A DNA stretch of 64,000 nucleotides from Caldanaerobius polysaccharolyticus DSM 13641 (lineage in GTDB: Bacteria > Bacillota > Thermoanaerobacteria > Thermoanaerobacterales > Caldanaerobiaceae). Below, piece by piece: positions 1-64,000 of this stretch; position 1 is the first letter of the stretch, and each line of letters opens with the position of its first letter. The DNA is taken from the NCBI RefSeq assembly GCF_000427425.1, contig NZ_KE386493.1, forward strand, positions 8,711 to 72,710. The letters run 5' to 3'. Under the pieces are notes generated by a model. It was given only the letters and a program-made list of their open reading frames with translations, did no database searches and was not told the origin of the DNA. Made by a program: the position numbers and the translations under genes.

Positions 1-756
1 CAAGCAATACAAAAGTTTGTTACAGGGAAATCTTTTGTGATAACTACGAATTCTCAAGAATTGCTTAATTTGAGACAAAGGATGGATGAGACTTTAGGCA
101 AGGGTAAATACAAAGTGATAAAAATAATACCACCTGCAGGACCAAAAGGAGCAGTTTTAGCGGGAAGTCGCCTTGAAAATGGTATAATGATTTCATCTAA
201 CGCATTAAAAGATCCTAACTTTCACCAGATGCTGAAATTTATAGATTGGCTGTGGTACAGTAAAGAGGGGCAAACTTTAACTAAATGGGGTGTGGAAGGA
301 ACAACGTATAAAGTCGTTAATGGAAAGATAGAATTAATGCCTGATGTCACAGCCGGTTTTTTAGGATTAAATCCTAATGGTACAAAAGATTTAAGAAAAG
401 ATTTTGGGTTTGGCAGTGGTGTATTTATGTTAATGTACGGCGGACCTAAAGAGTTGGCATATTCTTATATGAGAGACGAGGATAAAAAATTTACAGAAGA
501 GGTAAATAAGACCAGGGAGCTACTTCCTCAAGCACCACCTATTTTGTATGATGAAAGTCAGAGAGAGCGGGCTAATATGATAAGCCAGCCATTAATGGAT
601 TATGTTCAGCAGATGACGTTGAAATTTATAATGGGTCAGGCATCACTGGATAAGGATTGGGATAAATTTGTGCAGCAGTGTAAGGCCAAAGGCAGTGACG
701 AGCTTACAAAGCTTGCAAATCAAGTCTACAACAGCACTAAGAATCAACTTAAATAA
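1..756 (+). CDS. ABC transporter solute-binding protein, LplA/YtcQ type (3' part)
   Basis: Partial gene: the frame is open from base 1, so the N-terminus (lipoprotein signal, first lobe) lies outside the window and about 251 codons are seen. The protein resembles the C-terminal lobe of family-1 extracellular binding proteins that feed oligosaccharides to LplBC-type permeases. The stretch FIDWLWYSKEGQTLTKWGVEG is typical of this group, where a late helix is followed by a W-G-EG loop. Later motifs such as GFLGLNP and a Lys/Asp-rich tail fit a binding protein of about 550 residues. It would sit outside the membrane, tethered as a lipoprotein. Its place next to xylan and galactoside hydrolases suggests uptake of xylo- or galacto-oligosaccharides; substrate is inference. 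A perfect 17-bp hairpin follows the stop codon. Confidence 0.85.
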   Translation, partial: QAIQKFVTGKSFVITTNSQELLNLRQRMDETLGKGKYKVIKIIPPAGPKGAVLAGSRLENGIMISSNALKDPNFHQMLKFIDWLWYSKEGQTLTKWGVEGTTYKVVNGKIELMPDVTAGFLGLNPNGTKDLRKDFGFGSGVFMLMYGGPKELAYSYMRDEDKKFTEEVNKTRELLPQAPPILYDESQRERANMISQPLMDYVQQMTLKFIMGQASLDKDWDKFVQQCKAKGSDELTKLANQVYNSTKNQLK

Positions 757-771
757 CCAGATTTTATATGA

Positions 772-810
772 TTATACCATTGGGTGGCTTTGCGCCACCC
801 AATGGTATAA
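772..810 (+). terminator. Perfect 17-bp hairpin after the binding-protein gene
   Basis: Bases 772-788 are the exact reverse complement of 794-810, with a 5-base loop (TTTGC). The stem contains GGGTGGC/GCCACCC and lies 16 bases after the stop codon. There is no T-tract after it, so it may act as a terminator or as a 3' stabilising hairpin rather than a classic intrinsic terminator. Confidence 0.6.
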
Positions 811-812
811 AT

Positions 813-951
813 GACGATATAGCATGGGATGTGGTAAATGAAGCGGTAGAGGATAAAGAAGATCATCTATCTGTTTAGGGATAACTTCCCGATTAAAAAC
901 AGGAAAGATTGGCCGTTGTTATTTGATGAAGAACAAAAGCCGATTTGTTAA
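813..951 (+). pseudogene. Decayed GH10 endo-xylanase gene, internally deleted remnant A
   Basis: Two in-frame pieces of a family GH10 xylanase can be read. At 825-875 the frame gives WDVVNEAVEDKEDHLSV and then a stop; WDVVNEAV is the GH10 motif that carries the acid/base glutamate (NE). In another frame 877-951 gives RDNFPIKNRKDWPLLFD followed by EEQKPIC and a stop, which is how GH10 catalytic domains end (W-PLLFD--KP). The roughly 130 residues that normally lie between them, including the nucleophile region, are missing, and the two pieces are in different frames. There is no start codon or N-terminal half. This is therefore a dead fragment left by deletion, not an active enzyme. Identification is from remembered family motifs. 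Confidence 0.75.
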
Positions 952-954
952 TTC

Positions 955-968
955 TGAAAGCGAAAGTA
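955..968. promoter_or_regulatory. Possible cre (CcpA) site
   Basis: TGAAAGCGAAAGTA matches the catabolite-response consensus TGNAANCGNWNNCW at all positions but one (T instead of C at position 13). It lies about 170 bases before the GH42 start, inside the decayed region after remnant A. One near match is weak evidence. Confidence 0.25.
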
Positions 969-1136
969 ATCAAAATATCGAATTTACTAAGTCCGATGAA
1001 TATGAAATATTTTACCGCAGGCATTGTTTTAGAAGCGTAAAGGAATAATTATATGTTCATTGCCTATAAAAATTGGGAATTAAGTACATATTGTAAGGAA
1101 TATCTGAATTTGACCGTTAGGAAGGGGATGCTTTAT

Positions 1137-3113
1137 ATGTTTTATGGAGTAGATTATTATCCTGAACATTGGTCGGAGGAAAGATGGGAAATTGATGCTA
1201 AATTAATGAGAGAAGCGAATATGAATATAGTTCGATTAGCAGAATTTGCGTGGGCAAAAATAGAGCCGGAAGAAGGAAAGTTTGATTTTTCGTGGCTAGA
1301 CAAAGTTGTAGAAATTTTAGAAAAAAACGGAATAAAAGTTATACTAGGTACTCCAACAGCTGCACCGCCAAAATGGTTAATGGATAAGTGTCCTGACATA
1401 TATCCAGTGGATTATATGGGACATACTTATGGGTTTGGATTAAGAAAACATACCTGTTATAATAGTGAGAATCTTTATAGATATACTGAAATTATTGTTT
1501 CAAAAATGGCTGAACACTATAAAGATTGTTCTGCTGTTTTTGGTTGGCAAATTGATAATGAATTTGGAGGTAGGTGCTACTGTGATAAATGTCAAAAAGC
1601 TTTTAGAAAATGGCTAAAGAAAAAATATATTACTATAGATCAATTGAATAAAGAATGGGGAACTATTTTTTGGAGCCAAGTATATCGCAATTGGGATGAA
1701 ATAATAAGTCCACGTTACTCTATGTCAGCTGATATTACAACTCATAACCCTGGGCTTGTTTTAGATTATTACCGTTTTTATTCAGATACTATAGTGGCAT
1801 TTCAGAAATTTCAAATAGATATTTTACGTAAAATAGTTCCTCATCATGTGATTACTCATAATTTTATGAAGCTTTATAATGGATTGAATTATTTTGATTT
1901 AGCAAAAGATTTGGATTTCGTTTCGTGGGATAATTATCCGGGGACTTCTGACAATATTATAGAGCCCGCGCTTGCTCATGATGTTGCTAGAGGATTAAAA
2001 AATACGACTTTCTGGGTAATGGAGCAGCAAAGTGGTCCTAGAGGTTGGCAAATTATCTCTGAAAATCCTGAGCCAGGACAAATGAGGCTTTTTGCTTACC
2101 AATCGATTGCTCATGGAGCAGACGCTATAATTTATTTTCGGTGGAGGACTTGTCCGTTCGGGACAGAGCAATATTGGCATGGGATTTTGGGACACGATGG
2201 TGTGCCAAGGAGAAGGTATTTTGAAGCTAAACAAATGGGGGAAGAGCTAAAGAGGATTTCTTCAATGTTTGAAAAGGGAAATATACCGGCACAAGTTGCT
2301 ATAATCAGGTGTTATGACAATGAATGGGTATTTGAAATTCAGCCTCATGTCAAAAAGTTTCGTTATATAGATCATATTAGGCGGTATTATGAAGCTTTGT
2401 TTCGTAACAATATACAAGTAGATGTTGTTAGCCCTGTTGCTGATCTCGGTAAATATAAACTGGCTATAGCGCCTCAGTTAACATTAACTAATGAAAAAAT
2501 AATAGAAAATCTTTATAAATATGTAAAAAATGGAGGTATACTTATATCTGGTTTTCGTACTGGAGCACGTGATTGGAACAATAGAATCATTATGGATGTG
2601 TTACCTGGAGAACTAAGGGAACTTTTCGGAATTGAAATAGAAGAATATGGGATAATACCAGAAAATAAATTTAATTTATTGAAGTTTGAAAAAGAAAATA
2701 TGATTATAAATTGTGATACATGGTATGAAATCCTCAGTCCTATAACTGCTCAGGTTATAGCTAGATTTGGAGATAACTTTTTTGAAGGTAGTCCTGCGCT
2801 GACAATGAATAATTATGGAAATGGAAGAGCTTACTATATAGGTAGTGTTCCTAGTGAAAAAGATATAGATAAATTTGTGTATTGGCTTGTAAAAGAATCA
2901 GAAATACACCCACTTTATGATAAGCCTATTCCTGGTGTTGAATTTAGTTGTAGAGTAAAAGATGGGAAAGAAGTATTGTTTATTTTAAACCATAATTCGA
3001 AAGAAGTGAACATTGAACTTATAGGATCTTATGTTGATATTATAAAGAGCAAAAAATGGGAAAACCATATTGAAATACCTTCTAAAGATTTGGTTATATT
3101 GCAGAAGATATAA
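1137..3113 (+). CDS. GH42 beta-galactosidase
   Basis: About 658 residues, the usual length for family GH42, which removes terminal beta-galactose (some members act on alpha-L-arabinosides) from oligosaccharides. The N-terminus YGVDYYPEHW is the family hallmark. The acid/base glutamate is in GWQIDNEFG and the nucleophile in WVMEQQSGPRGWQ. The cluster CYCDKC just after the acid/base matches the zinc site seen in GH42 enzymes. The C-terminal part fits the trimerisation (type-1 glutamine-amidotransferase-like) domain and a small beta domain. No signal peptide, so cytoplasmic. I chose ATG 1137 because GGAAGGGG lies 10 bases upstream and family proteins start here; an ATG at 1053 with an AAAGGA motif would add 28 residues. 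The gene is visibly more AT-rich than later genes and is bracketed by GH10 remnants, hinting at insertion or local deletion. Confidence 0.93.
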   Translation: MFYGVDYYPEHWSEERWEIDAKLMREANMNIVRLAEFAWAKIEPEEGKFDFSWLDKVVEILEKNGIKVILGTPTAAPPKWLMDKCPDIYPVDYMGHTYGFGLRKHTCYNSENLYRYTEIIVSKMAEHYKDCSAVFGWQIDNEFGGRCYCDKCQKAFRKWLKKKYITIDQLNKEWGTIFWSQVYRNWDEIISPRYSMSADITTHNPGLVLDYYRFYSDTIVAFQKFQIDILRKIVPHHVITHNFMKLYNGLNYFDLAKDLDFVSWDNYPGTSDNIIEPALAHDVARGLKNTTFWVMEQQSGPRGWQIISENPEPGQMRLFAYQSIAHGADAIIYFRWRTCPFGTEQYWHGILGHDGVPRRRYFEAKQMGEELKRISSMFEKGNIPAQVAIIRCYDNEWVFEIQPHVKKFRYIDHIRRYYEALFRNNIQVDVVSPVADLGKYKLAIAPQLTLTNEKIIENLYKYVKNGGILISGFRTGARDWNNRIIMDVLPGELRELFGIEIEEYGIIPENKFNLLKFEKENMIINCDTWYEILSPITAQVIARFGDNFFEGSPALTMNNYGNGRAYYIGSVPSEKDIDKFVYWLVKESEIHPLYDKPIPGVEFSCRVKDGKEVLFILNHNSKEVNIELIGSYVDIIKSKKWENHIEIPSKDLVILQKI

Positions 3114-3127
3114 AGAAGGAAAGTTGA

Positions 3128-3223
3128 TCGTGTGAATTACTTGTGCCAGGTACGAAGTGGCCATTTCTTTTTGATGTCGATTATAGGCCTAAAAGTGCTT
3201 TTTACAACATAGTCGATTTTTGA
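3128..3223 (+). pseudogene. GH10 xylanase 3' end, remnant B
   Basis: Directly after the GH42 stop codon, one frame ends with KWPFLFDVDYRPKSAFY then NIVDF and a TGA at 3221. This is the typical end of a GH10 catalytic domain (WPLLFD--Y-PK-AY--IVD). Nothing upstream in the frame belongs to GH10, so only the last 25-30 codons remain. It differs in sequence from remnant A at 877-951, so the two come from different GH10 genes rather than from one gene split by insertion. It has no start signal and cannot encode an enzyme. Confidence 0.7.
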
Positions 3224-3293
3224 TAACCAATACATTTCAGCAAAATCTAAAAATTTAAATTATAATGTTAGTTGGTTGATGGGGGATTTTATT

Positions 3294-4454
3294 ATGATTA
3301 ATGTAGCCATAGTCGGCGCTGGAAATATTTCTCCTGCTCATATAAAAGGTTTTTTAGAATTTCCACAAAGATGTAAGATCGTTGCGATATGTGATATCTA
3401 CAAAGAAAAGGCGGCAGAGAAGAAGAAGCGGTTCGGCTTAAATGATGCTATTGTATATGAAAATTATAAAGAGATATTAAAAATGGAAGATGTCGACGTT
3501 GTGGATATATGTACACCGCCATATACCCACGCCAATATTGCAGTAGATAGTTTGAATGCTGGAAAGAATGTAATCGTGGAAAAGCCAATGGCAGCATCAC
3601 TAGAAGAATGTGACAAAATGTTAGAAGCGTCAAGGAAAAACAAAAAACTCTTGTCGGTAATATCGCAAAACCGTTTTAGAACCCAATTTATGAAATTAAA
3701 AAAGGTAGTTGAGTCAGGTCTAGCCGGTGATATAGTACATGCACAAGTAGACTCATTTTGGTGGAGGGATCATTCCTACTACGATCTTTGGTGGAGAGGT
3801 ACATGGGAAAAAGAAGGCGGGGGATGCACACTGAATCATGCGATACACCATATTGACATGCTTATATGGCTTTTAGGCATGCCTGAAGAAGTGCAGGCTG
3901 TTATGAACAACGTAGCCCACGACAACGCCGAAGTTGAAGATATATCGATAGCGATACTTAAGTATAAAAACGGTGCTCTAGCTCAGATAACTAGCTCAGT
4001 TGTGCATCACGGAGAAGAGCAACAGATAGTACTTCAGGGGAAAAAGGCGAGAATATCCGTTCCTTGGAGAGTGTATGCGTCTGTTGCATCAAATAATGGT
4101 TTTCCGGCAGGGAGAGACGAAAAATTAGAGAAAGAGATTCAAGATTATTATGATAGCATTGATGAGACCAGATATGAAGGACATACTCCCCAGCTTGATG
4201 ATGTTCTAAAGGCGCTGGAATTAAACCGTGATGTCTTAGTAAAGGGTGAGGACGGGAGAAATGCTCTAGAGCTTATAACGGCCATTTACAAAGCAGCTTC
4301 CACAAGGCAAGTTGTTAAGCTTCCGATCGAGAAATATGACCCATTTTACACGGTTAGCGGCATAATGGCCTCCGTACCGCATTTTTATGAGAAAAAAACA
4401 TTTGTTGAAAATTTTTCTGATGAGCGCATAACATTTGGAAGAGATATAAAGTAA
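3294..4454 (+). CDS. Gfo/Idh/MocA family NAD(P)-dependent oxidoreductase
   Basis: 386 residues. The N-terminal Rossmann fold shows VAIVGAGNISPAH (residues about 4-16), followed by the family EKPMA motif near residue 95, where the lysine is catalytic. The C-terminal alpha/beta domain carries NHAIHHIDMLIWLLG, with the histidines that usually sit in the active site. Members oxidise or reduce sugars, inositols or sugar acids; the exact substrate cannot be read from the sequence. ATG 3294 is chosen because GGGGGA lies 7 bases upstream; upstream TTG/ATG codons at 3276-3281 overlap that site. A TATAAT at 3261 could be a -10 box, but no good -35 is seen. The next gene, a second member of the family, follows after 17 bases, so the two are probably cotranscribed and act on the same sugar. 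Confidence 0.9.
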   Translation: MINVAIVGAGNISPAHIKGFLEFPQRCKIVAICDIYKEKAAEKKKRFGLNDAIVYENYKEILKMEDVDVVDICTPPYTHANIAVDSLNAGKNVIVEKPMAASLEECDKMLEASRKNKKLLSVISQNRFRTQFMKLKKVVESGLAGDIVHAQVDSFWWRDHSYYDLWWRGTWEKEGGGCTLNHAIHHIDMLIWLLGMPEEVQAVMNNVAHDNAEVEDISIAILKYKNGALAQITSSVVHHGEEQQIVLQGKKARISVPWRVYASVASNNGFPAGRDEKLEKEIQDYYDSIDETRYEGHTPQLDDVLKALELNRDVLVKGEDGRNALELITAIYKAASTRQVVKLPIEKYDPFYTVSGIMASVPHFYEKKTFVENFSDERITFGRDIK

Positions 4455-4471
4455 ATGGTGGGGGGATAGCA

Positions 4472-5542
4472 ATGAACAAAGAAAGCGGCATGTACTATAT
4501 GCCAGAAAGCAAGGCTAAAAAAGTTTGCAGTGAAGGAGATTTTGCATTTGCAGCCATTGGACTCGATCATGGCCATATATATGGCATGACAAAAGGACTA
4601 GTAGAAGCCGGCGGAGAAATAAAATGGGTTTACGATAAAGATCCGAAAAAAGTCGAAGCATTTTTAAAGGCATTCCCAAATGCCAAGAAAGCCCGCAGTG
4701 AAGATGAGATACTTATGGATAACTCAGTTAAACTAGTAGCAAGTGCAGCCATACCATCGGAAAGATGCAGCATAGGGCTAAAAGTTATGGATGCAGGAAA
4801 AGACTATTTTGCAGACAAGCCACCTATGACCACAAGAGAGCAACTAGAGCAAGCTAAAGACAAAGTAAAAAAGACAAAGAAGAAATATGCCGTCTATTAT
4901 GGTGAAAGACTCCACAATGAAGCATCAGTGTATGCAGGGCAGCTAGTAGAAAATGGAGTAATAGGACGAGTAATACAAGTTATTGGAATGGGGCCACATA
5001 GAGTGGGAAAAGGAAGGCCAGATTGGTTCTATGAAAAGGACAAGTTTGGAGGAATATTGTGCGATATAGGAAGTCATCAGATAGAGCAGTTTTTATTTTT
5101 CACAGGTGCAAAAGATGCAAAGGTCCAATCAGCAAAAGTAGCAAATTACAACCATAAGCAGTATCCCACTTTTGAGGACTTCGGAGATGTGACACTAGTT
5201 GGTGACAATGGCGCAACGGGTTACTTTAGAGTAGATTGGTTTACCCCAGATGGCCTTAGAACATGGGGCGATGGAAGGCTATTCATATTAGGTACAGATG
5301 GATATATAGAACTTAGAAAGTACATCGATGTTGCTAGAGAAAATACGACAGATCATGTGTATCTAGCAAATAAAGATGGCGAGTTTTATATGGATGTAAA
5401 AGGCAAAGTAGGGTTTCCTTTCTTTGGTGAATTGATACTTGACTGCTTAAATAGAACAGAAAATGCCATGACACAAGAGCACATATTTAAAGCTATAGAG
5501 CTAGCGTTAGATGCCCAGTATAGTGCTACTAAAGTGGAATAA
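4472..5542 (+). CDS. Gfo/Idh/MocA family oxidoreductase, divergent paralog
   Basis: 356 residues. The nucleotide-binding start is FAAIGLDHGHIYGM (residues about 24-37), an unusual version of the GxGxxG loop, followed by DKPP where most members have EKP. Residues 185-200 (CDIGSHQIEQFLFFTG) match the usual D-x-GxHxxD/E helix of the second domain. This subgroup is often found next to glycoside hydrolase genes and may act on a hexuronate or another sugar derived from the polysaccharide; that is inference. GGGGGGA lies before ATG 4472. It follows the other oxidoreductase by 17 bases and forms a short operon with it. Confidence 0.85.
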   Translation: MNKESGMYYMPESKAKKVCSEGDFAFAAIGLDHGHIYGMTKGLVEAGGEIKWVYDKDPKKVEAFLKAFPNAKKARSEDEILMDNSVKLVASAAIPSERCSIGLKVMDAGKDYFADKPPMTTREQLEQAKDKVKKTKKKYAVYYGERLHNEASVYAGQLVENGVIGRVIQVIGMGPHRVGKGRPDWFYEKDKFGGILCDIGSHQIEQFLFFTGAKDAKVQSAKVANYNHKQYPTFEDFGDVTLVGDNGATGYFRVDWFTPDGLRTWGDGRLFILGTDGYIELRKYIDVARENTTDHVYLANKDGEFYMDVKGKVGFPFFGELILDCLNRTENAMTQEHIFKAIELALDAQYSATKVE

Positions 5543-5559
5543 AAAGGAGAGGACCCATT

Positions 5560-5589
5560 ATGTCAGAGGCTTATAATAGCATATTGTGA
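5560..5589 (+). other. Nine-codon open frame with a good ribosome binding site
   Basis: After the oxidoreductase stop, AAAGGAGAGGA precedes ATG at 5560, and the frame reads MSEAYNSIL then TGA. It could be a leader peptide or the start of a gene whose body has been lost. A second Shine-Dalgarno for the GH39 gene follows. No similarity is recognised. Confidence 0.3.
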
Positions 5590-5624
5590 TAAATTTCACT
5601 TAATATGAATTCGGAGGTATTGGC

Positions 5625-7130
5625 ATGATAAAAATAAAAATACCAAAAAAATCCAATAGCATAAAGTTTAATAATAGATGGAGATATTGCGTTGGCACAG
5701 GGAGGTTAGGATTGGCTCTTCAAAAGGAGTATATTGATACATTAAAATACGTAAAGGAAAACATCGATTTTAAATACATCCGCGGGCATGGACTTTTGTG
5801 CGATGATATAGGCATTTATCGTGAAGATGCAATAGGCAATGATGTAAGGCCGTTTTACAATTTTACGTATATAGATAGAATCTTTGATTCATTTTTGGAA
5901 TTGGGTATACGACCTTTTGTTGAAGTTGGTTTTATGCCGAAAAAGTTGGCGTCTGGAGATCAGACAGTATTTTATTGGGAAGGGAATGTAACCCCACCTA
6001 AAGATTATGATAAGTGGAGCAACCTTGTAAAAGCGGTTGTAGAGCACTTTATCTCTAGATATGGAATAGAGGAAGTTTTGAAGTGGCCGTTTGAGATATG
6101 GAATGAGCCAAACTTAAAAGAATTTTGGAAAGATGCTGATCAAAAGGAGTATTTTAAGCTTTACAAGGTTACTGCAAAGGCGATTAAAGAAGTAAATGAA
6201 AATATAAAGGTTGGAGGCCCCGCCATATGCGGTGGAGCTGATTACTGGATAGAAGACTTCTTAAATTTCTGTCATGAGGAAAATGTTCCTGTTGATTTTG
6301 TGTCGCGCCATGCATATACTTCTAAACAGGGTGAGTATACTCCGCATCTTATATATCAAGAGATCATGCCACCGACGCACATGCTGGATGAATTTAAGAA
6401 AGTAAGAGATATGATAAAGAATTCGCCTTTTCCAAATCTTCCGTTTCACATAACGGAGTACAATACATCTTATAGCCCATTAAATCCTGTACACGATACG
6501 CCTTTTAATGCAGCGTATCTTGCAAGGATTTTAAGCGAAGGAGGAGACTATGTTGATTCCTTTTCATATTGGACATTCAGCGATGTGTTTGAAGAGAAAG
6601 ACGTACCAAGGTCGCAGTTTCATGGAGGGTTTGGACTAGTTGCGCTGAATAATATACCGAAGCCGACTTTTCATATGTTTACATTTTTCAATGCTATGGG
6701 AGAGGAAATTCTCTATAGAGACGATCATTTGCTTGTAACTAGAAGGGATGATGGATCAGTTGCGCTGATTGCGTGGAACGAAATAATGGAAAAGACAGAA
6801 AATCCAGATAAAGAATACGAACTGGAGATACCTGTGGATTTTAAAGATGTCTTAATAAAGATGAAGTTAATCGACGAAGAATACGGTAATCCTTGGGGTA
6901 CATGGAGACATATGGGTAGACCTAGATTTCCAAGCAAAGAGCAAATTAATACTTTAAGAGATATTGCAAGGCCTAGAATCAAGACAGATAGAGTTACATC
7001 AAATAATGGATATGTTAATCTAAAATTTAAATTAGGTAAAAATGCAGTGGTATTGTTTGAACTGATTGAAGTAGTAGATGAGTCAAGCACTTATATTGGG
7101 CTTGATGATAGCAAAATGAATGGATATTGA
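5625..7130 (+). CDS. xynB: GH39 beta-xylosidase
   Basis: 501 residues, matching the about 500 residues of Thermoanaerobacterium XynB. It hydrolyses xylo-oligosaccharides from the non-reducing end with retention. The acid/base glutamate is E161 in EIWNEPN and the nucleophile E278 in [10 protein letters not shown]; both sit one residue off the E160/E277 numbering I recall for T. saccharolyticum XynB. The (beta/alpha)8 domain is followed by a beta-sandwich domain to the C-terminus (from about residue 350). No signal peptide, so the enzyme is cytoplasmic and works on imported oligomers. TCGGAGGT precedes ATG 5625. The esterase gene starts 28 bases after the stop, so the two enzymes are probably made together. 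Confidence 0.95.
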
Positions 7131-7158
7131 TTATAATTTGCGATTTAGGAGGATGAAA

Positions 7159-8115
7159 ATGGGACTTTTTGACATGCCATTAGAAAAACTTCGGGAATAC
7201 ACTGGTACAAATCCGTGCCCGGAAGATTTTGATGAATACTGGGATAGAGCGCTAAAAGAAATGAGGTCAGTTGATCCGAAAGTTGAGCTTAAGCCCAGCA
7301 ACTTTCAAGTGCCATTTGCAGAATGCTACGACTTGTACTTTACAGGCGTGCGTGGCGCAAGGATACATGCCAAGTATATAAGGCCTAAAATAGATAAGAA
7401 GCATCCTGCACTAATAAGGTTTCATGGGTATTCATCAAATTCAGGAGACTGGAGTGATAAATTAAATTATGTGGCGGCAGGCTTTACAGTTGTGGCTATG
7501 GACGCAAGAGGCCAAGGTGGTCTATCTGAAGATGTAGGCGGTGTAAAGGGAAATACGCTCAATGGCCACATTATAAGGGGATTAGACGACGATGTAGACA
7601 ACTTGTTGTTCAGGCATATTTTTCTAGATACCGCACAATTGGCCGGAATAGTGATGAATATGCCTGAAGTAGATGAAAATAGAGTGGGAGTGATGGGACC
7701 TTCTCAGGGCGGAGGCTTAGCATTGGCCTGTGCTTCACTGGAGCCTCGCATACGTAAAGTGGTATCTGAATATCCTTTTTTATCTGATTATAAAAGGGTA
7801 TGGGATTTAGACCTTGCAAAAAATGCCTACCAAGAGATTACAGATTATTTCAGGCTTTTTGATCCCAGGCACGAACGAGAAAATGAAGTGTTTACTAAGC
7901 TTGGTTATATAGATGTGAAAAATCTAGTAAAAAAGATAAAAGGCGATGTGCTTATGTGTGTTGGACTTATGGACCAAGTCTGTCCGCCATCGACTGTATT
8001 TGCAGCATACAACAATATAAGGTCAAAGAAGGATATAAAAGTATATCCTGATTACGGCCATGAGCCTATGAGAGGATTTAGCGATTTGGCTATGCAGTTT
8101 TTACTGGAGCTTTAA
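7159..8115 (+). CDS. axe1: Acetyl-xylan esterase, CE7 / cephalosporin C deacetylase family
   Basis: 318 residues. It removes acetyl groups from xylo-oligosaccharides so that XynB can finish them. The start MGLFDMPLEKLREYTGTNPC is close to what I recall for T. saccharolyticum Axe1 (320 residues). The alpha/beta-hydrolase triad is S182 (GPSQGGG), D272 (GLMDQVC) and H301 (YGHEPM); the CE7 marker RGQGG is at 117-121. No signal peptide: cytoplasmic, like XynB. ATG 7159 is preferred because AGGAGG lies 6 bases upstream; an in-frame ATG at 7120 inside the xynB end lacks such a site. CE7 enzymes are hexamers. A hairpin at 8127-8157 probably ends the operon. Confidence 0.96.
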   Translation: MGLFDMPLEKLREYTGTNPCPEDFDEYWDRALKEMRSVDPKVELKPSNFQVPFAECYDLYFTGVRGARIHAKYIRPKIDKKHPALIRFHGYSSNSGDWSDKLNYVAAGFTVVAMDARGQGGLSEDVGGVKGNTLNGHIIRGLDDDVDNLLFRHIFLDTAQLAGIVMNMPEVDENRVGVMGPSQGGGLALACASLEPRIRKVVSEYPFLSDYKRVWDLDLAKNAYQEITDYFRLFDPRHERENEVFTKLGYIDVKNLVKKIKGDVLMCVGLMDQVCPPSTVFAAYNNIRSKKDIKVYPDYGHEPMRGFSDLAMQFLLEL

Positions 8116-8126
8116 ATGTACAGAGA

Positions 8127-8157
8127 TGAGGAGATCTGACTACGTCAAATCTCCTCA
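8127..8157 (+). terminator. Hairpin after axe1
   Basis: TGAGGAGAT at 8127-8135 pairs with ATCTCCTCA at 8149-8157; TGAC/GTCA inside extends the stem after one mismatch and leaves a 3-base loop. Only a weak T-run follows. Its place 12 bases after the stop suggests the end of the xylan operon. Confidence 0.55.
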
Positions 8158-8289
8158 CACTTTGGTCAAATTTTTGATACCAAGAATTTACGAAGTTATT
8201 AAAAACTGCCGGTCTTGATAAACATATATAGAAATTGGAATCATGTTAGTTGTTTATATAAATGCTATTAACGATCAAAACCGGTTTTG

Positions 8290-9378
8290 CTACACGTTGA
8301 ACCTAAAGACTATTACATCTCCGTCTTTGACTACATAGTCCTTTCCCTCCAGCCGCATTAGCCCTTTTTCCTTAGCGGCTGCCGGAGAGCCTGCTGATAT
8401 GAGGTCTTCATATCCTATGACTTCAGCCCGTATAAACCCTTTTTCAAAATCTGAGTGGATTTTTCCTGCAGCCTCTGGGGCTTTTGTGCCGTTTTTTATA
8501 GTCCACGCGCGAACTTCCTTGGGACCTGCTGTGAAGTAATTAATCAGGCCGAGAATTCTATATCCGATTCTTATCAGCTTGTTTAGACTGGGCTCTGATA
8601 GCCCCAGCTCTTTGAGAAATTCCTGCTTTTCGTCGTCGGAGAGGTCGGCCAACTCAGCTTCGATTTTGGCGCATATAACTATGACCTCTGAGTTTTCACC
8701 TTTGGCGTATTCTCTAAGCCTCCTGACGTACTGATTTTCTTCTAGTAGATCCTCTTCTGATACATTGGCTACGTATATGACGGGTTTGCTGGTCAATAGC
8801 TGCAGTTGCTTGACGAAATCTTTCTCTTCTTCTTTAAAATTCATAGATCTAACGGGCTTTTCTGACTCTAACTGATCTTTTATCCTTTCTATAATTTCTA
8901 CCTCTGCCGCGTATTGCTTGTCACCTGATTTAGACATTTTTTTAGCTTTTTCCAGGCGCCTTTCTATAACCTCTAAATCTGCCAGTATGAGCTCTAGATT
9001 TATCGTCTCTACGTCCCTGATGGGATCTATGCTTCCCTCTACGTGAACCACATCGGGATCTTCAAAGCACCTAACTACGTGGGCGATCGCTTCTACCTCT
9101 CTTATATGGGAAAGGAATTTATTGCCTAGTCCCTCTCCTTTGCTGGCACCTTTGACCAAACCGGCGATGTCTACAAATTCTACGGTAGCCGGAGTGATTT
9201 TAGCAGGATTAACCATTTTTGCCAGCTCATTTAACCGATTATCAGGTACTGCTACCACACCTACATTGGGCTCAATGGTACAAAAAGGATAATTGGCGCA
9301 CTCAGCACCTGCTTTTGTTATGGCGTTAAAAAGCGTGCTTTTTCCAACATTAGGTAATCCTACAATTCCAATCTGCAT
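8290..9378 (-). CDS. ychF: Redox-regulated ATPase/GTPase YchF (OLA1 family)
   Basis: 362 residues, standard for YchF. The P-loop GLPNVGKST is at residues 7-15 and G3 is DIAGLVKGASKGEG. The G4 motif is NVSE rather than NKxD, which is why family members prefer ATP. A coiled coil at about 130-200 is followed by a C-terminal TGS domain (from about 280) ending VFRFNV. It binds ribosomes and modulates translation and stress responses. The start is MQIGIVG at 9378, with GAAAGGAAG upstream on the minus strand; the longer open frame to 9450 runs through the promoter and is not used. It is a single-gene unit, divergent from the YhcN-like gene. Confidence 0.96.
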   Translation of the reverse strand: MQIGIVGLPNVGKSTLFNAITKAGAECANYPFCTIEPNVGVVAVPDNRLNELAKMVNPAKITPATVEFVDIAGLVKGASKGEGLGNKFLSHIREVEAIAHVVRCFEDPDVVHVEGSIDPIRDVETINLELILADLEVIERRLEKAKKMSKSGDKQYAAEVEIIERIKDQLESEKPVRSMNFKEEEKDFVKQLQLLTSKPVIYVANVSEEDLLEENQYVRRLREYAKGENSEVIVICAKIEAELADLSDDEKQEFLKELGLSEPSLNKLIRIGYRILGLINYFTAGPKEVRAWTIKNGTKAPEAAGKIHSDFEKGFIRAEVIGYEDLISAGSPAAAKEKGLMRLEGKDYVVKDGDVIVFRFNV

Positions 9379-9421
9379 GGCTTTCTTCCTTTCAATAGTA
9401 TTTCCATCTCGTGCAAAAATC

Positions 9422-9450
9422 AGTATAGCACTTAGGCGTATAATATTCAA
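9422..9450 (-). promoter_or_regulatory. Sigma-A promoter for ychF
   Basis: On the minus strand TTGAAT (9445-9450) is followed after 17 bases by TATACT (9422-9427). The -10 matches 5 of 6 bases and the -35 4 of 6. Transcription would start about 35 bases before the ychF ATG. Confidence 0.6.
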
Positions 9451-9503
9451 TACCGTATAAATAGAAGTTAATAAGTTAAAATAAACTTGGAGGTGATTGA
9501 TAA

Positions 9504-10046
9504 GTGAAAAAATTGAAAGTTCTCAGTGTCGTTTTAATTATATTGTTCGCGCTTACGGCTGTTTTTACAGGTTGTAAAGCGCCTGCTAGAAAACCCACCA
9601 CACCTACAAAGACTACTAGGGTTGTGCCCAGAACTACTACACCCCGGACTACACCTTCCAGGATGGTGCCCACTCCTACCAGGACGGTACCCACGCCTAC
9701 CAGGACTACCAATTCTCAGACAGCTAGGGCCAACAGGATAGCTGCAGCTGTAGCTAAGCTCCCTGATGTCAACAGGGCCACAGTGGTGATCAGCGGAAAT
9801 ACGGCTTTAGTGGGCATAGACATGAAAGGCAATGTGGAAAAGACAAAAGAGGCCAAAGTAAAGAAAAGCGTGGAAAAAACAGTGAGGTCTACGGATAAAG
9901 CCATAAATAATGTTAGCGTAACGGCAGATCCTGACCTTTATAACAGGATAAATAGCATAGCCGCTGATGTGGCAAGGGGTAAACCTATATCAGGTTTTGC
10001 CAGGGAAATTAGCGAGATATTAAAGCGCATAACTCCTTCTAGATAA
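9504..10046 (+). CDS. YhcN/YlaJ-type sporulation lipoprotein
   Basis: 180 residues. The N-terminus is a lipoprotein signal (MKKLKVLSVVLIILFALT) with AVFTGC as lipobox and Cys24 as the lipidated residue. Residues 27-70 are a Thr/Pro/Arg-rich linker built partly by tandem repeats (PTPTRT). The C-terminal domain from about residue 75 reads RANRIAAAVAKLPDVNRATVV, the signature of the YhcN/YlaJ family found in the spore inner membrane and coat. Role in sporulation or germination is by family. GGAGGTGAT lies before GTG 9504. It stands alone between ychF and the M48 gene; no sigma-A promoter is obvious, in keeping with expression in the forespore (inference). Confidence 0.85.
   Translation: MKKLKVLSVVLIILFALTAVFTGCKAPARKPTTPTKTTRVVPRTTTPRTTPSRMVPTPTRTVPTPTRTTNSQTARANRIAAAVAKLPDVNRATVVISGNTALVGIDMKGNVEKTKEAKVKKSVEKTVRSTDKAINNVSVTADPDLYNRINSIAADVARGKPISGFAREISEILKRITPSR
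9666..9706 (+). repeat. 21-bp tandem repeat in the lipoprotein linker
   Basis: The segments 9666-9685 and 9687-9706 are near-identical copies with a 21-base period, each coding for VPTPTRT. This is the kind of repeat that lets the linker length vary between strains. Confidence 0.75.
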
Positions 10047-10051
10047 TAATC

Positions 10052-10083
10052 AAAAATCCTATCACTTCTGTGATAGGATTTTT
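10052..10083. terminator. Bidirectional terminator between the lipoprotein and M48 genes
   Basis: AAAAATCCTATCAC (10052-10065) pairs exactly with GTGATAGGATTTTT (10070-10083) around a TTCT loop. The A-run on one side and T-run on the other make it work in both directions. It overlaps the last codons of the minus-strand protease gene. Confidence 0.9.
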
Positions 10084-11303
10084 GCAGCTTGAATTGTTTG
10101 AATTCGATGAAGCGTGGAAGGATGGGTATATGAGAACCATTCGATAAAAGACGGGGGGTCTACATCCAGCAGGTCTTTTTTAGATAGATCTACTTGTAGT
10201 TTGATCGCGGAATTTTTGTCGTGTAAGTAACTTACAGATAGTATATCGGCTTGTCGTTCCATCTGCCTGGATATGTAGTTTTGCAGTGGGCTTGCATCAA
10301 AGCTTATTAAAAACGCAAATAAATACACCACTGCCAGTGCGGCTATAGGTAAATTTTTTCCATAAGGCCATGTAATTGTGGTTTTTAAAAGCTGATGAAG
10401 TAAAAATAAAGCGATAAAAATACTCACCGATCCTAATAACAAGCTTTTTAGAACGTGATTTTCTTTCCAGTGAGCGGCTTCGTGGGCGATTACGGCTTTT
10501 ATTTCGTCTTGTGGGTATTTTTTAAGCAATGTGTCGTACAGTACTATTTTATTGTTTTTGCCTATTCCATAAAAATATGCATTAGCTTGTGTTGTTCGCC
10601 TGCTGGCGTCCATTACCTGTACGTTGTCTATATGTATACCTGCGTTTTTCGAAATATCCTCTACCATTTGCAATATTGAAGGGTCTTCTACAGGAGTGAA
10701 TTTATTGAATAAAGGCGCTATAAGGTAAGGCCAGATTAAATTTTGAACAAATAGCATAATAGATAAGAATATCCAGGCAGCCACCCACCACCAGTTTCGC
10801 CACCGATTTATCGCGTAAAAAAACAGTAGGGTACTTGCTCCTGATATTGCTATCTCTAACAGAGAGCTTTTTAAATAATCCTGCCACCACGATGTCATGT
10901 TCTGGATGGAGAAACCCCATTTTACATCGATAATATGGCTGTAAAGGGCAAAAGGCAGCGATAAGGCATTTAGCATAAGCCAGAAAAATATAAAAAACAA
11001 TACGGCGCTTATGTAATACCGCCCTGATGAAATCTTTTCGGTAAAGCGGGACAGCTTGATGGCACCGCTGCCTAATGTAAACCATAAGAGAAAAAGACTG
11101 GTGGATAAAAACGAGGATATGTATATCAGTCTGCTAGTTCTATGGTATTCCCTTGATTTGTCGATTTCTGCAGGTGTAAAATATTTAAAAGCCTCAGGGG
11201 AAACTTTACCAGGGTATAGCGTGTAGTAAAGGTACAGAGCCGAAAACGCAAGAGCAATTCCCACAAGCAACAACCATATTTTGGAGAGTTTTATAAGGTT
11301 CAT
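10062..11303 (-). CDS. M48 family membrane zinc metalloprotease (Ste24-like)
   Basis: 413 residues. The zinc-binding helix HEAAHW is at 274-278, and the third ligand is E349 in RQMERQAD, typical of CAAX-protease/Ste24 peptidases. Hydrophobic segments at about 8-28, 60-80, 98-120, 150-166, 172-198, 285-305 and 318-336 make it an integral membrane protein. Family members cleave prenylated or misfolded membrane proteins; in bacteria the substrate is usually unknown. The start MNLIKLSK has GAGGTGAT on the minus strand. The last codons lie in the bidirectional terminator. Confidence 0.92.
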   Translation of the reverse strand: MNLIKLSKIWLLLVGIALAFSALYLYYTLYPGKVSPEAFKYFTPAEIDKSREYHRTSRLIYISSFLSTSLFLLWFTLGSGAIKLSRFTEKISSGRYYISAVLFFIFFWLMLNALSLPFALYSHIIDVKWGFSIQNMTSWWQDYLKSSLLEIAISGASTLLFFYAINRWRNWWWVAAWIFLSIMLFVQNLIWPYLIAPLFNKFTPVEDPSILQMVEDISKNAGIHIDNVQVMDASRRTTQANAYFYGIGKNNKIVLYDTLLKKYPQDEIKAVIAHEAAHWKENHVLKSLLLGSVSIFIALFLLHQLLKTTITWPYGKNLPIAALAVVYLFAFLISFDASPLQNYISRQMERQADILSVSYLHDKNSAIKLQVDLSKKDLLDVDPPSFIEWFSYTHPSTLHRIQTIQAAKILSQK

Positions 11304-11347
11304 ATATTATCACCTCTGTTTAAGCGTTGCAATGTAATATTATAGAT

Positions 11348-11376
11348 ATTATATCAAAATATGTAATGGGAATCAA
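11348..11376 (-). promoter_or_regulatory. Sigma-A promoter for the M48 protease gene
   Basis: On the minus strand TTGATT (11371-11376), a 17-base spacer and TATAAT (11348-11353); TGA just before the hexamer also gives an extended -10. It lies in the divergent region shared with the PAP2 gene. Confidence 0.6.
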
Positions 11377-11403
11377 TTGTTTACTACTGGGAGGAGGATG
11401 GGT

Positions 11404-12246
11404 ATGCAGGTAGAGATATTAAAAGCTATACAATCCATACATAATCCTTTTTTTGATATGCTGTTTATTTCAATTACCTATCTTGGAAGTGAATTTTTTT
11501 ATTTTGTCTTTATTCCATATTTTTACTGGAATGTCGATAAAAGATTTGGCTTAAAGCTAAGTATTATGTTTCTTATCTCCGTATACTTAAACACCGCAAT
11601 AAAGGAGCTTACGTCGATAAATAGGCCGATAGGATATCCGGGTATTCGCTCTCTGGCTTTGTCAACTGCAGGTGGGTATTCTTTTCCCAGCGGACACGCT
11701 CAGCATTCTACGGTTGTCTGGGGTATAGTTGCAAGCCGTTTTAGATCTGTGAAATGGTATGTAATAGCGGGAATTTTTATCGTATCGGTTTCTTTTTCAC
11801 GATTATACCTGGGAGTTCATTGGCCGCTGGATGTTATAGGAGGTATTGTAGTGGGCTTTGCTCTGGTGTACCTTTCATCCAAGACAAAATGGCTATCTGC
11901 GTTGCGTCTTTCTCATGAGTGGTTGTTATGGCTGGGTTCTGTAGCTGTTTCGCTCTTGTTGCTCTTGATATTCCCCCAACACGACATATGGCGCGTCTCG
12001 GGCATGATGTCGGGTTTGCTTTTAGGGTATTTTATAGAAAGCAAACACGTAAAGTATGAGGTCGGTGTGAGCAAAGGGCATAAAAAAATCGCCCTGCACT
12101 TGATAGGAATTTCGGGCCTTTTGATTATATACATTGGGTTAGGCTACGTCTTGCCTGCGGAGTTGGCTTTTACATGGATAAAACACTTTGCGATGGGCGT
12201 GTATATAACCCTGATCGTGCCTTATTTCTATAAAGTTGTAGTATAA
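11404..12246 (+). CDS. PAP2-family membrane phosphatase
   Basis: 280 residues from ATG 11404. The three phosphatase motifs are present: KELTSINRP (K68 to P75), PSGH (95-98) and SRLYLGVHWPLD (S132, R133, H139, D143). At least six hydrophobic segments are seen. Members dephosphorylate undecaprenyl pyrophosphate or phosphatidic acid and related lipids; which one cannot be told here. GGGAGGAGG sits directly before the ATG at 11398, so the ATG at 11404, 6 bases further on, is the better start. The gene is divergent from the M48 gene and convergent with icd. Confidence 0.9.
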   Translation: MQVEILKAIQSIHNPFFDMLFISITYLGSEFFYFVFIPYFYWNVDKRFGLKLSIMFLISVYLNTAIKELTSINRPIGYPGIRSLALSTAGGYSFPSGHAQHSTVVWGIVASRFRSVKWYVIAGIFIVSVSFSRLYLGVHWPLDVIGGIVVGFALVYLSSKTKWLSALRLSHEWLLWLGSVAVSLLLLLIFPQHDIWRVSGMMSGLLLGYFIESKHVKYEVGVSKGHKKIALHLIGISGLLIIYIGLGYVLPAELAFTWIKHFAMGVYITLIVPYFYKVVV

Positions 12247-12289
12247 GTCTTAAGCAAAAGGTTAAATCCTCTTTGCTCAGACTTATACT
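12240..12289. terminator. Bidirectional terminator between PAP2 and icd
   Basis: AGTATAAGTCT (12240-12250) pairs with AGACTTATACT (12279-12289), extended inward by AGCAAA/CTTTGCT with a small bulge. It spans the end of the PAP2 gene and lies just after icd on the other strand. Confidence 0.7.
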
Positions 12290-12303
12290 ATAGTGCAATG
12301 GCT

Positions 12304-13512
12304 TTATTGGTCCTCAAATCGCTTTTTGATTTCCATGAGGAATTGTTCTGTATTTACTACTTTTTTATCCGGCAGATCGCAGAGCAAGGCCAGGTCTTTG
12401 GTCATTGTGCCTTCTTCTATCGTCTGAATCGCTGCTTTCTCCATTTTATCGGCGAATTCCGTCAGGCCTTTAATGCCGTCCAGCTCTCCACGCTTTCTCA
12501 GCGCACCTGTCCAGGCGAACAATGTGGCCATGGAGTTGGTGGACGTCTCTTCGCCTTTTATGTACCTATAATAATGCCTTGTAACTGTTCCATGGGCAGC
12601 TTCGTACTCATAACAGCCGTCTGGCGATACCAGCACAGATGTCATCATGGCGAGGCTGCCGAAAGCTGTTGCTACCATGTCAGACATCACATCGCCGTCG
12701 TAGTTTTTGCACGCCCAGATCATGCCGCCTTCGGATCTTACCACGCGGGCTACAGCGTCGTCGATCAGCGTGTAAAAGTATTCAATCCCTGCATCTTGGA
12801 ATTTTTCCCTGTATTCGCTATCGTATATCTCCTGAAATATGTCTTTAAACCTGTGGTCATAGGTTTTAGATATGGTGTCTTTTGTGGCAAACCAGAGGTC
12901 CTGTTTTAGATCCAGTGCGTAATTAAAGCAGGCCCTGGCAAAGCTTTTTATCGAGTCGTCCAGATTGTGCATAGCGGCTACCACACCTGGGGTTTCAAAT
13001 TCGTGTATGGTTTGTCGCGCTTCGCTGCCGTCTTCAAAGGTAAATACCAGCTCAGCTTTTGCCGGTTTTTGAATGCGATACTCCACGTCTTTGTACACGT
13101 CGCCGTATGCATGCCTGGCCACGGTTATTGGCTTTTTCCACGTCTTCACAAGGGGCTTTATGCAATTTACGATAATAGGGGTGCGAAAAACCGTTCCGTC
13201 CAATATGGCTCTTATAGTACCATTAGGACTTTTCCACATGGATTTAAGGTTGTACTCCTCTACCCTCTGAGCGTTTGGAGTAATTGTGGCGCATTTAACC
13301 CCCACTTTGTACTTTTTAATGGCATTGGCGGCATCCACGGTTACACGGTCCTCTGTCTCATCTCTGTTTTTAAGCCCAAGGTCGTAGTACTCTGTTTTTA
13401 AATCTATGTACGGTTGCAGTAAAATCTCCTTTATGAGCTTCCAGAGTATTCTGGTCATTTCGTCTCCATCCATTTCCACTAAAGGGATGTTCATTTTTAT
13501 TTTTTCTGCCAT
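12304..13512 (-). CDS. icd: NADP-dependent isocitrate dehydrogenase (eukaryote-like subfamily)
   Basis: 402 residues. It converts isocitrate to 2-oxoglutarate, giving NADPH and the carbon skeleton for glutamate. The sequence matches the eukaryotic/subfamily II type (start [17 protein letters not shown]), not the E. coli type. The substrate-binding region [25 protein letters not shown] and the metal-binding [13 protein letters not shown] (two Asp) are intact. GGAGAGG precedes ATG 13512 on the minus strand. It has its own strong promoter with an overlapping palindrome and stands alone. In an anaerobe it probably serves an incomplete TCA branch. Confidence 0.96.
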
Positions 13513-13553
13513 GGTTTTTCCTCTCCTTTTTTCAATTTGAGGTGTGATGCAAA

Positions 13554-13581
13554 AATATACATTGTTATTATAATGTATATT
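13554..13581. promoter_or_regulatory. Palindrome over the icd -10 box, operator candidate
   Basis: AATATACATT (13554-13563) and AATGTATATT (13572-13581) are perfect inverted repeats with an 8-base spacer. The -10 hexamer of the icd promoter lies in the centre. A dimeric repressor bound here would block transcription. The regulator is unknown. Confidence 0.5.
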
Positions 13582-13595
13582 TATTGTATAGACAA
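13567..13595 (-). promoter_or_regulatory. Sigma-A promoter for icd
   Basis: On the minus strand TTGTCT (13590-13595), a 17-base spacer, then a perfect TATAAT (13567-13572). The start of transcription would be about 45-50 bases before the icd ATG. Confidence 0.65.
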
Positions 13596-13661
13596 GTGAA
13601 AAGATTGAGTCTGTTCTTACAAAGCCTTTAGCTTTATAAATATATTATAGGTGAAAAGACT

Positions 13662-14810
13662 ATGGAGAGGTCTAAGTTAAAACTGGCAATAGGCAATCTG
13701 GGAGTTTCAATGGGAACCAATGCACTGGCTACTTATATGACCCCTTTTTTGCACTACAAGACTGGTAGCGCCGCACTGGGCGGTTTTATGTTGAGCCTTG
13801 GCATGCTGTCAGGGGTCATAATACAGCCTTTGATGGGAATGATCAGCGATGCCACGTCTACCCCCTGCGGAAGGCGAAAACCCTATGTGCTCCTTTTTGG
13901 AATGATGTGCTTTGCCTTCGCGTTGCTTTTAAGTGCCGCTAAAGGGATTAGAGACGTTCTTTTATGGTTTTTCTTATTTTTTATGTCGTTTCATGCGTAC
14001 CAGATACCCCTTAATTCCATGATACCTGATAATGCCTGTAAAGGAGAAAGGGGGATTATCTCTGGTTACTGGAATTTACTAGGTGGTATTGGAGCCTTTT
14101 CGGTGCCCATGCTTGGAGGGATTTTATGGGATTCTAATAACTCCTTATTTTTTCAAATCGTGGGGTTAACCATAGCGTTAACATCGATTATCCCAGTGGT
14201 ATCTGTGAAGGAGAAAAAGCAGATTAGGAGCAAGGTATCTGTGGAGTTAATCAAAAGGTACTTTAAAAGCGACGAGACTTTAAGGTTTTATGGAGCGAAA
14301 ACCCTATGGTGGATGGCTGTGGCCTCTGAAATGCCTTATCTCGTCATGTACTTTAACCAGCACATGGCCATGGGCATGGACGTATCCAGCTTGATGGTCA
14401 GTGTACTCATGTTTTTTAACATCATATCATCGCCATTTCTGGGTAGGTTGGCTGACAGATATGATCGTAAGTACCTTTTAATTGCCTCTTTGGCGTGTTT
14501 TGTGTTGCTAAATGCCTTTTTGCAAAGGATTACGTATTTGCCTTTGCTGGTTTTGACGATGGCATTTATAGGAATTTGTTATGCGTCTTTGTCCGTTTTT
14601 CCTTTTGCCATACTTATAGATATCATGCAAAAGGGCCATGAAGGGTTTTACCTGGGCATGGATAATGTATTTTTGTATTTGCCTAGTGGAATTTCCACAG
14701 CAATAAGCGGATACATGATCGCAATGTACGGTTACAGCATAATATTTATAATCGCTGCTGCATTGGCTTTATGTGCTGCTGCGTTTATCATTTTGTTCTG
14801 GAGAGATTAA
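13662..14810 (+). CDS. MFS transporter, sugar/cation-symporter-like
   Basis: 382 residues with about 12 hydrophobic segments. The loop between segments 2 and 3 reads DATSTPCGRRKPY, a form of the D-x5-GRRRP motif seen in GPH and sucrose-type carriers, and a second copy is at ADRYDRKY. This makes a sugar or glycoside symporter plausible, but the substrate is not readable. AGGTGAAAAGACT precedes ATG 13662, a modest ribosome binding site. It is divergent from icd. The next promoter starts 11 bases after its stop, so it seems to be a single-gene unit. Confidence 0.85.
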   Translation: MERSKLKLAIGNLGVSMGTNALATYMTPFLHYKTGSAALGGFMLSLGMLSGVIIQPLMGMISDATSTPCGRRKPYVLLFGMMCFAFALLLSAAKGIRDVLLWFFLFFMSFHAYQIPLNSMIPDNACKGERGIISGYWNLLGGIGAFSVPMLGGILWDSNNSLFFQIVGLTIALTSIIPVVSVKEKKQIRSKVSVELIKRYFKSDETLRFYGAKTLWWMAVASEMPYLVMYFNQHMAMGMDVSSLMVSVLMFFNIISSPFLGRLADRYDRKYLLIASLACFVLLNAFLQRITYLPLLVLTMAFIGICYASLSVFPFAILIDIMQKGHEGFYLGMDNVFLYLPSGISTAISGYMIAMYGYSIIFIIAAALALCAAAFIILFWRD

Positions 14811-14820
14811 TGTGGATTTG

Positions 14821-14849
14821 TTGAATGAAAATCCTGTTTGATGTAGAAT
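14821..14849 (+). promoter_or_regulatory. Sigma-A promoter for the ymfF-ymfH pair
   Basis: TTGAAT (14821-14826), 17 bases, TAGAAT (14844-14849; 5 of 6). The start of transcription is expected about 30 bases before the gene. Confidence 0.6.
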
Positions 14850-14886
14850 ATAGTACTACAGTTGATGTAAAAAAGGAGGGTTTTTG

Positions 14887-16140
14887 TTGAAAATAGCAGA
14901 AGGTGTTAACCTGTACGTAGATAGGATAAACAAGTTTAAGACCACGTCTATAAACGTGTACGTTCACGAAGAGCTAGGGGATAATGCTTCTAAATTTGCC
15001 CTTATTCCATCAGTGCTAAAAAGGGGTTGTAACGGATACCCTACGTATAGAGATATAACCAGATATCTGGAAGGGCTTTACGGTGCCAGCTTGAGGGTTG
15101 GCGTGGGCAAAAAAGGTGAGAGGCAATTTATACAGTTTAATATGGAAGTGGTAGACGGCCGATACGCAGGGGAAGACACGTTTACAAAAGCAGTGGATTT
15201 CATCTGCAGGATTTTGACGCAGCCTGTGCTGGAAAACGGACATTTTAAAAAGAGCTATGTGGATATAGAAAAGCAGAATCAAGTAAACCAGATAAAATCC
15301 AGGATAAATGATAAAACCGCTTACGCCGTAGAGAGATGCTTTGAGGAGATGTGTAAAGGTGAAAAATTTGCTATTGACCGCCTGGGTACCCAGGAAATGA
15401 CACAAGCTATTGATGAAAAAAATCTATACGATTACTACAGAGATGTGCTGGCGTCAAACCCTATTGATATTATCGTAACAGGGGATGTGGGCGAAGACGA
15501 GGTGGAAGCTATCGTAAGGAACGCATTTAATTTTGCCAGGGAGGGCGTTAAACCTATTGCTCCAACCGCTGTGGTCCATTATGTAGATCGCGTAAAGGAA
15601 GTCGTAGACAGGTTAGATGTAACCCAGGGAAAACTTTCTTTAGGTTTTAGGACCAACGTGTTGCCGGACAGCCCTGATTATTTTAAGCTTGTCGTCTATA
15701 CCGGCATATTAGGTGGTGGCCCTCATTCTAAATTGTTTGCCAATGTGAGGGAGAAGGCAAGCCTTGCGTATTATGCCTTTGCCAGGCTGGAACGGTACAA
15801 AGGGCTTATGGTCATTTCGTCAGGTATTGATGTGGATAATTACCACAAAGCCTTGGACATCATAAATCAGCAACTTGAGGACATAAAAGCTGGCAGGATA
15901 TCAAATTACGAATACGAAAGCACTATAAAGGCCATAGAAAACAGTGTAAAATCTATGACAGATAGCGCTTTTCAGAGAGCCGATTTTGTATTAAGCGAAT
16001 CCATTGTAGGTACTAATTATAGCTTTGACGAATACCTGCAAAGAGTGAGAAGCGTAACCATAAGCGATGTGGTTGATGTGGCTAGGAGAATTCAATTGGA
16101 TACCATTTATTTCATGAGAAATAAGGAAGGGGCAAAGTGA
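14887..16140 (+). CDS. ymfF: M16-family peptidase-like protein YmfF (likely inactive partner)
   Basis: About 417 residues of the pitrilysin/M16 fold in two halves. The zinc motif HXXEH is not present: the matching helix reads ITRYLEGLYGASL. It therefore resembles B. subtilis YmfF, the non-catalytic half of a two-protein M16 peptidase, with YmfH carrying the active site. The C-terminal domain has the conserved R/Y region (LGGGPHSKLFANVREKASLAYY) that shapes the substrate pocket. AAGGAGGG lies before two TTG codons (14884, 14887); the second has the better spacing. The stop is 1 base before the ATG of ymfH, so translation is coupled. Confidence 0.88.
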   Translation: MKIAEGVNLYVDRINKFKTTSINVYVHEELGDNASKFALIPSVLKRGCNGYPTYRDITRYLEGLYGASLRVGVGKKGERQFIQFNMEVVDGRYAGEDTFTKAVDFICRILTQPVLENGHFKKSYVDIEKQNQVNQIKSRINDKTAYAVERCFEEMCKGEKFAIDRLGTQEMTQAIDEKNLYDYYRDVLASNPIDIIVTGDVGEDEVEAIVRNAFNFAREGVKPIAPTAVVHYVDRVKEVVDRLDVTQGKLSLGFRTNVLPDSPDYFKLVVYTGILGGGPHSKLFANVREKASLAYYAFARLERYKGLMVISSGIDVDNYHKALDIINQQLEDIKAGRISNYEYESTIKAIENSVKSMTDSAFQRADFVLSESIVGTNYSFDEYLQRVRSVTISDVVDVARRIQLDTIYFMRNKEGAK

Positions 16141-16141
16141 T

Positions 16142-17425
16142 ATGCATGATATTATAAAGGATGCTGTTATAAAAGAAGAACTGGTGCACCATGTGACTCC
16201 CAGTGGTTTGAACGTGTTTGTAATGCCCAAAAAAGGCTACACAAAGCAGTACGCCATATACGCTACCCATTATGGATCTAATGACAGCGAGTTCGTCGTT
16301 CCAGGAGAAAGTCAGCCTACTAAGGTACCTGAAGGTATAGCCCATTTTCTAGAGCACAAGATGTTTGAAGAAGAGCATGGAAGCATATTTGACGAGTATA
16401 GCAAATTAGGGGCATCTGCTAATGCCTTTACCGAATTTAACATGACGGCCTATTTGTTTAGCAGTACTGATAAATTTTACGATTGCTTGAAAATCCTGCT
16501 GGGCTTTGTGCAGAGGCCGTATTTCACCGATGAAAATGTAGAAAAAGAAAAGGGCATAATAGCTCAGGAAATCAGGATGTACCAGGATGATCCCAATTGG
16601 AGAGTTTACTTTAACGCTCTGAATGGCCTCTACAGCGTGCACCCGGTTAGGTTGGATATAGCGGGGACTGTTGAAAGCATAACTAAAATAGATAAAGATT
16701 TGCTCTACAAATGTTATTATGCATTTTACACGCCTCAAAATATGGTGCTTTTTGTAGCAGGGGACGTGGACTGTAAGCAGGTGTTTAGCATAGCGGATGA
16801 AATGGTAAAACCGGGTAAGGTAAGCGGCAACGTGACTAGGATTTATCCCGTTGAGCCTAAAGGGATAAATAAGGCTCAGGTAGTACAGGAAATGATGGTC
16901 TCCATGCCCATGTTTGACATCGGCTATAAAGATGTGGATACAGGTTATGACGGTTACAGGCTGTTGAAAAAAGGAGTAGAGATGGAAATCGCATTAAGTG
17001 TGCTCGCCGGTAAGAGTTCAAGGCTTTACAACGACTTATATGATAGGGGTCTGATAGACAATGACTTTGGATTTGATTTTGAAGGTCAGAAGGACTACGG
17101 GCACTCTATTATAGGGGGCGAGTCAAAAGACCCCATGGCGGTTATGGAAGCTGTCACTAAAGAGGTGGAAAGAATAAAGAAGGAAGGGGTTGGCCAGGAA
17201 GACTTTGAAAGAATAAAAAGGTATATCAAGGGAAGGTACATAAGAATGTTCAATTCTGTAGAGAGTATTGCTCACGCCTTTATCTCATATTATATGAAGG
17301 GAATAAACATACTAGATGTCCACAAGGCCATAGATGAGGTAAAGGCAGAGGATGTCAACAGGAGGTTTGAAGAGCAATTCAATAACCCTGTCATTTCTAT
17401 TGTAAAACCTATAAGTGCCAGATAA
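16142..17425 (+). CDS. ymfH: M16-family zinc peptidase YmfH
   Basis: 427 residues. The inverted zinc motif HFLEH is in EGIAHFLEHKMFEEEHGS (about 59-76), followed by the distal glutamate region ending EIRMYQDDP near residue 140. It pairs with YmfF to make a closed peptidase chamber; in Bacillus the natural substrate is unclear, and related pairs process peptides. No signal peptide. The ATG is 2 bases after the ymfF stop. The stop codon lies in the loop of the terminator hairpin at 17413-17440. Confidence 0.93.
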   Translation: MHDIIKDAVIKEELVHHVTPSGLNVFVMPKKGYTKQYAIYATHYGSNDSEFVVPGESQPTKVPEGIAHFLEHKMFEEEHGSIFDEYSKLGASANAFTEFNMTAYLFSSTDKFYDCLKILLGFVQRPYFTDENVEKEKGIIAQEIRMYQDDPNWRVYFNALNGLYSVHPVRLDIAGTVESITKIDKDLLYKCYYAFYTPQNMVLFVAGDVDCKQVFSIADEMVKPGKVSGNVTRIYPVEPKGINKAQVVQEMMVSMPMFDIGYKDVDTGYDGYRLLKKGVEMEIALSVLAGKSSRLYNDLYDRGLIDNDFGFDFEGQKDYGHSIIGGESKDPMAVMEAVTKEVERIKKEGVGQEDFERIKRYIKGRYIRMFNSVESIAHAFISYYMKGINILDVHKAIDEVKAEDVNRRFEEQFNNPVISIVKPISAR

Positions 17426-17440
17426 GGCACTTTTTTATTT
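17413..17440 (+). terminator. Intrinsic terminator overlapping the ymfH stop
   Basis: AAGTGCC (17413-17419) pairs with GGCACTT (17426-17432), with a 6-base loop that holds the ymfH stop TAA, then TTTTTATTTTT. It closes the unit just before the dcw promoter. Confidence 0.88.
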
Positions 17441-17443
17441 TTA

Positions 17444-17472
17444 TTGAAGGATTTTTGGATTTGGTATAGAAT
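17444..17472 (+). promoter_or_regulatory. Sigma-A promoter of the dcw cluster
   Basis: TTGAAG (17444-17449), 17 bases, TAGAAT (17467-17472; 5 of 6). Transcription should begin near 17479, just before the MraZ repeats. Confidence 0.6.
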
Positions 17473-17483
17473 AATACTATAAA

Positions 17484-17518
17484 AGTGGTTTGAAGTGGTG
17501 TAAAGTGGGGCAAAGGTG
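17484..17518 (+). promoter_or_regulatory. MraZ box (direct repeats, 10-bp period)
   Basis: AGTGG occurs at 17484, 17494 and 17504, and a degenerate AGGTG at 17514, exactly 10 bases apart. MraZ of other bacteria binds such GTGG repeats before its own gene and represses the dcw operon. Placed between the promoter and mraZ, this is a clear autoregulatory site. Confidence 0.85.
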
Positions 17519-17536
17519 AAGGGTTTGTGATGGTTT

Positions 17537-17968
17537 ATGTTTTTTGGCGAGTATCAACACACCATGGACTCTAAAGGCCGCGTGATTATGCCGTCTAAGT
17601 TTAGAGAGGGACTGGGAGATACATTTATAATCACAAAAGGGCTTGATGAGTGCCTTTTTGTATACTCTTTGTCGGAGTGGGAGAGAATAGAACACAAGTT
17701 GAAAGAATTGCCCCTTAACAAAAAAGATGCTAGGGCTTTTATGAGGTTTTTCTTTGCAGGTGCTTCTCAATGTGAGGTGGATAAACAAGGAAGGGTGTTG
17801 ATACCGCAGAATTTAAGGGAATATGCTTCTTTAAAGAAGGATTTAATGATAATAGGGGTTTCTACAAGGGTGGAGATATGGAGTCTGGACAAATGGCAGA
17901 AGTATGTAGATGATACTGATGTCTCGTTTGAAGAGATAGCAGAAAACCTTGAAAATTTGGAGATATAG
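17537..17968 (+). CDS. mraZ: Transcriptional regulator MraZ
   Basis: 143 residues with two SpoVT/AbrB-like half-domains. The first starts [20 protein letters not shown] and the second has the matching [19 protein letters not shown]; the DxKGR and DKQGR motifs carry the DNA-binding arginines. It forms a ring-shaped oligomer and represses the dcw operon through the repeats at 17484-17518. It is the first gene, as usual, followed by rsmH 8 bases after its stop. Confidence 0.96.
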
Positions 17969-17976
17969 GTGATCCC

Positions 17977-18885
17977 ATGGAGTTTAAACACGTGCCTATA
18001 ATGGTAAGAGAAGTCATAGATATGCTAAATCTAAAGCCAGGAGATGTGGTAGTAGATGCCACGATAGGCGGGGCTGGCCATTCGCTGGAGATGGTAAAGC
18101 GCATATTGCCTGGTGGTTTGCTTATAGGAATTGATCAGGACGATGAAGCGATTGAAGCGTCTAAGGTTAGGCTTGAACCGTTTGGAGAAAGTGTGATACT
18201 TAAGAGGACAAATTTTTCTTGTATAAAAGAGGTATTGAAGGACTCGGGTGTAAATGCGGTAGATGCAATACTGGCCGATATAGGCGTTTCATCTTATCAA
18301 CTGGACGAAGCCCAGAGGGGTTTTTCTTATATGCACGATGCACCTCTGGATATGAGGATGGACAGGCGTTCGGAAATAACGGCAGAGTTTCTGGTTAACT
18401 CTCTGAGCAAAGATGAACTAGAAGAAATCATAAGGGACTATGGGGAAGAGCGCTGGGCGAGGAGAATCTCTGAGTTCATCGTCAGGGAAAGGCAAAAAAA
18501 GCCTATAAAGACCACTGCCCACTTGGTGGAGATAATAAAATCAGCCATTCCAGCGAGGAGCAGACGTGGAGGTCATCATCCTGCCAAGAGGACCTTTCAG
18601 GCGCTTAGAATAGCCGTAAACAATGAACTTGCCATTCTAGAGAAGGCCATAACCGATTTTATAGATGTGCTTAAACCTGGAGGAAGACTTGCTATAATAA
18701 CATTTCATTCCCTGGAAGATAGGATTGTAAAAAACGCGTTTAAAAGGGAGGAAAATGCCTGTGGCTGCGATGGGAAGCCGCGTACCAGGATAATTACGAA
18801 AAAACCCTTGGTGCCATCCGCTGAAGAGCGTGAGCGCAATCCACGGTGTCGCAGTGCCAAGCTTCGCGTCGCAGAGAAGCTGTAA
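17977..18885 (+). CDS. rsmH: 16S rRNA m4C1402 methyltransferase RsmH (MraW)
   Basis: 302 residues. Methylates N4 of C1402 in the ribosomal decoding centre. The SAM site is [13 protein letters not shown] (about residues 28-40), with GIDQDDEA after it. The family motifs [19 protein letters not shown] and [10 protein letters not shown] are intact. The start ATG 17977 has only a weak GGTGAT site, consistent with coupling to mraZ. Confidence 0.97.
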
Positions 18886-18910
18886 TAATTCACATAAGAG
18901 GTGAATAGAT

Positions 18911-19273
18911 TTGTTTATAGAACAGCGCTCTTATTACGAGCTTTTGGAGCAAGAAAGGCGAGAGAAGCGGCATAAAAGACTTAAACCGCGCAGAAAATTA
19001 AAGCAACTGGTTTGCATCTTTTTTGCTCTCTGCGCTGGTATAACCATAATATCCCGTTACGTAGTGATCGTGAGAATGAGCTATGCCAATGAAGAATTAT
19101 CCAGGCAGTACAGCCAGATAGTATCTCAAAACAAGGAACTGGAGGCCAACCTGGCCAGAGCAAAAGATTTGCAGCGGATAGAATCTATAGCGGTAAATCG
19201 ATTGGGTATGGTAAAGCCTGATGAAACACAGATCGTATACGTAAAGGTTCCTAAGGCTCGTAAAGGTAAATGA
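18911..19273 (+). CDS. ftsL: Cell division protein FtsL
   Basis: 120 residues: a basic cytoplasmic N-terminus (to about 33, rich in RRKR), one membrane helix at about 34-52, then a coiled coil of about 40 residues and a short extracytoplasmic tail (RLGMVKPDETQIVYV). This is the plan of FtsL, which joins DivIB and DivIC to activate septal peptidoglycan synthesis. Sequence is poorly conserved; the call rests on architecture and position between rsmH and the PBP. TTG start with AAGAGGTG upstream. Confidence 0.9.
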   Translation: MFIEQRSYYELLEQERREKRHKRLKPRRKLKQLVCIFFALCAGITIISRYVVIVRMSYANEELSRQYSQIVSQNKELEANLARAKDLQRIESIAVNRLGMVKPDETQIVYVKVPKARKGK

Positions 19274-19285
19274 GGTGATATATTA

Positions 19286-21394
19286 GTGAAAGTCGGCATG
19301 TTAACCAGGAGACGCCTTTTGCTGATGCTGTTGGCCGTCATTTTTGCCACATCAGCATTGAGCGTAAGACTTGGTTACATACAGATGATAAAAGGGCCGA
19401 CTTACATGAAGATGGCTGAGGATCAATGGACGCTGGATGTAATGGTGGCGCCCAAACGCGGGACCATATACGATAGAAACGGGCATGAACTGGCTGTTAG
19501 CGCTACAGCGGGCAAGGTATCGGCGATACCTAGAGAGGTAAAGAATCCTCGCCAGACTGCGAGGGTTTTGTCTCAGCTCCTGAATTTAGATGAAGGTGAT
19601 GTATATAAAAAAATAACGCAAAACGTACAGGAGGTGCTTTTAAAGCGCAGGGTATCCGAGGATGTGGTAAAAAGATTGAGGGAGTTGAATATCGCGGGGG
19701 TAGAAATATCCAACGATACTAAAAGGTATTACCCAGAAGGCAACCTTTTGTCTCACGTATTGGGTTTTACGGGAACAGATAATCAGGGCCTTGATGGCAT
19801 TGAATTGATGTACGATAAATACTTGAAAGGAGTTCCCGGGTATATTTTATCCCCTATCGATGCTTTGGGCAGAAAACTTGATAATCAATCCACGCAATAC
19901 AATAAGCCTAAAAATGGCTTTAATGTGGTATTAACCATTGATGAGAACATACAAAAGTTCACAGAAAAAGCATTAGAAGATGCCTATGCCGTAAACAAAC
20001 CAGAAAAGGGTGTAACGGCTATTGTCATGGATCCTCGTACAGGGGAGATATTGGCACTGGCCAACAAACCCGATTATGACCCCAATAATCCTTTTGAGGG
20101 CGATCAAAGTAGTTTGTTTAAAAAGTGGAGGAATAAGGCGATTTCAGATACATATGAGCCCGGTTCTGTTTTTAAAACTATAACCGCTGCTGCCGCTTTG
20201 GATTCAGGAAATGTAAGACCTGACGACAGATTTTACGATAGAGGGTTTGTTACTGTAGCGGGGCACCAGATAAAGTGCTGGGCATGGTACGATCCCCATG
20301 GTTCTGAGACTTTTGTGGAAGGGGTACAGAATTCCTGCAATGTGGTGTTTGTGGAGACTGCCCAAAAAATGGGTGCGTCGGTGTTTTACAAGTATATAGA
20401 ATCCTTTGGATTTGGTGAACCTACGGGCATAGAATTGCCCGGTGAAGCCAGCGGTATAGTAACTCCCCTGTCAAAGGTTGGGCCTGTGGAGCTTGCTACC
20501 ATTTCCTTTGGCCAGGGTATATCGGTTACGCCCCTTCAAATGATAGATGCGCTTTCCGCTATTGCCAATGGGGGAAACCTCATGGAACCGATGCTGGTCA
20601 AGTACATATTGGATCCTGATAATGGGAAAATTGTAAAAGAATTTAAACCAAAGGTCATAAGAAGGGTCATCTCGCCGCAGACCTCGAAGGAGATGAGGGA
20701 CATACTGGAATCCGTGGTATCCAAGGGAACAGGTAAAAAGTCTTATATACCAGGTTATAGGATTGCGGGTAAAACGGGTACGACGGAAAAATACGCACCA
20801 GGCAAGTATGTGGCTTCCTTTGCAGGGTTTGCGCCGGCGGATGATCCCAGGATAGCTGTCATCGTGATGATAGATGAACCCACAGGTTCAGGACATATGG
20901 GAGGCGCTATAGCGGCACCGGTAGTTAAAAGCATTATGGAGGATTCGCTGAAATATCTGGGAGTCAAACCTATATATACGCCAGAGGAGAGCAAAGAGCT
21001 GGAAAAGAGAAATGTGATAACTCCCGACTTTACTGGCATGAAGGTAGATGATGCCAAGGTTAAGGTCATAGACTCAAAGCTCACGTATAATGTAGAGGGA
21101 AACGGCGATGTAGTGTTAGACCAGTCGCCTAAGCCTGGTGCTTCTGTAAAAGAAGGCTCAACCGTATTTCTGTACGCGTCAAAGGACGAAAGTTCGGTAC
21201 TGGTATCAGTACCTGACCTTACAGGCAAGACACTTAGGGAAGCTATGGACCAACTTAATGCGTACGGAATAAAGGTCAGTATAAGCGGTGATGGCATTGT
21301 AATAGGCCAGACTCCACCTGCTGGCACCAAGGTAAAAAGGGGTACAGTGGTACATTTGATATTAAGTCAGCAGAGGCAGCCTGCTGGTCCTTGA
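19286..21394 (+). CDS. Class B penicillin-binding protein with PASTA domains (SpoVD/FtsI)
   Basis: 702 residues. A membrane anchor at about 10-30 precedes the PBP dimerisation domain (from about 50) and the transpeptidase domain. The active-site motifs are S294-V-F-K297 (EPGSVFKT), S350-C-N352 and K496-T-G498. Two PASTA domains follow at about 572-632 (ITPDFTGM...) and 636-697 (VPDLTGK...). It cross-links septal or spore-cortex peptidoglycan outside the membrane. At this locus clostridia carry one such gene, called SpoVD or FtsI (PBP2B); two PASTA domains do not settle which. GTG start with GAGGTGATA upstream, 12 bases after ftsL. Confidence 0.93.
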   Translation: MKVGMLTRRRLLLMLLAVIFATSALSVRLGYIQMIKGPTYMKMAEDQWTLDVMVAPKRGTIYDRNGHELAVSATAGKVSAIPREVKNPRQTARVLSQLLNLDEGDVYKKITQNVQEVLLKRRVSEDVVKRLRELNIAGVEISNDTKRYYPEGNLLSHVLGFTGTDNQGLDGIELMYDKYLKGVPGYILSPIDALGRKLDNQSTQYNKPKNGFNVVLTIDENIQKFTEKALEDAYAVNKPEKGVTAIVMDPRTGEILALANKPDYDPNNPFEGDQSSLFKKWRNKAISDTYEPGSVFKTITAAAALDSGNVRPDDRFYDRGFVTVAGHQIKCWAWYDPHGSETFVEGVQNSCNVVFVETAQKMGASVFYKYIESFGFGEPTGIELPGEASGIVTPLSKVGPVELATISFGQGISVTPLQMIDALSAIANGGNLMEPMLVKYILDPDNGKIVKEFKPKVIRRVISPQTSKEMRDILESVVSKGTGKKSYIPGYRIAGKTGTTEKYAPGKYVASFAGFAPADDPRIAVIVMIDEPTGSGHMGGAIAAPVVKSIMEDSLKYLGVKPIYTPEESKELEKRNVITPDFTGMKVDDAKVKVIDSKLTYNVEGNGDVVLDQSPKPGASVKEGSTVFLYASKDESSVLVSVPDLTGKTLREAMDQLNAYGIKVSISGDGIVIGQTPPAGTKVKRGTVVHLILSQQRQPAGP

Positions 21395-21420
21395 CGGCAA
21401 GTGACAAATTGTACCATGTA

Positions 21421-21449
21421 TTTATACTCCGTAAAATATATGATATACT
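21421..21449 (+). promoter_or_regulatory. Candidate promoter before murE
   Basis: TTTATA (21421-21426), 17 bases, TATACT (21444-21449) with TGA before it (extended -10). It lies in a 100-base gap between the PBP gene and murE and would drive the mur genes independently of mraZ. Confidence 0.5.
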
Positions 21450-21494
21450 GTATGTAGCGGTTTTTAACGATGTCAATTGATAGAGGAGATAGTT

Positions 21495-22937
21495 ATGTTG
21501 TTGAGGGATTTGCTCAATGGCGTTGACGTTGTATCTGATTGCGAAGGCAGCATTGATGTAAAAGGCATAAAGTACGATTCAAGGCAAGTCGTAGACGGAG
21601 ATGCATTTTTATGTATTAAAGGGTTTAACACAGACGGCCATAGATACGCCCAAGAGGCTGTAGACAAGGGCGCCTTGGTGGTAATCGCCGAGGACGAGGT
21701 GAATGTAAAAGGCGCAGAAGTAGTGATAGTGAAAGATACCAGGGTGGCCATGGCCAGGATGGCGGCTAATTTTTACGGCCATCCGTCAAGGGATTTTACA
21801 TTGATAGGCGTTACGGGCACCAATGGCAAGACCACTGTGGCCAGTGCGATTAGATGGGTTTTAAAGGATATGGGATACAAGACAGGCCTTATAGGCACTA
21901 TTAATACGGTTATTGGGGAAAAGGAGACTCCATCCGCTCACACTACCCCGGAATCAGTGGATTTGCAGCGCATTTTCAAAGAGATGAGAGATCAAGGCGT
22001 TCAATACGCAGTTATGGAAGTATCATCTCATTCCCTGGCCCTTCACAGGGTGGACCAGTGTGAATTCGATGTAGGAGTATTTACCAATTTAACTCAAGAC
22101 CACCTGGACTTTCATAAGACCATGGAAAACTACATGAAAGCCAAGTTGAAGCTGTTTAAGATGGCTAAGAAGAGCGTAATAAACGTTGACGACAGCTATA
22201 GCGAATTTTTTGTACAACAGGCCAATAGGCCTTTGTGTACGTACGGCATCAACGGCGGGGATTTTATGGCAAAGGATATCGTGCTGGGCGATAGCGCGAG
22301 ATTTACTCTTTGCCATAATGGGCTTACCGTGCCGGTTAAGTTTCCGGTACCCGGAAGGTTTAGCGTCTATAATGCGCTAGCTGCTGTCGCAGCTATATGG
22401 TCACTAGGTTTTCCAGTGAAGTCTATAGTGGAATCGCTGGAAAAATTCCCTGGCGTAAAAGGCAGATGTGAACTGGTGGACTGCGCTGCACCTTATAAAG
22501 TTGTAATCGATTATGCCCATACTCCTGATGGGCTTGAAAATATACTGAGGTCTGTAAGGGAATTCACGGCCAACAGGCTTATATTGGTATTTGGCTGTGG
22601 AGGAAATAGGGACAGATCAAAAAGGCCTAAAATGGGTGAGATAGCGATTAAATACGCCGATTACGTTGTGGTTACTTCAGACAATCCTCGTTCCGAAGAT
22701 CCTGAAGCTATTATATCTGACATACTTAAAGGCATAGACGGCGTAGCAGAAAATAGGTACGAGGTCATAGTGGATAGAAAAGAAGCTATAAGGCGTGCGC
22801 TGAGCATAGCGAGGAAAGGCGACGTGGTGTTGTTGGCGGGAAAAGGCCATGAGACATACCAGATTTTAGGAGACAGGACTATACCTTTTGACGAAAGAAA
22901 AATAGTAAAGGAGATACTTGGAGGAAAAGATGCTTAG
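21495..22937 (+). CDS. murE: UDP-MurNAc-tripeptide synthetase MurE (meso-DAP adding)
   Basis: 480 residues. Adds the third amino acid to UDP-MurNAc-Ala-Glu in the cytoplasm. The ATP site GVTGTNGKTT is at 106-115. The motif DNPR at 396-399 marks enzymes that use meso-diaminopimelate; lysine-adding enzymes differ there. The conserved carbamylated-lysine region (LKLFKMAKK) is present. ATG 21495 is chosen because GAGGAGA lies 5 bases upstream; TTG 21477 would add 6 residues and has no such site. It overlaps murF by 8 bases. Confidence 0.96.
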   Translation: MLLRDLLNGVDVVSDCEGSIDVKGIKYDSRQVVDGDAFLCIKGFNTDGHRYAQEAVDKGALVVIAEDEVNVKGAEVVIVKDTRVAMARMAANFYGHPSRDFTLIGVTGTNGKTTVASAIRWVLKDMGYKTGLIGTINTVIGEKETPSAHTTPESVDLQRIFKEMRDQGVQYAVMEVSSHSLALHRVDQCEFDVGVFTNLTQDHLDFHKTMENYMKAKLKLFKMAKKSVINVDDSYSEFFVQQANRPLCTYGINGGDFMAKDIVLGDSARFTLCHNGLTVPVKFPVPGRFSVYNALAAVAAIWSLGFPVKSIVESLEKFPGVKGRCELVDCAAPYKVVIDYAHTPDGLENILRSVREFTANRLILVFGCGGNRDRSKRPKMGEIAIKYADYVVVTSDNPRSEDPEAIISDILKGIDGVAENRYEVIVDRKEAIRRALSIARKGDVVLLAGKGHETYQILGDRTIPFDERKIVKEILGGKDA

Positions 22938-24330
22938 TATTGAAGATATCATAATGGCTACTGGTGGAAAACTTATAAGTGGTACAGAAAAAGTGGATAT
23001 AACCGGTGTAAGCACGGATTCGAGGACAGTGAAAAAAGGGGATTTGTTTGTGCCCTTAAAAGGCCAGACATTTGACGGCCACGATTTTATAGGGCATGCG
23101 TTAAACAGCGGGGCGGTAGCGGCTTTAACCGCCAAGGAATTGACTTTTCATACCGATAAAGCGATCGTGCTTGTAGACGATACACTTTCGGCCCTTCAAA
23201 ATGTTGCCAAATATCACAGGGAGAGATTTGATCATTTAAAAGTTATAGGTGTTACGGGCAGTACAGGTAAGACCACTACGAAAGAGATGATATATGCGGT
23301 ATTGCGCAAAAGGTTTAACGTCTTAAAGACCGTGGGCAATTTTAATAATCAGATAGGGTTGCCGTTGACCTTGCTGAACTTAAACGAATCTCACGATATA
23401 GCGGTTGTGGAAATGGGAATGAGTTCTTTCGGTGAAATAAGGGCGTTAAAAGACATCGCAAAACCTGATATAGCTGTGTACACCAACATAGGGATTTCTC
23501 ACATTGAGAAATTGGGTTCCAGAGAAAACATATTAAAAGCCAAGCTGGAGATGGTGGAGGATTTTAACAAAGACAACTGGGTGGTGTTAAACGCTGATGA
23601 CGATATGCTTTTCAATGCTTTGAAAGGTATACCCGGTACCATTGTAACCTATGGCGTAAACAGAGGGGATATAAAGGCGACGGATATTAAACAGGCGGAT
23701 AAATTGTGCTTTAAGGTTGCGCATGGTAATGAATCTGTAAAAGATGTTGTAGTGGAGTTAAGCGCATACGGTATGCACAACGTGTACAATGCCCTGGCCG
23801 CTATAGCGGTGGGCCTCATTTTTGATATAAGCCTTTCTGAAATAGCCGCAGGTCTTAAAGACTACACTCCTGAAAAAATGAGATTAAATGTGGTAAAAGC
23901 CAATGGCATTGTGATAATAGACGATTGCTATAACGCCAGCCCCGACTCGATGAGAGCTGCTGTGGACGTTTTAAGTGGTATAAGCAAAGGGGATTTAAGG
24001 ACTATTGCTGTACTGGGTGATATGAAGGAATTGGGGGACTATTCCGTTGCGGCCCATAGGGATGTGGGAGAATATGTACATAAAAAAGGTATTGATATTC
24101 TTTTATGCGTCGGAACATTGGCTGAGTATATAGGCCAGGGGGCGGTAACCAGCGGGATGGAGGTATCTAATATATACAAGGTTAGAGATAACAGGGAGGC
24201 TATAGGGCTTTTAAAGAGGTTGTTGAAAAGAGATGATGTGGTACTGGTAAAAGGGTCCAGGGCAATGAAGATGGAAGAGATTGTTAATTTTTTAAGGGGA
24301 GAAGAGATATGCAGCTATTTGTGCAGTTGA
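22930..24330 (+). CDS. murF: UDP-MurNAc-pentapeptide synthetase MurF
   Basis: 466 residues. Ligates D-Ala-D-Ala to the tripeptide. ATP site GVTGSTGKTT at 107-116, then NFNNQIGLPLTLL and the ligase motif DDCYNASPDSM. The start ATG 22930 overlaps the murE stop by 8 bases and has GGAGG 6 bases before it, inside murE. The 3' end overlaps mraY by 22 bases. The overlaps imply translational coupling along the mur block. Confidence 0.96.
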   Translation: MLSIEDIIMATGGKLISGTEKVDITGVSTDSRTVKKGDLFVPLKGQTFDGHDFIGHALNSGAVAALTAKELTFHTDKAIVLVDDTLSALQNVAKYHRERFDHLKVIGVTGSTGKTTTKEMIYAVLRKRFNVLKTVGNFNNQIGLPLTLLNLNESHDIAVVEMGMSSFGEIRALKDIAKPDIAVYTNIGISHIEKLGSRENILKAKLEMVEDFNKDNWVVLNADDDMLFNALKGIPGTIVTYGVNRGDIKATDIKQADKLCFKVAHGNESVKDVVVELSAYGMHNVYNALAAIAVGLIFDISLSEIAAGLKDYTPEKMRLNVVKANGIVIIDDCYNASPDSMRAAVDVLSGISKGDLRTIAVLGDMKELGDYSVAAHRDVGEYVHKKGIDILLCVGTLAEYIGQGAVTSGMEVSNIYKVRDNREAIGLLKRLLKRDDVVLVKGSRAMKMEEIVNFLRGEEICSYLCS

Positions 24331-25274
24331 TAGCAGCGACCATAGTATCGTTTATTATAAGCATGTTACTTGGACCTTTGATAATACCTACGCTAAGGGC
24401 GTTAAAGTTTGGGCAGACAGAAAGGTTAGACGGTCCGCGATCCCATTTATCCAAGAGCGGAACGCCTACCATGGGCGGTATTATATTCATGGTGAGCACG
24501 GTAATAACCGGCCTCATATTTATCCCTGCTGGCTCTGATAAACTGGTTTTATTGCTTGTCACCATAGGGTTTGGGATGATCGGCTTTATCGATGATTTGC
24601 TTAAAGTGGTGTTTAAGAGATCTTTAGGCTTAAAAGCGCGCTTAAAATTACTACTTCAATTTGTTGTAGCTGCGATTTTAGCGTATTACGCTTACAGTCA
24701 GCCTGGGATAGGTACAAAACTCTACCTTCCTTACGGAGGAACGACGATAGACTTAGGTAAGATGTTCATACCCTTCACGGTATTTGTGGTAGTGGGGACG
24801 GTGAACAGCGTTAATATAACCGATGGGCTTGATGGCCTAGCCAGTGGCATCACGTTTATAATATCTACATTCTTTGCGGTGGTATCCATGAGCATGGGCA
24901 ATTTACCGGCGGCTCTTTTTTCAGGGAGTATAACAGGTGCTACGCTGGGTTTTCTGCGCTACAATTTATATCCTGCCCAGGTGTTTATGGGAGATACCGG
25001 TTCATTAATGCTGGGTGGTGCGCTCGCTGCTATAGCGGTTTTGACCAGGTTGCAGCTTATATTGCCTATAGTTGGTTTGATATTTGTAGTGGAAGCACTT
25101 TCAGTTATAATCCAAGTGGTCTGCTTCAGGCTGACGGGTAAAAGGGTGTTTAAGATGAGCCCTATTCATCATCACTTTGAGCTTTGCGGTTGGCCTGAGA
25201 CCAGAGTAGTTCACGCATTTTGGCTGATTACGCTTTTGCTGGTGGTGTTATCTTTTGTGGTGGTGTCGCTGTGA
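24309..25274 (+). CDS. mraY: Phospho-MurNAc-pentapeptide transferase MraY
   Basis: 321 residues with about ten membrane helices. Transfers phospho-MurNAc-pentapeptide to undecaprenyl phosphate, making lipid I. The catalytic aspartates are in FIDDLLK, the motif NITDGLDGLASG follows, and the HHHFEL cytoplasmic loop is near the end. The ATG lies inside the murF 3' end, with GGGGAGAAG upstream. Confidence 0.97.
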   Translation: MQLFVQLIAATIVSFIISMLLGPLIIPTLRALKFGQTERLDGPRSHLSKSGTPTMGGIIFMVSTVITGLIFIPAGSDKLVLLLVTIGFGMIGFIDDLLKVVFKRSLGLKARLKLLLQFVVAAILAYYAYSQPGIGTKLYLPYGGTTIDLGKMFIPFTVFVVVGTVNSVNITDGLDGLASGITFIISTFFAVVSMSMGNLPAALFSGSITGATLGFLRYNLYPAQVFMGDTGSLMLGGALAAIAVLTRLQLILPIVGLIFVVEALSVIIQVVCFRLTGKRVFKMSPIHHHFELCGWPETRVVHAFWLITLLLVVLSFVVVSL

Positions 25275-25298
25275 TATTTCAAAAGAGAAGGTGAAAAA

Positions 25299-26657
25299 AT
25301 GAAAATAAAAGGTAAAAAGGTACTGGTGGTAGGCATGGCGAAGAGCGGCATTGCCGTTGCCAAGGTATTGTGTGGCCTGGGTGCCCATGTGATTGCAAAT
25401 GATGTCAAATCCCATGAAAAACTAGGAGAGTCGTTGAAGCCGCTGGAAGGTCTGGACATAGAATATCAACTGGGCAAACCAGCGGAGGAATTGGTGGACG
25501 ATGCGGACTTGATAGTGGTGAGCCCGGGGGTTCCTCTGGATCAGCCTTTTTACTACAGAGCCTTAGATTTGGGCAAGGAGTTAATCGGGGAGGTAGAACT
25601 GGCGTATAGGTTGAGCAGTTCGCCCTTTGTGGCTATAACGGGAACTAACGGAAAGACGACGACCACATCGTTGACTTACGAGATCTTCAAAACTGCGGGA
25701 GTTAAGGCTAGGTTGGCGGGTAATATAGGGTTTCCTATGATAGAGCAGGTGCTGGATGCCGGATGCGACACGGTTGTTGTTGCTGAAGTGAGTAGCTTTC
25801 AGTTAGAGACAATTGACAGCTTCAGACCCAGGGTATCCGCAATACTTAATATAACGCCAGACCACTTAAACAGGCATAAGAGTTTTGAGAATTATGTAAA
25901 TGCAAAAGCGCGGGTATTTATGAATCAAAGAGATGGGGATTATGTGGTCTTAAACTACGACAACGATGTTACTAGAAGGCTGGCGGAAAAAGCCCCATGT
26001 GAGGTGGTATTTTTCAGCAGGAGTAGTATCCTGGGGAAAGGAGTATATGTCAAAGAAGATTGGATAGTGGAAAACATATACGGGGCAGAAAATAAGGTTA
26101 TTCCGGTAAAAGATGTGTATATCCCTGGAAAGCACAATCTGGAAAATGCGCTGGCAGCTTGCGCTGTGGCCAGGTTGTGGGGTATAGAAACCGAGGTTAT
26201 AGCTGATACGTTGAGGTCATTTAAAGGGGTGGAGCATCGTATCGAATACGTAGCTACCATCGATGGGGTAAGGTATTATAACGACTCCAAGGGAACTAAT
26301 ACGGATGCTGCCATAAAGGCCATTGAAGCGCTGGATTACCCTATTATCCTTATAGCAGGAGGGTATGATAAAGGAGAGGATTTTACACCTTTCGTCAGAT
26401 CTTTTAACGGGAAAGTAAAAGCGCTTATATTGATGGGAGTAACTGCTGACAGGATTGAAAAGTGTGCCAGGGAACAGAATTTTCACAACGTGTATAGGGC
26501 AGCGGACATGAGAGAGGCGGTAATGAAAGCAAAGAACTTGGCAAAGGAAGGATACGCGGTTTTGCTGTCACCTGCATGTGCCAGCTGGGACATGTACGAT
26601 AATTACGAACAAAGGGGGAAAATCTTTAAAGATGTTGTAATGTCATTAGGAGGATAA
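25299..26657 (+). CDS. murD: UDP-MurNAc-alanine--D-glutamate ligase MurD
   Basis: 452 residues. Adds D-glutamate to UDP-MurNAc-Ala. N-terminal Rossmann-like domain (VLVVGMAKSGIAVAKVL), ATP site ITGTNGKTTTT near 113-123, then NITPDHLNRH and the C-terminal motif YNDSKGTNTDA and LSPACASWDMY that binds the substrate. AGAAGGTG precedes ATG 25299. It is followed after 5 bases by the spoVE/ftsW gene. Confidence 0.96.
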   Translation: MKIKGKKVLVVGMAKSGIAVAKVLCGLGAHVIANDVKSHEKLGESLKPLEGLDIEYQLGKPAEELVDDADLIVVSPGVPLDQPFYYRALDLGKELIGEVELAYRLSSSPFVAITGTNGKTTTTSLTYEIFKTAGVKARLAGNIGFPMIEQVLDAGCDTVVVAEVSSFQLETIDSFRPRVSAILNITPDHLNRHKSFENYVNAKARVFMNQRDGDYVVLNYDNDVTRRLAEKAPCEVVFFSRSSILGKGVYVKEDWIVENIYGAENKVIPVKDVYIPGKHNLENALAACAVARLWGIETEVIADTLRSFKGVEHRIEYVATIDGVRYYNDSKGTNTDAAIKAIEALDYPIILIAGGYDKGEDFTPFVRSFNGKVKALILMGVTADRIEKCAREQNFHNVYRAADMREAVMKAKNLAKEGYAVLLSPACASWDMYDNYEQRGKIFKDVVMSLGG

Positions 26658-26662
26658 AAAGT

Positions 26663-27766
26663 ATGAAAAACAGACCCGTTGATTTCAATCTTATGCTTTT
26701 TACCATGTTGCTGGTGGCTATTGGGCTGGTAATGGTTTTTAGCGCCAGTTCTGTTATAGCTATGTTCAGGATGAACGACTCTTACTATTTTCTGAAGAGA
26801 CAATTCCTGTGGGCGGCAATCGGCTTTTTCGCTATGGTGTACATGATGAATTTTGACTACCATCGATTGGAAAAATACAAGAGGCACTTGTTTGTAATAA
26901 GCGTGGTATTGCTGGTGCTGGTTTTTGTCCCTGGGGTTGGCATAAATATAAAAGGTGCTAGCAGATGGATAGGATACGGCAATTTAAGTGTACAGCCATC
27001 GGAAATAGCTAAAATAGCTATGATAGTATATCTGTCCAGCAACATATCATCTAAACAGGATAGGATAAAGTCATTTTTCAGAGGGGTATTGCCAAATTTA
27101 ATAATTATTGGGGTGTTTTTCATATTGATAGCGCTGGAACCAAATATGAGCACAGCTGGCATTATCGCTATAGTGGGGTTGATAATAATTTATATAGGAG
27201 GAGCAAAGCTTTTTGATATTCTGGGCTTAATAAGTTTAGGCGGTTTATTAGGAGTTGTGATGGTCTTAATGGAACCATATAGGATCAACAGGGTTCTGGC
27301 TTTTTTAGATCCCTGGAAGGATATGCAGGGTAAAGGGTATCAGGTCGTTCAATCATTGTATGCTTTAGGATCTGGAGGTATATTCGGAGTAGGTTTGGGT
27401 AGGAGCAGGCAAAAGCTCTTTTACATCCCTGAACCTCAAAACGACTTTATATTCTCTATATTAGGAGAGGAATTAGGTTTTATCGGAGCCCTTTTTGTCA
27501 TCGTGCTTTTCCTGTTGTTCGTAATTAGGGGTTTAAGGATAGCAGCCAAAGCCCCTGACCTTTTCGGATGCCTTTTGGCTATAGGCATAACTTCATTGAT
27601 AGGTGTGCAATTTTTGTTGAACTTGGCTGTGGTAACGGCCAGTATGCCTCCTACTGGTGTGCCCTTGCCTTTTATAAGTTATGGTGGATCGTCACTTATT
27701 TTTACCATGGCGCTGGTGGGTGTGCTTTTGAATATATCCAGATATACCAGCGATGCAAAAACTTAA
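26663..27766 (+). CDS. SEDS glycosyltransferase SpoVE/FtsW
   Basis: 367 residues with about ten membrane helices. SEDS proteins polymerise glycan strands from lipid II together with a class B PBP, here presumably the one at 19286-21394. Family motifs include KGASRWIG, QPSEIAK (with the essential region after it), GKGYQVVQSLYALGSGG and LPFISYGGSSL. In spore formers this locus encodes SpoVE, and a second ftsW often exists elsewhere; the two cannot be told apart here. GGAGG precedes ATG 26663, inside the last bases of murD. The next gene is divIB: murG is not between them. Confidence 0.93.
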   Translation: MKNRPVDFNLMLFTMLLVAIGLVMVFSASSVIAMFRMNDSYYFLKRQFLWAAIGFFAMVYMMNFDYHRLEKYKRHLFVISVVLLVLVFVPGVGINIKGASRWIGYGNLSVQPSEIAKIAMIVYLSSNISSKQDRIKSFFRGVLPNLIIIGVFFILIALEPNMSTAGIIAIVGLIIIYIGGAKLFDILGLISLGGLLGVVMVLMEPYRINRVLAFLDPWKDMQGKGYQVVQSLYALGSGGIFGVGLGRSRQKLFYIPEPQNDFIFSILGEELGFIGALFVIVLFLLFVIRGLRIAAKAPDLFGCLLAIGITSLIGVQFLLNLAVVTASMPPTGVPLPFISYGGSSLIFTMALVGVLLNISRYTSDAKT

Positions 27767-27787
27767 TCAGAGGTCAGGTGGCTGTCG

Positions 27788-28501
27788 ATGCACAGAAGGG
27801 TATTAACGCTTTTAATTATTATCGCTCTGTTATCTTCACTAGCGTACGCTGTAGCTAATTCCGGCTATTTTAGAATAAGAGATGTGAAAGTGGCTGGAAA
27901 TAAAGAAGTACCCACGGCGGAAATCATTAAGCTCTGCGGTGTTAAGGTTGGCGATTTGATTTTTAGGGTAGATAAAAAGGATATTATTGCAAGGCTAAAG
28001 AGCAATAGCTATATAAAAAGCGTCAATGTAAATGTAAAGATGCCCGATGAGTTGATACTGCGCGTTTATGAAAGGGTTCCTGTAGGGCTTGTTCCTTATT
28101 ATGGGTCTTATCTCAAAATTGATGATGACGGTATTGTACTGGAGGAAGGAAAAGCTAAAGGCTCTAATTTACCTGTACTGTACGGTGTGGAATTGGGACA
28201 ATGGTCTTTAGGGCATAGGTTAAAACCCAAGGATGAGGATCTATTTAAGCAGGCACTAATGGTATTAAAGGCTATCAACGATACCCACATGAACGGCGTG
28301 ATAGAAGGGGTAGAAATCAACGGATCTGAATTGATTATGAAAGCTCTCCCCGATATAAAGGTCAAAGTGGGACAAGCAGGCGATTTTGAGTACAAGTTAA
28401 ACTTTCTAAAGCTGATATTAAAAGACATAAAGGATAAAGGCTATAGCAGCGGTACTGTGGACTTAAGCGTGGCCAATCCTACATTTAGCCCTAGCTCTTA
28501 A
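27788..28501 (+). CDS. divIB: Cell division protein FtsQ/DivIB
   Basis: 237 residues: one N-terminal membrane helix (about 5-24), then a POTRA domain (YFRIRDVKVAGNKEVPTAEII ... up to about 95) and a beta domain (to about 215). It sits outside the membrane and links FtsL/DivIC with the septal synthases. The length is typical of clostridial FtsQ. GGTGG lies upstream of ATG 27788, 22 bases after the spoVE/ftsW gene. Confidence 0.92.
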   Translation: MHRRVLTLLIIIALLSSLAYAVANSGYFRIRDVKVAGNKEVPTAEIIKLCGVKVGDLIFRVDKKDIIARLKSNSYIKSVNVNVKMPDELILRVYERVPVGLVPYYGSYLKIDDDGIVLEEGKAKGSNLPVLYGVELGQWSLGHRLKPKDEDLFKQALMVLKAINDTHMNGVIEGVEINGSELIMKALPDIKVKVGQAGDFEYKLNFLKLILKDIKDKGYSSGTVDLSVANPTFSPSS

Positions 28502-28523
28502 TTGTGATAAAGGAGTGGTTATT

Positions 28524-29261
28524 ATGTTTAGAAAAGCTGCAGGACAGGTTTCGGTTGCTGTAGTATTGTTTCTTCTCGGACTAATGATATCGCTTCAGTA
28601 CAAGACGATTCAATATGGTGGTAACAACGTAAATGTAAAAAGGGTTGAAGAACTTACCGCGCAGATAAAGAAATTGGAAAGCGACAAAGAAGGGCTTATA
28701 AACCAGGTGAATTCCCTTCAAAACAAGTTGACAGAATACGAAAATGCCGCTTCAAAGGTCAATGCTGTTACAGATGCGCTTAAAAAGGACAACGAGAAGT
28801 ACAAGATCATGGCCGGTCTGGAGGCTGTGCGGGGCCCTGGAATTATAGTGACATTAAATGACAGCACAAAGGAAATACAGCCTGGAGACAATGCTAATAA
28901 TTACATTATACACGATGACGATTTGCTGCAGGTGCTCAACGAGCTAAGAGCTGCAGGAGCAGAAGCTTTATCTTTAAATGGAGAACGGATAATAGCCACT
29001 TCTGAGGTGAGGTGCGTTGGTCCTACTGTTGTCGTCAACAACAACAGGTTTGCTGCTCCTTTTGTCATACAAGCTATAGGCGATCCTCAAACTTTGCAGG
29101 CAGCATTGGAATTAAAAGGTGGTATTGTAGATGCTTTACGATATTGGGGAATACATGTAAACATAAAGACATCCAACGACATCGATATCCCGGCGTACGG
29201 CGGAGTTGTACAGTTTAAGTACGCTAAACCGGTGCCAAGTGGTAAAGGGGGTGGCCAATGA
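28524..29261 (+). CDS. DUF881 membrane protein (YlxW/YlxX-like)
   Basis: 245 residues. One membrane helix at about 7-25, a coiled coil at about 38-95 (VEELTAQIKKLESDKEGLI...), then the DUF881 domain with GPGIIVTLNDS, IIHDDDLLQVLNELRAAGAEALSLNGERI and a conserved ALELKGGIVDAL. DUF881 genes sit next to divIB and sbp in many Firmicutes; their role in division is unknown. ATG 28524 is preferred (AAAGGAG about 10 bases upstream); GTG 28515 touches that site. It overlaps the next gene by 4 bases (ATGA). Confidence 0.88.
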   Translation: MFRKAAGQVSVAVVLFLLGLMISLQYKTIQYGGNNVNVKRVEELTAQIKKLESDKEGLINQVNSLQNKLTEYENAASKVNAVTDALKKDNEKYKIMAGLEAVRGPGIIVTLNDSTKEIQPGDNANNYIIHDDDLLQVLNELRAAGAEALSLNGERIIATSEVRCVGPTVVVNNNRFAAPFVIQAIGDPQTLQAALELKGGIVDALRYWGIHVNIKTSNDIDIPAYGGVVQFKYAKPVPSGKGGGQ

Positions 29262-29593
29262 TGTGGGGCATAGTAGGAATATTGATAGGGATCATCGCAG
29301 GTGTATTCCTCCCGTACAAAATACCCGTGGCCTATTCATCGTATACCGCTGTGGCTATACTGGCTGCACTGGATACAGTTTTTGGAGGCCTGAGGGCGTA
29401 TCTTGAGAGAAAATTCGACACAAAGGTATTTATTTCAGGTTTTTTTGGAAATGCACTTCTTGCAGGTTTTTTGGCGTATATAGGCGATTTACTGGGCGTG
29501 CCAATATACCTTGCGGCTATATTTGCTTTTGGCACCAGGTTGTTTAACAATTTTGCTACAATAAGAAGATATATTATCAGTAAGGGGCATTAA
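29258..29593 (+). CDS. sbp: Small basic membrane protein Sbp (DUF1290)
   Basis: 111 residues with three hydrophobic segments (about 3-18, 27-44, 63-90). It matches the small basic protein encoded before ftsA in Bacillus and clostridia (YTAVAILAALDTVFGGLRAYLE and IFAFGTRLFNNFATIRR). Function is not established. It overlaps the DUF881 gene by ATGA and so is translated with it. Confidence 0.9.
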   Translation: MMWGIVGILIGIIAGVFLPYKIPVAYSSYTAVAILAALDTVFGGLRAYLERKFDTKVFISGFFGNALLAGFLAYIGDLLGVPIYLAAIFAFGTRLFNNFATIRRYIISKGH

Positions 29594-29653
29594 AAAAGAG
29601 GAAATCAGCTTTTCTTGTTGAATATTATTATTATAGCTTGGGGGGTAATAGCC

Positions 29654-30892
29654 ATGCGTGAGAGTGATTCCAATGTAGTCCTGGGTTTAGACGTAGGAAC
29701 GTCCAAGGTCTGTGCCGTTGCGGGTCAGAGGAATAAACACGGAGAGACGCGCATCATTGGCGTTGGCCTGAGTTCATGCAAGGGCATAAAAAGAGGTGTT
29801 GTCGTCGATATAGATTCCACTGTAAAAAGCATCCGCGAGGCTGTAGAACAGGTAAAACAGATGTCTAATTTAGATTTCGAAGATGTGACCATAAGTATTC
29901 CCGGTGGACATGCATCGTTAATGGACAGTAGAGGTGTAATCGCGGTCTCCAGAGAGGACAGGGAGATAACTGAAGAAGATGTAAATAGGGTGTTGCAAGC
30001 AGCCAGGGTGGTTGCATTGCCTTCAGATAGGGAAATAATAGATATAATTCCTCAACAGTATATAGTAGATGGTTACGACGGCATAAAAGACCCCGTAGGA
30101 ATGATAGGCGTCAGATTGGAAGTAGAGGCTAAGATAATCACAGGCAATATAACCTCTGTGGAAAATCTCTTAAGGAGTATAAACAAAGCGGGTTTAAAGG
30201 TAAAAAAGATAATACTGGAGCCATTGGCCACTGCTGAGGTTTTGCTGGAACGCGACGAGAAAGAGCTGGGCGTTGCACTGGTAGACGTAGGTGCAGGTAA
30301 AACCAGCGTTTCAATTTTTAAAGAGGGGCATCTTGTAGACACGTATATGTTGCCTGTAGGTGGTGAACATATAACCAACGATATAGCGCAGGGTTTTAAG
30401 ATATCAACCCAGGAAGCCGAGCAGTTGAAGATAAAATATGGATGCGCAGGCGTGTTTTGCGTAAGAGAAGATGATACAGTGAAACTGCCGTCTACAGGTA
30501 GCGGTGTCCAAAAGGATATATCTAGGGCTGACCTGGCTTACATAATGGAGGCTAGGATACAGGAAATACTTTTGATGATAAACAAGGTTATTACGGAGGC
30601 AGGTTACAGAGATCAACTCACCTCAGGTATGGTGTTGACAGGTGGCGGTATGGCGCCTATTCACGGTTGTGTGGAATACGCTGAAGAGATATTAAAAATG
30701 CCTGTGAGAGCCGATTACCCTAAAATAATAGGGGTTGCTTCCCCTATATATTCTGTAGCTACAGGTGTTGTAGAGTATGTTTTTAAAAACGCAAAACTAA
30801 AGGCAGAGCCTACAGAACAAGTTAGTAACAGGAATATCAGACGTAATTATTTTATAGACAAGCTCAAAGAAATACTCAGCGATTTCTTTTAA
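29654..30892 (+). CDS. ftsA: Cell division protein FtsA
   Basis: 412 residues of the actin-like fold. Anchors FtsZ to the membrane. Phosphate-1 motif [14 protein letters not shown] at about 8-21, the 1C domain from about 85, adenosine motif [14 protein letters not shown] near 340, and a C-terminal amphipathic helix ([15 protein letters not shown]) for membrane binding. ATG 29654 has GGGGGG about 9 bases upstream and fits family length; the longer frame from TTG 29615 adds 13 residues with no such signal. Confidence 0.96.
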
Positions 30893-30918
30893 TATTTAAG
30901 AGGAGAAAGGGGTTTTTT

Positions 30919-32010
30919 ATGATAGAGTTTGATGTGGATATGGAACAATTTGCACATATAAAAGTGATAGGGGTAGGGGGTGGAGGGAATAACGCTGTAA
31001 ACAGGATGATCTCCGAAGGGCTTAAAGGGGTTGAATTTATCGCGATTAACACAGATAAACAGGCTTTATACCTTTCAAAGGCAACCCATAAAATACAAAT
31101 AGGAGAAAAATTGACAAAAGGTCTTGGAGCAGGTGCTAATCCTGAAATAGGTCGAAAAGCCGCTGAGGAGAGCTCTGAGGAGATCTCACAAGCTATTAAA
31201 GGCGCCGATATGGTCTTTGTAACGGCTGGCATGGGAGGAGGTACTGGCACAGGTGCTGCTCCCATCGTGGCGCAGATAGCCAAGGAAATGGGGATACTCA
31301 CCGTAGGTGTGGTGACCAAACCCTTTACTTTTGAAGGCAGGAAGCGGATGAAGCACGCAGAAGAGGGAATAAACGCATTAAAGCAAAAAGTAGACACCTT
31401 GGTAACCATTCCTAATGATCGCCTGCTTCAAATCGTGGAAAAGAAAACCAGTATGATTGAGGCGTTTAAAATCGCTGACGATGTGTTGAGGCAAGGGGTG
31501 CAGGGTATTTCCGACTTGATAGCGGTGCCTGGTCTTGTAAATCTGGATTTTGCTGACGTGAAGACGATTATGATGGAAACAGGTTTGGCTCATATGGGCA
31601 TAGGTATAGCTAATGGGGAAAACAGGGCTAAAGAAGCTGCAAAGCAAGCTATACAGAGTCCTTTGCTAGAGACGTCTATAGAGGGAGCTAAAGGAGTTCT
31701 TCTGAATATCACAGGAGGAGCCAACTTAAGCCTTTTTGAGGTCAATGAGGCCGCTGAATTTATATATGAAGCCGCGGATCCTGACGCCAATATCATATTT
31801 GGTGCGGTGATAGACGAAAATCTACAGGACGAGATAAAGATAACCGTTATAGCTACAGGCTTTGAAAAGAAAGAGTCGGAAAATGTAAACAGAAAAGTAG
31901 AAAACCAGCAAGGCATTGCTAATAAGCAGAATGTGCATTTGGACATAGAAAACATAGATCTAGACAGACTAGACATACCCGCGTTTTTGAGAACTCATAA
32001 AAAAAGGTAA
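30919..32010 (+). CDS. ftsZ: Cell division GTPase FtsZ
   Basis: 363 residues. Polymerises into the Z-ring. GTP motifs: [12 protein letters not shown] (about 16-27) and [12 protein letters not shown] (about 104-115); the T7 loop NLDFADVK supplies the catalytic Asp. After a short linker the conserved C-terminal peptide [13 protein letters not shown] (for FtsA/SepF) ends the protein. GAGGAGAAAGGGG precedes ATG 30919. A strong terminator starts at its stop codon and closes the dcw cluster. Confidence 0.98.
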
Positions 32011-32042
32011 GCAGTTTGCGTAGGGAAACTGCTATTTTTTTT
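32010..32042 (+). terminator. Intrinsic terminator of the dcw cluster
   Basis: AGCAGTTT (32010-32017) pairs with AAACTGCT (32026-32033) around an 8-base loop, followed by ATTTTTTTT. It begins at the last base of the ftsZ stop. Confidence 0.9.
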
Positions 32043-32060
32043 AATCTCATTATGCCAATA

Positions 32061-32094
32061 TTTTACAAAAATTTTAAGATAAATATGTTAAAAT
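32061..32094 (+). promoter_or_regulatory. Candidate Spo0A-dependent promoter of spoIIGA-sigE
   Basis: TTTACA (32062-32067) and TAAAAT (32089-32094) are 21 bases apart. The spoIIG promoter of B. subtilis is known for a 22-base spacing that needs Spo0A. The complement of 32061-32069 is TTTGTAAAA, one change from the 0A box TTTGTCRAA, and overlaps the -35. This is suggestive only, as the region is AT-rich. Confidence 0.4.
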
Positions 32095-32170
32095 ATCAGT
32101 AATAAAAGACAAAGCTGCGGCATAAATAAGAGTATGGGCTACTACTACATAAGGTGTTTGGAGGCATGGG

Positions 32171-33028
32171 ATGTACGCCGATGTGCTGTTTATGGAAAAT
32201 GTAATCTTAAATTACGTTATACTGTCGCTTACGGCGAGATGGGGTAAGTTTAGTTATAAATGGTACAAACTGTTATCAGCTTCTGCCGTGGGTTCGCTGT
32301 ACGCCGTGGTGATGTACTTACCCTCCATGAGCTTTATGCGAGGTTTTACGCCCAAGATACTGCTTTCCATGTTAATCATAGTTGTCGCTTTTACGCCATC
32401 AAGGCTTATCGATTTTTTTCGGCAAATGACTGTATTTTATATGATTACCTTTGCTTTTGGAGGATGCTCAATCGCCCTATACTACCTGGCAGGCAATAAC
32501 CAGGCGGTAGTCGATGGAGTGTATTATTCTATTGTAGGTGCGTTTTTCGCCGCTATAGTGGTTAAAGCAAGTTTAAACTATATAAATACTAAAATACACA
32601 AAGACAGGTTGAGCTTGATTCTGAAAATAGTGGTTGATGGAAAGTCCAATGAGATGACAGCGCTGGTGGACACAGGCAACAGCCTCTATGAGCCTTTGTC
32701 GCGCTGGCCTGTAGTGGTGGTGGAATTTAAGAGGGTAGAAAAGCTGTTACCCGAGAGCATAAAGGAATTATACCTAAAGGGGCTGGAAAAGGATTTGACT
32801 TCTCTTACTCTGGCATTGGCTGATACCGATTGGATGTCAAGGGTGAGGATCGTGCCTTTTTCTTCATTGGGCAGAGAAAACGGGGTGCTTTTAGGGTTTA
32901 AACCTGATAGCATTTTTATAAAGGGTCCTGAGGAAAAAGAGATAAAAAACGTGGTGGTGGCTATTTACAATAATACGCTGTCTAAAAACCAGGAGTACGG
33001 GGCACTTCTTCACCCTGATATATTATAG
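32171..33028 (+). CDS. spoIIGA: Sigma-E processing peptidase SpoIIGA
   Basis: 285 residues. The N-terminal half has five hydrophobic segments (to about 135); the C-terminal half is an aspartic-protease-like domain with ALVDTGNSLYEP, D167 being the catalytic residue. A dimer in the septal membrane cleaves pro-sigma-E in the mother cell, on a signal from the forespore. GGAGG lies 6 bases before ATG 32171. sigE, its substrate, starts 15 bases after the stop. Confidence 0.95.
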   Translation: MYADVLFMENVILNYVILSLTARWGKFSYKWYKLLSASAVGSLYAVVMYLPSMSFMRGFTPKILLSMLIIVVAFTPSRLIDFFRQMTVFYMITFAFGGCSIALYYLAGNNQAVVDGVYYSIVGAFFAAIVVKASLNYINTKIHKDRLSLILKIVVDGKSNEMTALVDTGNSLYEPLSRWPVVVVEFKRVEKLLPESIKELYLKGLEKDLTSLTLALADTDWMSRVRIVPFSSLGRENGVLLGFKPDSIFIKGPEEKEIKNVVVAIYNNTLSKNQEYGALLHPDIL

Positions 33029-33043
33029 CAGGAGGTATTTTTT

Positions 33044-33772
33044 ATGAAGAGCTGGTGCAAAATCAAATGGAGTGCGCGACTTTTTGTGATCAGGGTGCTG
33101 GAACGACTAAAAATAAGGGGAGAATCTGTATTCTACATAGGCGGCAGCGAAGCTCTTCCACCTCCCTTGAGTAGCGATGAAGAGGAATACCTCATGATGA
33201 AGTTGCAAAAAGGCGACAACACAGCGAGGACTGTTTTAATAGAACGCAATCTACGCCTTGTGGTATATATTGCTAGAAAATTTGAAAATACCGGAGTGGG
33301 AGTGGAAGACCTTATATCCATAGGTACTATAGGGCTTATCAAGGCTGTAAATACCTTTGATCCTTTTAAAAATATAAAATTGGCCACTTATGCTTCAAGG
33401 TGTATTGAGAATGAAATATTGATGTATCTCAGGAGGAATAATAAGACAAAAATGGAAGTATCTTTTGATGAGCCGTTAAACGTGGATTGGGATGGGAATG
33501 AATTGCTGCTATCAGATGTGTTGGGTACTGACAACGAGGTGGTTTCCAGGAACGTGGAAGAAGATGTGGATAGACAGCTATTGAATGTGGCGATAAAAAG
33601 GCTGTCGGATAGGGAAAAAAAGATTATAACGCTGAGGTTTGGCATTAACGGAGAAGTAGAGAGGACGCAAAAAGAGGTTGCAGATATGCTGGGTATATCG
33701 CAATCTTATATATCAAGGTTGGAAAAGCGCATAATAAAAAGGCTTAGAAAGGAAATGAATAAGATGGCATAA
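33044..33772 (+). CDS. sigE: Mother-cell sigma factor pro-sigma-E
   Basis: 242 residues. Region 2 ([30 protein letters not shown]...) and region 4 ([21 protein letters not shown]) are nearly those of B. subtilis sigma-E. The first about 28 residues are an amphipathic pro-sequence; by alignment SpoIIGA should cut just before [22 protein letters not shown] precedes ATG 33044. It shares the transcript of spoIIGA; sigG follows after a 62-base gap that contains the sigG control hairpin. Confidence 0.97.
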
Positions 33773-33786
33773 CGGGAATAAATAAG

Positions 33787-33827
33787 CCCTCCCAAGGCAA
33801 TAATTTTTTATAGATGAGACGGGAGGG
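33787..33827 (+). promoter_or_regulatory. Hairpin that can hide the sigG ribosome binding site
   Basis: CCCTCCC (33787-33793) is the exact complement of GGGAGGG (33821-33827), which is the sigG Shine-Dalgarno. Paired, the stem of 7 G/C-rich pairs with a 27-base loop would block translation. B. subtilis sigG has been reported to carry a comparable leader hairpin that tunes its translation. Confidence 0.65.
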
Positions 33828-33834
33828 AAACTAT

Positions 33835-34608
33835 ATGCTCAATAATAAAGTAGAGATATGCGGTGTTAACACGTCAAAACTTCCTGTGTTAAAGACCAGC
33901 GAGATGAAGGATTTGCTCATGAGGCTAAAAAACGGCGATAAAGAAGCCAGGGAAAAGTTTATATACGGCAATTTAAGGTTGGTGCTGAGCGTTATACAAA
34001 GGTTCAATAATAGAGGCGAACACGTAGATGACCTGTTTCAGGTGGGATGTATAGGCCTTATAAAAGCCATTGACAATTTTGACTTATCTCAGAACGTCAG
34101 GTTTTCTACTTATGCGGTGCCTATGATTATAGGAGAAATAAGGAGGTATCTGAGAGATAATAATTCCATAAGGGTGAGCAGGTCGTTAAGGGATATCGCT
34201 TACAGAGCACTACAGGCGAGAGATAAGCTCATCGCTGAAAACGGCAGAGAGCCTAATATTTCCGAGGTAGCTAAAGAATTAGATCTTCCCAGGGAAGAAG
34301 TCGTGTTTGCATTAGATGCCATTCAGGAACCTGTTTCCCTTTTTGAGCCCATATACCACGATGGCGGAGACGCCATTTACGTCATGGATCAGGTGGGCGA
34401 TAGCAAAAACAACGATGAGATGTGGCTGGAGAGCATATCTTTAAGTGAGGCTTTGAATAAATTAAACGAAAGGGAAAGGCATATACTCAACCTGAGGTTT
34501 TTTCAAGGTAAAACCCAGATGGAAGTAGCTGAAGAGATAGGGATATCTCAGGCGCAGGTATCTAGGTTGGAGAAATCCGCGCTAGCTCACCTGAGAAAGT
34601 ATATATAA
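33835..34608 (+). CDS. sigG: Forespore sigma factor sigma-G
   Basis: 257 residues, close to the 260 of B. subtilis. The start MLNNKVEICGVNTSKLPVLK matches the conserved sigma-G N-terminus, so ATG 33835 is the start and the open frame from 33814 is not. Region 2 (HVDDLFQVGCIGLIKAIDNFDL), region 3 and region 4 (GISQAQVSRLEKSALAHL) are intact. It directs late forespore genes. GGGAGGG lies 7 bases upstream and can be masked by the hairpin at 33787-33827. Read-through from spoIIGA-sigE would produce sigG mRNA early, which makes such a block sensible. Confidence 0.97.
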   Translation: MLNNKVEICGVNTSKLPVLKTSEMKDLLMRLKNGDKEAREKFIYGNLRLVLSVIQRFNNRGEHVDDLFQVGCIGLIKAIDNFDLSQNVRFSTYAVPMIIGEIRRYLRDNNSIRVSRSLRDIAYRALQARDKLIAENGREPNISEVAKELDLPREEVVFALDAIQEPVSLFEPIYHDGGDAIYVMDQVGDSKNNDEMWLESISLSEALNKLNERERHILNLRFFQGKTQMEVAEEIGISQAQVSRLEKSALAHLRKYI

Positions 34609-34649
34609 GAGTGCGTTTAATGCTATAATAATATCGGGGGGAGATATGA

Positions 34650-34922
34650 GTGGTAAGTACTACTGATCTGGCACAAAAAGAGGTTATAAATGTTGTGGAT
34701 GGCAGGCGATTGGGTTTTATAAGCGACATAGAAATAAATTTAGAAGAAGGGCGGGTAGAAGCCCTTATATTGCCAGGACAAGGAAAATTTTTGGGTATTT
34801 TTGGAAGAGAGAGCGAAAAGGTCATACCGTGGTCCCATGTTAAAAAAATAGGCCACGATGTGATATTGGTCCAGTATGAAGGTGTAGATATAATAGAAAA
34901 GGATAATGATTCAGAGCGTTAG
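34650..34922 (+). CDS. YlmC/YmxH-family PRC-barrel sporulation protein
   Basis: 90 residues of a PRC-barrel-like fold: VNVVDGRRLGFISDIEINLEEGRVEALILPG then VIPWSHVKKIGHDVILV. Small proteins of this family follow sigG in many clostridia and Bacillus (YlmC); function unknown. GTG 34650 has GGGGGGA 7 bases upstream; the ATG at 34646 is in another frame. Just upstream TGCTATAAT (34621-34629) could be an extended -10. The stop lies in the terminator hairpin. Confidence 0.85.
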   Translation: MVSTTDLAQKEVINVVDGRRLGFISDIEINLEEGRVEALILPGQGKFLGIFGRESEKVIPWSHVKKIGHDVILVQYEGVDIIEKDNDSER

Positions 34923-34943
34923 TTGTGCTTAGCACGACTTTTA
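34921..34943 (+). terminator. Terminator after the YlmC-like gene
   Basis: AGTTGTGC (34921-34928) pairs with GCACGACT (34932-34939; one G-U) around TTA, followed by TTTATT. It overlaps the stop codon. Confidence 0.7.
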
Positions 34944-34952
34944 TTATATAAT
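34923..34952 (+). promoter_or_regulatory. Candidate promoter for nrdR-phoPR
   Basis: TTGTGC (34923-34928), 18 bases, TATAAT (34947-34952). The -35 is weak and overlaps the terminator hairpin, but the -10 is perfect and lies 25 bases before nrdR. Confidence 0.4.
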
Positions 34953-34976
34953 TAAATAGGACAAGGGGGATGTAAA

Positions 34977-35471
34977 GTGAAGTGCCCATATTGCGGCTGT
35001 ATAGATACAAAGGTAATTGACTCGCGGCCAGTGGAAGACAATACAGCGATAAGGAGAAGGCGTGAATGCGCCCGGTGCCAAAAGCGGTTTACCACCTACG
35101 AAAAAATTGAAGACATGCCTGTTATGGTCATTAAAAAAGACGGCTCGAGGCAGACTTTTGACAAAACCAAGATACTGGCAGGCATACTTAAAGCCTGTGA
35201 AAAGCGACCGGTATCCATTGAGACTTTAAGGGAATTCGTAGACGATGTGGAGAGGAGGGTATATGAGAGCGTAGATAAGGAGATAACCACCTCGCAGATA
35301 GGTGAGATGGTCATGGAAAAATTGATTGACTTAGACCAGGTGGCATATGTCAGGTTTGCGTCGGTTTACAAAGACTTTAAGGACATCCACAGTTTTATGA
35401 ATGAGCTGCAAAAGCTCATGGATAAACGGGAAGGAGAAAGCCTTAATGCAACAAAAGATACTTGTGGTTGA
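34977..35471 (+). CDS. nrdR: Ribonucleotide-reductase repressor NrdR
   Basis: 164 residues. The N-terminal zinc ribbon has CPYCGC at the start and a second pair in RRRRECARC (about 27-35). The ATP-cone domain follows (VIKKDGSRQTFDKTKI, about 50-140). It senses dATP/ATP and represses ribonucleotide reductase genes. The last 25 residues are a weakly conserved extension that overlaps the response-regulator gene by 26 bases. GGGGGA precedes GTG 34977. Confidence 0.96.
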   Translation: MKCPYCGCIDTKVIDSRPVEDNTAIRRRRECARCQKRFTTYEKIEDMPVMVIKKDGSRQTFDKTKILAGILKACEKRPVSIETLREFVDDVERRVYESVDKEITTSQIGEMVMEKLIDLDQVAYVRFASVYKDFKDIHSFMNELQKLMDKREGESLNATKDTCG

Positions 35472-36159
35472 AGATGAGGTGCACATAATAGAGCTTCTTA
35501 AGTACAACATAGAACTGGCCGGATATCAAATGATTTATGCGGATAATGGCAAAGAGGGCATAAACCTTTGCGTAGAGCAGCATCCTGACCTTGTAATACT
35601 GGACCTTATGCTACCCGATATAGACGGCTTTGATGTGTGCAAAATATTGAAAAAGGATGAGCGGACAAAGGATATACCTGTGATAATGTTGACAGCAAGA
35701 GGGGAAGAAGTGGATAAGGTATTGGGTTTAGAATTGGGAGCGGATGACTACATCACAAAGCCCTTTAGTATAAGGGAATTGATGGCCAGGATAAAAGTGG
35801 TTTTAAGGCGCTTTAGAGCCGAAGATAGAAAGGAGCAGAAGGGCGCTGATGAACCTATCGTCATAAGGGATATAACGATTTTACCTGATAAGTTTCAGGT
35901 ACTCAAAGGTGGCGTACCTGTGGAGCTTACTTTAAAGGAGTTTGAGCTTTTAAAGCTTTTAGCGGAAAACAAGGACAAGGTAATGGCGAGAAACCTTTTG
36001 CTTGATAAAGTGTGGGGTTATGAATACATGGGTGAGACAAGGACGGTGGATGTTCACATACGGCATTTGAGAAAAAAGCTGGGAGATGAAAATACCTATC
36101 CACCGTATATAGAGACCGTAAGGGGAATTGGATATAAATTGAACAGCAAAGGTGAATAA
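35446..36159 (+). CDS. phoP: OmpR-family response regulator PhoP (PhoB-like)
   Basis: 237 residues. Receiver domain with VVEDE (acid pocket), D53 as the phosphorylation site (ILDLMLPDIDGFDV) and the lysine in YITKPFS; winged-helix domain from about 130 with KEFELLKLLAENKD and TVDVHIRHLRKKLG. ATG 35446 has GAAGGAGAAAG upstream and lies inside the nrdR end. Directly followed by the kinase and by pst genes with a Pho box, so it is the phosphate regulator. Confidence 0.93.
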   Translation: MQQKILVVEDEVHIIELLKYNIELAGYQMIYADNGKEGINLCVEQHPDLVILDLMLPDIDGFDVCKILKKDERTKDIPVIMLTARGEEVDKVLGLELGADDYITKPFSIRELMARIKVVLRRFRAEDRKEQKGADEPIVIRDITILPDKFQVLKGGVPVELTLKEFELLKLLAENKDKVMARNLLLDKVWGYEYMGETRTVDVHIRHLRKKLGDENTYPPYIETVRGIGYKLNSKGE

Positions 36160-36161
36160 AA

Positions 36162-37577
36162 ATGCGCAAAAAGCTCTTTATAACTTATTCTGTATTGCTT
36201 CTCCTGGGCGTGAGTTGTACGAGCTTTTTTTTTCTCAGCGCCATATCAAAGGGCGATATAAAGCACATAATAATGTATATAACGCTATCTGTTCTCCTAG
36301 GCTCTTCTATAGCTGTTTTGCTAGGCATAAGGTTTTTAAAACACATAACTCAGCCGATTTATGAGATAACGAAAATCGCCGAGGACATCTCCAATGGCAA
36401 GTTAACACAGCCTATAAACGACGATTACGAAGACGAGATAGGCATGCTGGCCAGGGCCATTAAAAAAATGACAGAGAGGCTAAACCTCACGATCAGCGAG
36501 CTGTACGACAGAAATGCTAAATTAGAGGCGGTGTTGACTAGCATCGTCAATGGGGTTGTGGCTATAGATAATGAAGAGAAGGTATTGCTGATTAACAACG
36601 CTGCAGCGAAGATACTGGGGTTAAATGCAGATGATGTTATTGGCAGACACATATTGGAGTTGATGAGAAGCAGCAAAATGCATGACATCATAGAGGATAT
36701 ATTGAAGAATAAGAGGTATTATGAAAGCGAAATAGAATTGTTTTACCCTGAGTACAGGTATCTTAAGATTTACACCAATCCCATTAGGACACCTGTAGTA
36801 TCCGGTTATCAACTTTATGGGGAAAATGCAGAAGCAGGTCTTGTCATAGTCCTGAACGATGTAACGGAGATAAAAAAACTGGAAAAGATGAGATCTGAAT
36901 TTGCTGCAAATGTTTCCCACGAACTCAGAACCCCTTTGACATCTATAAAAGGCTTTGTAGAGACGCTGAGGGAGGGCGCTCTGGAAGACAAAAACACAGC
37001 CGATAAATTTTTAGAGATTATAGACCTGGAGACAGAGAGATTGACGAGGCTTATTAACGATATACTGACGTTATCAGAGATCGAAGGGCTAAAAGGTGAT
37101 ATTAAACTTGTGCCTGAAAAGGTAAAAGACATCGTGGAAGAGGTTATATATATGTTAAAAAATCAAGCTGAAGAGAAAAACATCACTGTAACCTATGATA
37201 TTAAGCCGCCAGAATTGGTAATGAATACTAATAGAGACAGGATGAAACAAATGCTGCTTAACCTGGTTGAAAATGGTATAAAGTATACGGGTGTCAGGGG
37301 TCACGTGGACATTAAAGTCAATGCTGAAGGCGAGAAAGTGGTATTCTCTGTAAAAGACGACGGCATAGGGATACCTAAAGAGCATATTCCGCGATTGTTT
37401 GAAAGGTTTTATCGCGTGGACAAAAGCAGGTCAAGAAAATTAGGGGGGACAGGTCTTGGGCTAGCCATCGTAAAACACATCGTAAACTCCTTTAACGGAA
37501 CTATAACTGTAAAAAGCGAGGTAAAAAAGGGTACGGAATTTATAATACAGTTGCCTCTGTCAAAGGCAGACAGTTAA
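36162..37577 (+). CDS. phoR: Phosphate sensor histidine kinase PhoR
   Basis: 471 residues. Two membrane helices (about 7-26 and 35-57) with an outside loop of only about 8 residues, so there is no room for an external sensor domain. HAMP (58-110) and PAS (about 118-235) follow, then HisKA with H253 in NVSHELRTPLTS and a HATPase domain (N box NLVENGIKYT, G1 DDGIGIP, G2 GGTGLGLAIV). The short loop suggests that signals come through the Pst transporter and PhoU. It begins 2 bases after phoP; its stop overlaps the first Pho-box repeat. Confidence 0.93.
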   Translation: MRKKLFITYSVLLLLGVSCTSFFFLSAISKGDIKHIIMYITLSVLLGSSIAVLLGIRFLKHITQPIYEITKIAEDISNGKLTQPINDDYEDEIGMLARAIKKMTERLNLTISELYDRNAKLEAVLTSIVNGVVAIDNEEKVLLINNAAAKILGLNADDVIGRHILELMRSSKMHDIIEDILKNKRYYESEIELFYPEYRYLKIYTNPIRTPVVSGYQLYGENAEAGLVIVLNDVTEIKKLEKMRSEFAANVSHELRTPLTSIKGFVETLREGALEDKNTADKFLEIIDLETERLTRLINDILTLSEIEGLKGDIKLVPEKVKDIVEEVIYMLKNQAEEKNITVTYDIKPPELVMNTNRDRMKQMLLNLVENGIKYTGVRGHVDIKVNAEGEKVVFSVKDDGIGIPKEHIPRLFERFYRVDKSRSRKLGGTGLGLAIVKHIVNSFNGTITVKSEVKKGTEFIIQLPLSKADS

Positions 37578-37612
37578 CATATATTTAACATATACTTAAC
37601 TTTGATTTAACA
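37574..37612 (+). promoter_or_regulatory. Pho box: four TTAACA repeats, 11-bp period
   Basis: TTAACA at 37574, 37585 and 37607 and TTAACT at 37596 lie exactly 11 bases apart. PhoP of Bacillus binds such direct repeats (TTAACA with 5-base spacers). The last repeat may stand near the -35 position of the pstC promoter; TTAATA at 37632 is a possible -10. Activation under phosphate starvation is expected. Confidence 0.88.
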
Positions 37613-37677
37613 TAAAGGATGTTGAATACTGTTAATATTATTTGGGATGCAATATAAAAACAAAAAGGGGTAAAGTT

Positions 37678-38568
37678 ATGAAAAGCGATAAGGTAAAAAA
37701 CGTTTTGGGAAAGTATTTTACTTTTATCTGCGCCGGTCTCATGATTATTACTACGGTCTTTATAGTTTACTTTATAGCCTCTCAAGGGCTTATGACGTTT
37801 GTAAAGGACAAAGTATCTCTTTCGGAATTTTTATTTTCTTCCAAGTGGAATCCTGGTGCGCCTAAATCTGAAGGAGGTCCTTATGTGGGAGCGTTAGCCT
37901 TTATACTTGGCTCCCTGGCGGTGTCTTTATCCTCTCTGGTATTAAGCACTCCTTTAAGCATATCTGTGGCGATTTTTATGGTGGAGATATCTCCTCATTC
38001 TATGCGCAATTTTTTGCAGTCGGTAGTGGAGCTATTTGCAGGTATACCGTCAGTGGTATATGGGTGGATAGGCTTGAGCGTCTTGGTGCCTTTTATAAGG
38101 CATAGGATTGGGGGCATGGGTTTTAGCTTGCTGGCGGGCACTATAGTGTTGGCCATTATGATCTTTCCTACCATAACCACTGTATCAGTAGATAGCCTTA
38201 GGTCTTTGCGCAGTGAGCTCAAAGAAGCCTCGTACGCCTTGGGTGCTACGAGATGGCAGACCTTGAGAAAAGTGCTATTGCCTGCTGCGCTGCCAGGTAT
38301 ACTCACAGGGGTCGTCCTAGGGCTGGCCAGGGCTTTTGGTGAAGCTTTGGCGGTGCAGATGGTCATAGGGAACGCTGTGCGCATACCGACTTCTTACCTT
38401 GAACCCATACACACCATGACGAGCATCTTGACGATGGACATGGGTAATACCGTTGCTGGATCCTTGTGGAATAACGCTTTGTGGTCTATCGCGCTGCTGT
38501 TGCTCATGTTTTCTTTTACGTTTATCCTCATAATAAGGGTTATAGGGAAAAGGAGGCAATATAGATGA
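37678..38568 (+). CDS. pstC: Phosphate ABC transporter permease PstC
   Basis: 296 residues, six membrane helices. The conserved loop SLRSELKEASYALGATRWQTLRKVLLPAALPG (the EAA motif) contacts the ATPase. Loop residues after segment 1 (WNPGAPKSEGGPYVGALAFILGSL) are typical of PstC. ATG 37678 has AAAGGGG upstream and is preferred to the open-frame start at 37642. In most relatives pstS precedes pstC; here only the Pho box does. The stop overlaps pstA by 4 bases. Confidence 0.95.
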   Translation: MKSDKVKNVLGKYFTFICAGLMIITTVFIVYFIASQGLMTFVKDKVSLSEFLFSSKWNPGAPKSEGGPYVGALAFILGSLAVSLSSLVLSTPLSISVAIFMVEISPHSMRNFLQSVVELFAGIPSVVYGWIGLSVLVPFIRHRIGGMGFSLLAGTIVLAIMIFPTITTVSVDSLRSLRSELKEASYALGATRWQTLRKVLLPAALPGILTGVVLGLARAFGEALAVQMVIGNAVRIPTSYLEPIHTMTSILTMDMGNTVAGSLWNNALWSIALLLLMFSFTFILIIRVIGKRRQYR

Positions 38569-39449
38569 ATGCCAAAATCGGCGATAAGGTGGCCACGGTC
38601 TTCTTCAGTGCGGTGGCGGCCTTTGTGATTTTGCTGTTATTTGCTATAATAGGTTATATACTGTTCAACGGCCTGGAGGTCGTCAATTGGCATTTTATAT
38701 CCACTCCACCGACATTTATGAAAGCAGGGGGAGGTATTGCGCCACAGCTTTTTAATTCTATACTCCTTTTGGTAGTTTCCATGATTATAACCGTACCTAT
38801 AGGGTTGGGAGCAGGCATCTACCTGTCGGAATTTGCTAAACCTGGTCCTTTAACCGATACCATAAGGGTGAGTATAGAGTCTCTGGCCTCATTGCCTTCT
38901 ATAGTAGTAGGGCTTTTTGGCTTGATAGTGTTTGTGAAGGCGATGGGATGGGGATTTTCCATAGTAGCGGGAGCTATGGCTCTGGCGGTGTTAAATCTTC
39001 CTGTAATGACCAGGGTTTCGGAAGATGCTATAAGAAGTGTTAGCAACGAACTAAGAGAAGCCAGTTTTGCGCTGGGTGCCACCGAGTGGCAGACCATTAC
39101 GAGAGTGCTTATAAAAGCAGCTCTTCCCTCACTCATCACAGGTATAATACTCACGGCAGCAAGGGTTTTTGGAGAAGCAGCAGCATTGCTTTACACTGCA
39201 GGTATGAGCACACCTATACTCGATTTCCAAAATTGGAATCCTGCTGCAGTTAACTCGCCTTTGAGGCTTTTTAGGCCTGGAGAGACGTTAGCTGTTTATA
39301 TATGGAAAGTTAATTCAGAGGGGTTAGTTCCTGATGCTGCGCGGATCGCCAATGGCGCTTCAGCTGTTTTAGTCATTTGCGTTTTGCTCTTTAATCTGAT
39401 ATCTAGATGGCTGGGAAAAATCATATACAGAAAAATAACTGGTGATTAA
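38565..39449 (+). CDS. pstA: Phosphate ABC transporter permease PstA
   Basis: 294 residues with six membrane helices. The EAA loop is VSNELREASFALGATEWQTITRVLIKAALPSLITG; IVVGLFGLIVF and AGMSTPILDFQ are PstA-type. It forms the channel with PstC. ATGA overlap with pstC; a 50-base gap with an extended -10 motif separates it from pstB. Confidence 0.95.
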   Translation: MNAKIGDKVATVFFSAVAAFVILLLFAIIGYILFNGLEVVNWHFISTPPTFMKAGGGIAPQLFNSILLLVVSMIITVPIGLGAGIYLSEFAKPGPLTDTIRVSIESLASLPSIVVGLFGLIVFVKAMGWGFSIVAGAMALAVLNLPVMTRVSEDAIRSVSNELREASFALGATEWQTITRVLIKAALPSLITGIILTAARVFGEAAALLYTAGMSTPILDFQNWNPAAVNSPLRLFRPGETLAVYIWKVNSEGLVPDAARIANGASAVLVICVLLFNLISRWLGKIIYRKITGD

Positions 39450-39461
39450 TTTGTAAATTTA

Positions 39462-39470
39462 TGTTATAAT
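39462..39470 (+). promoter_or_regulatory. Extended -10 motif before pstB
   Basis: TGTTATAAT at 39462-39470 is a perfect extended -10 box; no clear -35 is present. It could give separate expression of pstB-phoU. Confidence 0.4.
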
Positions 39471-39499
39471 GTATATATGTACTGAAAGGAGAAAACGGG

Positions 39500-40249
39500 T
39501 TGAATAAGGTACATGTAGAAAATCTAAATCTCTATTATGGAGATTTTCATGCTTTAAAAAACGTAAATATTGAAGTTAAGGCAAACACGGTTATGGCGCT
39601 TATAGGGCCTTCGGGATGCGGTAAGTCTACTTTTCTCCGGGTAATAAACAGGATGAACGACCTTATTCCAGGAGTGAAGATAACAGGTACCGTAAAATTA
39701 GATGGCGTAGATATATACAACGACTTTGATGTCTTGGAACTGAGAAAGCGCGTGGGTATGGTGTTCCAAAAACCTAATCCCTTTCCCATGTCGGTTTACG
39801 ATAATGTGGCGTACGGTCCACGAATTCACGGAATAAAAAACAAGAAGAAATTAGACGAAATCGTTGAAAGAAGCCTAAAGGCAGCTGCATTATGGGATGA
39901 GGTTAAGGATAGGTTAGGCAGGTCTGCTATGGGGTTATCGGGGGGACAGCAACAGAGATTGTGCATTGCCCGCACGCTGGCTATTGAGCCGGATGTCATT
40001 TTGATGGATGAGCCTACGTCTGCATTGGATCCTATATCCACAGCGAAAATTGAGGACTTAATAGATATTTTAAAGAAAAAGTATACTATTATCATCGTGA
40101 CCCATAATATGCAACAGGCAGGCAGGATTTCTGATTTTACATCTTTCTTTTTAAACGGAGAAGTAGTAGAAAGCGGTCCGACTGATGAGGTGTTCTACAG
40201 GCCCAAAGACAAGCGTACCGAGGACTATATAACAGGTCGATTTGGATGA
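39500..40249 (+). CDS. pstB: Phosphate ABC transporter ATPase PstB
   Basis: 249 residues. Walker [10 protein letters not shown] (35-43), signature [13 protein letters not shown], Walker [14 protein letters not shown] and switch His in VTHNMQQA. The PstB-specific [18 protein letters not shown] is present. Powers phosphate import. TTG start with GAAAGGAG upstream. Confidence 0.97.
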
Positions 40250-40276
40250 TGGCGATGGATCAAGGAGGGAAGGGCT

Positions 40277-40936
40277 TTGGCGGCGAGAACTCATTTTGAT
40301 CAAGAATTGGAAAAAGTGCACTTACACATACTCAAAATGGGAAGTATGGTAGAAGAATCGATAGATAAAGCCATTGAAGCGTTAATAAAGCAGGACGGAC
40401 AGATGGCTGATGCCGTTATAAACGGCGATGACAAGATAGACGACATGGAGGTTTTCATCGAAAACGAATGCGTCAGGTTGATTGCCACTCAACAACCTAT
40501 GGCAAGGGATTTGAGAACTATCTTTACAGCGATAAAACTCATAACAGACCTGGAGCGCATAGCAGATCACGCGGTGGATATAGCCAAGAATACCAAAAGG
40601 CTTGTCAACGAAGTGTATATCAAGCCTTTGATAGATATACCCAGGATAGCCGATATAGTGAAGCGTATGTTAAGGGATGCGCTTACGTCTTACATCAATA
40701 CTGATGTGGATCTGGCTGTGCGCACGTGTAAACTAGACGATGAAGTGGATGGCTTACATTCCCAGATTTACAGGGAACTAATAACCCTTATGCTGGAAGA
40801 TCCCAAAAATATAAAGCAAGCTACCAGTTTTTTGTTTATAAGTAGTTACCTGGAGCGCGTTGCGGATCACGCTACAAATATATGCGAATGGGTTATATTT
40901 GTGGAAACAGGTGAGCATAAAGATTTAAACGATTGA
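40277..40936 (+). CDS. phoU: Phosphate signalling protein PhoU
   Basis: 219 residues, all helical, two PhoU repeats of three helices. Metal-binding motifs E/DxxxD appear in each repeat (RIADHAVDIAKN and RVADHATNICEW). It bridges the Pst transporter and PhoR to shut off the response when phosphate is ample. TTG 40277 has GGAGGGAAGG upstream, 27 bases after pstB. A terminator follows. Confidence 0.95.
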   Translation: MAARTHFDQELEKVHLHILKMGSMVEESIDKAIEALIKQDGQMADAVINGDDKIDDMEVFIENECVRLIATQQPMARDLRTIFTAIKLITDLERIADHAVDIAKNTKRLVNEVYIKPLIDIPRIADIVKRMLRDALTSYINTDVDLAVRTCKLDDEVDGLHSQIYRELITLMLEDPKNIKQATSFLFISSYLERVADHATNICEWVIFVETGEHKDLND

Positions 40937-40944
40937 TTTTCACT

Positions 40945-40981
40945 GCAAAAAGAGCCCGCTATTACGGCAGGCTCTTTTTGC
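40945..40981 (+). terminator. Terminator of the phosphate operon
   Basis: GCAAAAAGAGCC (40945-40956) pairs with GGCTCTTTTTGC (40970-40981), a perfect 12-bp stem with the T-run inside the 3' arm. Confidence 0.85.
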
Positions 40982-41041
40982 ATATAATGAACTTTCCCAG
41001 GGCAACATATTCGTAGAAAAGAAAATGCGAGGTGTGTGCTA

Positions 41042-41776
41042 ATGCCGCTGGGATACGTTCTGCTTATGATTGTAGGGGTTCTGGTGGTTTTCGGATTTGC
41101 CCATAGGGTTTTGGATCGCATGGGTTTATCCGACAAGATAGCTTTGGTAGTTATAATCGCTATGATTATAGGTTCGTTTATGCCAGATATATCTTTAGGT
41201 AGGTTGATAGCTTTAAATGTAGGAGGCGCCCTGATACCTTTAGCCTTATGTGTGTATTTGATCGTAAAGTGCGATACATCTGCTGAAAAGGTACGGGCTA
41301 TAACGTCAGCGCTGTTGACAGGCATAGCGATTTTTGCCGTTGCAAAAATTATACCCAATGAGCCTGAAGCTATGATAATCGAGCCCATGTTGGTCTACGG
41401 CGTAACTGGGGGTATAATAGCGTATCTTTCAGGCCGATCCCGAAGATCTTCGTTTATCGGCGGCGTAATGGGTATAATCATAAATGACATTATTCAGATG
41501 GCAGTAAATGCGGCGCGAGGCGTGTCACAGCCTGTAGTGTTGGGAGGCGCTGGCTTTTTAGACGCGATAGTCTTATCAGGTATAATCGCCGTTATCCTTG
41601 CTGAATTTGTAGGAGAAATCAGGGAAAGACTGCAAGGAGGTACTGAAAAAAAAGAGTTGCATTATGAAAACGGTGCCTTTACCAGCAGCATAGGACTTAA
41701 AGATGAAAACAAAGCGACCATTCAGGGAAGAGGTGAGGGCGATGAACAAGAGCCAATGGCTAACAGCGATAAATAA
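41042..41776 (+). CDS. DUF1614 membrane protein
   Basis: 244 residues. Six or seven hydrophobic segments occupy residues 1-195; the tail (about 200-244) is polar and charged. Features such as YGVTGGIIAYLSGRSRRSSFIGGVMGIIINDI fit the DUF1614 family, whose members sit before spoIIP-like genes in clostridia. No activity is known; a sporulation role is inferred from the neighbour. ATG 41042 is chosen over GTG 41036 because GAGGTG lies 7 bases upstream. It overlaps the next gene by 35 bases. Confidence 0.8.
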   Translation: MPLGYVLLMIVGVLVVFGFAHRVLDRMGLSDKIALVVIIAMIIGSFMPDISLGRLIALNVGGALIPLALCVYLIVKCDTSAEKVRAITSALLTGIAIFAVAKIIPNEPEAMIIEPMLVYGVTGGIIAYLSGRSRRSSFIGGVMGIIINDIIQMAVNAARGVSQPVVLGGAGFLDAIVLSGIIAVILAEFVGEIRERLQGGTEKKELHYENGAFTSSIGLKDENKATIQGRGEGDEQEPMANSDK

Positions 41777-42884
41777 GGCTTTTGCTTTTTTACTAATTGT
41801 TACATGCTTTATACCTTATGGAAAAGCTTTTGCAGATAACATGGAAAAAGAAGGCTATTACACCGTGTACGAAGAAGGCACCGACAAAGTTGTATTCAGG
41901 ATATCATGGGATCTTACAAAAGGGGATAATTATTTAAGCAGCGATAATAGTTACTATGAGATAACGAGGGTCGATAAAAAGTCCAAAAAAGCGTTTGCAA
42001 AATTTATCAAAAAGGTGGATTTACCTCAAATAGAAGAAAAGTTATCCCAGGTCAATGTGGCTAATGTGCCTAGGGTGGTAGGGATATACTCAACTCACAG
42101 CGACGAATCATATATACCATCAGACGGTGCAGCTAGTATTTACGGCCACGGTGGGATTTACGATGTGGATGCGGCGTTGGCTTCTTCGCTGAGAAAGAAA
42201 GGTATAAAGGTTATATTCGATAGGACACTGCACCTTCCCCACGATGCCTATGCTTATGCCAGGTCTAGAAGGACGGCACTGAGGCTATTAAAAGAAGGGG
42301 CAGGGGCTATTTTAGATATACACAGGGACGCTGCTCCCAAAGAGGATTATATAAGGACAATAAACGGCACGCCTGCCACTGGCGTAAGACTTGTAGTGGG
42401 AAAGGCCAGTACCAATATGGCCGCCAACCAGCAGCTGGCCTATAAAATGAAAGCGATAGCTGATAAAAAAAGTCCTGGCCTAGTAAAAGACATTTTCTTT
42501 GGATCAGGAGATTACAACCAGGGCCTTACACCTCGATCTATATTGATAGAATTTGGCACAGATACCCATACAAAGGAGAGGGCCATTAAGGCTGCAGATA
42601 TGTACGCTGATGTAATATCCGCTGTTTTTTTTGGAGATACTTCTAAAAAACCCACAGCTTTAGGGGGGATAACCAGAACCACTCCATCTGAGAGGCGGGC
42701 AGCAGGTACCGGTATATTTGCAGCAGTTATCGTAGCGGTTGTGGCCGTGGTAGGATTTGTGTTAATAAGTATGGGTTATGGAAAAGAGTTGGGCTCTAAA
42801 TTGTCCAAATTTGTAAGAGAGGAATTTTCCAGCTATATGGGAAAAATTAAAAAAAGAGAAGGCAAGAGGAAGAACGACCATTGA
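41742..42884 (+). CDS. Stage II sporulation protein P-like cell-wall hydrolase
   Basis: 380 residues. A signal peptide/anchor (about 8-32) is followed by the SpoIIP domain: VGIYSTHSDESYIPSDG (about 108-124), with His and Glu ligands, then DIHRD and ILIEFGTDTH. SpoIIP is an amidase and endopeptidase that thins septal peptidoglycan during engulfment. Unusually, a second hydrophobic segment is near the C-terminus (about 321-345) with a basic tail (KIKKREGKRKNDH), so it may be held at both ends. ATG 41742 has GAGGTGAGGG upstream and lies inside the DUF1614 gene; the pair is translationally coupled. Confidence 0.88.
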   Translation: MNKSQWLTAINKAFAFLLIVTCFIPYGKAFADNMEKEGYYTVYEEGTDKVVFRISWDLTKGDNYLSSDNSYYEITRVDKKSKKAFAKFIKKVDLPQIEEKLSQVNVANVPRVVGIYSTHSDESYIPSDGAASIYGHGGIYDVDAALASSLRKKGIKVIFDRTLHLPHDAYAYARSRRTALRLLKEGAGAILDIHRDAAPKEDYIRTINGTPATGVRLVVGKASTNMAANQQLAYKMKAIADKKSPGLVKDIFFGSGDYNQGLTPRSILIEFGTDTHTKERAIKAADMYADVISAVFFGDTSKKPTALGGITRTTPSERRAAGTGIFAAVIVAVVAVVGFVLISMGYGKELGSKLSKFVREEFSSYMGKIKKREGKRKNDH

Positions 42885-43300
42885 AGATCGTGTATACAAG
42901 TTATTGGGGTACCTATTCAGCGCTGTTAAAAGCTATGATTCGAGTTTGCGCATGGACGTCTCTACCGCCATATGAAGACAAGCGAATTCCCATATCTCTC
43001 TTTTGCAAAGCGAGTTATGGGGATTTGCTGTATATAGGTGTTGATGAAAAATTAAATGAAGTCTATATACTAGGCCATAGGGGGTTGTCAGATGTTATCG
43101 AGAACGCGCTGTGGGGATTGCAAAAAATTTTTGACTTACGCGACGATGATGTAATATTTATAGATACCCAGGGCTATGAAGACCCGTGGGATAGCTTATT
43201 TATAAGGCTTATAAACCATGGTATATGCAGTGATATGTTAAAGCGCGCATTGTATAAAAAATTCCAAATAAAGTTAGAAAGAGGTGAAATACCCTGGTAA
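42881..43300 (+). CDS. DUF3189 family protein, copy 1
   Basis: 139 residues. The start KIVYTSYWGTYSALLKAMIR and middle LLYIGVDEKLNEVYILGHRG match the second copy next door; both belong to DUF3189, short proteins of unknown function found near spoIIP-like and spoIVA genes in spore formers. The aromatic YW at residues 8-9 stands where copy 2 has YGG. It has no membrane segment. TTG start overlaps the SpoIIP-like stop (TTGA). Confidence 0.8.
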   Translation: MKIVYTSYWGTYSALLKAMIRVCAWTSLPPYEDKRIPISLFCKASYGDLLYIGVDEKLNEVYILGHRGLSDVIENALWGLQKIFDLRDDDVIFIDTQGYEDPWDSLFIRLINHGICSDMLKRALYKKFQIKLERGEIPW

Positions 43301-43752
43301 TAATCTACACTTGTTACGGAGGCGCCCATAGCTCTGTGGTAGCTGCTGCTATTCACGTGGGAATGCTTCCTTCAGACAGGATTCCATCTTACATCGAAAT
43401 TGCGTCAGTTCCTTATTACGACCGCACTGATTCAAAATTCATAGGTATTCCGCTTTTTATGGGTATGGACTTACAGGAAAATCGGGTGTATGCCATGGGC
43501 ATGAAAAACGGTGAAGCAATGATAGAGCGTATTATGTACCAATATCTCAGCAGCTACGGCATAGCAAAAAGCGAATTGATATTTGCAGACGCCTTTAGCA
43601 CTCTCAGCGTCATCACCAAGCTTGGAGGCTTTATATCTCGTAGATTGCAGCTTGTGAGCCTGGGGAGACCCCTGACAATATGGGGGATAATGAAAAATTA
43701 TGGCAAACTTGTTAAATTGGTCGATGATACAAAAAATAAAGTCTTGACTTAA
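43294..43752 (+). CDS. DUF3189 family protein, copy 2, apparent CTG start
   Basis: 152 residues if it starts at CTG 43294. From there the frame reads LVIIYTCYGGAHSSVVAAAIH, which aligns with the first residues of copy 1 (KIVYTSYWGTYSALLKAMIR), so these residues are surely coded. No ATG, GTG or TTG exists in frame before GTG 43336, and that start would remove the conserved first strand. GAGGTG (43281-43286) lies 7 bases before the CTG. The start overlaps the stop of copy 1 (CTGGTAA), so coupling is likely. Function unknown, presumably linked to sporulation. Confidence 0.78.
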   Translation: MVIIYTCYGGAHSSVVAAAIHVGMLPSDRIPSYIEIASVPYYDRTDSKFIGIPLFMGMDLQENRVYAMGMKNGEAMIERIMYQYLSSYGIAKSELIFADAFSTLSVITKLGGFISRRLQLVSLGRPLTIWGIMKNYGKLVKLVDDTKNKVLT

Positions 43753-43791
43753 TCGAATTAATACCTGATAATAATTGATAGGTGAGGTATA

Positions 43792-45102
43792 TTGAGTGAA
43801 AAGCTGATCGTAGGGGTAGAGAGGGACAGCATTGCCGAAAGCCTGGGAATAAATCCCGGGGACAAGCTTGTGGCTATAAATGGTGTGTCTGTCCGCGACG
43901 TTTTAGATTATATTTTTTATACCACTGACGAAGATGTTGTAATTGATATAAAAAAAGCCGATGGCCACATCGCCAGGTACAGGGTGTCCAAGGAGTACGA
44001 TGAAGACATAGGGCTGGTATTTGAGGATGGCCTTATGGACAAACCGCGGGTGTGCGCCAATAAATGTGTTTTTTGCTTTGTGGATCAGATGCCTAAAAAC
44101 ATGAGAAAAACCCTGTATTTTAAGGACGACGATTACAGGCTTTCTTTTTTGCATGGCAATTTCATCACATTGACCAATGTCGACTATAATGATATCCAGC
44201 GCATTGTGGAGATGAGATTAAGCCCGCTTTATATCTCGGTGCACGCTACAGATGACGACGTAAGGGCAACCCTTATGAGAAATCCTAAAGCAAGGGGCAT
44301 TATGCAAAAATTGAGAGTGTTGGTCAGTGGAGGTATAAGCCTGCACTGCCAGCTGGTGATAGCAAGGGGTATTAACGACGGCGAAATACTGGATAAGAGC
44401 ATAGGCGACCTTGCAAGCCTTCACCCTGGTGTCTTATCCATAGCTGTGGTACCGGTGGGGTTGACTGCACATAGGGAAAACCTGATGAATATAACGCCAT
44501 GGGATAGTTCATCATCGCAAGAAATAGTCAAACAGGTAGAAAGATGGGGAAAGGAATTTAAAAAGAGATTGGGTACGCCTGTAGTATACGCAGCAGACGA
44601 ATTTTACGTAATGGCTGGCGTAGATGTCCCGGAGGCTAGTTATTACTGTGGTTTTCCTCAGATTGAAAATGGCGTAGGTTTAATGGCCAAGTTTAAAAGT
44701 GAATTTCACGATGCATTAAAGCGTTACGCTCATAGGACTTCTAGGGTTAAAAAGGTATCTATAGCCACCGGAATTTCTGCTTGTGATTTTATAAAGAGGT
44801 TGTCGGAGGAATTGATGGAGTGCATTGATGTGGATGTGCAAGTTTACGGTATAAAAAATGATTTTTTTGGCCACAGCGTTACAGTGGCTGGCCTTGTTAC
44901 GGGGAAAGATCTTATAGGTCAATTAAAAGGCAAAGGTCTGGGTCAAAGGCTTATAATTCCAGATGTCATGTTGAAATCAGGAGAAAAAGTTTTTTTGGAT
45001 GACACCACTGTCGACGATGTAAAGAGGCAGTTGAACGTAGATGTGGTGGTATCGCCTGTTGACGGTGAAGAATTTATAAAAAATGTAATAGGGGAGATGT
45101 AA
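43792..45102 (+). CDS. Radical-SAM protein with PDZ and DUF512 domains
   Basis: 436 residues. An N-terminal PDZ-like domain (GVERDSIAESLGINPGDKLVAING, residues 8-31) precedes the radical-SAM core, with C88, C92 and C95 (CANKCVFC) binding the iron-sulfur cluster and FCFVDQMPKNMRKTL typical of the family. The C-terminal DUF512 domain starts near residue 280. The family is widespread in clostridia beside der; its reaction is unknown. TTG start with GGTGAGGT upstream. The stop is directly followed by the ATG of der (no gap), so they are coupled. Confidence 0.9.
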   Translation: MSEKLIVGVERDSIAESLGINPGDKLVAINGVSVRDVLDYIFYTTDEDVVIDIKKADGHIARYRVSKEYDEDIGLVFEDGLMDKPRVCANKCVFCFVDQMPKNMRKTLYFKDDDYRLSFLHGNFITLTNVDYNDIQRIVEMRLSPLYISVHATDDDVRATLMRNPKARGIMQKLRVLVSGGISLHCQLVIARGINDGEILDKSIGDLASLHPGVLSIAVVPVGLTAHRENLMNITPWDSSSSQEIVKQVERWGKEFKKRLGTPVVYAADEFYVMAGVDVPEASYYCGFPQIENGVGLMAKFKSEFHDALKRYAHRTSRVKKVSIATGISACDFIKRLSEELMECIDVDVQVYGIKNDFFGHSVTVAGLVTGKDLIGQLKGKGLGQRLIIPDVMLKSGEKVFLDDTTVDDVKRQLNVDVVVSPVDGEEFIKNVIGEM

Positions 45103-46422
45103 ATGCCAGGTTCAATTGTCGCTATTGTAGGCAGACCCAATGTAGGTAAATCCACGTTGTTTAACAGGCTTGCAGGCAAGAGAATAGCTATAATAGAGGA
45201 TAAACCGGGCGTTACCAGGGATAGGCTGTATCATACTTGCGAATGGGCCGGAAAGGTTTTTACCATTGTAGACACAGGCGGTATAGATGTGGGTTCGACG
45301 GATACATTGTTTCAGCAGATTAGGAAGCAAGCGCAAATAGCTATAGATACAGCAGACGTGGTGGTATTTGTGGTGGATGCTAAGGAAGGGCTTTTGCCTG
45401 CGGATTGGCAGATCGCGGATATCTTGAGAAAATCCAATAAGCCTGTTATTGTGGCGTGTAATAAAGTAGACAGCGCTAAGATGCGAGAGAGCTCCTATGA
45501 ATTTTACGGGTTAGGATTTGATCACGTTCACATGATTTCTTCTGTAAACGGAACAGGTACAGGGGACCTACTGGATACTATAGTTAAACTTTTGCCTGAT
45601 AGTCATCATGAAGAATATGATGAGGATACGGTTAAAGTAGCTGTTATAGGCAGGCCCAATGCAGGCAAATCTTCTATAATAAATAAGGTGTTAGGCGAAG
45701 AGAGGGTAATAGTCAGCGATATACCGGGTACTACCAGGGATGCTATAGATACTCCTTTTGAGATAGACGGAAAAAAGTATGTCTTTATAGACACAGCCGG
45801 GATAAGGCGAAAGAGCAAAATAGAGGAATCGGTGGAATACTACAGCGTGCTTAGGGCTATGTCGGCAATTGATAGGTCAGATGTATGCCTTATGGTGATT
45901 GACAGCTATGAAGGCATAGTGGAGCAGGATACAAAGATAGCTGGTTACGCTCATGAGCAAGGCAAAGGGATGATAATCCTCATGAATAAATGGGATAAAG
46001 TGGAGAAAGATACCAGGACCGCAATAGAGTATACCAAGATTATAAGGAACAGGCTGGATTTTATATCTTATGCGCCGATTTTGTTCGTATCAGCCAAAAC
46101 CGGCCAGAGGATACCTCGCATAATCGAGACTATAGATGAAGTAGCAGCTGAGAGGTCCAAGAGGCTTGCCACAGGTGTGTTAAATGATATGTTAAATGAG
46201 GTCCTTGCTACCAACCCGTTGCCCTCTGCTGGCGGCAAACACGTCAAGTTGTATTACGGAACACAAGTAGCGGTAAAGCCTCCTACCTTTGTTTTCTTTT
46301 CCAATTATCCGGAGGAGGTACATTTTTCATATGTGCGCTTTCTGGAAAATCATATAAGAAAGTTATTTGGATTCGAGGGAACGCCTATAAGGATCAAAAT
46401 AAAAAAGCGCGGAGAAGTGTAA
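45103..46422 (+). CDS. der: Ribosome assembly GTPase Der (EngA)
   Basis: 439 residues with two GTPase domains and a KH-like C-terminal domain. First P-loop GRPNVGKST (about 9-17) and DTGG; second GRPNAGKSS (about 183-191), DTAG and NKWD. It helps assemble the 50S subunit. It follows the DUF512 gene without a gap; plsY comes 15 bases later. Confidence 0.98.
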
Positions 46423-46437
46423 AAGAGGGGAGAATTT

Positions 46438-47034
46438 ATGCATATTTTGTGGTCGATTCTGGTTATTTTGGCATCTTATCTTATAGGGGGATTTAATTCT
46501 GCGTATTACATCGGAAGGCTATGGGGAGTAGACGATATAAGAAAATACGGCAGCGGCAATCCAGGGACTACTAATGTACTGAGGATCGTAGGTAAAAGAG
46601 CGGCTTTTTTTACGTTACTGTTTGATGTGGCAAAGGGTTTAGTGGCTGTATCGTTAGGTCTTCTTTTAGTTAAAAGCTCAGGAGTCGCTATTTTATGCGG
46701 GTTGGCTGTAATAATAGGGCATAATTACCCCGTGCAGCTAGGGTTTAAAGGAGGAAAAGGCATCGCCACGAGTATAGGAGTTATATTTCTTCTTAGCCCT
46801 CTAGCAGCGCTTTGCTCTCTTTTAATTGGCCTTGTAGTAATTGCTATAACTAAATACGTATCCCTGGGGTCCATTATAGGTTCTGTGCTCTTTCCTGTAT
46901 TTGTAGCTGTATTCAATGGTTCATGGCAGTATATCCTTTTTGGCGTTGTTATGGCGTTGATGGCTGTATACAGGCATCGAGCAAACATCAGCCGATTGGC
47001 CAGTGGAACTGAGTCCAGAATAAAATTGTATTAA
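46438..47034 (+). CDS. plsY: Acyl-phosphate:glycerol-3-phosphate acyltransferase PlsY
   Basis: 198 residues, five membrane helices. Motifs: GSGNPGTTNVLR (about 38-49), GHNYPVQLGFKGGKGIAT (about 100-117) and YRHRANISRL. It makes lysophosphatidic acid, the first step of phospholipid synthesis. AGAGGGGAG precedes ATG 46438. Its usual partner gpsA, which makes glycerol-3-phosphate, is not next to it. Confidence 0.96.
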   Translation: MHILWSILVILASYLIGGFNSAYYIGRLWGVDDIRKYGSGNPGTTNVLRIVGKRAAFFTLLFDVAKGLVAVSLGLLLVKSSGVAILCGLAVIIGHNYPVQLGFKGGKGIATSIGVIFLLSPLAALCSLLIGLVVIAITKYVSLGSIIGSVLFPVFVAVFNGSWQYILFGVVMALMAVYRHRANISRLASGTESRIKLY

Positions 47035-47132
47035 TATAAGATGTAATAATTCCTGACCTCCTCTAATATATATGTATTGTTAGAATGTTGCGTATTATAG
47101 ATGGGATATCATATATCGGGGAGGTCGGGTCG

Positions 47133-48608
47133 ATGGAGTTTGACGTATACAAAGACATTGCTGAGCGCACCGAGGGAGATATATATATCGGCGTCATAGG
47201 GCCTATCAGGACAGGAAAGTCTACCTTTGTCAAAAGGTTTATGGAACAGCTAGTTATACCACATATAGATAATGCTTATAAGAGAGAAAGGGCGAAAGAC
47301 GAATTGCCTCAAAGCGCTGCGGGTAAGACCGTTATGACGGTGGAACCCAAGTTCGTCCCTAATGAAGCTATAGAGATAAGTATAGCGGAAAATATAAGGT
47401 TTAGAGTGAGAATGATTGACAGCGTAGGTTACCTTGTGAGAGGAGCCTTGGGGTATACCGAGGGTGAAAAGCCCAGAATGGTAAAAACCCCTTGGTCTGA
47501 CGAAGATATGCCTTTTGAAAAAGCAGCTGAATTGGGAACTCGAAAGATCATCACGGAGCACTCTACCATAGGAATCCTCGTTACCACCGATGGCAGTATC
47601 ACCGATATACCCAGAGAAAATTACGTGGAAGCGGAAGAAAGGGTGGTAAAGGAGTTAAAAGAGATCAATAAACCTTTTATCATCGTCTTAAATACGGCAA
47701 AGCCTGACGAACAGGATACCAAAAACCTAAGGGATATACTGGAGGAAAAATACGATGTTCCTGTGATGATCCTCGATGTCATGAAAATGGATTCTGACGA
47801 TATAAAAGATATTTTGCAGAAAGTTCTTTTTGAATTTCCAATAAGAGAAATAAACTTCAATATGCCCAAATGGGTTGATGTACTGGAAAGCGAACACTGG
47901 CTTAAAAGCGGAATAATCTCCGCAGTTAAAGATGCAGTTAAGGATATGTTTAAAATTCGAGATGTGGATGAATGCATCGGCGTATTGGGCGAATGCGAAT
48001 ACATTGAAAGCTGGGCTGTGGATAGGATAAATTTAGGCGAAGGGATAATCTCTGTTATAATAAAACCTGTGGAGAATCTGTATTTTAGGGTGCTAAGCGA
48101 AGTCTCAGGGTGTGAGATTAAAGGCGATTATCAGCTTATAAATCTCCTGAAAGAGCTGGCATATACCAAAAAAGAATACGACAGGCTGTCTAATGCCCTT
48201 GAAGAGGTTAGAAACAGGGGCTATGGCGTCGTGATGCCCTCTCCTGAGGAGATAAAGCTGGAAGAGCCTGAAATCATAAAGCAAGGAGGCAGGTTTGGGG
48301 TACGGTTAAAAGCCAGTGCTCCATCGCTGCACATCATGAGGGTTGATATACAGACGGAGGTATCTCCAATAGTAGGCACGGAAAGGCAAAGCGAGGAATT
48401 TGCTAACTACCTTATGCAGCAATTCGAGAGCGATCCTGCAAAGATATGGGAGGCAAACCTCTTCGGAAAATCCCTTGACGATCTGGTGAAAGAGGAGATG
48501 CAGAACAAGCTCACCAATATGCCTGAAGAGGTTCAGGAAAAGTTGAAAATGACGTTGCAGAGAATAGTAAACGATGGCGGCGGTGGGATACTTTTCGTGA
48601 TATTGTAA
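47133..48608 (+). CDS. spoIVA: Spore coat morphogenetic ATPase SpoIVA
   Basis: 491 residues (492 in B. subtilis). Start MEFDVYKDIAERTEGDIYIG matches the conserved N-terminus. P-loop GPIRTGKST at 23-31, then DSVGY (switch region) and a Walker-type NTAKPDE. The C-terminal part ends GGGGILFVIL, the region needed for anchoring to the forespore membrane via SpoVM. It polymerises as the basement layer of the coat. ATG 47133 is supported by GGGGAGGTCGGG upstream; the open frame from 47085 is not. It is expected to be under sigma-E, but I found no convincing match. Confidence 0.96.
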   Translation: MEFDVYKDIAERTEGDIYIGVIGPIRTGKSTFVKRFMEQLVIPHIDNAYKRERAKDELPQSAAGKTVMTVEPKFVPNEAIEISIAENIRFRVRMIDSVGYLVRGALGYTEGEKPRMVKTPWSDEDMPFEKAAELGTRKIITEHSTIGILVTTDGSITDIPRENYVEAEERVVKELKEINKPFIIVLNTAKPDEQDTKNLRDILEEKYDVPVMILDVMKMDSDDIKDILQKVLFEFPIREINFNMPKWVDVLESEHWLKSGIISAVKDAVKDMFKIRDVDECIGVLGECEYIESWAVDRINLGEGIISVIIKPVENLYFRVLSEVSGCEIKGDYQLINLLKELAYTKKEYDRLSNALEEVRNRGYGVVMPSPEEIKLEEPEIIKQGGRFGVRLKASAPSLHIMRVDIQTEVSPIVGTERQSEEFANYLMQQFESDPAKIWEANLFGKSLDDLVKEEMQNKLTNMPEEVQEKLKMTLQRIVNDGGGGILFVIL

Positions 48609-48623
48609 AACAGGTATCGGAAT

Positions 48624-48706
48624 CGTGAGTGGTGGGGAGCAAGAATACAAAGACCGGGCGGGAAAGCTCACGGGTTTACTAGTGGGATGAAAGCCCGGCT
48701 ATTTTT
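48624..48706 (+). ncRNA. Structured element with alternative stems and a U-run, after spoIVA
   Basis: CGTGAG (48624-48629) can pair with CTCACG (48667-48672). In another fold CCGGGC (48654-48659) pairs with GCCCGG (48693-48698), CTCAC (48667-48671) pairs with GTGGG (48682-48686), and the outer stem is followed by CTATTTTT. The two folds share CTCAC and exclude each other. It may be only the spoIVA terminator, or a small regulatory leader for the next gene. I recognise no known riboswitch. Confidence 0.35.
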
Positions 48707-48739
48707 GTCAATGCCGCAAACAGGGAGGAGGGAATACGC

Positions 48740-49150
48740 TTGAGTTATATAAGGTTAGCTAAAATTGAAGATGTAGCTAGTATGAGTAGAATACACGCTT
48801 TAACGTGGAAAGAAGCTTATAAAGGTTTGATACCGCAAGAATATCTAAATGGGATTTCGGAAGATAAATGGATCAAGCCATTTACCGATGCGTTATCTAA
48901 TAAATTGCATGAAGCGGCGATAATAAATAATGGAGAAACTGATACTGGATGTGTTTGCTTTGGCAAATCGCGTGATGGAGAAACTGGATATGGAGAGATC
49001 ATATCTATATATGTTTTACCGGCATATTGGTCAACTAAGCAAGGTTATGAGTTAATGAATTTTGCTTTAAATAGATTGAAAAAGCAAAATTTTGATTATT
49101 GTCACCTTTGGGTTTTGGAAGGTAAATTACAATTTTTTCCTTTAAAATAA
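48740..49150 (+). pseudogene. GNAT acetyltransferase, C-terminally truncated
   Basis: 136 residues. The first part is a good GNAT domain: YIRLAKIEDVASMSRIHALTWKEAYKGLIP and GYGEIISIYVLPAYWSTKQGYELM, where the last strand and helix bind acetyl-CoA. After LWVLEG the sequence turns into KLQFFPLK and stops; a full gene would continue with an N-x-x-A-x-x-FYEKLGF motif and about 30 more residues. The fragment is AT-rich and lies between spoIVA and tRNA-Pro. It has a strong GGAGGAGGGAA before TTG 48740. It is likely a recently broken gene or a truncated, possibly inactive protein. Confidence 0.65.
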
Positions 49151-49154
49151 ACAC

Positions 49155-49183
49155 TTGATTTTTTTTTATTTATGTTTTATAAT
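49155..49183 (+). promoter_or_regulatory. Sigma-A promoter of tRNA-Pro
   Basis: TTGATT (49155-49160), a 17-base spacer of almost only A/T, TATAAT (49178-49183). Transcription would start about 10 bases before the tRNA. Confidence 0.75.
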
Positions 49184-49199
49184 ACTTTCTGTAATTGTT

Positions 49200-49272
49200 C
49201 TGGGTGTAGCGCAGGTGGTAGCGCGCCATCTTGGGGTGGTGGAGGTCGCGAGTTCGAGTCTCGCCACTCAGA
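49200..49272 (+). tRNA. tRNA-Pro (anticodon GGG)
   Basis: 73 bases fold into a full cloverleaf: acceptor CTGGGTG/CACTCAG, D-arm GCGC-AGGTGGTA-GCGC, anticodon arm CCATC-TTGGGGT-GGTGG with GGG at positions 34-36, T-arm GCGAG-TTCGAGT-CTCGC and discriminator A. The CCA end is not encoded (CAG follows). It has its own promoter and terminator. Confidence 0.95.
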
Positions 49273-49283
49273 CAGAAATAAAG

Positions 49284-49317
49284 AACTACCTTCGAAGTGA
49301 AGGTAGTTTTTTATTTT
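49284..49317 (+). terminator. Intrinsic terminator of tRNA-Pro
   Basis: AACTACCTTC (49284-49293) pairs with GAAGGTAGTT (49299-49308), 5-base loop, then a run of T broken by one A. Confidence 0.9.
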
Positions 49318-49361
49318 ACATTTTCCCTTTTTTTTGTTAAAATGATATTGTGGTGTGGGGT

Positions 49362-50459
49362 ATGAATAAAAAATTCTGGGCGTTTGCTTTGTGTGCCGTT
49401 GTTTCTGTGGCTTTTTACGGCGTATTAAGATTTCAGCTGAACGCTCCTGAGATTGCAGTGGTTACTTATGGGACATTGGAGGAACATTTTTATACTGAAG
49501 CTCGGGTATTTTACGATCAGCGAGTTATAAATTCGCCTATAAACGGAAGGCTTGTAAGAATTGCAGAAGAAGGCCAGAGGGTGAGCAAAGGAGATGTAAT
49601 AGCCCGTATAGATGGCAGCGAAGCTAACGTGTATATGGAAAAATTGAAGGATATCGATGATCAGATCAGCAAAATCAAGGAGGCTGGCAATGGCATTTTT
49701 TCAAGAGACATAGCCAGCATTAACAAGATGATTGATGAAGACATGAAAAAACTCCAGGAAGCCGTAAACCGTGGAGATTCCGCCAGCGTGGAAAAATACC
49801 GCCAAGACATAAAAAAGCTCAATGACGAGAGAAAAAGGATAGCTAAGGTTTCGGGCTTTAATGTGGACGAGATAATCTCCCTATTAAAGCAAAGAAAAGA
49901 GATTTTATCTAAGTTAAGTAAAAACTCCATTCAGCTGATGGCACCACAACCAGGTCTTTTACATTATATATCCAACAAGCAAGCTGTTTCGGCAGGACAG
50001 GTGGTTGTCAGCCTTATAGATAATTATCAGTGGTATATACAGTTTCACACTGGTGTAGGCGATTTAAAACAAGGTCAGCTGGTTGATATAGAATTTTCCG
50101 ATTACAGTGTTCCTGTTAAGTTTTACGTGTCCAGCGTTAAAAAAACCAATTCTGGTTACGATGTGGTGTTGTCCACTACGTATTATGTCAAAGACTTTTA
50201 TAAAAAACGAAATGAAAAGGTCAAAGTGGTGTTAAAAAATGTAGAGGGATTGAAAATTCCTCGATCCGCGTTATCGAAAAAGGGCGATATTACGGGGGTT
50301 TACGTGTTAAAAGAGAAGCCGGTCTTTTACCCTGTTAAAGTGGTATCCGCTTATGGGAAATACGCTATAGTGGAGAACGAGAATGCGGGCGGTGGCATCA
50401 AAGTCTACGATGAAATCATTATAGATAGGCGAGGTGAGGGCGGTGGACGTAAGGACTAA
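49362..50459 (+). CDS. HlyD-like membrane-fusion/adaptor protein
   Basis: 365 residues. One membrane helix near the N-terminus (about 4-21), then the split biotinyl-lipoyl-like domain (INSPINGRLVRIAEEGQRVSKGDVIARID, about 58-87), a coiled-coil hairpin at about 95-190 and the returning lipoyl half with a beta-barrel. This is the plan of HlyD/YknX-type adaptors, but no transporter gene is adjacent. The partner and substrate are unknown. The start at ATG 49362 is preferred over GTG 49350; the ribosome site is poor (GTGGGG). It overlaps the yggS gene by 17 bases, linking it to the sepF-divIVA group. Confidence 0.8.
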   Translation: MNKKFWAFALCAVVSVAFYGVLRFQLNAPEIAVVTYGTLEEHFYTEARVFYDQRVINSPINGRLVRIAEEGQRVSKGDVIARIDGSEANVYMEKLKDIDDQISKIKEAGNGIFSRDIASINKMIDEDMKKLQEAVNRGDSASVEKYRQDIKKLNDERKRIAKVSGFNVDEIISLLKQRKEILSKLSKNSIQLMAPQPGLLHYISNKQAVSAGQVVVSLIDNYQWYIQFHTGVGDLKQGQLVDIEFSDYSVPVKFYVSSVKKTNSGYDVVLSTTYYVKDFYKKRNEKVKVVLKNVEGLKIPRSALSKKGDITGVYVLKEKPVFYPVKVVSAYGKYAIVENENAGGGIKVYDEIIIDRRGEGGGRKD

Positions 50460-51138
50460 CATAGAGGCTATCAAGTCCAACATCCAGCGAGCGTGTAAAA
50501 AGGCAGGCAGAGATCCCTCTGAAGTAACTATTATGGCGGTTACTAAAACCATCCCAGTGGAAAGAATAAAGGAAGCAATAGCGTGTGGCATAAAAGTTAT
50601 AGGAGAAAACAGGGTCCAGGAGCTGGTAAAGAAATATCCTCTTATTGGTGGCGATGTAAAGTGGCATATGATAGGGCACCTGCAAGTGAATAAGGTTAAG
50701 TACATAGTAGATAAGGTGGAGCTCATACATTCGTTGGATTCTGTAAAACTTGCTCAGGAGATAGACAAAAGGGCAAAGGCCATAGGTAAAAGACAAAATG
50801 TGCTTATAGAGATTAACATTGGCGGGGAAGATACTAAATACGGGATAAAACCAGAGGAACTGGGGGATTTTATAAAACAGATAGAGGGATTTGAAAATCT
50901 ATGCGTTCAGGGGTTGATGACCGTTGCGCCTATAGTCACTGCACCTGAGGATGTGAGACCGTATTTTAAAAAGATGAAGCAGCTTTACGACGAATTAAAG
51001 GACATGAAATCCCGTATTATAGATGCAAGATATCTTTCCATGGGAATGACATCTGATTATGTGGTTGCGGTGGAGGAAGGTGCCAATATAGTGAGGATCG
51101 GCACCGGTATTTTCGGGCCGAGAAACTATGATAAGTGA
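50443..51138 (+). CDS. ylmE: PLP homeostasis protein YggS/YlmE
   Basis: 231 residues, a TIM-barrel protein that binds pyridoxal phosphate on K35 (MAVTKT), with the phosphate-binding SMGMTSDY and IRIGTGIFG near the end. It controls free PLP and affects amino-acid pools; it has no known enzymatic activity. GTG 50443 is preferred because GAGGTGAGGG precedes it. In Bacillus it lies in the same order before sepF. Confidence 0.94.
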   Translation: MDVRTNIEAIKSNIQRACKKAGRDPSEVTIMAVTKTIPVERIKEAIACGIKVIGENRVQELVKKYPLIGGDVKWHMIGHLQVNKVKYIVDKVELIHSLDSVKLAQEIDKRAKAIGKRQNVLIEINIGGEDTKYGIKPEELGDFIKQIEGFENLCVQGLMTVAPIVTAPEDVRPYFKKMKQLYDELKDMKSRIIDARYLSMGMTSDYVVAVEEGANIVRIGTGIFGPRNYDK

Positions 51139-51152
51139 AAAGGGGGATTAAT

Positions 51153-51551
51153 GTGAACGTCATTGAGCGCATAATGTCGTATCTTGGCCTTGAAGAAGAT
51201 GCAGAGGATGGAGAAGAAGGCTATGAGGTTTATCAGCCTGATAGGTATGGAAATCCGGCCAAGCAAAAGCCTAAAGTGGTGAATATACACGCTAATTCTC
51301 ATGTGAAGATGATTGTAACAAAACCGGCAAGTTACGATGAAGTGACCAAGATATGCGATGAATTAAAATCCCGCAAACCTGTTATTTTAAACCTGCAGAA
51401 CGTGGATGCAAAAGAAGCTGAGAGAATATTGGATTTTCTCGCGGGAGCGGTATATGCTGTTGAAGGTGTGATGCAGAAAGTTTCAAAGGGCGTATTTTTG
51501 ATTGCACCAAACAATGTGGACATAGAAGGCATTTTAGAGGACGAAAATTAG
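51153..51551 (+). CDS. sepF: Cell division protein SepF
   Basis: 132 residues. An N-terminal membrane-binding amphipathic helix (MNVIERIMSYLGLEED) is followed by a linker (to about 50) and the SepF domain (VTKPASYDEVTKICDELKSRKPVILNLQNVDAKEAERILDFLAGAVYAVEG). It bundles FtsZ filaments at the membrane. GTG 51153 has AGGGGG upstream; the longer frame overlaps yggS. Confidence 0.95.
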   Translation: MNVIERIMSYLGLEEDAEDGEEGYEVYQPDRYGNPAKQKPKVVNIHANSHVKMIVTKPASYDEVTKICDELKSRKPVILNLQNVDAKEAERILDFLAGAVYAVEGVMQKVSKGVFLIAPNNVDIEGILEDEN

Positions 51552-51598
51552 GTGGTTTTGAACGTTATTAGGGATTTTGCAAGAATGGAGGAAGTGCT

Positions 51599-51883
51599 TT
51601 GGTTAACTGGGTATTATTGCAGACGATATCTATTTTTTTTGAAGTTTTAAATTGGGCTATTATTATAAGAGTATTTTTATCATGGGTGAGAGTGGATTAT
51701 CGAAATCCTTTTGTGAGATTTATATACAATTTTACGGAACCTGTATTGGCACCTTTCAGAAATATGCTTATGCGCTCATCCATAGGCAGAAATATGATGG
51801 TGGACTTTTCGCCGATTATAGCCCTTCTTGTTATACAGTATATTGTAAGGCCTATTGTAATACATTTATTGCTGTTGATTTAA
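51599..51883 (+). CDS. ylmG: YggT-family membrane protein YlmG
   Basis: 94 residues with two membrane helices (about 6-28 and 68-92). The motif between them, RNPFVRFIYNFTEPVLAPFRNM, is the YggT signature. Members influence cell shape and division. TTG 51599 has GGAGGAAG upstream. Confidence 0.92.
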   Translation: MVNWVLLQTISIFFEVLNWAIIIRVFLSWVRVDYRNPFVRFIYNFTEPVLAPFRNMLMRSSIGRNMMVDFSPIIALLVIQYIVRPIVIHLLLLI

Positions 51884-51896
51884 GGGGATAGCAGCC

Positions 51897-52631
51897 ATGG
51901 ATGAGATGAGGTTTTATGATATGATCCAATGGGTAAAGAGAAGAAAGAGGCCAAAATCCACTGACTTTTTGGAGCCTCCTGTGCTGAACAGGTTAAAGGC
52001 TATAGCTGACAAGGAAAGGGATATACTGTTCAAGGTATCAGGCGGATATGAAGGGGCGGAAAGACAGGTATTTGTGCTGTATCCTGATTTTATGCCAGAA
52101 AATGAAGTAGAGGTACCTGTGGGTGCCATTGAAATCACAGCAGGTAATGCTCAAGACAAGATCGGCCACAGGGACGTGCTAGGTGCTATAGTCGGGTTGG
52201 GTATAAAACGAGAAAAGATAGGGGACATTCTCATTGGCAGTAGTTGTCAGGTCATAGTGAAAAGCGACATATTAAATTTCCTGGAATATAACTTGACGAG
52301 GGTAGGAAAAGTTAACGTGCGAACTATCGGTATAGATTTAAAGCAGGTGATCAGCCCTGAGAGAAAACTTAAAGAAATACCGGCTGTGGTGGCTTCATTG
52401 AGATTGGACAGCGTGGCCAGTGCTGCTTTTTCTGTATCCAGGACAAAGATGCAGGATTATATAAAATCTGGTCTGGTTAAAGTAAATTGGGAAGAAGCGT
52501 TAAATCCTTCCCAGTCGTTAAAAGAAGGAGATGTAATATCTTTTAAGGGACACGGGAGAGCGGTGTTTGATAGCATCATGGGCTTTACAAAAAAGGATAG
52601 AATATCTATATTGCTAAAAAAATACATATGA
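51897..52631 (+). CDS. ylmH: S4-domain RNA-binding protein YlmH
   Basis: 244 residues. The N-terminal half is the YlmH domain (about 20-165, with IGHRDVLGAIVGLGIKREKIGDI) and the C-terminal an S4 domain (about 180-240: DSVASAAFSVSRTKMQDYIKSGLVKVNW). YlmH binds 50S-tRNA complexes and rescues stalled ribosomes in Bacillus, as known for the family. GGGGATAGCAGCC precedes ATG 51897. Confidence 0.93.
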   Translation: MDEMRFYDMIQWVKRRKRPKSTDFLEPPVLNRLKAIADKERDILFKVSGGYEGAERQVFVLYPDFMPENEVEVPVGAIEITAGNAQDKIGHRDVLGAIVGLGIKREKIGDILIGSSCQVIVKSDILNFLEYNLTRVGKVNVRTIGIDLKQVISPERKLKEIPAVVASLRLDSVASAAFSVSRTKMQDYIKSGLVKVNWEEALNPSQSLKEGDVISFKGHGRAVFDSIMGFTKKDRISILLKKYI

Positions 52632-52652
52632 GGACAGGAGGCAATGGGAGAT

Positions 52653-53156
52653 ATGCTGACCCCTATGGACATACATAACAAGGAGTTTAAAAGGTCTTTT
52701 AGAGGTTATAATGAACTGGAAGTCAATGAGTTTTTAGATGAAGTAATAGAGGATTACGAGAAGCTGTACAAAGAGAATACGGAGCTTAAAGACCGCATAA
52801 GCCTTTTAAACGATAAGTTGCAGAATTATGTTGGGTTAGAGCAAACGTTGAACAACACCTTGCTCATGGCTCAGAAGACAGCTGATGAGATGGTAGCTAG
52901 TGCGAAAGAAAAATCCGAAAATCTCATAAAAGAGGCAGAAGAAACAGCGAGAAGGATTATTGAGAAAGCCAATCAGGAAGTCATAGGGATCAAGAAAGAA
53001 TACGAGAATGTGAGAAAGCAGGTACTGGAGTTTAAATTGAGGTTCAAGACGCTGCTGGAAGCGGAGCTCAAGGTATTGACAGATGAGATAAATTTTGATA
53101 AAAGTAATAGTGAAGAAGGTGGGGATGAAAATTCCCTTGAAGCCAATTTAGAATAG
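52653..53156 (+). CDS. divIVA: Cell division/polarity protein DivIVA
   Basis: 167 residues. LTPMDIHNKEFKRSFRGYNELEVNEFLD is the conserved DivIVA N-terminal membrane-binding domain, followed by two coiled coils (about 30-65 and 75-150) and an acidic tail. It marks curved membrane and poles. Of two starts, ATG 52653 gives the family N-terminus; ATG 52644 adds three residues but is only 2 bases after AGGAGG. The 3' end contains a candidate promoter for ileS. Confidence 0.93.
   Translation: MLTPMDIHNKEFKRSFRGYNELEVNEFLDEVIEDYEKLYKENTELKDRISLLNDKLQNYVGLEQTLNNTLLMAQKTADEMVASAKEKSENLIKEAEETARRIIEKANQEVIGIKKEYENVRKQVLEFKLRFKTLLEAELKVLTDEINFDKSNSEEGGDENSLEANLE
53076..53104 (+). promoter_or_regulatory. 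Candidate ileS promoter within divIVA
   Basis: TTGACA (53076-53081), 17 bases, TAAAAG (53099-53104) with TGA before it (extended -10). It would start the T-box RNA at about 53111, before the divIVA stop. Confidence 0.5.
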
Positions 53157-53159
53157 CGT

Positions 53160-53380
53160 TCAACGGCGATGAAGGAGAAGAGTAAGCTGTATTCGGCGCC
53201 TCAAGAGAAATGGCGGTAGGTGCGAGCCATTGCGGGGTATGGCTGAAAATCACTCCGGAGCTGAGGGCTGAAAAAAGAGTAAGCCTTTCCGGTTTTGCCG
53301 TTATTTCAGATGAGCGATCATTTTTATGGTAAAATGGGTGGTACCGCGAAACTTTCGCCCCAGGTGGCGAAAGTTTTTTT
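53160..53380 (+). promoter_or_regulatory. T-box riboswitch controlling ileS
   Basis: The T-box GGGTGGTACCGCG is at 53336-53348. It is followed by the terminator AACTTTCGCC (53350-53359) / GGCGAAAGTT (53366-53375) and a T-run. A k-turn-like GAAGAGTAAG lies near 53180. The candidate specifier is ATC (Ile) at 53249-53251, within the usual GAA-NNN-ACTCC context. Uncharged tRNA-Ile would favour the antiterminator, and charged tRNA would stop transcription before ileS. Confidence 0.9.
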
Positions 53381-53413
53381 AGTATAAATATATACTGAGA
53401 AAGGAGAGCATTG

Positions 53414-56173
53414 ATGGACTACAACAAGACGTTGAACCTTCCAATAACTGATTTTCCCATGAAGGCGAATTTATCAAAAAAAGAACCGGAAATACTTAAA
53501 TACTGGGAAGAGATAGACCTCTATAGAAAGGTGCAGGAGAGGAGGGCAGGAGCAGAAAAGTTTATACTTCACGATGGACCTCCGTATGCCAATGGCGACA
53601 TACATTTAGGACATACGCTGAACAAGGTCTTAAAAGACATTATAGTAAAATACATGACGATGAAAGGTTACGATTCACCGTATGTACCTGGGTGGGATAC
53701 CCATGGATTGCCTATTGAACAGCAGGCTATAAAAAAATTGGGGATAAAAAGGCATGAGACGTCACCGGTGGAGTTTAGAAAGCTATGCAAGGATTACGCT
53801 TTGAGCCAGGTAGAAAAACAAAAGGGGCAATTTAAGAGATTGGGCGTAAGAGGCGATTGGGATCATCCTTATCTGACCCTAAACCATAAATTTGAAGCAG
53901 AACAGATAAGGGTATTTGGCGAAATGGCGAAAAGGGGTTATATATACAAGGGTTTAAAGCCTGTGTACTGGTGCCCTACCTGTGAAACAGCGTTGGCTGA
54001 AGCCGAGATAGAATATGCTGATCATAAGTCCGACGCTATTTACGTAAAATTCATGGTTGTTGACGATAAAGGCCTGTTTAAGCCCTATGTAGAAGATTTA
54101 AATAAGGTCTATTTTGTCATATGGACGACTACTACGTGGACGCTTCCCGCAAATCTGGCAATATGTTTAAACCCTGAGTTTGATTATTCCTTGACCAGGT
54201 TTGGAGACGAGGTCTACGTACTGGCTGCTGACATGATAGACATGGTGGTAAAAGATGCAAAATTACCTCAGCAATATCAAATACTGGCGAAATTTAAAGG
54301 TAGAGATTTAGAAGGTATACAGACAAAACATCCGTTGATTGACAGAACTTCGGTTATAATATTGGGCGAGCATGTTACCAACGACGCTGGTACAGGTTGC
54401 GTTCACACCGCACCAGGCCATGGCGAAGAGGACTTTATAGTGGGTATGAAGTATGGGCTGGAGGTGCTAAATCCCGTAGACGATAGAGGTTACTTTACCG
54501 AAAAAGCTGGCAAGTATAAGGGATTGTACTACGAAAAAGCTAATCCGGTTATCCAGGAAGACCTCAAAGAAAAAAATGCTCTTTTGGCGAAAAATACTTT
54601 AAAGCATTCGTACCCCCATTGCTGGAGGTGTAAGAATCCGATCATATTCAGGGCAACCGAACAGTGGTTTGCGTCGATAGATGGATTCCGAGAAAAAGCG
54701 CTAAAGGCCATAGACGAGGTAAAGTGGATACCCGAATGGGGCAAAGAGCGCATATCCAATATGGTAAGAGACAGGCGAGATTGGTGCATATCCAGACAGA
54801 GGATATGGGGTGTTCCTATCCCTATTTTCTACTGCAAAAACTGCGGCAAGCCCCTTATCAACGATCGCACCATAGAGTTGGTGGCAAAGTTGTTTGAAGA
54901 AAGAGGCTCTGATGCTTGGTTTGAAATGGAACCCGAGGACATCCTGCCCGGTGATATAAAGTGCGAGTGCGGCCATAGGGAATTTAAAAAAGAGACCGAC
55001 ATCATGGACGTATGGTTTGACTCAGGATCCAGCCATAGAGCGGTGCTGGAGCATACCTCGCAGCTCAAGTGGCCTGCTGATCTGTATCTAGAAGGCAGCG
55101 ACCAACACAGGGGTTGGTTTCAGTCTTCTCTTTTGACGTCGGTGGCCACTAAAGGGGTAGCACCTTACAAAAGCGTGTTGACCCATGGCTTTGTGGTAGA
55201 CGGGCAGGGGCGAAAAATGTCTAAATCCCTGGGCAACGGCATAGACCCGATGGAGATTGTGGATAAATACGGTGCCGATGTTTTAAGGCTGTGGACTGTA
55301 TCTGCCGATTATACCGCGGACATGAGGATATCTGACAAAATATTAAAGCAGATGACCGAAGTCTATAGAAAAATTAGAAACACCGCCAGGTTTATACTGG
55401 GCAATCTGTACGATTTCAATTACGGCGAAAACAGAGTAGAGTATGATCACATGTACGAAATAGATAAATGGGCATTGTTAAGGGTGAATGAGCTGGTAAA
55501 AAAGGTTACGGCTTTTTACGACGACTACGAGTTTTACTCCATATTCCACGCGATTCACAATTTCTGCGTCGTAGACATGAGCAATTTTTACCTGGATGTG
55601 ATAAAGGACCGCCTTTACACCTATAGGCCAAATTCCTTAGGCAGGCGGTCGGCTCAGACGGCAATGTACATCGTCTTGGATAGGCTGGTCAAGATGATAG
55701 CGCCTATACTCACGTTTACATCTGAGGAGATATGGAGTTATATGAAAGACAAAGGAGGAGAAAAATTCGAGAGCGTTCAAATGTGCGATTGGCCAGTCTA
55801 CGAAGATAAATATTGCGATTCGGAGCTGGAAAAGAGATGGGATTTCCTTATAGGCTTTAGAGATGAGGTTACCAAAGCGCTAGAGGAGGCCAGGGTTAAT
55901 AAGGTAATAGGGCATTCCCTTAACGCTCAGGTAGATATATACCCTGATGAAAGCGAATACGGGATATTAAAGCAATACGAAGACCAGCTTTCTACTATAT
56001 TTATAGTGTCGAAGGTGGTGCTGCATCAGCCGTCAGAAAGCAGCGATAGAAAAGTGGTTGTATCCAGTGCTCCTGGTGAGAAATGTGAGAGGTGCTGGAT
56101 GTACAGCGAGACGGTAGGGCAGGATCCCCAACATCCCACTTTATGCGCACGGTGTGTTGAGAATATAAGGTAG
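53414..56173 (+). CDS. ileS: Isoleucyl-tRNA synthetase
   Basis: 919 residues. Class I synthetase: HIGH motif in PPYANGDIHLGHTL (about 57-70) and KMSKS in GRKMSKSLGNGIDP (about 598). The CP1 editing domain (TTTWTLPANLAICLNP) lies between them. The C-terminal zinc site has two pairs (CERC and CARC). Bacterial, mupirocin-sensitive-like length. ATG 53414 has AAGGAGAG 6 bases upstream. Controlled by the T-box leader. Confidence 0.98.
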   Translation: MDYNKTLNLPITDFPMKANLSKKEPEILKYWEEIDLYRKVQERRAGAEKFILHDGPPYANGDIHLGHTLNKVLKDIIVKYMTMKGYDSPYVPGWDTHGLPIEQQAIKKLGIKRHETSPVEFRKLCKDYALSQVEKQKGQFKRLGVRGDWDHPYLTLNHKFEAEQIRVFGEMAKRGYIYKGLKPVYWCPTCETALAEAEIEYADHKSDAIYVKFMVVDDKGLFKPYVEDLNKVYFVIWTTTTWTLPANLAICLNPEFDYSLTRFGDEVYVLAADMIDMVVKDAKLPQQYQILAKFKGRDLEGIQTKHPLIDRTSVIILGEHVTNDAGTGCVHTAPGHGEEDFIVGMKYGLEVLNPVDDRGYFTEKAGKYKGLYYEKANPVIQEDLKEKNALLAKNTLKHSYPHCWRCKNPIIFRATEQWFASIDGFREKALKAIDEVKWIPEWGKERISNMVRDRRDWCISRQRIWGVPIPIFYCKNCGKPLINDRTIELVAKLFEERGSDAWFEMEPEDILPGDIKCECGHREFKKETDIMDVWFDSGSSHRAVLEHTSQLKWPADLYLEGSDQHRGWFQSSLLTSVATKGVAPYKSVLTHGFVVDGQGRKMSKSLGNGIDPMEIVDKYGADVLRLWTVSADYTADMRISDKILKQMTEVYRKIRNTARFILGNLYDFNYGENRVEYDHMYEIDKWALLRVNELVKKVTAFYDDYEFYSIFHAIHNFCVVDMSNFYLDVIKDRLYTYRPNSLGRRSAQTAMYIVLDRLVKMIAPILTFTSEEIWSYMKDKGGEKFESVQMCDWPVYEDKYCDSELEKRWDFLIGFRDEVTKALEEARVNKVIGHSLNAQVDIYPDESEYGILKQYEDQLSTIFIVSKVVLHQPSESSDRKVVVSSAPGEKCERCWMYSETVGQDPQHPTLCARCVENIR

Positions 56174-56199
56174 ATATGTAGATATAAGGGGTGATTAAC

Positions 56200-56895
56200 G
56201 TGATAGGGATTATAGGGGCCATGAGCGTTGAGGTTAAGTTGCTGATAAAACAGATGAGCGATGTAAAAAGGGTTTCAAAGGCGAAAATGACTTTTTATCA
56301 GGGCAAGCTGGAAGATAAAGATGTAGTTGTGGTCAGGTGTGGCGTTGGCAAAGTCAACGCCGCCATCTGTACCCAGCTTCTAATAGATCAATTCAATGTA
56401 AGTGCTGTTATAAACACTGGAGTAGCCGGAGGGCTTATGCCGGAGTTAGAGGTAGGGGATGTAGTGGTTTCCAGTGAGCTCATGGAGCACGACATGGATG
56501 TTACGGCATTAGGTTTTCGGTTTGGGCAAATCCCTGATATGGATAAAAGCGTGTTTAAGGCCGATAGGCAATTGATAGATCTTGCCGTGAAATGCAGCAA
56601 AGAGGTGCTGGAAGGTAAGAAAGTGGTGGTGGGGCCGATAGTGTCGGGAGACCAATTTATAAGCCGCACCGAAAAGGTTGAATTCTTAAAAAATGTATTT
56701 AACGGGTATGCTGTGGAAATGGAAGGGGCTGCTATTGCTCACTGTGCTTATCTCAACGGGGTACCTTTTGTGGTTATAAGGGGCATATCGGATAAGGCCG
56801 ACGAAAAGTCCGGTATGTCTTTTGAGGAATTTACCCAAATGGCGGCTCGCAACTCCAGTGAAATTGTGCGTAGAATGTTGCGATACTGGAAATAA
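56200..56895 (+). CDS. mtnN: 5'-methylthioadenosine/S-adenosylhomocysteine nucleosidase
   Basis: 231 residues. Cleaves MTA and SAH, recycling products of SAM chemistry. Start MIGIIGAMSVEV, then TGVAGG, and VEMEGAAIAHCA (catalytic glutamate) and RGISDKAD (catalytic Asp near the end). GTG 56200 has AAGGGGTGAT upstream; GTG 56191 overlaps it. Confidence 0.96.
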   Translation: MIGIIGAMSVEVKLLIKQMSDVKRVSKAKMTFYQGKLEDKDVVVVRCGVGKVNAAICTQLLIDQFNVSAVINTGVAGGLMPELEVGDVVVSSELMEHDMDVTALGFRFGQIPDMDKSVFKADRQLIDLAVKCSKEVLEGKKVVVGPIVSGDQFISRTEKVEFLKNVFNGYAVEMEGAAIAHCAYLNGVPFVVIRGISDKADEKSGMSFEEFTQMAARNSSEIVRRMLRYWK

Positions 56896-56913
56896 TACTA
56901 TAAGGTGGGACAA

Positions 56914-57201
56914 GTGGATAACGATGAACTGGCTAAATTCATTGAGAAGAAATTCAGCGATTTGGGGATAACCATGGAAAAGTTGAAATTAGTAGAATAC
57001 ATGGAATTGCTTCAAAATCCCTGGCGCCTTTTTTGGCTAAATTTTATAGGCGGCCTTTACAGAGGCCTTGGAATGGCCGTGGGATTTACCATTCTAGGGG
57101 CAATTGTCATATATTTCTTGCAGAGGCTTGTGGCGCTGAATATACCGGTGATAGGTAATATGATCGCTCAGATAGTAAAGATAGTACAACAAAACCTATA
57201 A
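56914..57201 (+). CDS. DUF5665 small membrane protein
   Basis: 95 residues. A charged N-terminal half (DNDELAKFIEKKFSDLGITMEKLKLVEYMELLQNP), a basic-aromatic stretch (WRLFWLNFIGGLYRGLG) and one or two hydrophobic segments near 55-75 and 80-90. It resembles DUF5665 proteins, of unknown function. GTG 56914 has AAGGTGGG upstream; GTG 56905 overlaps it. It follows mtnN closely and may be cotranscribed. Confidence 0.7.
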   Translation: MDNDELAKFIEKKFSDLGITMEKLKLVEYMELLQNPWRLFWLNFIGGLYRGLGMAVGFTILGAIVIYFLQRLVALNIPVIGNMIAQIVKIVQQNL

Positions 57202-57218
57202 CCTTCAGCGTCCTTTTT

Positions 57219-57248
57219 TTGCTTAAAACTTTGTCAGGGGAGTATAAT
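57219..57248 (+). promoter_or_regulatory. Candidate promoter for the DksA/TraR-type gene
   Basis: TATAAT at 57243-57248 with TTGCTT (57219-57224) 18 bases upstream. The -10 is perfect and the -35 is weak. Confidence 0.4.
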
Positions 57249-57288
57249 ATAGCTTTTAAAAGACAATATAAAAACAGAGGTGATGTAG

Positions 57289-57912
57289 TTGAACTTGGAG
57301 TATTATAAGAATAAGCTTTTAAAAATAAAAAAAGACATTGAAGATAGAATAAATCGAATGGACGTTTACGATGTAAACAAAGGGCAAAGGGATGCTATAG
57401 AAGAGCTTTCACTATACGACAATCATCCTGCTGATATAGGTACGGAAACTTATGAGCAGGAAAAAAATTATGCGTTGCTGGCTCATGAAAATCGCATTTT
57501 AAAAGAAGTGAATGACGCATTAAAGAGAATAGAAGAAGGGAGTTACGGTATATGCAATCATTGCGGCAAGCCCATTGAGGAGGAGAGGCTTAAGGCTATA
57601 CCTTACGCGTCTTTGTGCATTGAATGCGAAAAACAAAATGAGGTTCACTTAAATGAGCTGGATTTGTCGGGGAGGCCCGTAGAGGAATACGCCCTATCTC
57701 CTGGTTATGGCTTCAATGACAGGTCTAAGCAAAACAAAGTGGAGTTTGATGCGGAGGATTCATGGCAAGCTGTGGCCAGGTATTCCATACCTGATGGCGA
57801 TCCCAGTAAAGGAACCGGGGATTATATAGGCGTTATAGATGACGAGGAGATAGGCGTGGTAGAGCCCGTAGATAAAATAAGCGAAGATGAGATTATGGAA
57901 GACGGCGAGTAA
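57289..57912 (+). CDS. TraR/DksA-type zinc-finger protein (YteA-like)
   Basis: 207 residues. An N-terminal helical region (to about 80) has the motif NHPADIGTETYEQEKN. A C4 zinc finger follows: CNHCGKPIEEERLKAIPYASLCIEC, with Cys at about 88, 91, 109 and 112. The acidic tail (VIDDEEIGVVEPVDKISEDE) is unusual for DksA but is seen in YteA-type proteins of spore formers. Possible role: binding RNA polymerase or sporulation; unknown. TTG 57289 has GAGGTGAT upstream. Its stop abuts the stop of the minus-strand MFS gene. Confidence 0.88.
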   Translation: MNLEYYKNKLLKIKKDIEDRINRMDVYDVNKGQRDAIEELSLYDNHPADIGTETYEQEKNYALLAHENRILKEVNDALKRIEEGSYGICNHCGKPIEEERLKAIPYASLCIECEKQNEVHLNELDLSGRPVEEYALSPGYGFNDRSKQNKVEFDAEDSWQAVARYSIPDGDPSKGTGDYIGVIDDEEIGVVEPVDKISEDEIMEDGE

Positions 57913-59166
57913 TCAGTAACTGGTTTTTGCCATTCGCTTTTCGCTTTTATAGCGCAGATAAAATATATAAGTTCCTGTAAACCTGAGAAGGCCCACAAAG
58001 TCCATGGCAAAGTAGATATTCGTCTTTTTGTAAAGCCATACACCTATAATGGGTGACAGAAAACCCGATACACTCATTAAGGTATTATAGTAGGCTATGT
58101 ACATGGTCTTTGACTCATTAGGTACGACCTCCAGCAGGTTGTTGAACAGTGTCAACGTCAGCGCTGCGCCAAAGATCCCTATAAACGCGTTGAATGCCGT
58201 CAATATCGTGAGGGAATGGGCGAAGACAAAAAGTATAGGGTTTAAAGCTATTCCCGCAGCGGCGATGATAAGTACAAAACTATTTCCGTACTTTGATATA
58301 ATCTTATTCCATATGGTAAAGGATAACACCGACGTGATGGCACCCGATACGTTTATTATCGCCAGCCATAGCTCATTGGCGTGAAGGTAATCCACCTGGA
58401 AGAGAAAAAACAAAGGCCATCCCATCTGCCATGATACGTAATATATAAACGATGTTATGGTGTATACAATAAAGCGCCTGTTAGCCTTTACCTCAGCCCA
58501 TTTTGGCAAGATTGATTTCTCGCTTTTGCCTTCTTTTGGCACGGGAGAATCGATTTTTGATAAAAAATATACCTCTAAAATTAAAAACAAGAACGCCAGT
58601 ATGCTGAAGACTTGGTAAACGTATAACCTCTGTTCGTCAGTTTTAGGGAAATTCGTAAGGATCTGGCCTGCAAGCAATGTCGTCACAAGGCCTATCAGCG
58701 TGGCGTATTTATTCCTTATGGCAAAGGCGTAGTTGCGTACTTTGCCTTTAAATACATCTGAGAAAAAAGATTGCCAGGATGTATTAAATATAGATCCTGG
58801 GACGCTCATAAGACCTATAAGTATTACGTAGATCCACGATTTGACTTGGCTGTTTATAAAAGGCACTAACGCTATAAAAACATAGAACAGGCTTGTTATA
58901 AAGACCAGCTTAATGGTTATTGCCTTCTTTGATTTAGCCGATTCAATGAAATAGGCACCAGGTATCAACACAAATATACTGGCTAAAGCTGGCAGAGAAT
59001 TTATGAGAGCTACCTGAAAATCACTGGCGCCCAAATGTTTTCCAAACATCTGAAAAAAAGGCTGAATGATGTTAAAAGCTGCAATAGCAGCAATGCCGTC
59101 TAGCGCTATGTAGAATATGTTTTTATGCTTAAATTGCAACTTTATCGGTCTGATAGCTTTTAGCAT
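57913..59166 (-). CDS. MFS transporter
   Basis: 417 residues with 12 predicted hydrophobic segments; the long central loop (KIDSPVPKEGKSEKSILPKW) divides two six-helix halves. It lacks clear drug-efflux motif C, so the substrate is not identified. The start MLKAIRPIKLQFKHKN has AAGGGGTG on the minus strand, and a strong promoter precedes it. Its 3' end meets the 3' end of the DksA/TraR-type gene with no bases between, so the two convergent transcripts must overlap. It is not closely similar to the MFS at 59429-60703. Confidence 0.85.
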   Translation of the reverse strand: MLKAIRPIKLQFKHKNIFYIALDGIAAIAAFNIIQPFFQMFGKHLGASDFQVALINSLPALASIFVLIPGAYFIESAKSKKAITIKLVFITSLFYVFIALVPFINSQVKSWIYVILIGLMSVPGSIFNTSWQSFFSDVFKGKVRNYAFAIRNKYATLIGLVTTLLAGQILTNFPKTDEQRLYVYQVFSILAFLFLILEVYFLSKIDSPVPKEGKSEKSILPKWAEVKANRRFIVYTITSFIYYVSWQMGWPLFFLFQVDYLHANELWLAIINVSGAITSVLSFTIWNKIISKYGNSFVLIIAAAGIALNPILFVFAHSLTILTAFNAFIGIFGAALTLTLFNNLLEVVPNESKTMYIAYYNTLMSVSGFLSPIIGVWLYKKTNIYFAMDFVGLLRFTGTYIFYLRYKSEKRMAKTSY

Positions 59167-59187
59167 AAATACACCCCTTTTAGTGAT

Positions 59188-59216
59188 ATTATATTACTTA
59201 TTTTTTTCTTTATCAA
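59188..59216 (-). promoter_or_regulatory. Sigma-A promoter for the MFS gene at 57913-59166
   Basis: On the minus strand TTGATA (59211-59216), 17 bases, TATAAT (59188-59193). Transcription would start only about 15 bases before the ATG. Confidence 0.65.
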
Positions 59217-59283
59217 TTTAAATCTTAATGGACGGGACAAAGGGTTATTTGGTGGCAGACAGGACCGGCTGCAGATGCGTACA

Positions 59284-59317
59284 CATAAAAAGAGGGAAGA
59301 CGTACTGTCTTCCCTCT
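59284..59317 (-). terminator. Intrinsic terminator of tRNA-Trp
   Basis: AGAGGGAAGAC (59291-59301) pairs with GTCTTCCCTCT (59307-59317). On the minus strand TTTTTATG follows the stem. Perfect 11-bp stem. Confidence 0.88.
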
Positions 59318-59337
59318 TACCTCTGTATCCATTACTG

Positions 59338-59410
59338 CAGGGGAAGCAGGACTCGAACCCGCAACCAACGGTTTTGGAGACCGCTACTCTACCAATTGAG
59401 CTATTCCCCT
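59338..59410 (-). tRNA. tRNA-Trp (anticodon CCA)
   Basis: 73 bases fold as a cloverleaf: acceptor AGGGGAA/TTCCCCT, D-arm GCTC-AATTGGTA-GAGT, anticodon arm GCGGT-CTCCAAA-ACCGT with anticodon CCA, T-arm GCGGG-TTCGAGT-CCTGC, discriminator G. The 3' CCA is not encoded. It has its own promoter and terminator. Confidence 0.95.
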
Positions 59411-59422
59411 GTGACGAGAATT

Positions 59423-59451
59423 ATTATATCAGATCACCTTATCACTGTCAA
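59423..59451 (-). promoter_or_regulatory. Consensus promoter of tRNA-Trp inside the upstream MFS gene
   Basis: On the minus strand a perfect TTGACA (59446-59451), exactly 17 bases and a perfect TATAAT (59423-59428), with TGA before the -10 (extended -10). The TGA is the stop codon of the MFS gene, so the -35 and spacer are coding sequence. Confidence 0.85.
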
Positions 59452-60703
59452 TAGCTTTTGCACAGCATCTTTTTGTTTTAAGCCGTAGGAGTATAAATAC
59501 TAGTAAGGACATCATAAAGGTCAACGCAAATATCAGCACAAATAGCATTAAGGGGTTTATAGTGTATATATATCCTCCTATGGTCCCTGCAGGTATGCTT
59601 ATGACGGTGATAAATATTGTAGAGAAAGATATCACGTTTGCCCTCTTATCGTCTTCTATGGAGTTAGCCCAACAGGTATCTATATAAGGTCCCATTATGG
59701 CGGTTCCTGCTGCCCCTAATAGAATGCTCGAGATTAAAATCCCATAACCTTGTGGAGGTGTAAACACAAATATTAAATTTGATGCAGAAACCAGCATAAG
59801 CCCGTATAAAAGCGCCTTTTTTTCGTCTTGATTTGACAGCTTGGGTAGCACGATGTACAGCGCTATTAATGAGACTAAACCGCTTAAACCAGGAAAGATG
59901 GAAACCAGTTTGTAGCTTATCTTAAGTTTTTCTGTTAGGTAAAGATTGTAATATGTGGACTTTAATATATATTGAAAGTTGTTAAGCACCACGACTATAA
60001 GCAGTATGAAGTTTTCGGTGTGGTTTGCTATGTATTTTATAGCGTCTGCCATGTCTTTTAGAGGTTTGTGGTTTTTGCTGTTTGATTTTTTCATCATTTT
60101 TAATCCTACAGATGTCTCAGTAAGATAAAAGTGCCTTATAATTATAGCGATGATCATAGCAATACAGCCTGATATAAGCATAATCCTGGTAGCAGTCACG
60201 ACACCGTAAACGGATACCAGCAGGCCACCTACAGGGACTACCATTCCTCCTAACACAAATACCACGTTTTGAAAGGCAAATACTTTTATTCTTTCCTCCG
60301 GCGGTGAATCATCTACAAGCACACATCTCCAAGCTACTTCTGCTACTTTGACAAAGGAGTTTAATATTGCGGCGATTAAAAAAGTAGTAAAGTCTTTTGC
60401 CAAAGCCCACGCCACAAAAGCCATGCACCATGATACGATGTCAAAAACAAATAGCGTCAGCTTTCTGCCAAATTTATTGGTGATAACTCCTGCGTAGAAA
60501 GAATTTAACAGCTGGCCTAACAGACCTATTGATGTTATATATCCTATTTCTTCCGCGCTTAGACCCAATTGGCTCATGTAAATCGATTGGTAAGCCGTAA
60601 ACATGGTTATAGGTATGGTAAAAAGGGGATCTACGGCTATGCTGATCCTCGCGTTGCGGTTGATAGAAATAAAACTTTTGTAGATTTCCCTCAGGTTAAA
60701 CAT
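59429..60703 (-). CDS. MFS transporter
   Basis: 424 residues, about 12 hydrophobic segments. The loop between segments 2 and 3 is GVITNKFGRKLTLFVFD, a recognisable form of MFS motif A, and CWRCVLVDDSPPEERIKVFAFQN is similar to loops of multidrug or sugar MFS proteins. The substrate is not identified. The start has the exact anti-SD complement AGGAGGTGAT on the minus strand, so high translation is expected. Its final codons contain the tRNA-Trp promoter. Confidence 0.85.
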   Translation of the reverse strand: MFNLREIYKSFISINRNARISIAVDPLFTIPITMFTAYQSIYMSQLGLSAEEIGYITSIGLLGQLLNSFYAGVITNKFGRKLTLFVFDIVSWCMAFVAWALAKDFTTFLIAAILNSFVKVAEVAWRCVLVDDSPPEERIKVFAFQNVVFVLGGMVVPVGGLLVSVYGVVTATRIMLISGCIAMIIAIIIRHFYLTETSVGLKMMKKSNSKNHKPLKDMADAIKYIANHTENFILLIVVVLNNFQYILKSTYYNLYLTEKLKISYKLVSIFPGLSGLVSLIALYIVLPKLSNQDEKKALLYGLMLVSASNLIFVFTPPQGYGILISSILLGAAGTAIMGPYIDTCWANSIEDDKRANVISFSTIFITVISIPAGTIGGYIYTINPLMLFVLIFALTFMMSLLVFILLRLKTKRCCAKAIDSDKVI

Positions 60704-60740
60704 ATATCACCTCCTGACAGTCAGACGTGACAGCAAGGTA

Positions 60741-60770
60741 ATTATACCAGATTAACCCCACTGAGTTCAA
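60741..60770 (-). promoter_or_regulatory. Promoter of the MFS gene at 59429-60703
   Basis: On the minus strand TTGAAC (60765-60770), 18 bases, TATAAT (60741-60746) with TGG before it (extended -10). Confidence 0.55.
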
Positions 60771-60860
60771 TGATATTAAAAAACAAAGAAAGACAGAGTA
60801 ATCGTGAGAAAAATCCAGAAAAAGCTATAAAAATTCGTGGAATTTGGACGAATTTGAGCT

Positions 60861-60889
60861 TTGAAAGTGTTTTAGCTAAGATATATGAT
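60861..60889 (+). promoter_or_regulatory. Promoter of the YesM-type kinase gene, with a long leader
   Basis: TTGAAA (60861-60866), 17 bases, TATGAT (60884-60889). Both hexamers match 5 of 6. The 5' leader would be about 140 bases. The 331-base gap 60704-61034 also holds the divergent MFS promoter; apart from an implausible short open frame I see nothing else in it. Confidence 0.6.
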
Positions 60890-61034
60890 AATTTTAAGAA
60901 ACATTACAAAAATATGGCTGTTAGCTGGTATAACTGCGAAAAAATGCACAGAGGAAAACGTAAAACAAAGCGAATATGTTTGCGTGAAATTTTAAGTTAA
61001 AAAAATTAAAAAAGGGGGTTACATTTAAGGTGCA

Positions 61035-62828
61035 ATGTCTATAAGAAATAAATTGCTTATTACGGTGCTGATATTTCTGACCATACCGATGTTTTTTATG
61101 CCTATCTTGGTATATCGTACATACGAGAACATATTGAAAGAGAAAGTAAATGCGTCCCTTCAGCAAACGCTGGTTCAGATAGCCAATAGCGTAAATATAG
61201 TGATAGATAATATGATAGCGGTTTCTAATATGATTTTCTTGGATAAGGGCATCATAGATGTTTTACAAAACAATGCATATGATAGCGAATGGGATGAATA
61301 CATTGATCAGTCAAAGGTTTTAGATAGGCTAGACAATGCGAGAAATGCGGTGTTGTATCCTTATAATGCTGATTTGATGATAATAGGGTTTAATGGCAAT
61401 ATTTATTCTTCGTCTGTTTATGATACATCACTTAAAGATTATAACGAGATTTCCAAACAGAATTGGTTTAAGCAAGCGATGGAAAAGAATGGCCGCATAT
61501 TATGGATGGCACCAGCGGGAAATTATATGAAAGACATCAGCCAAGCCAGCAAAGGCAACATAGCAATGGCGCGCCTTATTAAGGGGAACGAAAATATCAG
61601 TTATGGAGTACTATTGATCAGCCTATACCCGGAAGGGAGCCTGGAATCATTGCTAAAGTCGAGTAAAAAATTGGAGGGCAGCCATCTGCTTTTAATAAAC
61701 GACAAAGGTTCAATTATTACGTCCAGCGATTCTTCTATTAAGGAACGGGATTTGATTAAGGCGGGGTTTTTTAAAGCTATAAAAAATGGCAGTGAAGGGT
61801 CTTTTACCTCATATTTTAAAGGGCAGAAGGCTCTTATTAATTACAATACAATACCTGAAACTAATTGGAAGATATTACAGTTAATTCCCTACAATGTAAT
61901 AATGAAAGAAATTGAACAGCTTACAGTGTACAATCTCACCATCAATTTGATATTTTTATTAGGCTTACTGGGTATATTTGTTTTTATATCTTGGAACATC
62001 ACAAAGCCTTTATCTCGTTTGAGGACACTAATGAAAGAGGTTACCAAAGGGAACTTTGATGTTAGCGTGGAGATTAAAGGGAATGACGAGGTATCTCAAT
62101 TGGAGGCCAGTTTTAATAGCATGGTCAGACAAATCGATGCTCTTATAAAACAGTTAAATGAGGAACATCGGATACGTGAAAGGACACACCTGGAAGTTTT
62201 GCAGGCTCAAATAAACCCTCACTTTCTCTTCAACACTTTAAACGCGATAAAATGGATGGCTAAAATGAACGGTGCCGACAATGTGAGCAAGATGATCGCG
62301 GATTTGGGCAAATTATTGGAAACAACATTGAGCAATACCGAGGAGATGATACCGCTGTCAGAGGAAATTGACTGCGTTGAAAGGTATGTATCTTTACAAA
62401 AAATGCGTTATGGGGATAAATTTGACGTCAGATACGAGATCGCCGATGATATTTTGCAATACAAAGTGCCGTGCCTTATACTTCAGCCACTGGTTGAAAA
62501 TGCCATAATACATGCCTTTGAAGATGTAGATCGCGGAGGGCTTATTGTCATAAAAGGATACGTACAAGGCGATGATATTTTGATTGAGGTTATTGACAAC
62601 GGAAAGGGCATACCTGAAGGCAGGTTAAAAGAACTGCTAGACAATAATTACGATCGCAAAAGCCGGTTTAACAATATAGGGCTGAAAAATGTAAACGAGC
62701 GAATTTCGTTGTACTATGGCAGCAATTATGGGTTGACAATGGACAGCAAGCAAGGCATTGGCACTACTATTAAATTGAGGTTGCCGGTTAAGGAGGAGAT
62801 ACTTAATGGTAAAAGTGGTAATAGTTGA
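61035..62828 (+). CDS. YesM-type sensor histidine kinase
   Basis: 597 residues. Membrane helices at about 8-28 and 297-318 enclose a large extracellular sensor of the Cache type (about 35-290). HAMP follows (318-372), then the YesM His-kinase domain with H396 in QINPHFLFNTLNAIKWM and a HATPase domain (VENAIIHAFED, DNGKGIP, GIGLKNVNERI). Kinases of this class with YesN partners usually sense extracellular oligosaccharides or their binding proteins and control glycan transporters. The 3' end overlaps the regulator gene by 23 bases. Confidence 0.92.
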   Translation: MSIRNKLLITVLIFLTIPMFFMPILVYRTYENILKEKVNASLQQTLVQIANSVNIVIDNMIAVSNMIFLDKGIIDVLQNNAYDSEWDEYIDQSKVLDRLDNARNAVLYPYNADLMIIGFNGNIYSSSVYDTSLKDYNEISKQNWFKQAMEKNGRILWMAPAGNYMKDISQASKGNIAMARLIKGNENISYGVLLISLYPEGSLESLLKSSKKLEGSHLLLINDKGSIITSSDSSIKERDLIKAGFFKAIKNGSEGSFTSYFKGQKALINYNTIPETNWKILQLIPYNVIMKEIEQLTVYNLTINLIFLLGLLGIFVFISWNITKPLSRLRTLMKEVTKGNFDVSVEIKGNDEVSQLEASFNSMVRQIDALIKQLNEEHRIRERTHLEVLQAQINPHFLFNTLNAIKWMAKMNGADNVSKMIADLGKLLETTLSNTEEMIPLSEEIDCVERYVSLQKMRYGDKFDVRYEIADDILQYKVPCLILQPLVENAIIHAFEDVDRGGLIVIKGYVQGDDILIEVIDNGKGIPEGRLKELLDNNYDRKSRFNNIGLKNVNERISLYYGSNYGLTMDSKQGIGTTIKLRLPVKEEILNGKSGNS

Positions 62829-64000
62829 TGACGAGGTATTGGTAAGGTTGGGAATAAGGACTACTATTGATTGGAATAAGTACGGCTTTGATATCGTAGG
62901 AGAAGCTGACAACGGCTTAAAAGCGCTGGAAGTTGTAAAGGAGACCAAGCCTGATGTGGTATTGGTTGATATACGCATGCCTAAAATGGACGGCCTGACC
63001 TTTATAAAAAAATTAAAATCGGAATTTCCGCAGGTAAAAACGGTCATATTAAGCTGCTATAATGACTTTGAATACGTGCGAGAGGCCATGCGCCTGGGTG
63101 CGTTGGACTACATACCTAAGTTGTCCATGGATGCTGAGGATTTAATAAAGGTCATGGAATCAGTAAAGGCCAAAATCGAGGAAGAGAGGTTAAGGCGCGA
63201 TGAGGTTGTAAGATTGCAGCAACTGGTAAAGACCAATATCCACGATATACGCAGCAAGTATTTTAACGATTTGATTGATTCTGACTCGTCTATTGGCATT
63301 TCAGATAATGAAATGAAGGCTTTACAATTAAGGCTAACGGGTGATAAATACGTAGTTCTGTGCATGAAAGTGGATGGATGTGATTCTCCCCATAAAATGA
63401 TTGCTGCTGAGGGACACCTGTTCAAACTATCTGTTATAAATCTGCTTGATGAAATGACAAATAAGGAAGATTTATGTGGCAACACCTTTGCCAGGGATGA
63501 TAAGGAGTTTGCTGTCTTAATGTGTTTTAACGGTGAAAAAGTTGATACTATTTTAAAAAGTGTAAAAGAGTTGGCCCAGCATATAGTAGATATGTTTAAG
63601 CTGTATATGGGAATGTCTATATCTGTTGGCATAAGCGATGTCTTTGAGGATATTAAAGATGTAAAAAATAGATATAAAGAGGCTTCATTAGCTGTGGAGT
63701 CAAGGATTTATACAGGCGAAGGTAGCATTGTCTATTGCGGTGATGTACTCCCGTACGAAGAAGCTATGGTTTACAGTGGTGATAAAGAGAAAAGGCTCAG
63801 AGATGCACTGGAAGAAAACCGAATAGATGAGGCCTATAAAATTATATATAATCTGCTGGATCAGGTGCGAGCAAGTCATAGGATATCACCTTCAAGGGTT
63901 AAAAAAGAGGTAAAGGATATTATCCACACCTTTGCCAGCGTAATAAAACAGGTAGGAGGAGATATAGAAAACATAAAAGATGACAGCGGGAATAATCCTG
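62806..64000 (+). CDS. YesN-type response regulator (5' part)
   Basis: Partial: about 398 residues are seen and the frame is still open at the end. The receiver domain has VVDDE-type residues (VIVDDEVLVR, D8/D9), phosphorylation site D55 (VLVDIRMPKMDG) and K105 (DYIPKLS). After a coiled coil (about 115-145) comes a domain resembling a degenerate GGDEF/sensor of the YesN family (YVVLCMKVDG ... MSISVGISDVFEDIKDVKNRYKEASLAVE). The AraC-type DNA-binding domain should lie beyond base 64000. ATG 62806 has AAGGAGGAG upstream inside the kinase gene; the pair is coupled. Confidence 0.9.
   Translation, partial: MVKVVIVDDEVLVRLGIRTTIDWNKYGFDIVGEADNGLKALEVVKETKPDVVLVDIRMPKMDGLTFIKKLKSEFPQVKTVILSCYNDFEYVREAMRLGALDYIPKLSMDAEDLIKVMESVKAKIEEERLRRDEVVRLQQLVKTNIHDIRSKYFNDLIDSDSSIGISDNEMKALQLRLTGDKYVVLCMKVDGCDSPHKMIAAEGHLFKLSVINLLDEMTNKEDLCGNTFARDDKEFAVLMCFNGEKVDTILKSVKELAQHIVDMFKLYMGMSISVGISDVFEDIKDVKNRYKEASLAVESRIYTGEGSIVYCGDVLPYEEAMVYSGDKEKRLRDALEENRIDEAYKIIYNLLDQVRASHRISPSRVKKEVKDIIHTFASVIKQVGGDIENIKDDSGNNP

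Follow-up and report, generated by a model that had tools for sequence, protein, structure and literature searches.

In Bacillus subtilis, read-through sigG RNA is made early and is not translated (PMC2530871). As related in PMC5942855, Masuda et al. proposed in 1988 that a hairpin of 20 or more pairs blocks translation of this RNA, and that hairpin cannot form in RNA made from the sigG promoter. Separately, Mearls et al. (2018) described a 5-pair leader hairpin at the ribosome-binding site (RBS) that lowers B. subtilis sigG translation 2–4-fold; the cross-species survey in that paper covers leader hairpins, not the read-through hairpin (PMC5942855). Among clostridia, C. acetobutylicum makes spoIIGA–sigE–sigG, spoIIGA–sigE and sigG transcripts (PMC2530871), and in C. 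difficile a SigF-type promoter has been mapped directly upstream of sigG (PMC3789822; PMC7438776). C. perfringens and C. acetobutylicum depend on sigma-F to produce sigma-G, whereas a C. difficile sigF mutant has sigma-G protein at wild-type level (PMC3738446).

Here we examine the sigG upstream region in a 64,000-nt stretch of the Caldanaerobius polysaccharolyticus DSM 13641 genome (the window). A preliminary description of this DNA had invoked a B. subtilis leader hairpin as precedent; the precedent is real and, going by its portrayal in PMC5942855, is the Masuda read-through hairpin, distinct from the small RBS hairpin tested in that paper. In that portrayal, the sigG Shine–Dalgarno sequence (SD) pairs with a segment that precedes the start of sigG transcription, and only RNA reading through from the spoIIG promoter forms the hairpin; by the predicted promoter, both would hold in the window too. 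The window has only 7 pairs, confined to the promoter spacer, compared with the 20 or more given there for B. subtilis; its sigE–sigG gap is 62 nt rather than about 139 nt, and it has an ATG start and a 15-nt spacer where B. subtilis has GTG and 14 nt. The Mearls hairpin likewise covers the sigG SD, but its 5′ arm lies at +10 to +15 of sigG-promoter RNA and is thus in every transcript, whereas the window arm (33787–33793) lies upstream of the expected start; the feature does not belong with leader RBS hairpins of that type. At Bacillaceae loci, the 5′ arm comprises the promoter spacer and part of the −10 element, a position matching that in the window; one such locus (L161) reads GCATA tttttcccacccaa GGAGATACTT ... 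gggagggaaaaaa GTG and forms 16 pairs. The window feature is a clostridial, shorter case of a known, little-studied device at the same place, and the covariation support is new: a read-through hairpin proposed for one species in 1988 is here followed by covariation over many families.

The sigG locus and its predicted promoter

The locus lies on the + strand and comprises spoIIGA, encoding the sigma-E processing peptidase (32171–33028; TIGR02854, 243.7 bits over cut-off), sigE (33044–33772; TIGR02835, 419 bits over cut-off) and sigG (33835–34608; TIGR02850, 494 bits), all three scoring above the curated cut-offs of their profiles. The unit is bordered upstream by a terminator-like + strand hairpin 3′ of ftsZ (32010–32033) and downstream by another 3′ of a YlmC/YmxH-family gene (34921–34939). 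Directly 3′ of spoIIGA–sigE comes sigG, and because a terminator scan found no + strand terminator between sigE and sigG, read-through from one into the other is expected. Comparison with a relative of the same genus (L002) supports the sigG start at ATG 33835; a longer N terminus from the in-frame ATG at 33814 was rejected, that ATG being out of frame in the relative.

The sigG SD, GGGAGGG (33821–33827, + strand), stands 7 nt ahead of the ATG, and the exact upstream complement that the preliminary description had reported, CCCTCCC (33787–33793, + strand), is confirmed, giving 7 exact pairs. The folding that it had called for yields precisely this helix: the 62 nt from 33776 to 33837 fold into CCCTCCC/GGGAGGG at −14.3 kcal/mol (z = −2.83; 1 of 200 shuffled sequences did as well), and a 141-nt fold retains the helix at a z of only −0.94, which is not unusual. 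When 36 nt upstream of each of the 55 called starts in the window were searched, two had a 7-nt exact complement, and only that of sigG covers the SD; the other start, at 25494, is not credible as a start. Rfam gave no match at the sigG upstream region. Taken alone, a single-sequence fold and an exact complement are weak evidence, suggestive only.

The arm sits within a predicted sigF/sigG-type promoter on the same strand. The consensus matches are a −35 element, GAATA (33776–33780), which begins 3 nt past the sigE stop codon (33770–33772), and a −10 element, GGCAATAATT (33796–33805), separated by the 15-nt spacer AATAAGCCCTCCCAA (33781–33795), which contains the anti-SD arm. Such an arrangement precedes sigG in 231 of 238 upstream regions, with a spacing of 14 or 15 in 229, and high promoter scores were obtained for 71–81% of family representatives versus 0.3–1.7% of shuffled sequences and 0–1% of the neighbouring 90 nt. 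From the distance to the −10, transcription from the sigG promoter would be expected to start at 33811–33814. Because the arm precedes this expected start site, CCCTCCC cannot, on the predicted promoter, be part of sigG-promoter RNA; it should be absent from that RNA and present in spoIIGA–sigE read-through RNA.

We consider it likely that the window organism has a translation lock on sigG governed by promoter choice. RNA starting upstream of spoIIGA and reading through sigE would carry CCCTCCC, whose pairing with the sigG SD would prevent sigG translation ahead of asymmetric division as well as in the mother cell. The forespore sigG promoter would surround CCCTCCC and use that segment as its −35/−10 spacer, so that its RNA would lack the segment and have an SD that is easier to open. 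One stretch of DNA would thus have two roles, promoter spacer and RNA anti-SD, and its position within the promoter would make for a simple rule, in which translation of a message depends on the promoter it came from. For the window organism we infer the start site, the read-through and the block of sigG translation; what the computation itself shows is the pairing, its location in the spacer of a consensus promoter, the lack of a terminator, covariation across families and enrichment where sigE abuts sigG. The earlier idea of a locked long RNA and an open short one is supported by the confirmed genes, the uninterrupted sigE–sigG junction and an arm upstream of the expected start.

Pairing across families

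We compared sigG upstream regions from the window's genome, 60 relatives, a sample of the phylum and 80 Bacillaceae. Within the window's genus the arms are CCTCCCG/CGGGAGG. In other groups they differ in sequence: CTGTCCCTC/GAGGGACAG and, with one G–U pair, CTGTTCCTC/GAGGGACAG in family f2; ATCCTGCC/GGCAGGAT in genus g5 of family f3; AAAACTTCCCCCTGT/ACAGGGGGAAGTTTT in f41; GGCTCCATTCCGTC/GACGGGGTGGAGCC in f8; and TTGCC/GGCAA, TTGCC/GGTAA and TTACC/GGTAA, at the foot of a longer stem, in f4. Both arms thus change from family to family in ways that preserve the pairing. The sister genus g3 (family f3) has no good spacer–SD pairing (L003, −7 to −8 kcal/mol). In f4, a family of the same class as the window (L047–L050, L257–L261), both sigG and its lock are kept, with matched changes in the arms; a close sigG is missing from genome G034 (best E = 2e-38).

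Across 72 spore-former families, each with one representative, the duplex of a spacer with its own SD region averaged −12.2 kcal/mol versus −9.8 kcal/mol with the SD regions of other families, and none of 20,000 permutations attained the own-pair mean; after correction for composition, the own pairs had z = −1.37 and the swapped pairs −0.65, again with 0 of 20,000 permutations. The excess persists when representatives are drawn at random, when pairing is restricted to the strict spacer, and when the Bacillaceae, f82 and the window's family are left out. Pairing as strong as −16 kcal/mol was found in 15 of 72 spacers, whereas of the control windows lying further upstream 22 of 792 reached it (p = 3e-8; the families are not fully independent, and p-values here serve as guides). 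The profile of strong pairing has a single peak, which falls on the spacer, with no other across 180 nt. A count by helix length (at least 8 pairs, G–U allowed) separates less well, with 16 of 72 spacers versus 10.8% of control windows. In a sigE control, pairing at the sigG spacer was stronger than that at sigE in 6 of 7 families (mean −17.3 versus −9.7 kcal/mol, p = 0.023), a number of families too small to carry weight. In f4 alone, taken as one genus-level set, covariation is modest: 93.5% of cells are paired (10 of 500 shuffles as high), and only 2 pairs have double changes (75 of 500 shuffles).

Matched changes in many families are a sign that selection maintains the read-through hairpin. 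Absence of pairing in relatives would have spoken against the preliminary description; instead, spacer–SD pairing is kept across families with changed sequences, in its favour. Its suggestion of a conserved control holds in so far as matched changes occur in many families, but the control is not universal: strong pairing is missing from g3 and from more than half of the families.

Opening costs and rival explanations

Accessibility computed from base-pair probabilities depends strongly on the length of coding sequence folded, giving 0.67 or 0.14 for the short RNA, and we therefore used opening energies instead. In the long RNA, folded to end points from 33850 to 33910, opening the window SD costs about 9–10 kcal/mol; in the short RNA it costs 3.4–4.9 kcal/mol for most fold lengths, and 3.4–4.2 kcal/mol when that RNA starts at 33812. 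The exception is the fold ending at 33890, in which the SD of the short RNA is as hard to open as that of the long RNA (8.7 kcal/mol) through pairing with CTTCCTG (33880–33886, + strand). Some folds of either RNA allow this segment, made up of Leu-Pro codons within sigG, to pair with the SD. At 60 °C the costs are 5.5–7 kcal/mol for the long RNA versus 1.1–1.9 kcal/mol for the short RNA (5.5 kcal/mol in the 33890 exception), and on these modelled values the lock should persist at thermophilic temperature. Early sigG codons, by pairing with the SD, may add a second, transcript-independent dampening that would act on the short mRNA as well. The encoded Leu-Pro peptide is conserved, so this brake may be general. 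Most locked relatives have similar differences between long and short RNA; in L002, L029 and L078 the difference shrinks or vanishes in folds that extend 57 nt into the coding sequence.

The spacer could be constrained as DNA, by promoter strength or a DNA-binding regulator, with the match to the SD a by-product of C-rich spacers and G-rich SDs. Part of the complementarity is indeed generic, as swapped pairs outpair shuffled ones (the mean z of −0.65 above), but own pairs exceed swapped pairs throughout the permutations and the arm sequences vary between families while the pairing is kept, and we regard this explanation as unlikely. A chance complement in the window's genome is barely credible: one other of the 55 called starts also has a 7-nt complement and the 141-nt fold is unremarkable, yet the same spacer position pairs, with altered sequences, in the same-genus relative, f2, g5 and f4.

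Other explanations grant the hairpin a role but not the discrimination between transcripts. It might be a constant damper on sigG translation whatever the transcript, much as the tested small RBS hairpin is in B. subtilis, for which a 2–4-fold dampening is on record (PMC5942855); pairing of the SD with early codons, also present in the window, would suit such a role. The window's 5′ arm, however, is upstream of the expected start and could not be in sigG-promoter RNA, which makes constant dampening a quite improbable account of this helix. That the hairpin is instead a terminator or processing site ending the sigE message, in keeping with its position 14 nt past the sigE stop and with the separate spoIIGA–sigE transcript of C. 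acetobutylicum (PMC2530871), is very unlikely: the loop is 27 nt long, the stem is followed by AAACTATATG rather than a T-run, and the scan reported no + strand terminator at the hairpin. It thus lacks the short loop and T-run of an intrinsic terminator.

Distribution and further observations

A pairing was scored as a lock when its z was at most −2 and it ranked within the strongest 5% of upstream controls, which holds for 18 of 72 families, about a quarter. The lock is concentrated where sigE lies close: 10 of the 19 families with the sigE stop within 95 nt of sigG have it versus 8 of 53 elsewhere (p = 0.002). Where a clear terminator precedes sigG, as in f11 and f27, the lock is absent; f22 has both a terminator and a lock. 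In f8 the lock is strong though the upstream gene is not recognisably sigE. This pattern of occurrence fits a device against read-through from whatever precedes sigG. Because many families and the sister genus g3 have no strong pairing, sigG can do without the lock. In one f8 locus (L035), a 14-pair complement with two G–U pairs joins the promoter spacer to the sigG SD, and the upstream gene resembles a membrane protein.

A wider reading, which we offer tentatively as somewhat short of an even prospect, is that the sigG spacer is doubly used across Bacillota, for promoter spacing in DNA and as an anti-SD in RNA, arising where read-through can reach sigG and disappearing where a terminator or a long gap stands in between; absence of the lock would then explain sigma-G without sigma-F in C. 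difficile versus C. acetobutylicum and C. perfringens (protein data, PMC3738446). The lock would in this way offer a reason for the differing dependence of sigma-G on sigma-F among spore-formers.

The survey also turned up an unusual sigG start. In two genomes of one genus (L249 and L253; genus g23 of family f19), the codon ahead of Asn-Lys-Val-Glu-Ile-Cys is ATC. Because this codon directly follows a stop, TAA, sigG seems to start there at AUC, a few nucleotides 3′ of a GGGGAAGGGG SD; other f19 genera have TTG as the sigG start. Such an unusual start codon, common to both species, would restrain sigG translation further. Elsewhere in the window, a T-box leader lies at 53160–53365 (Rfam RF00230, 139.5 bits).
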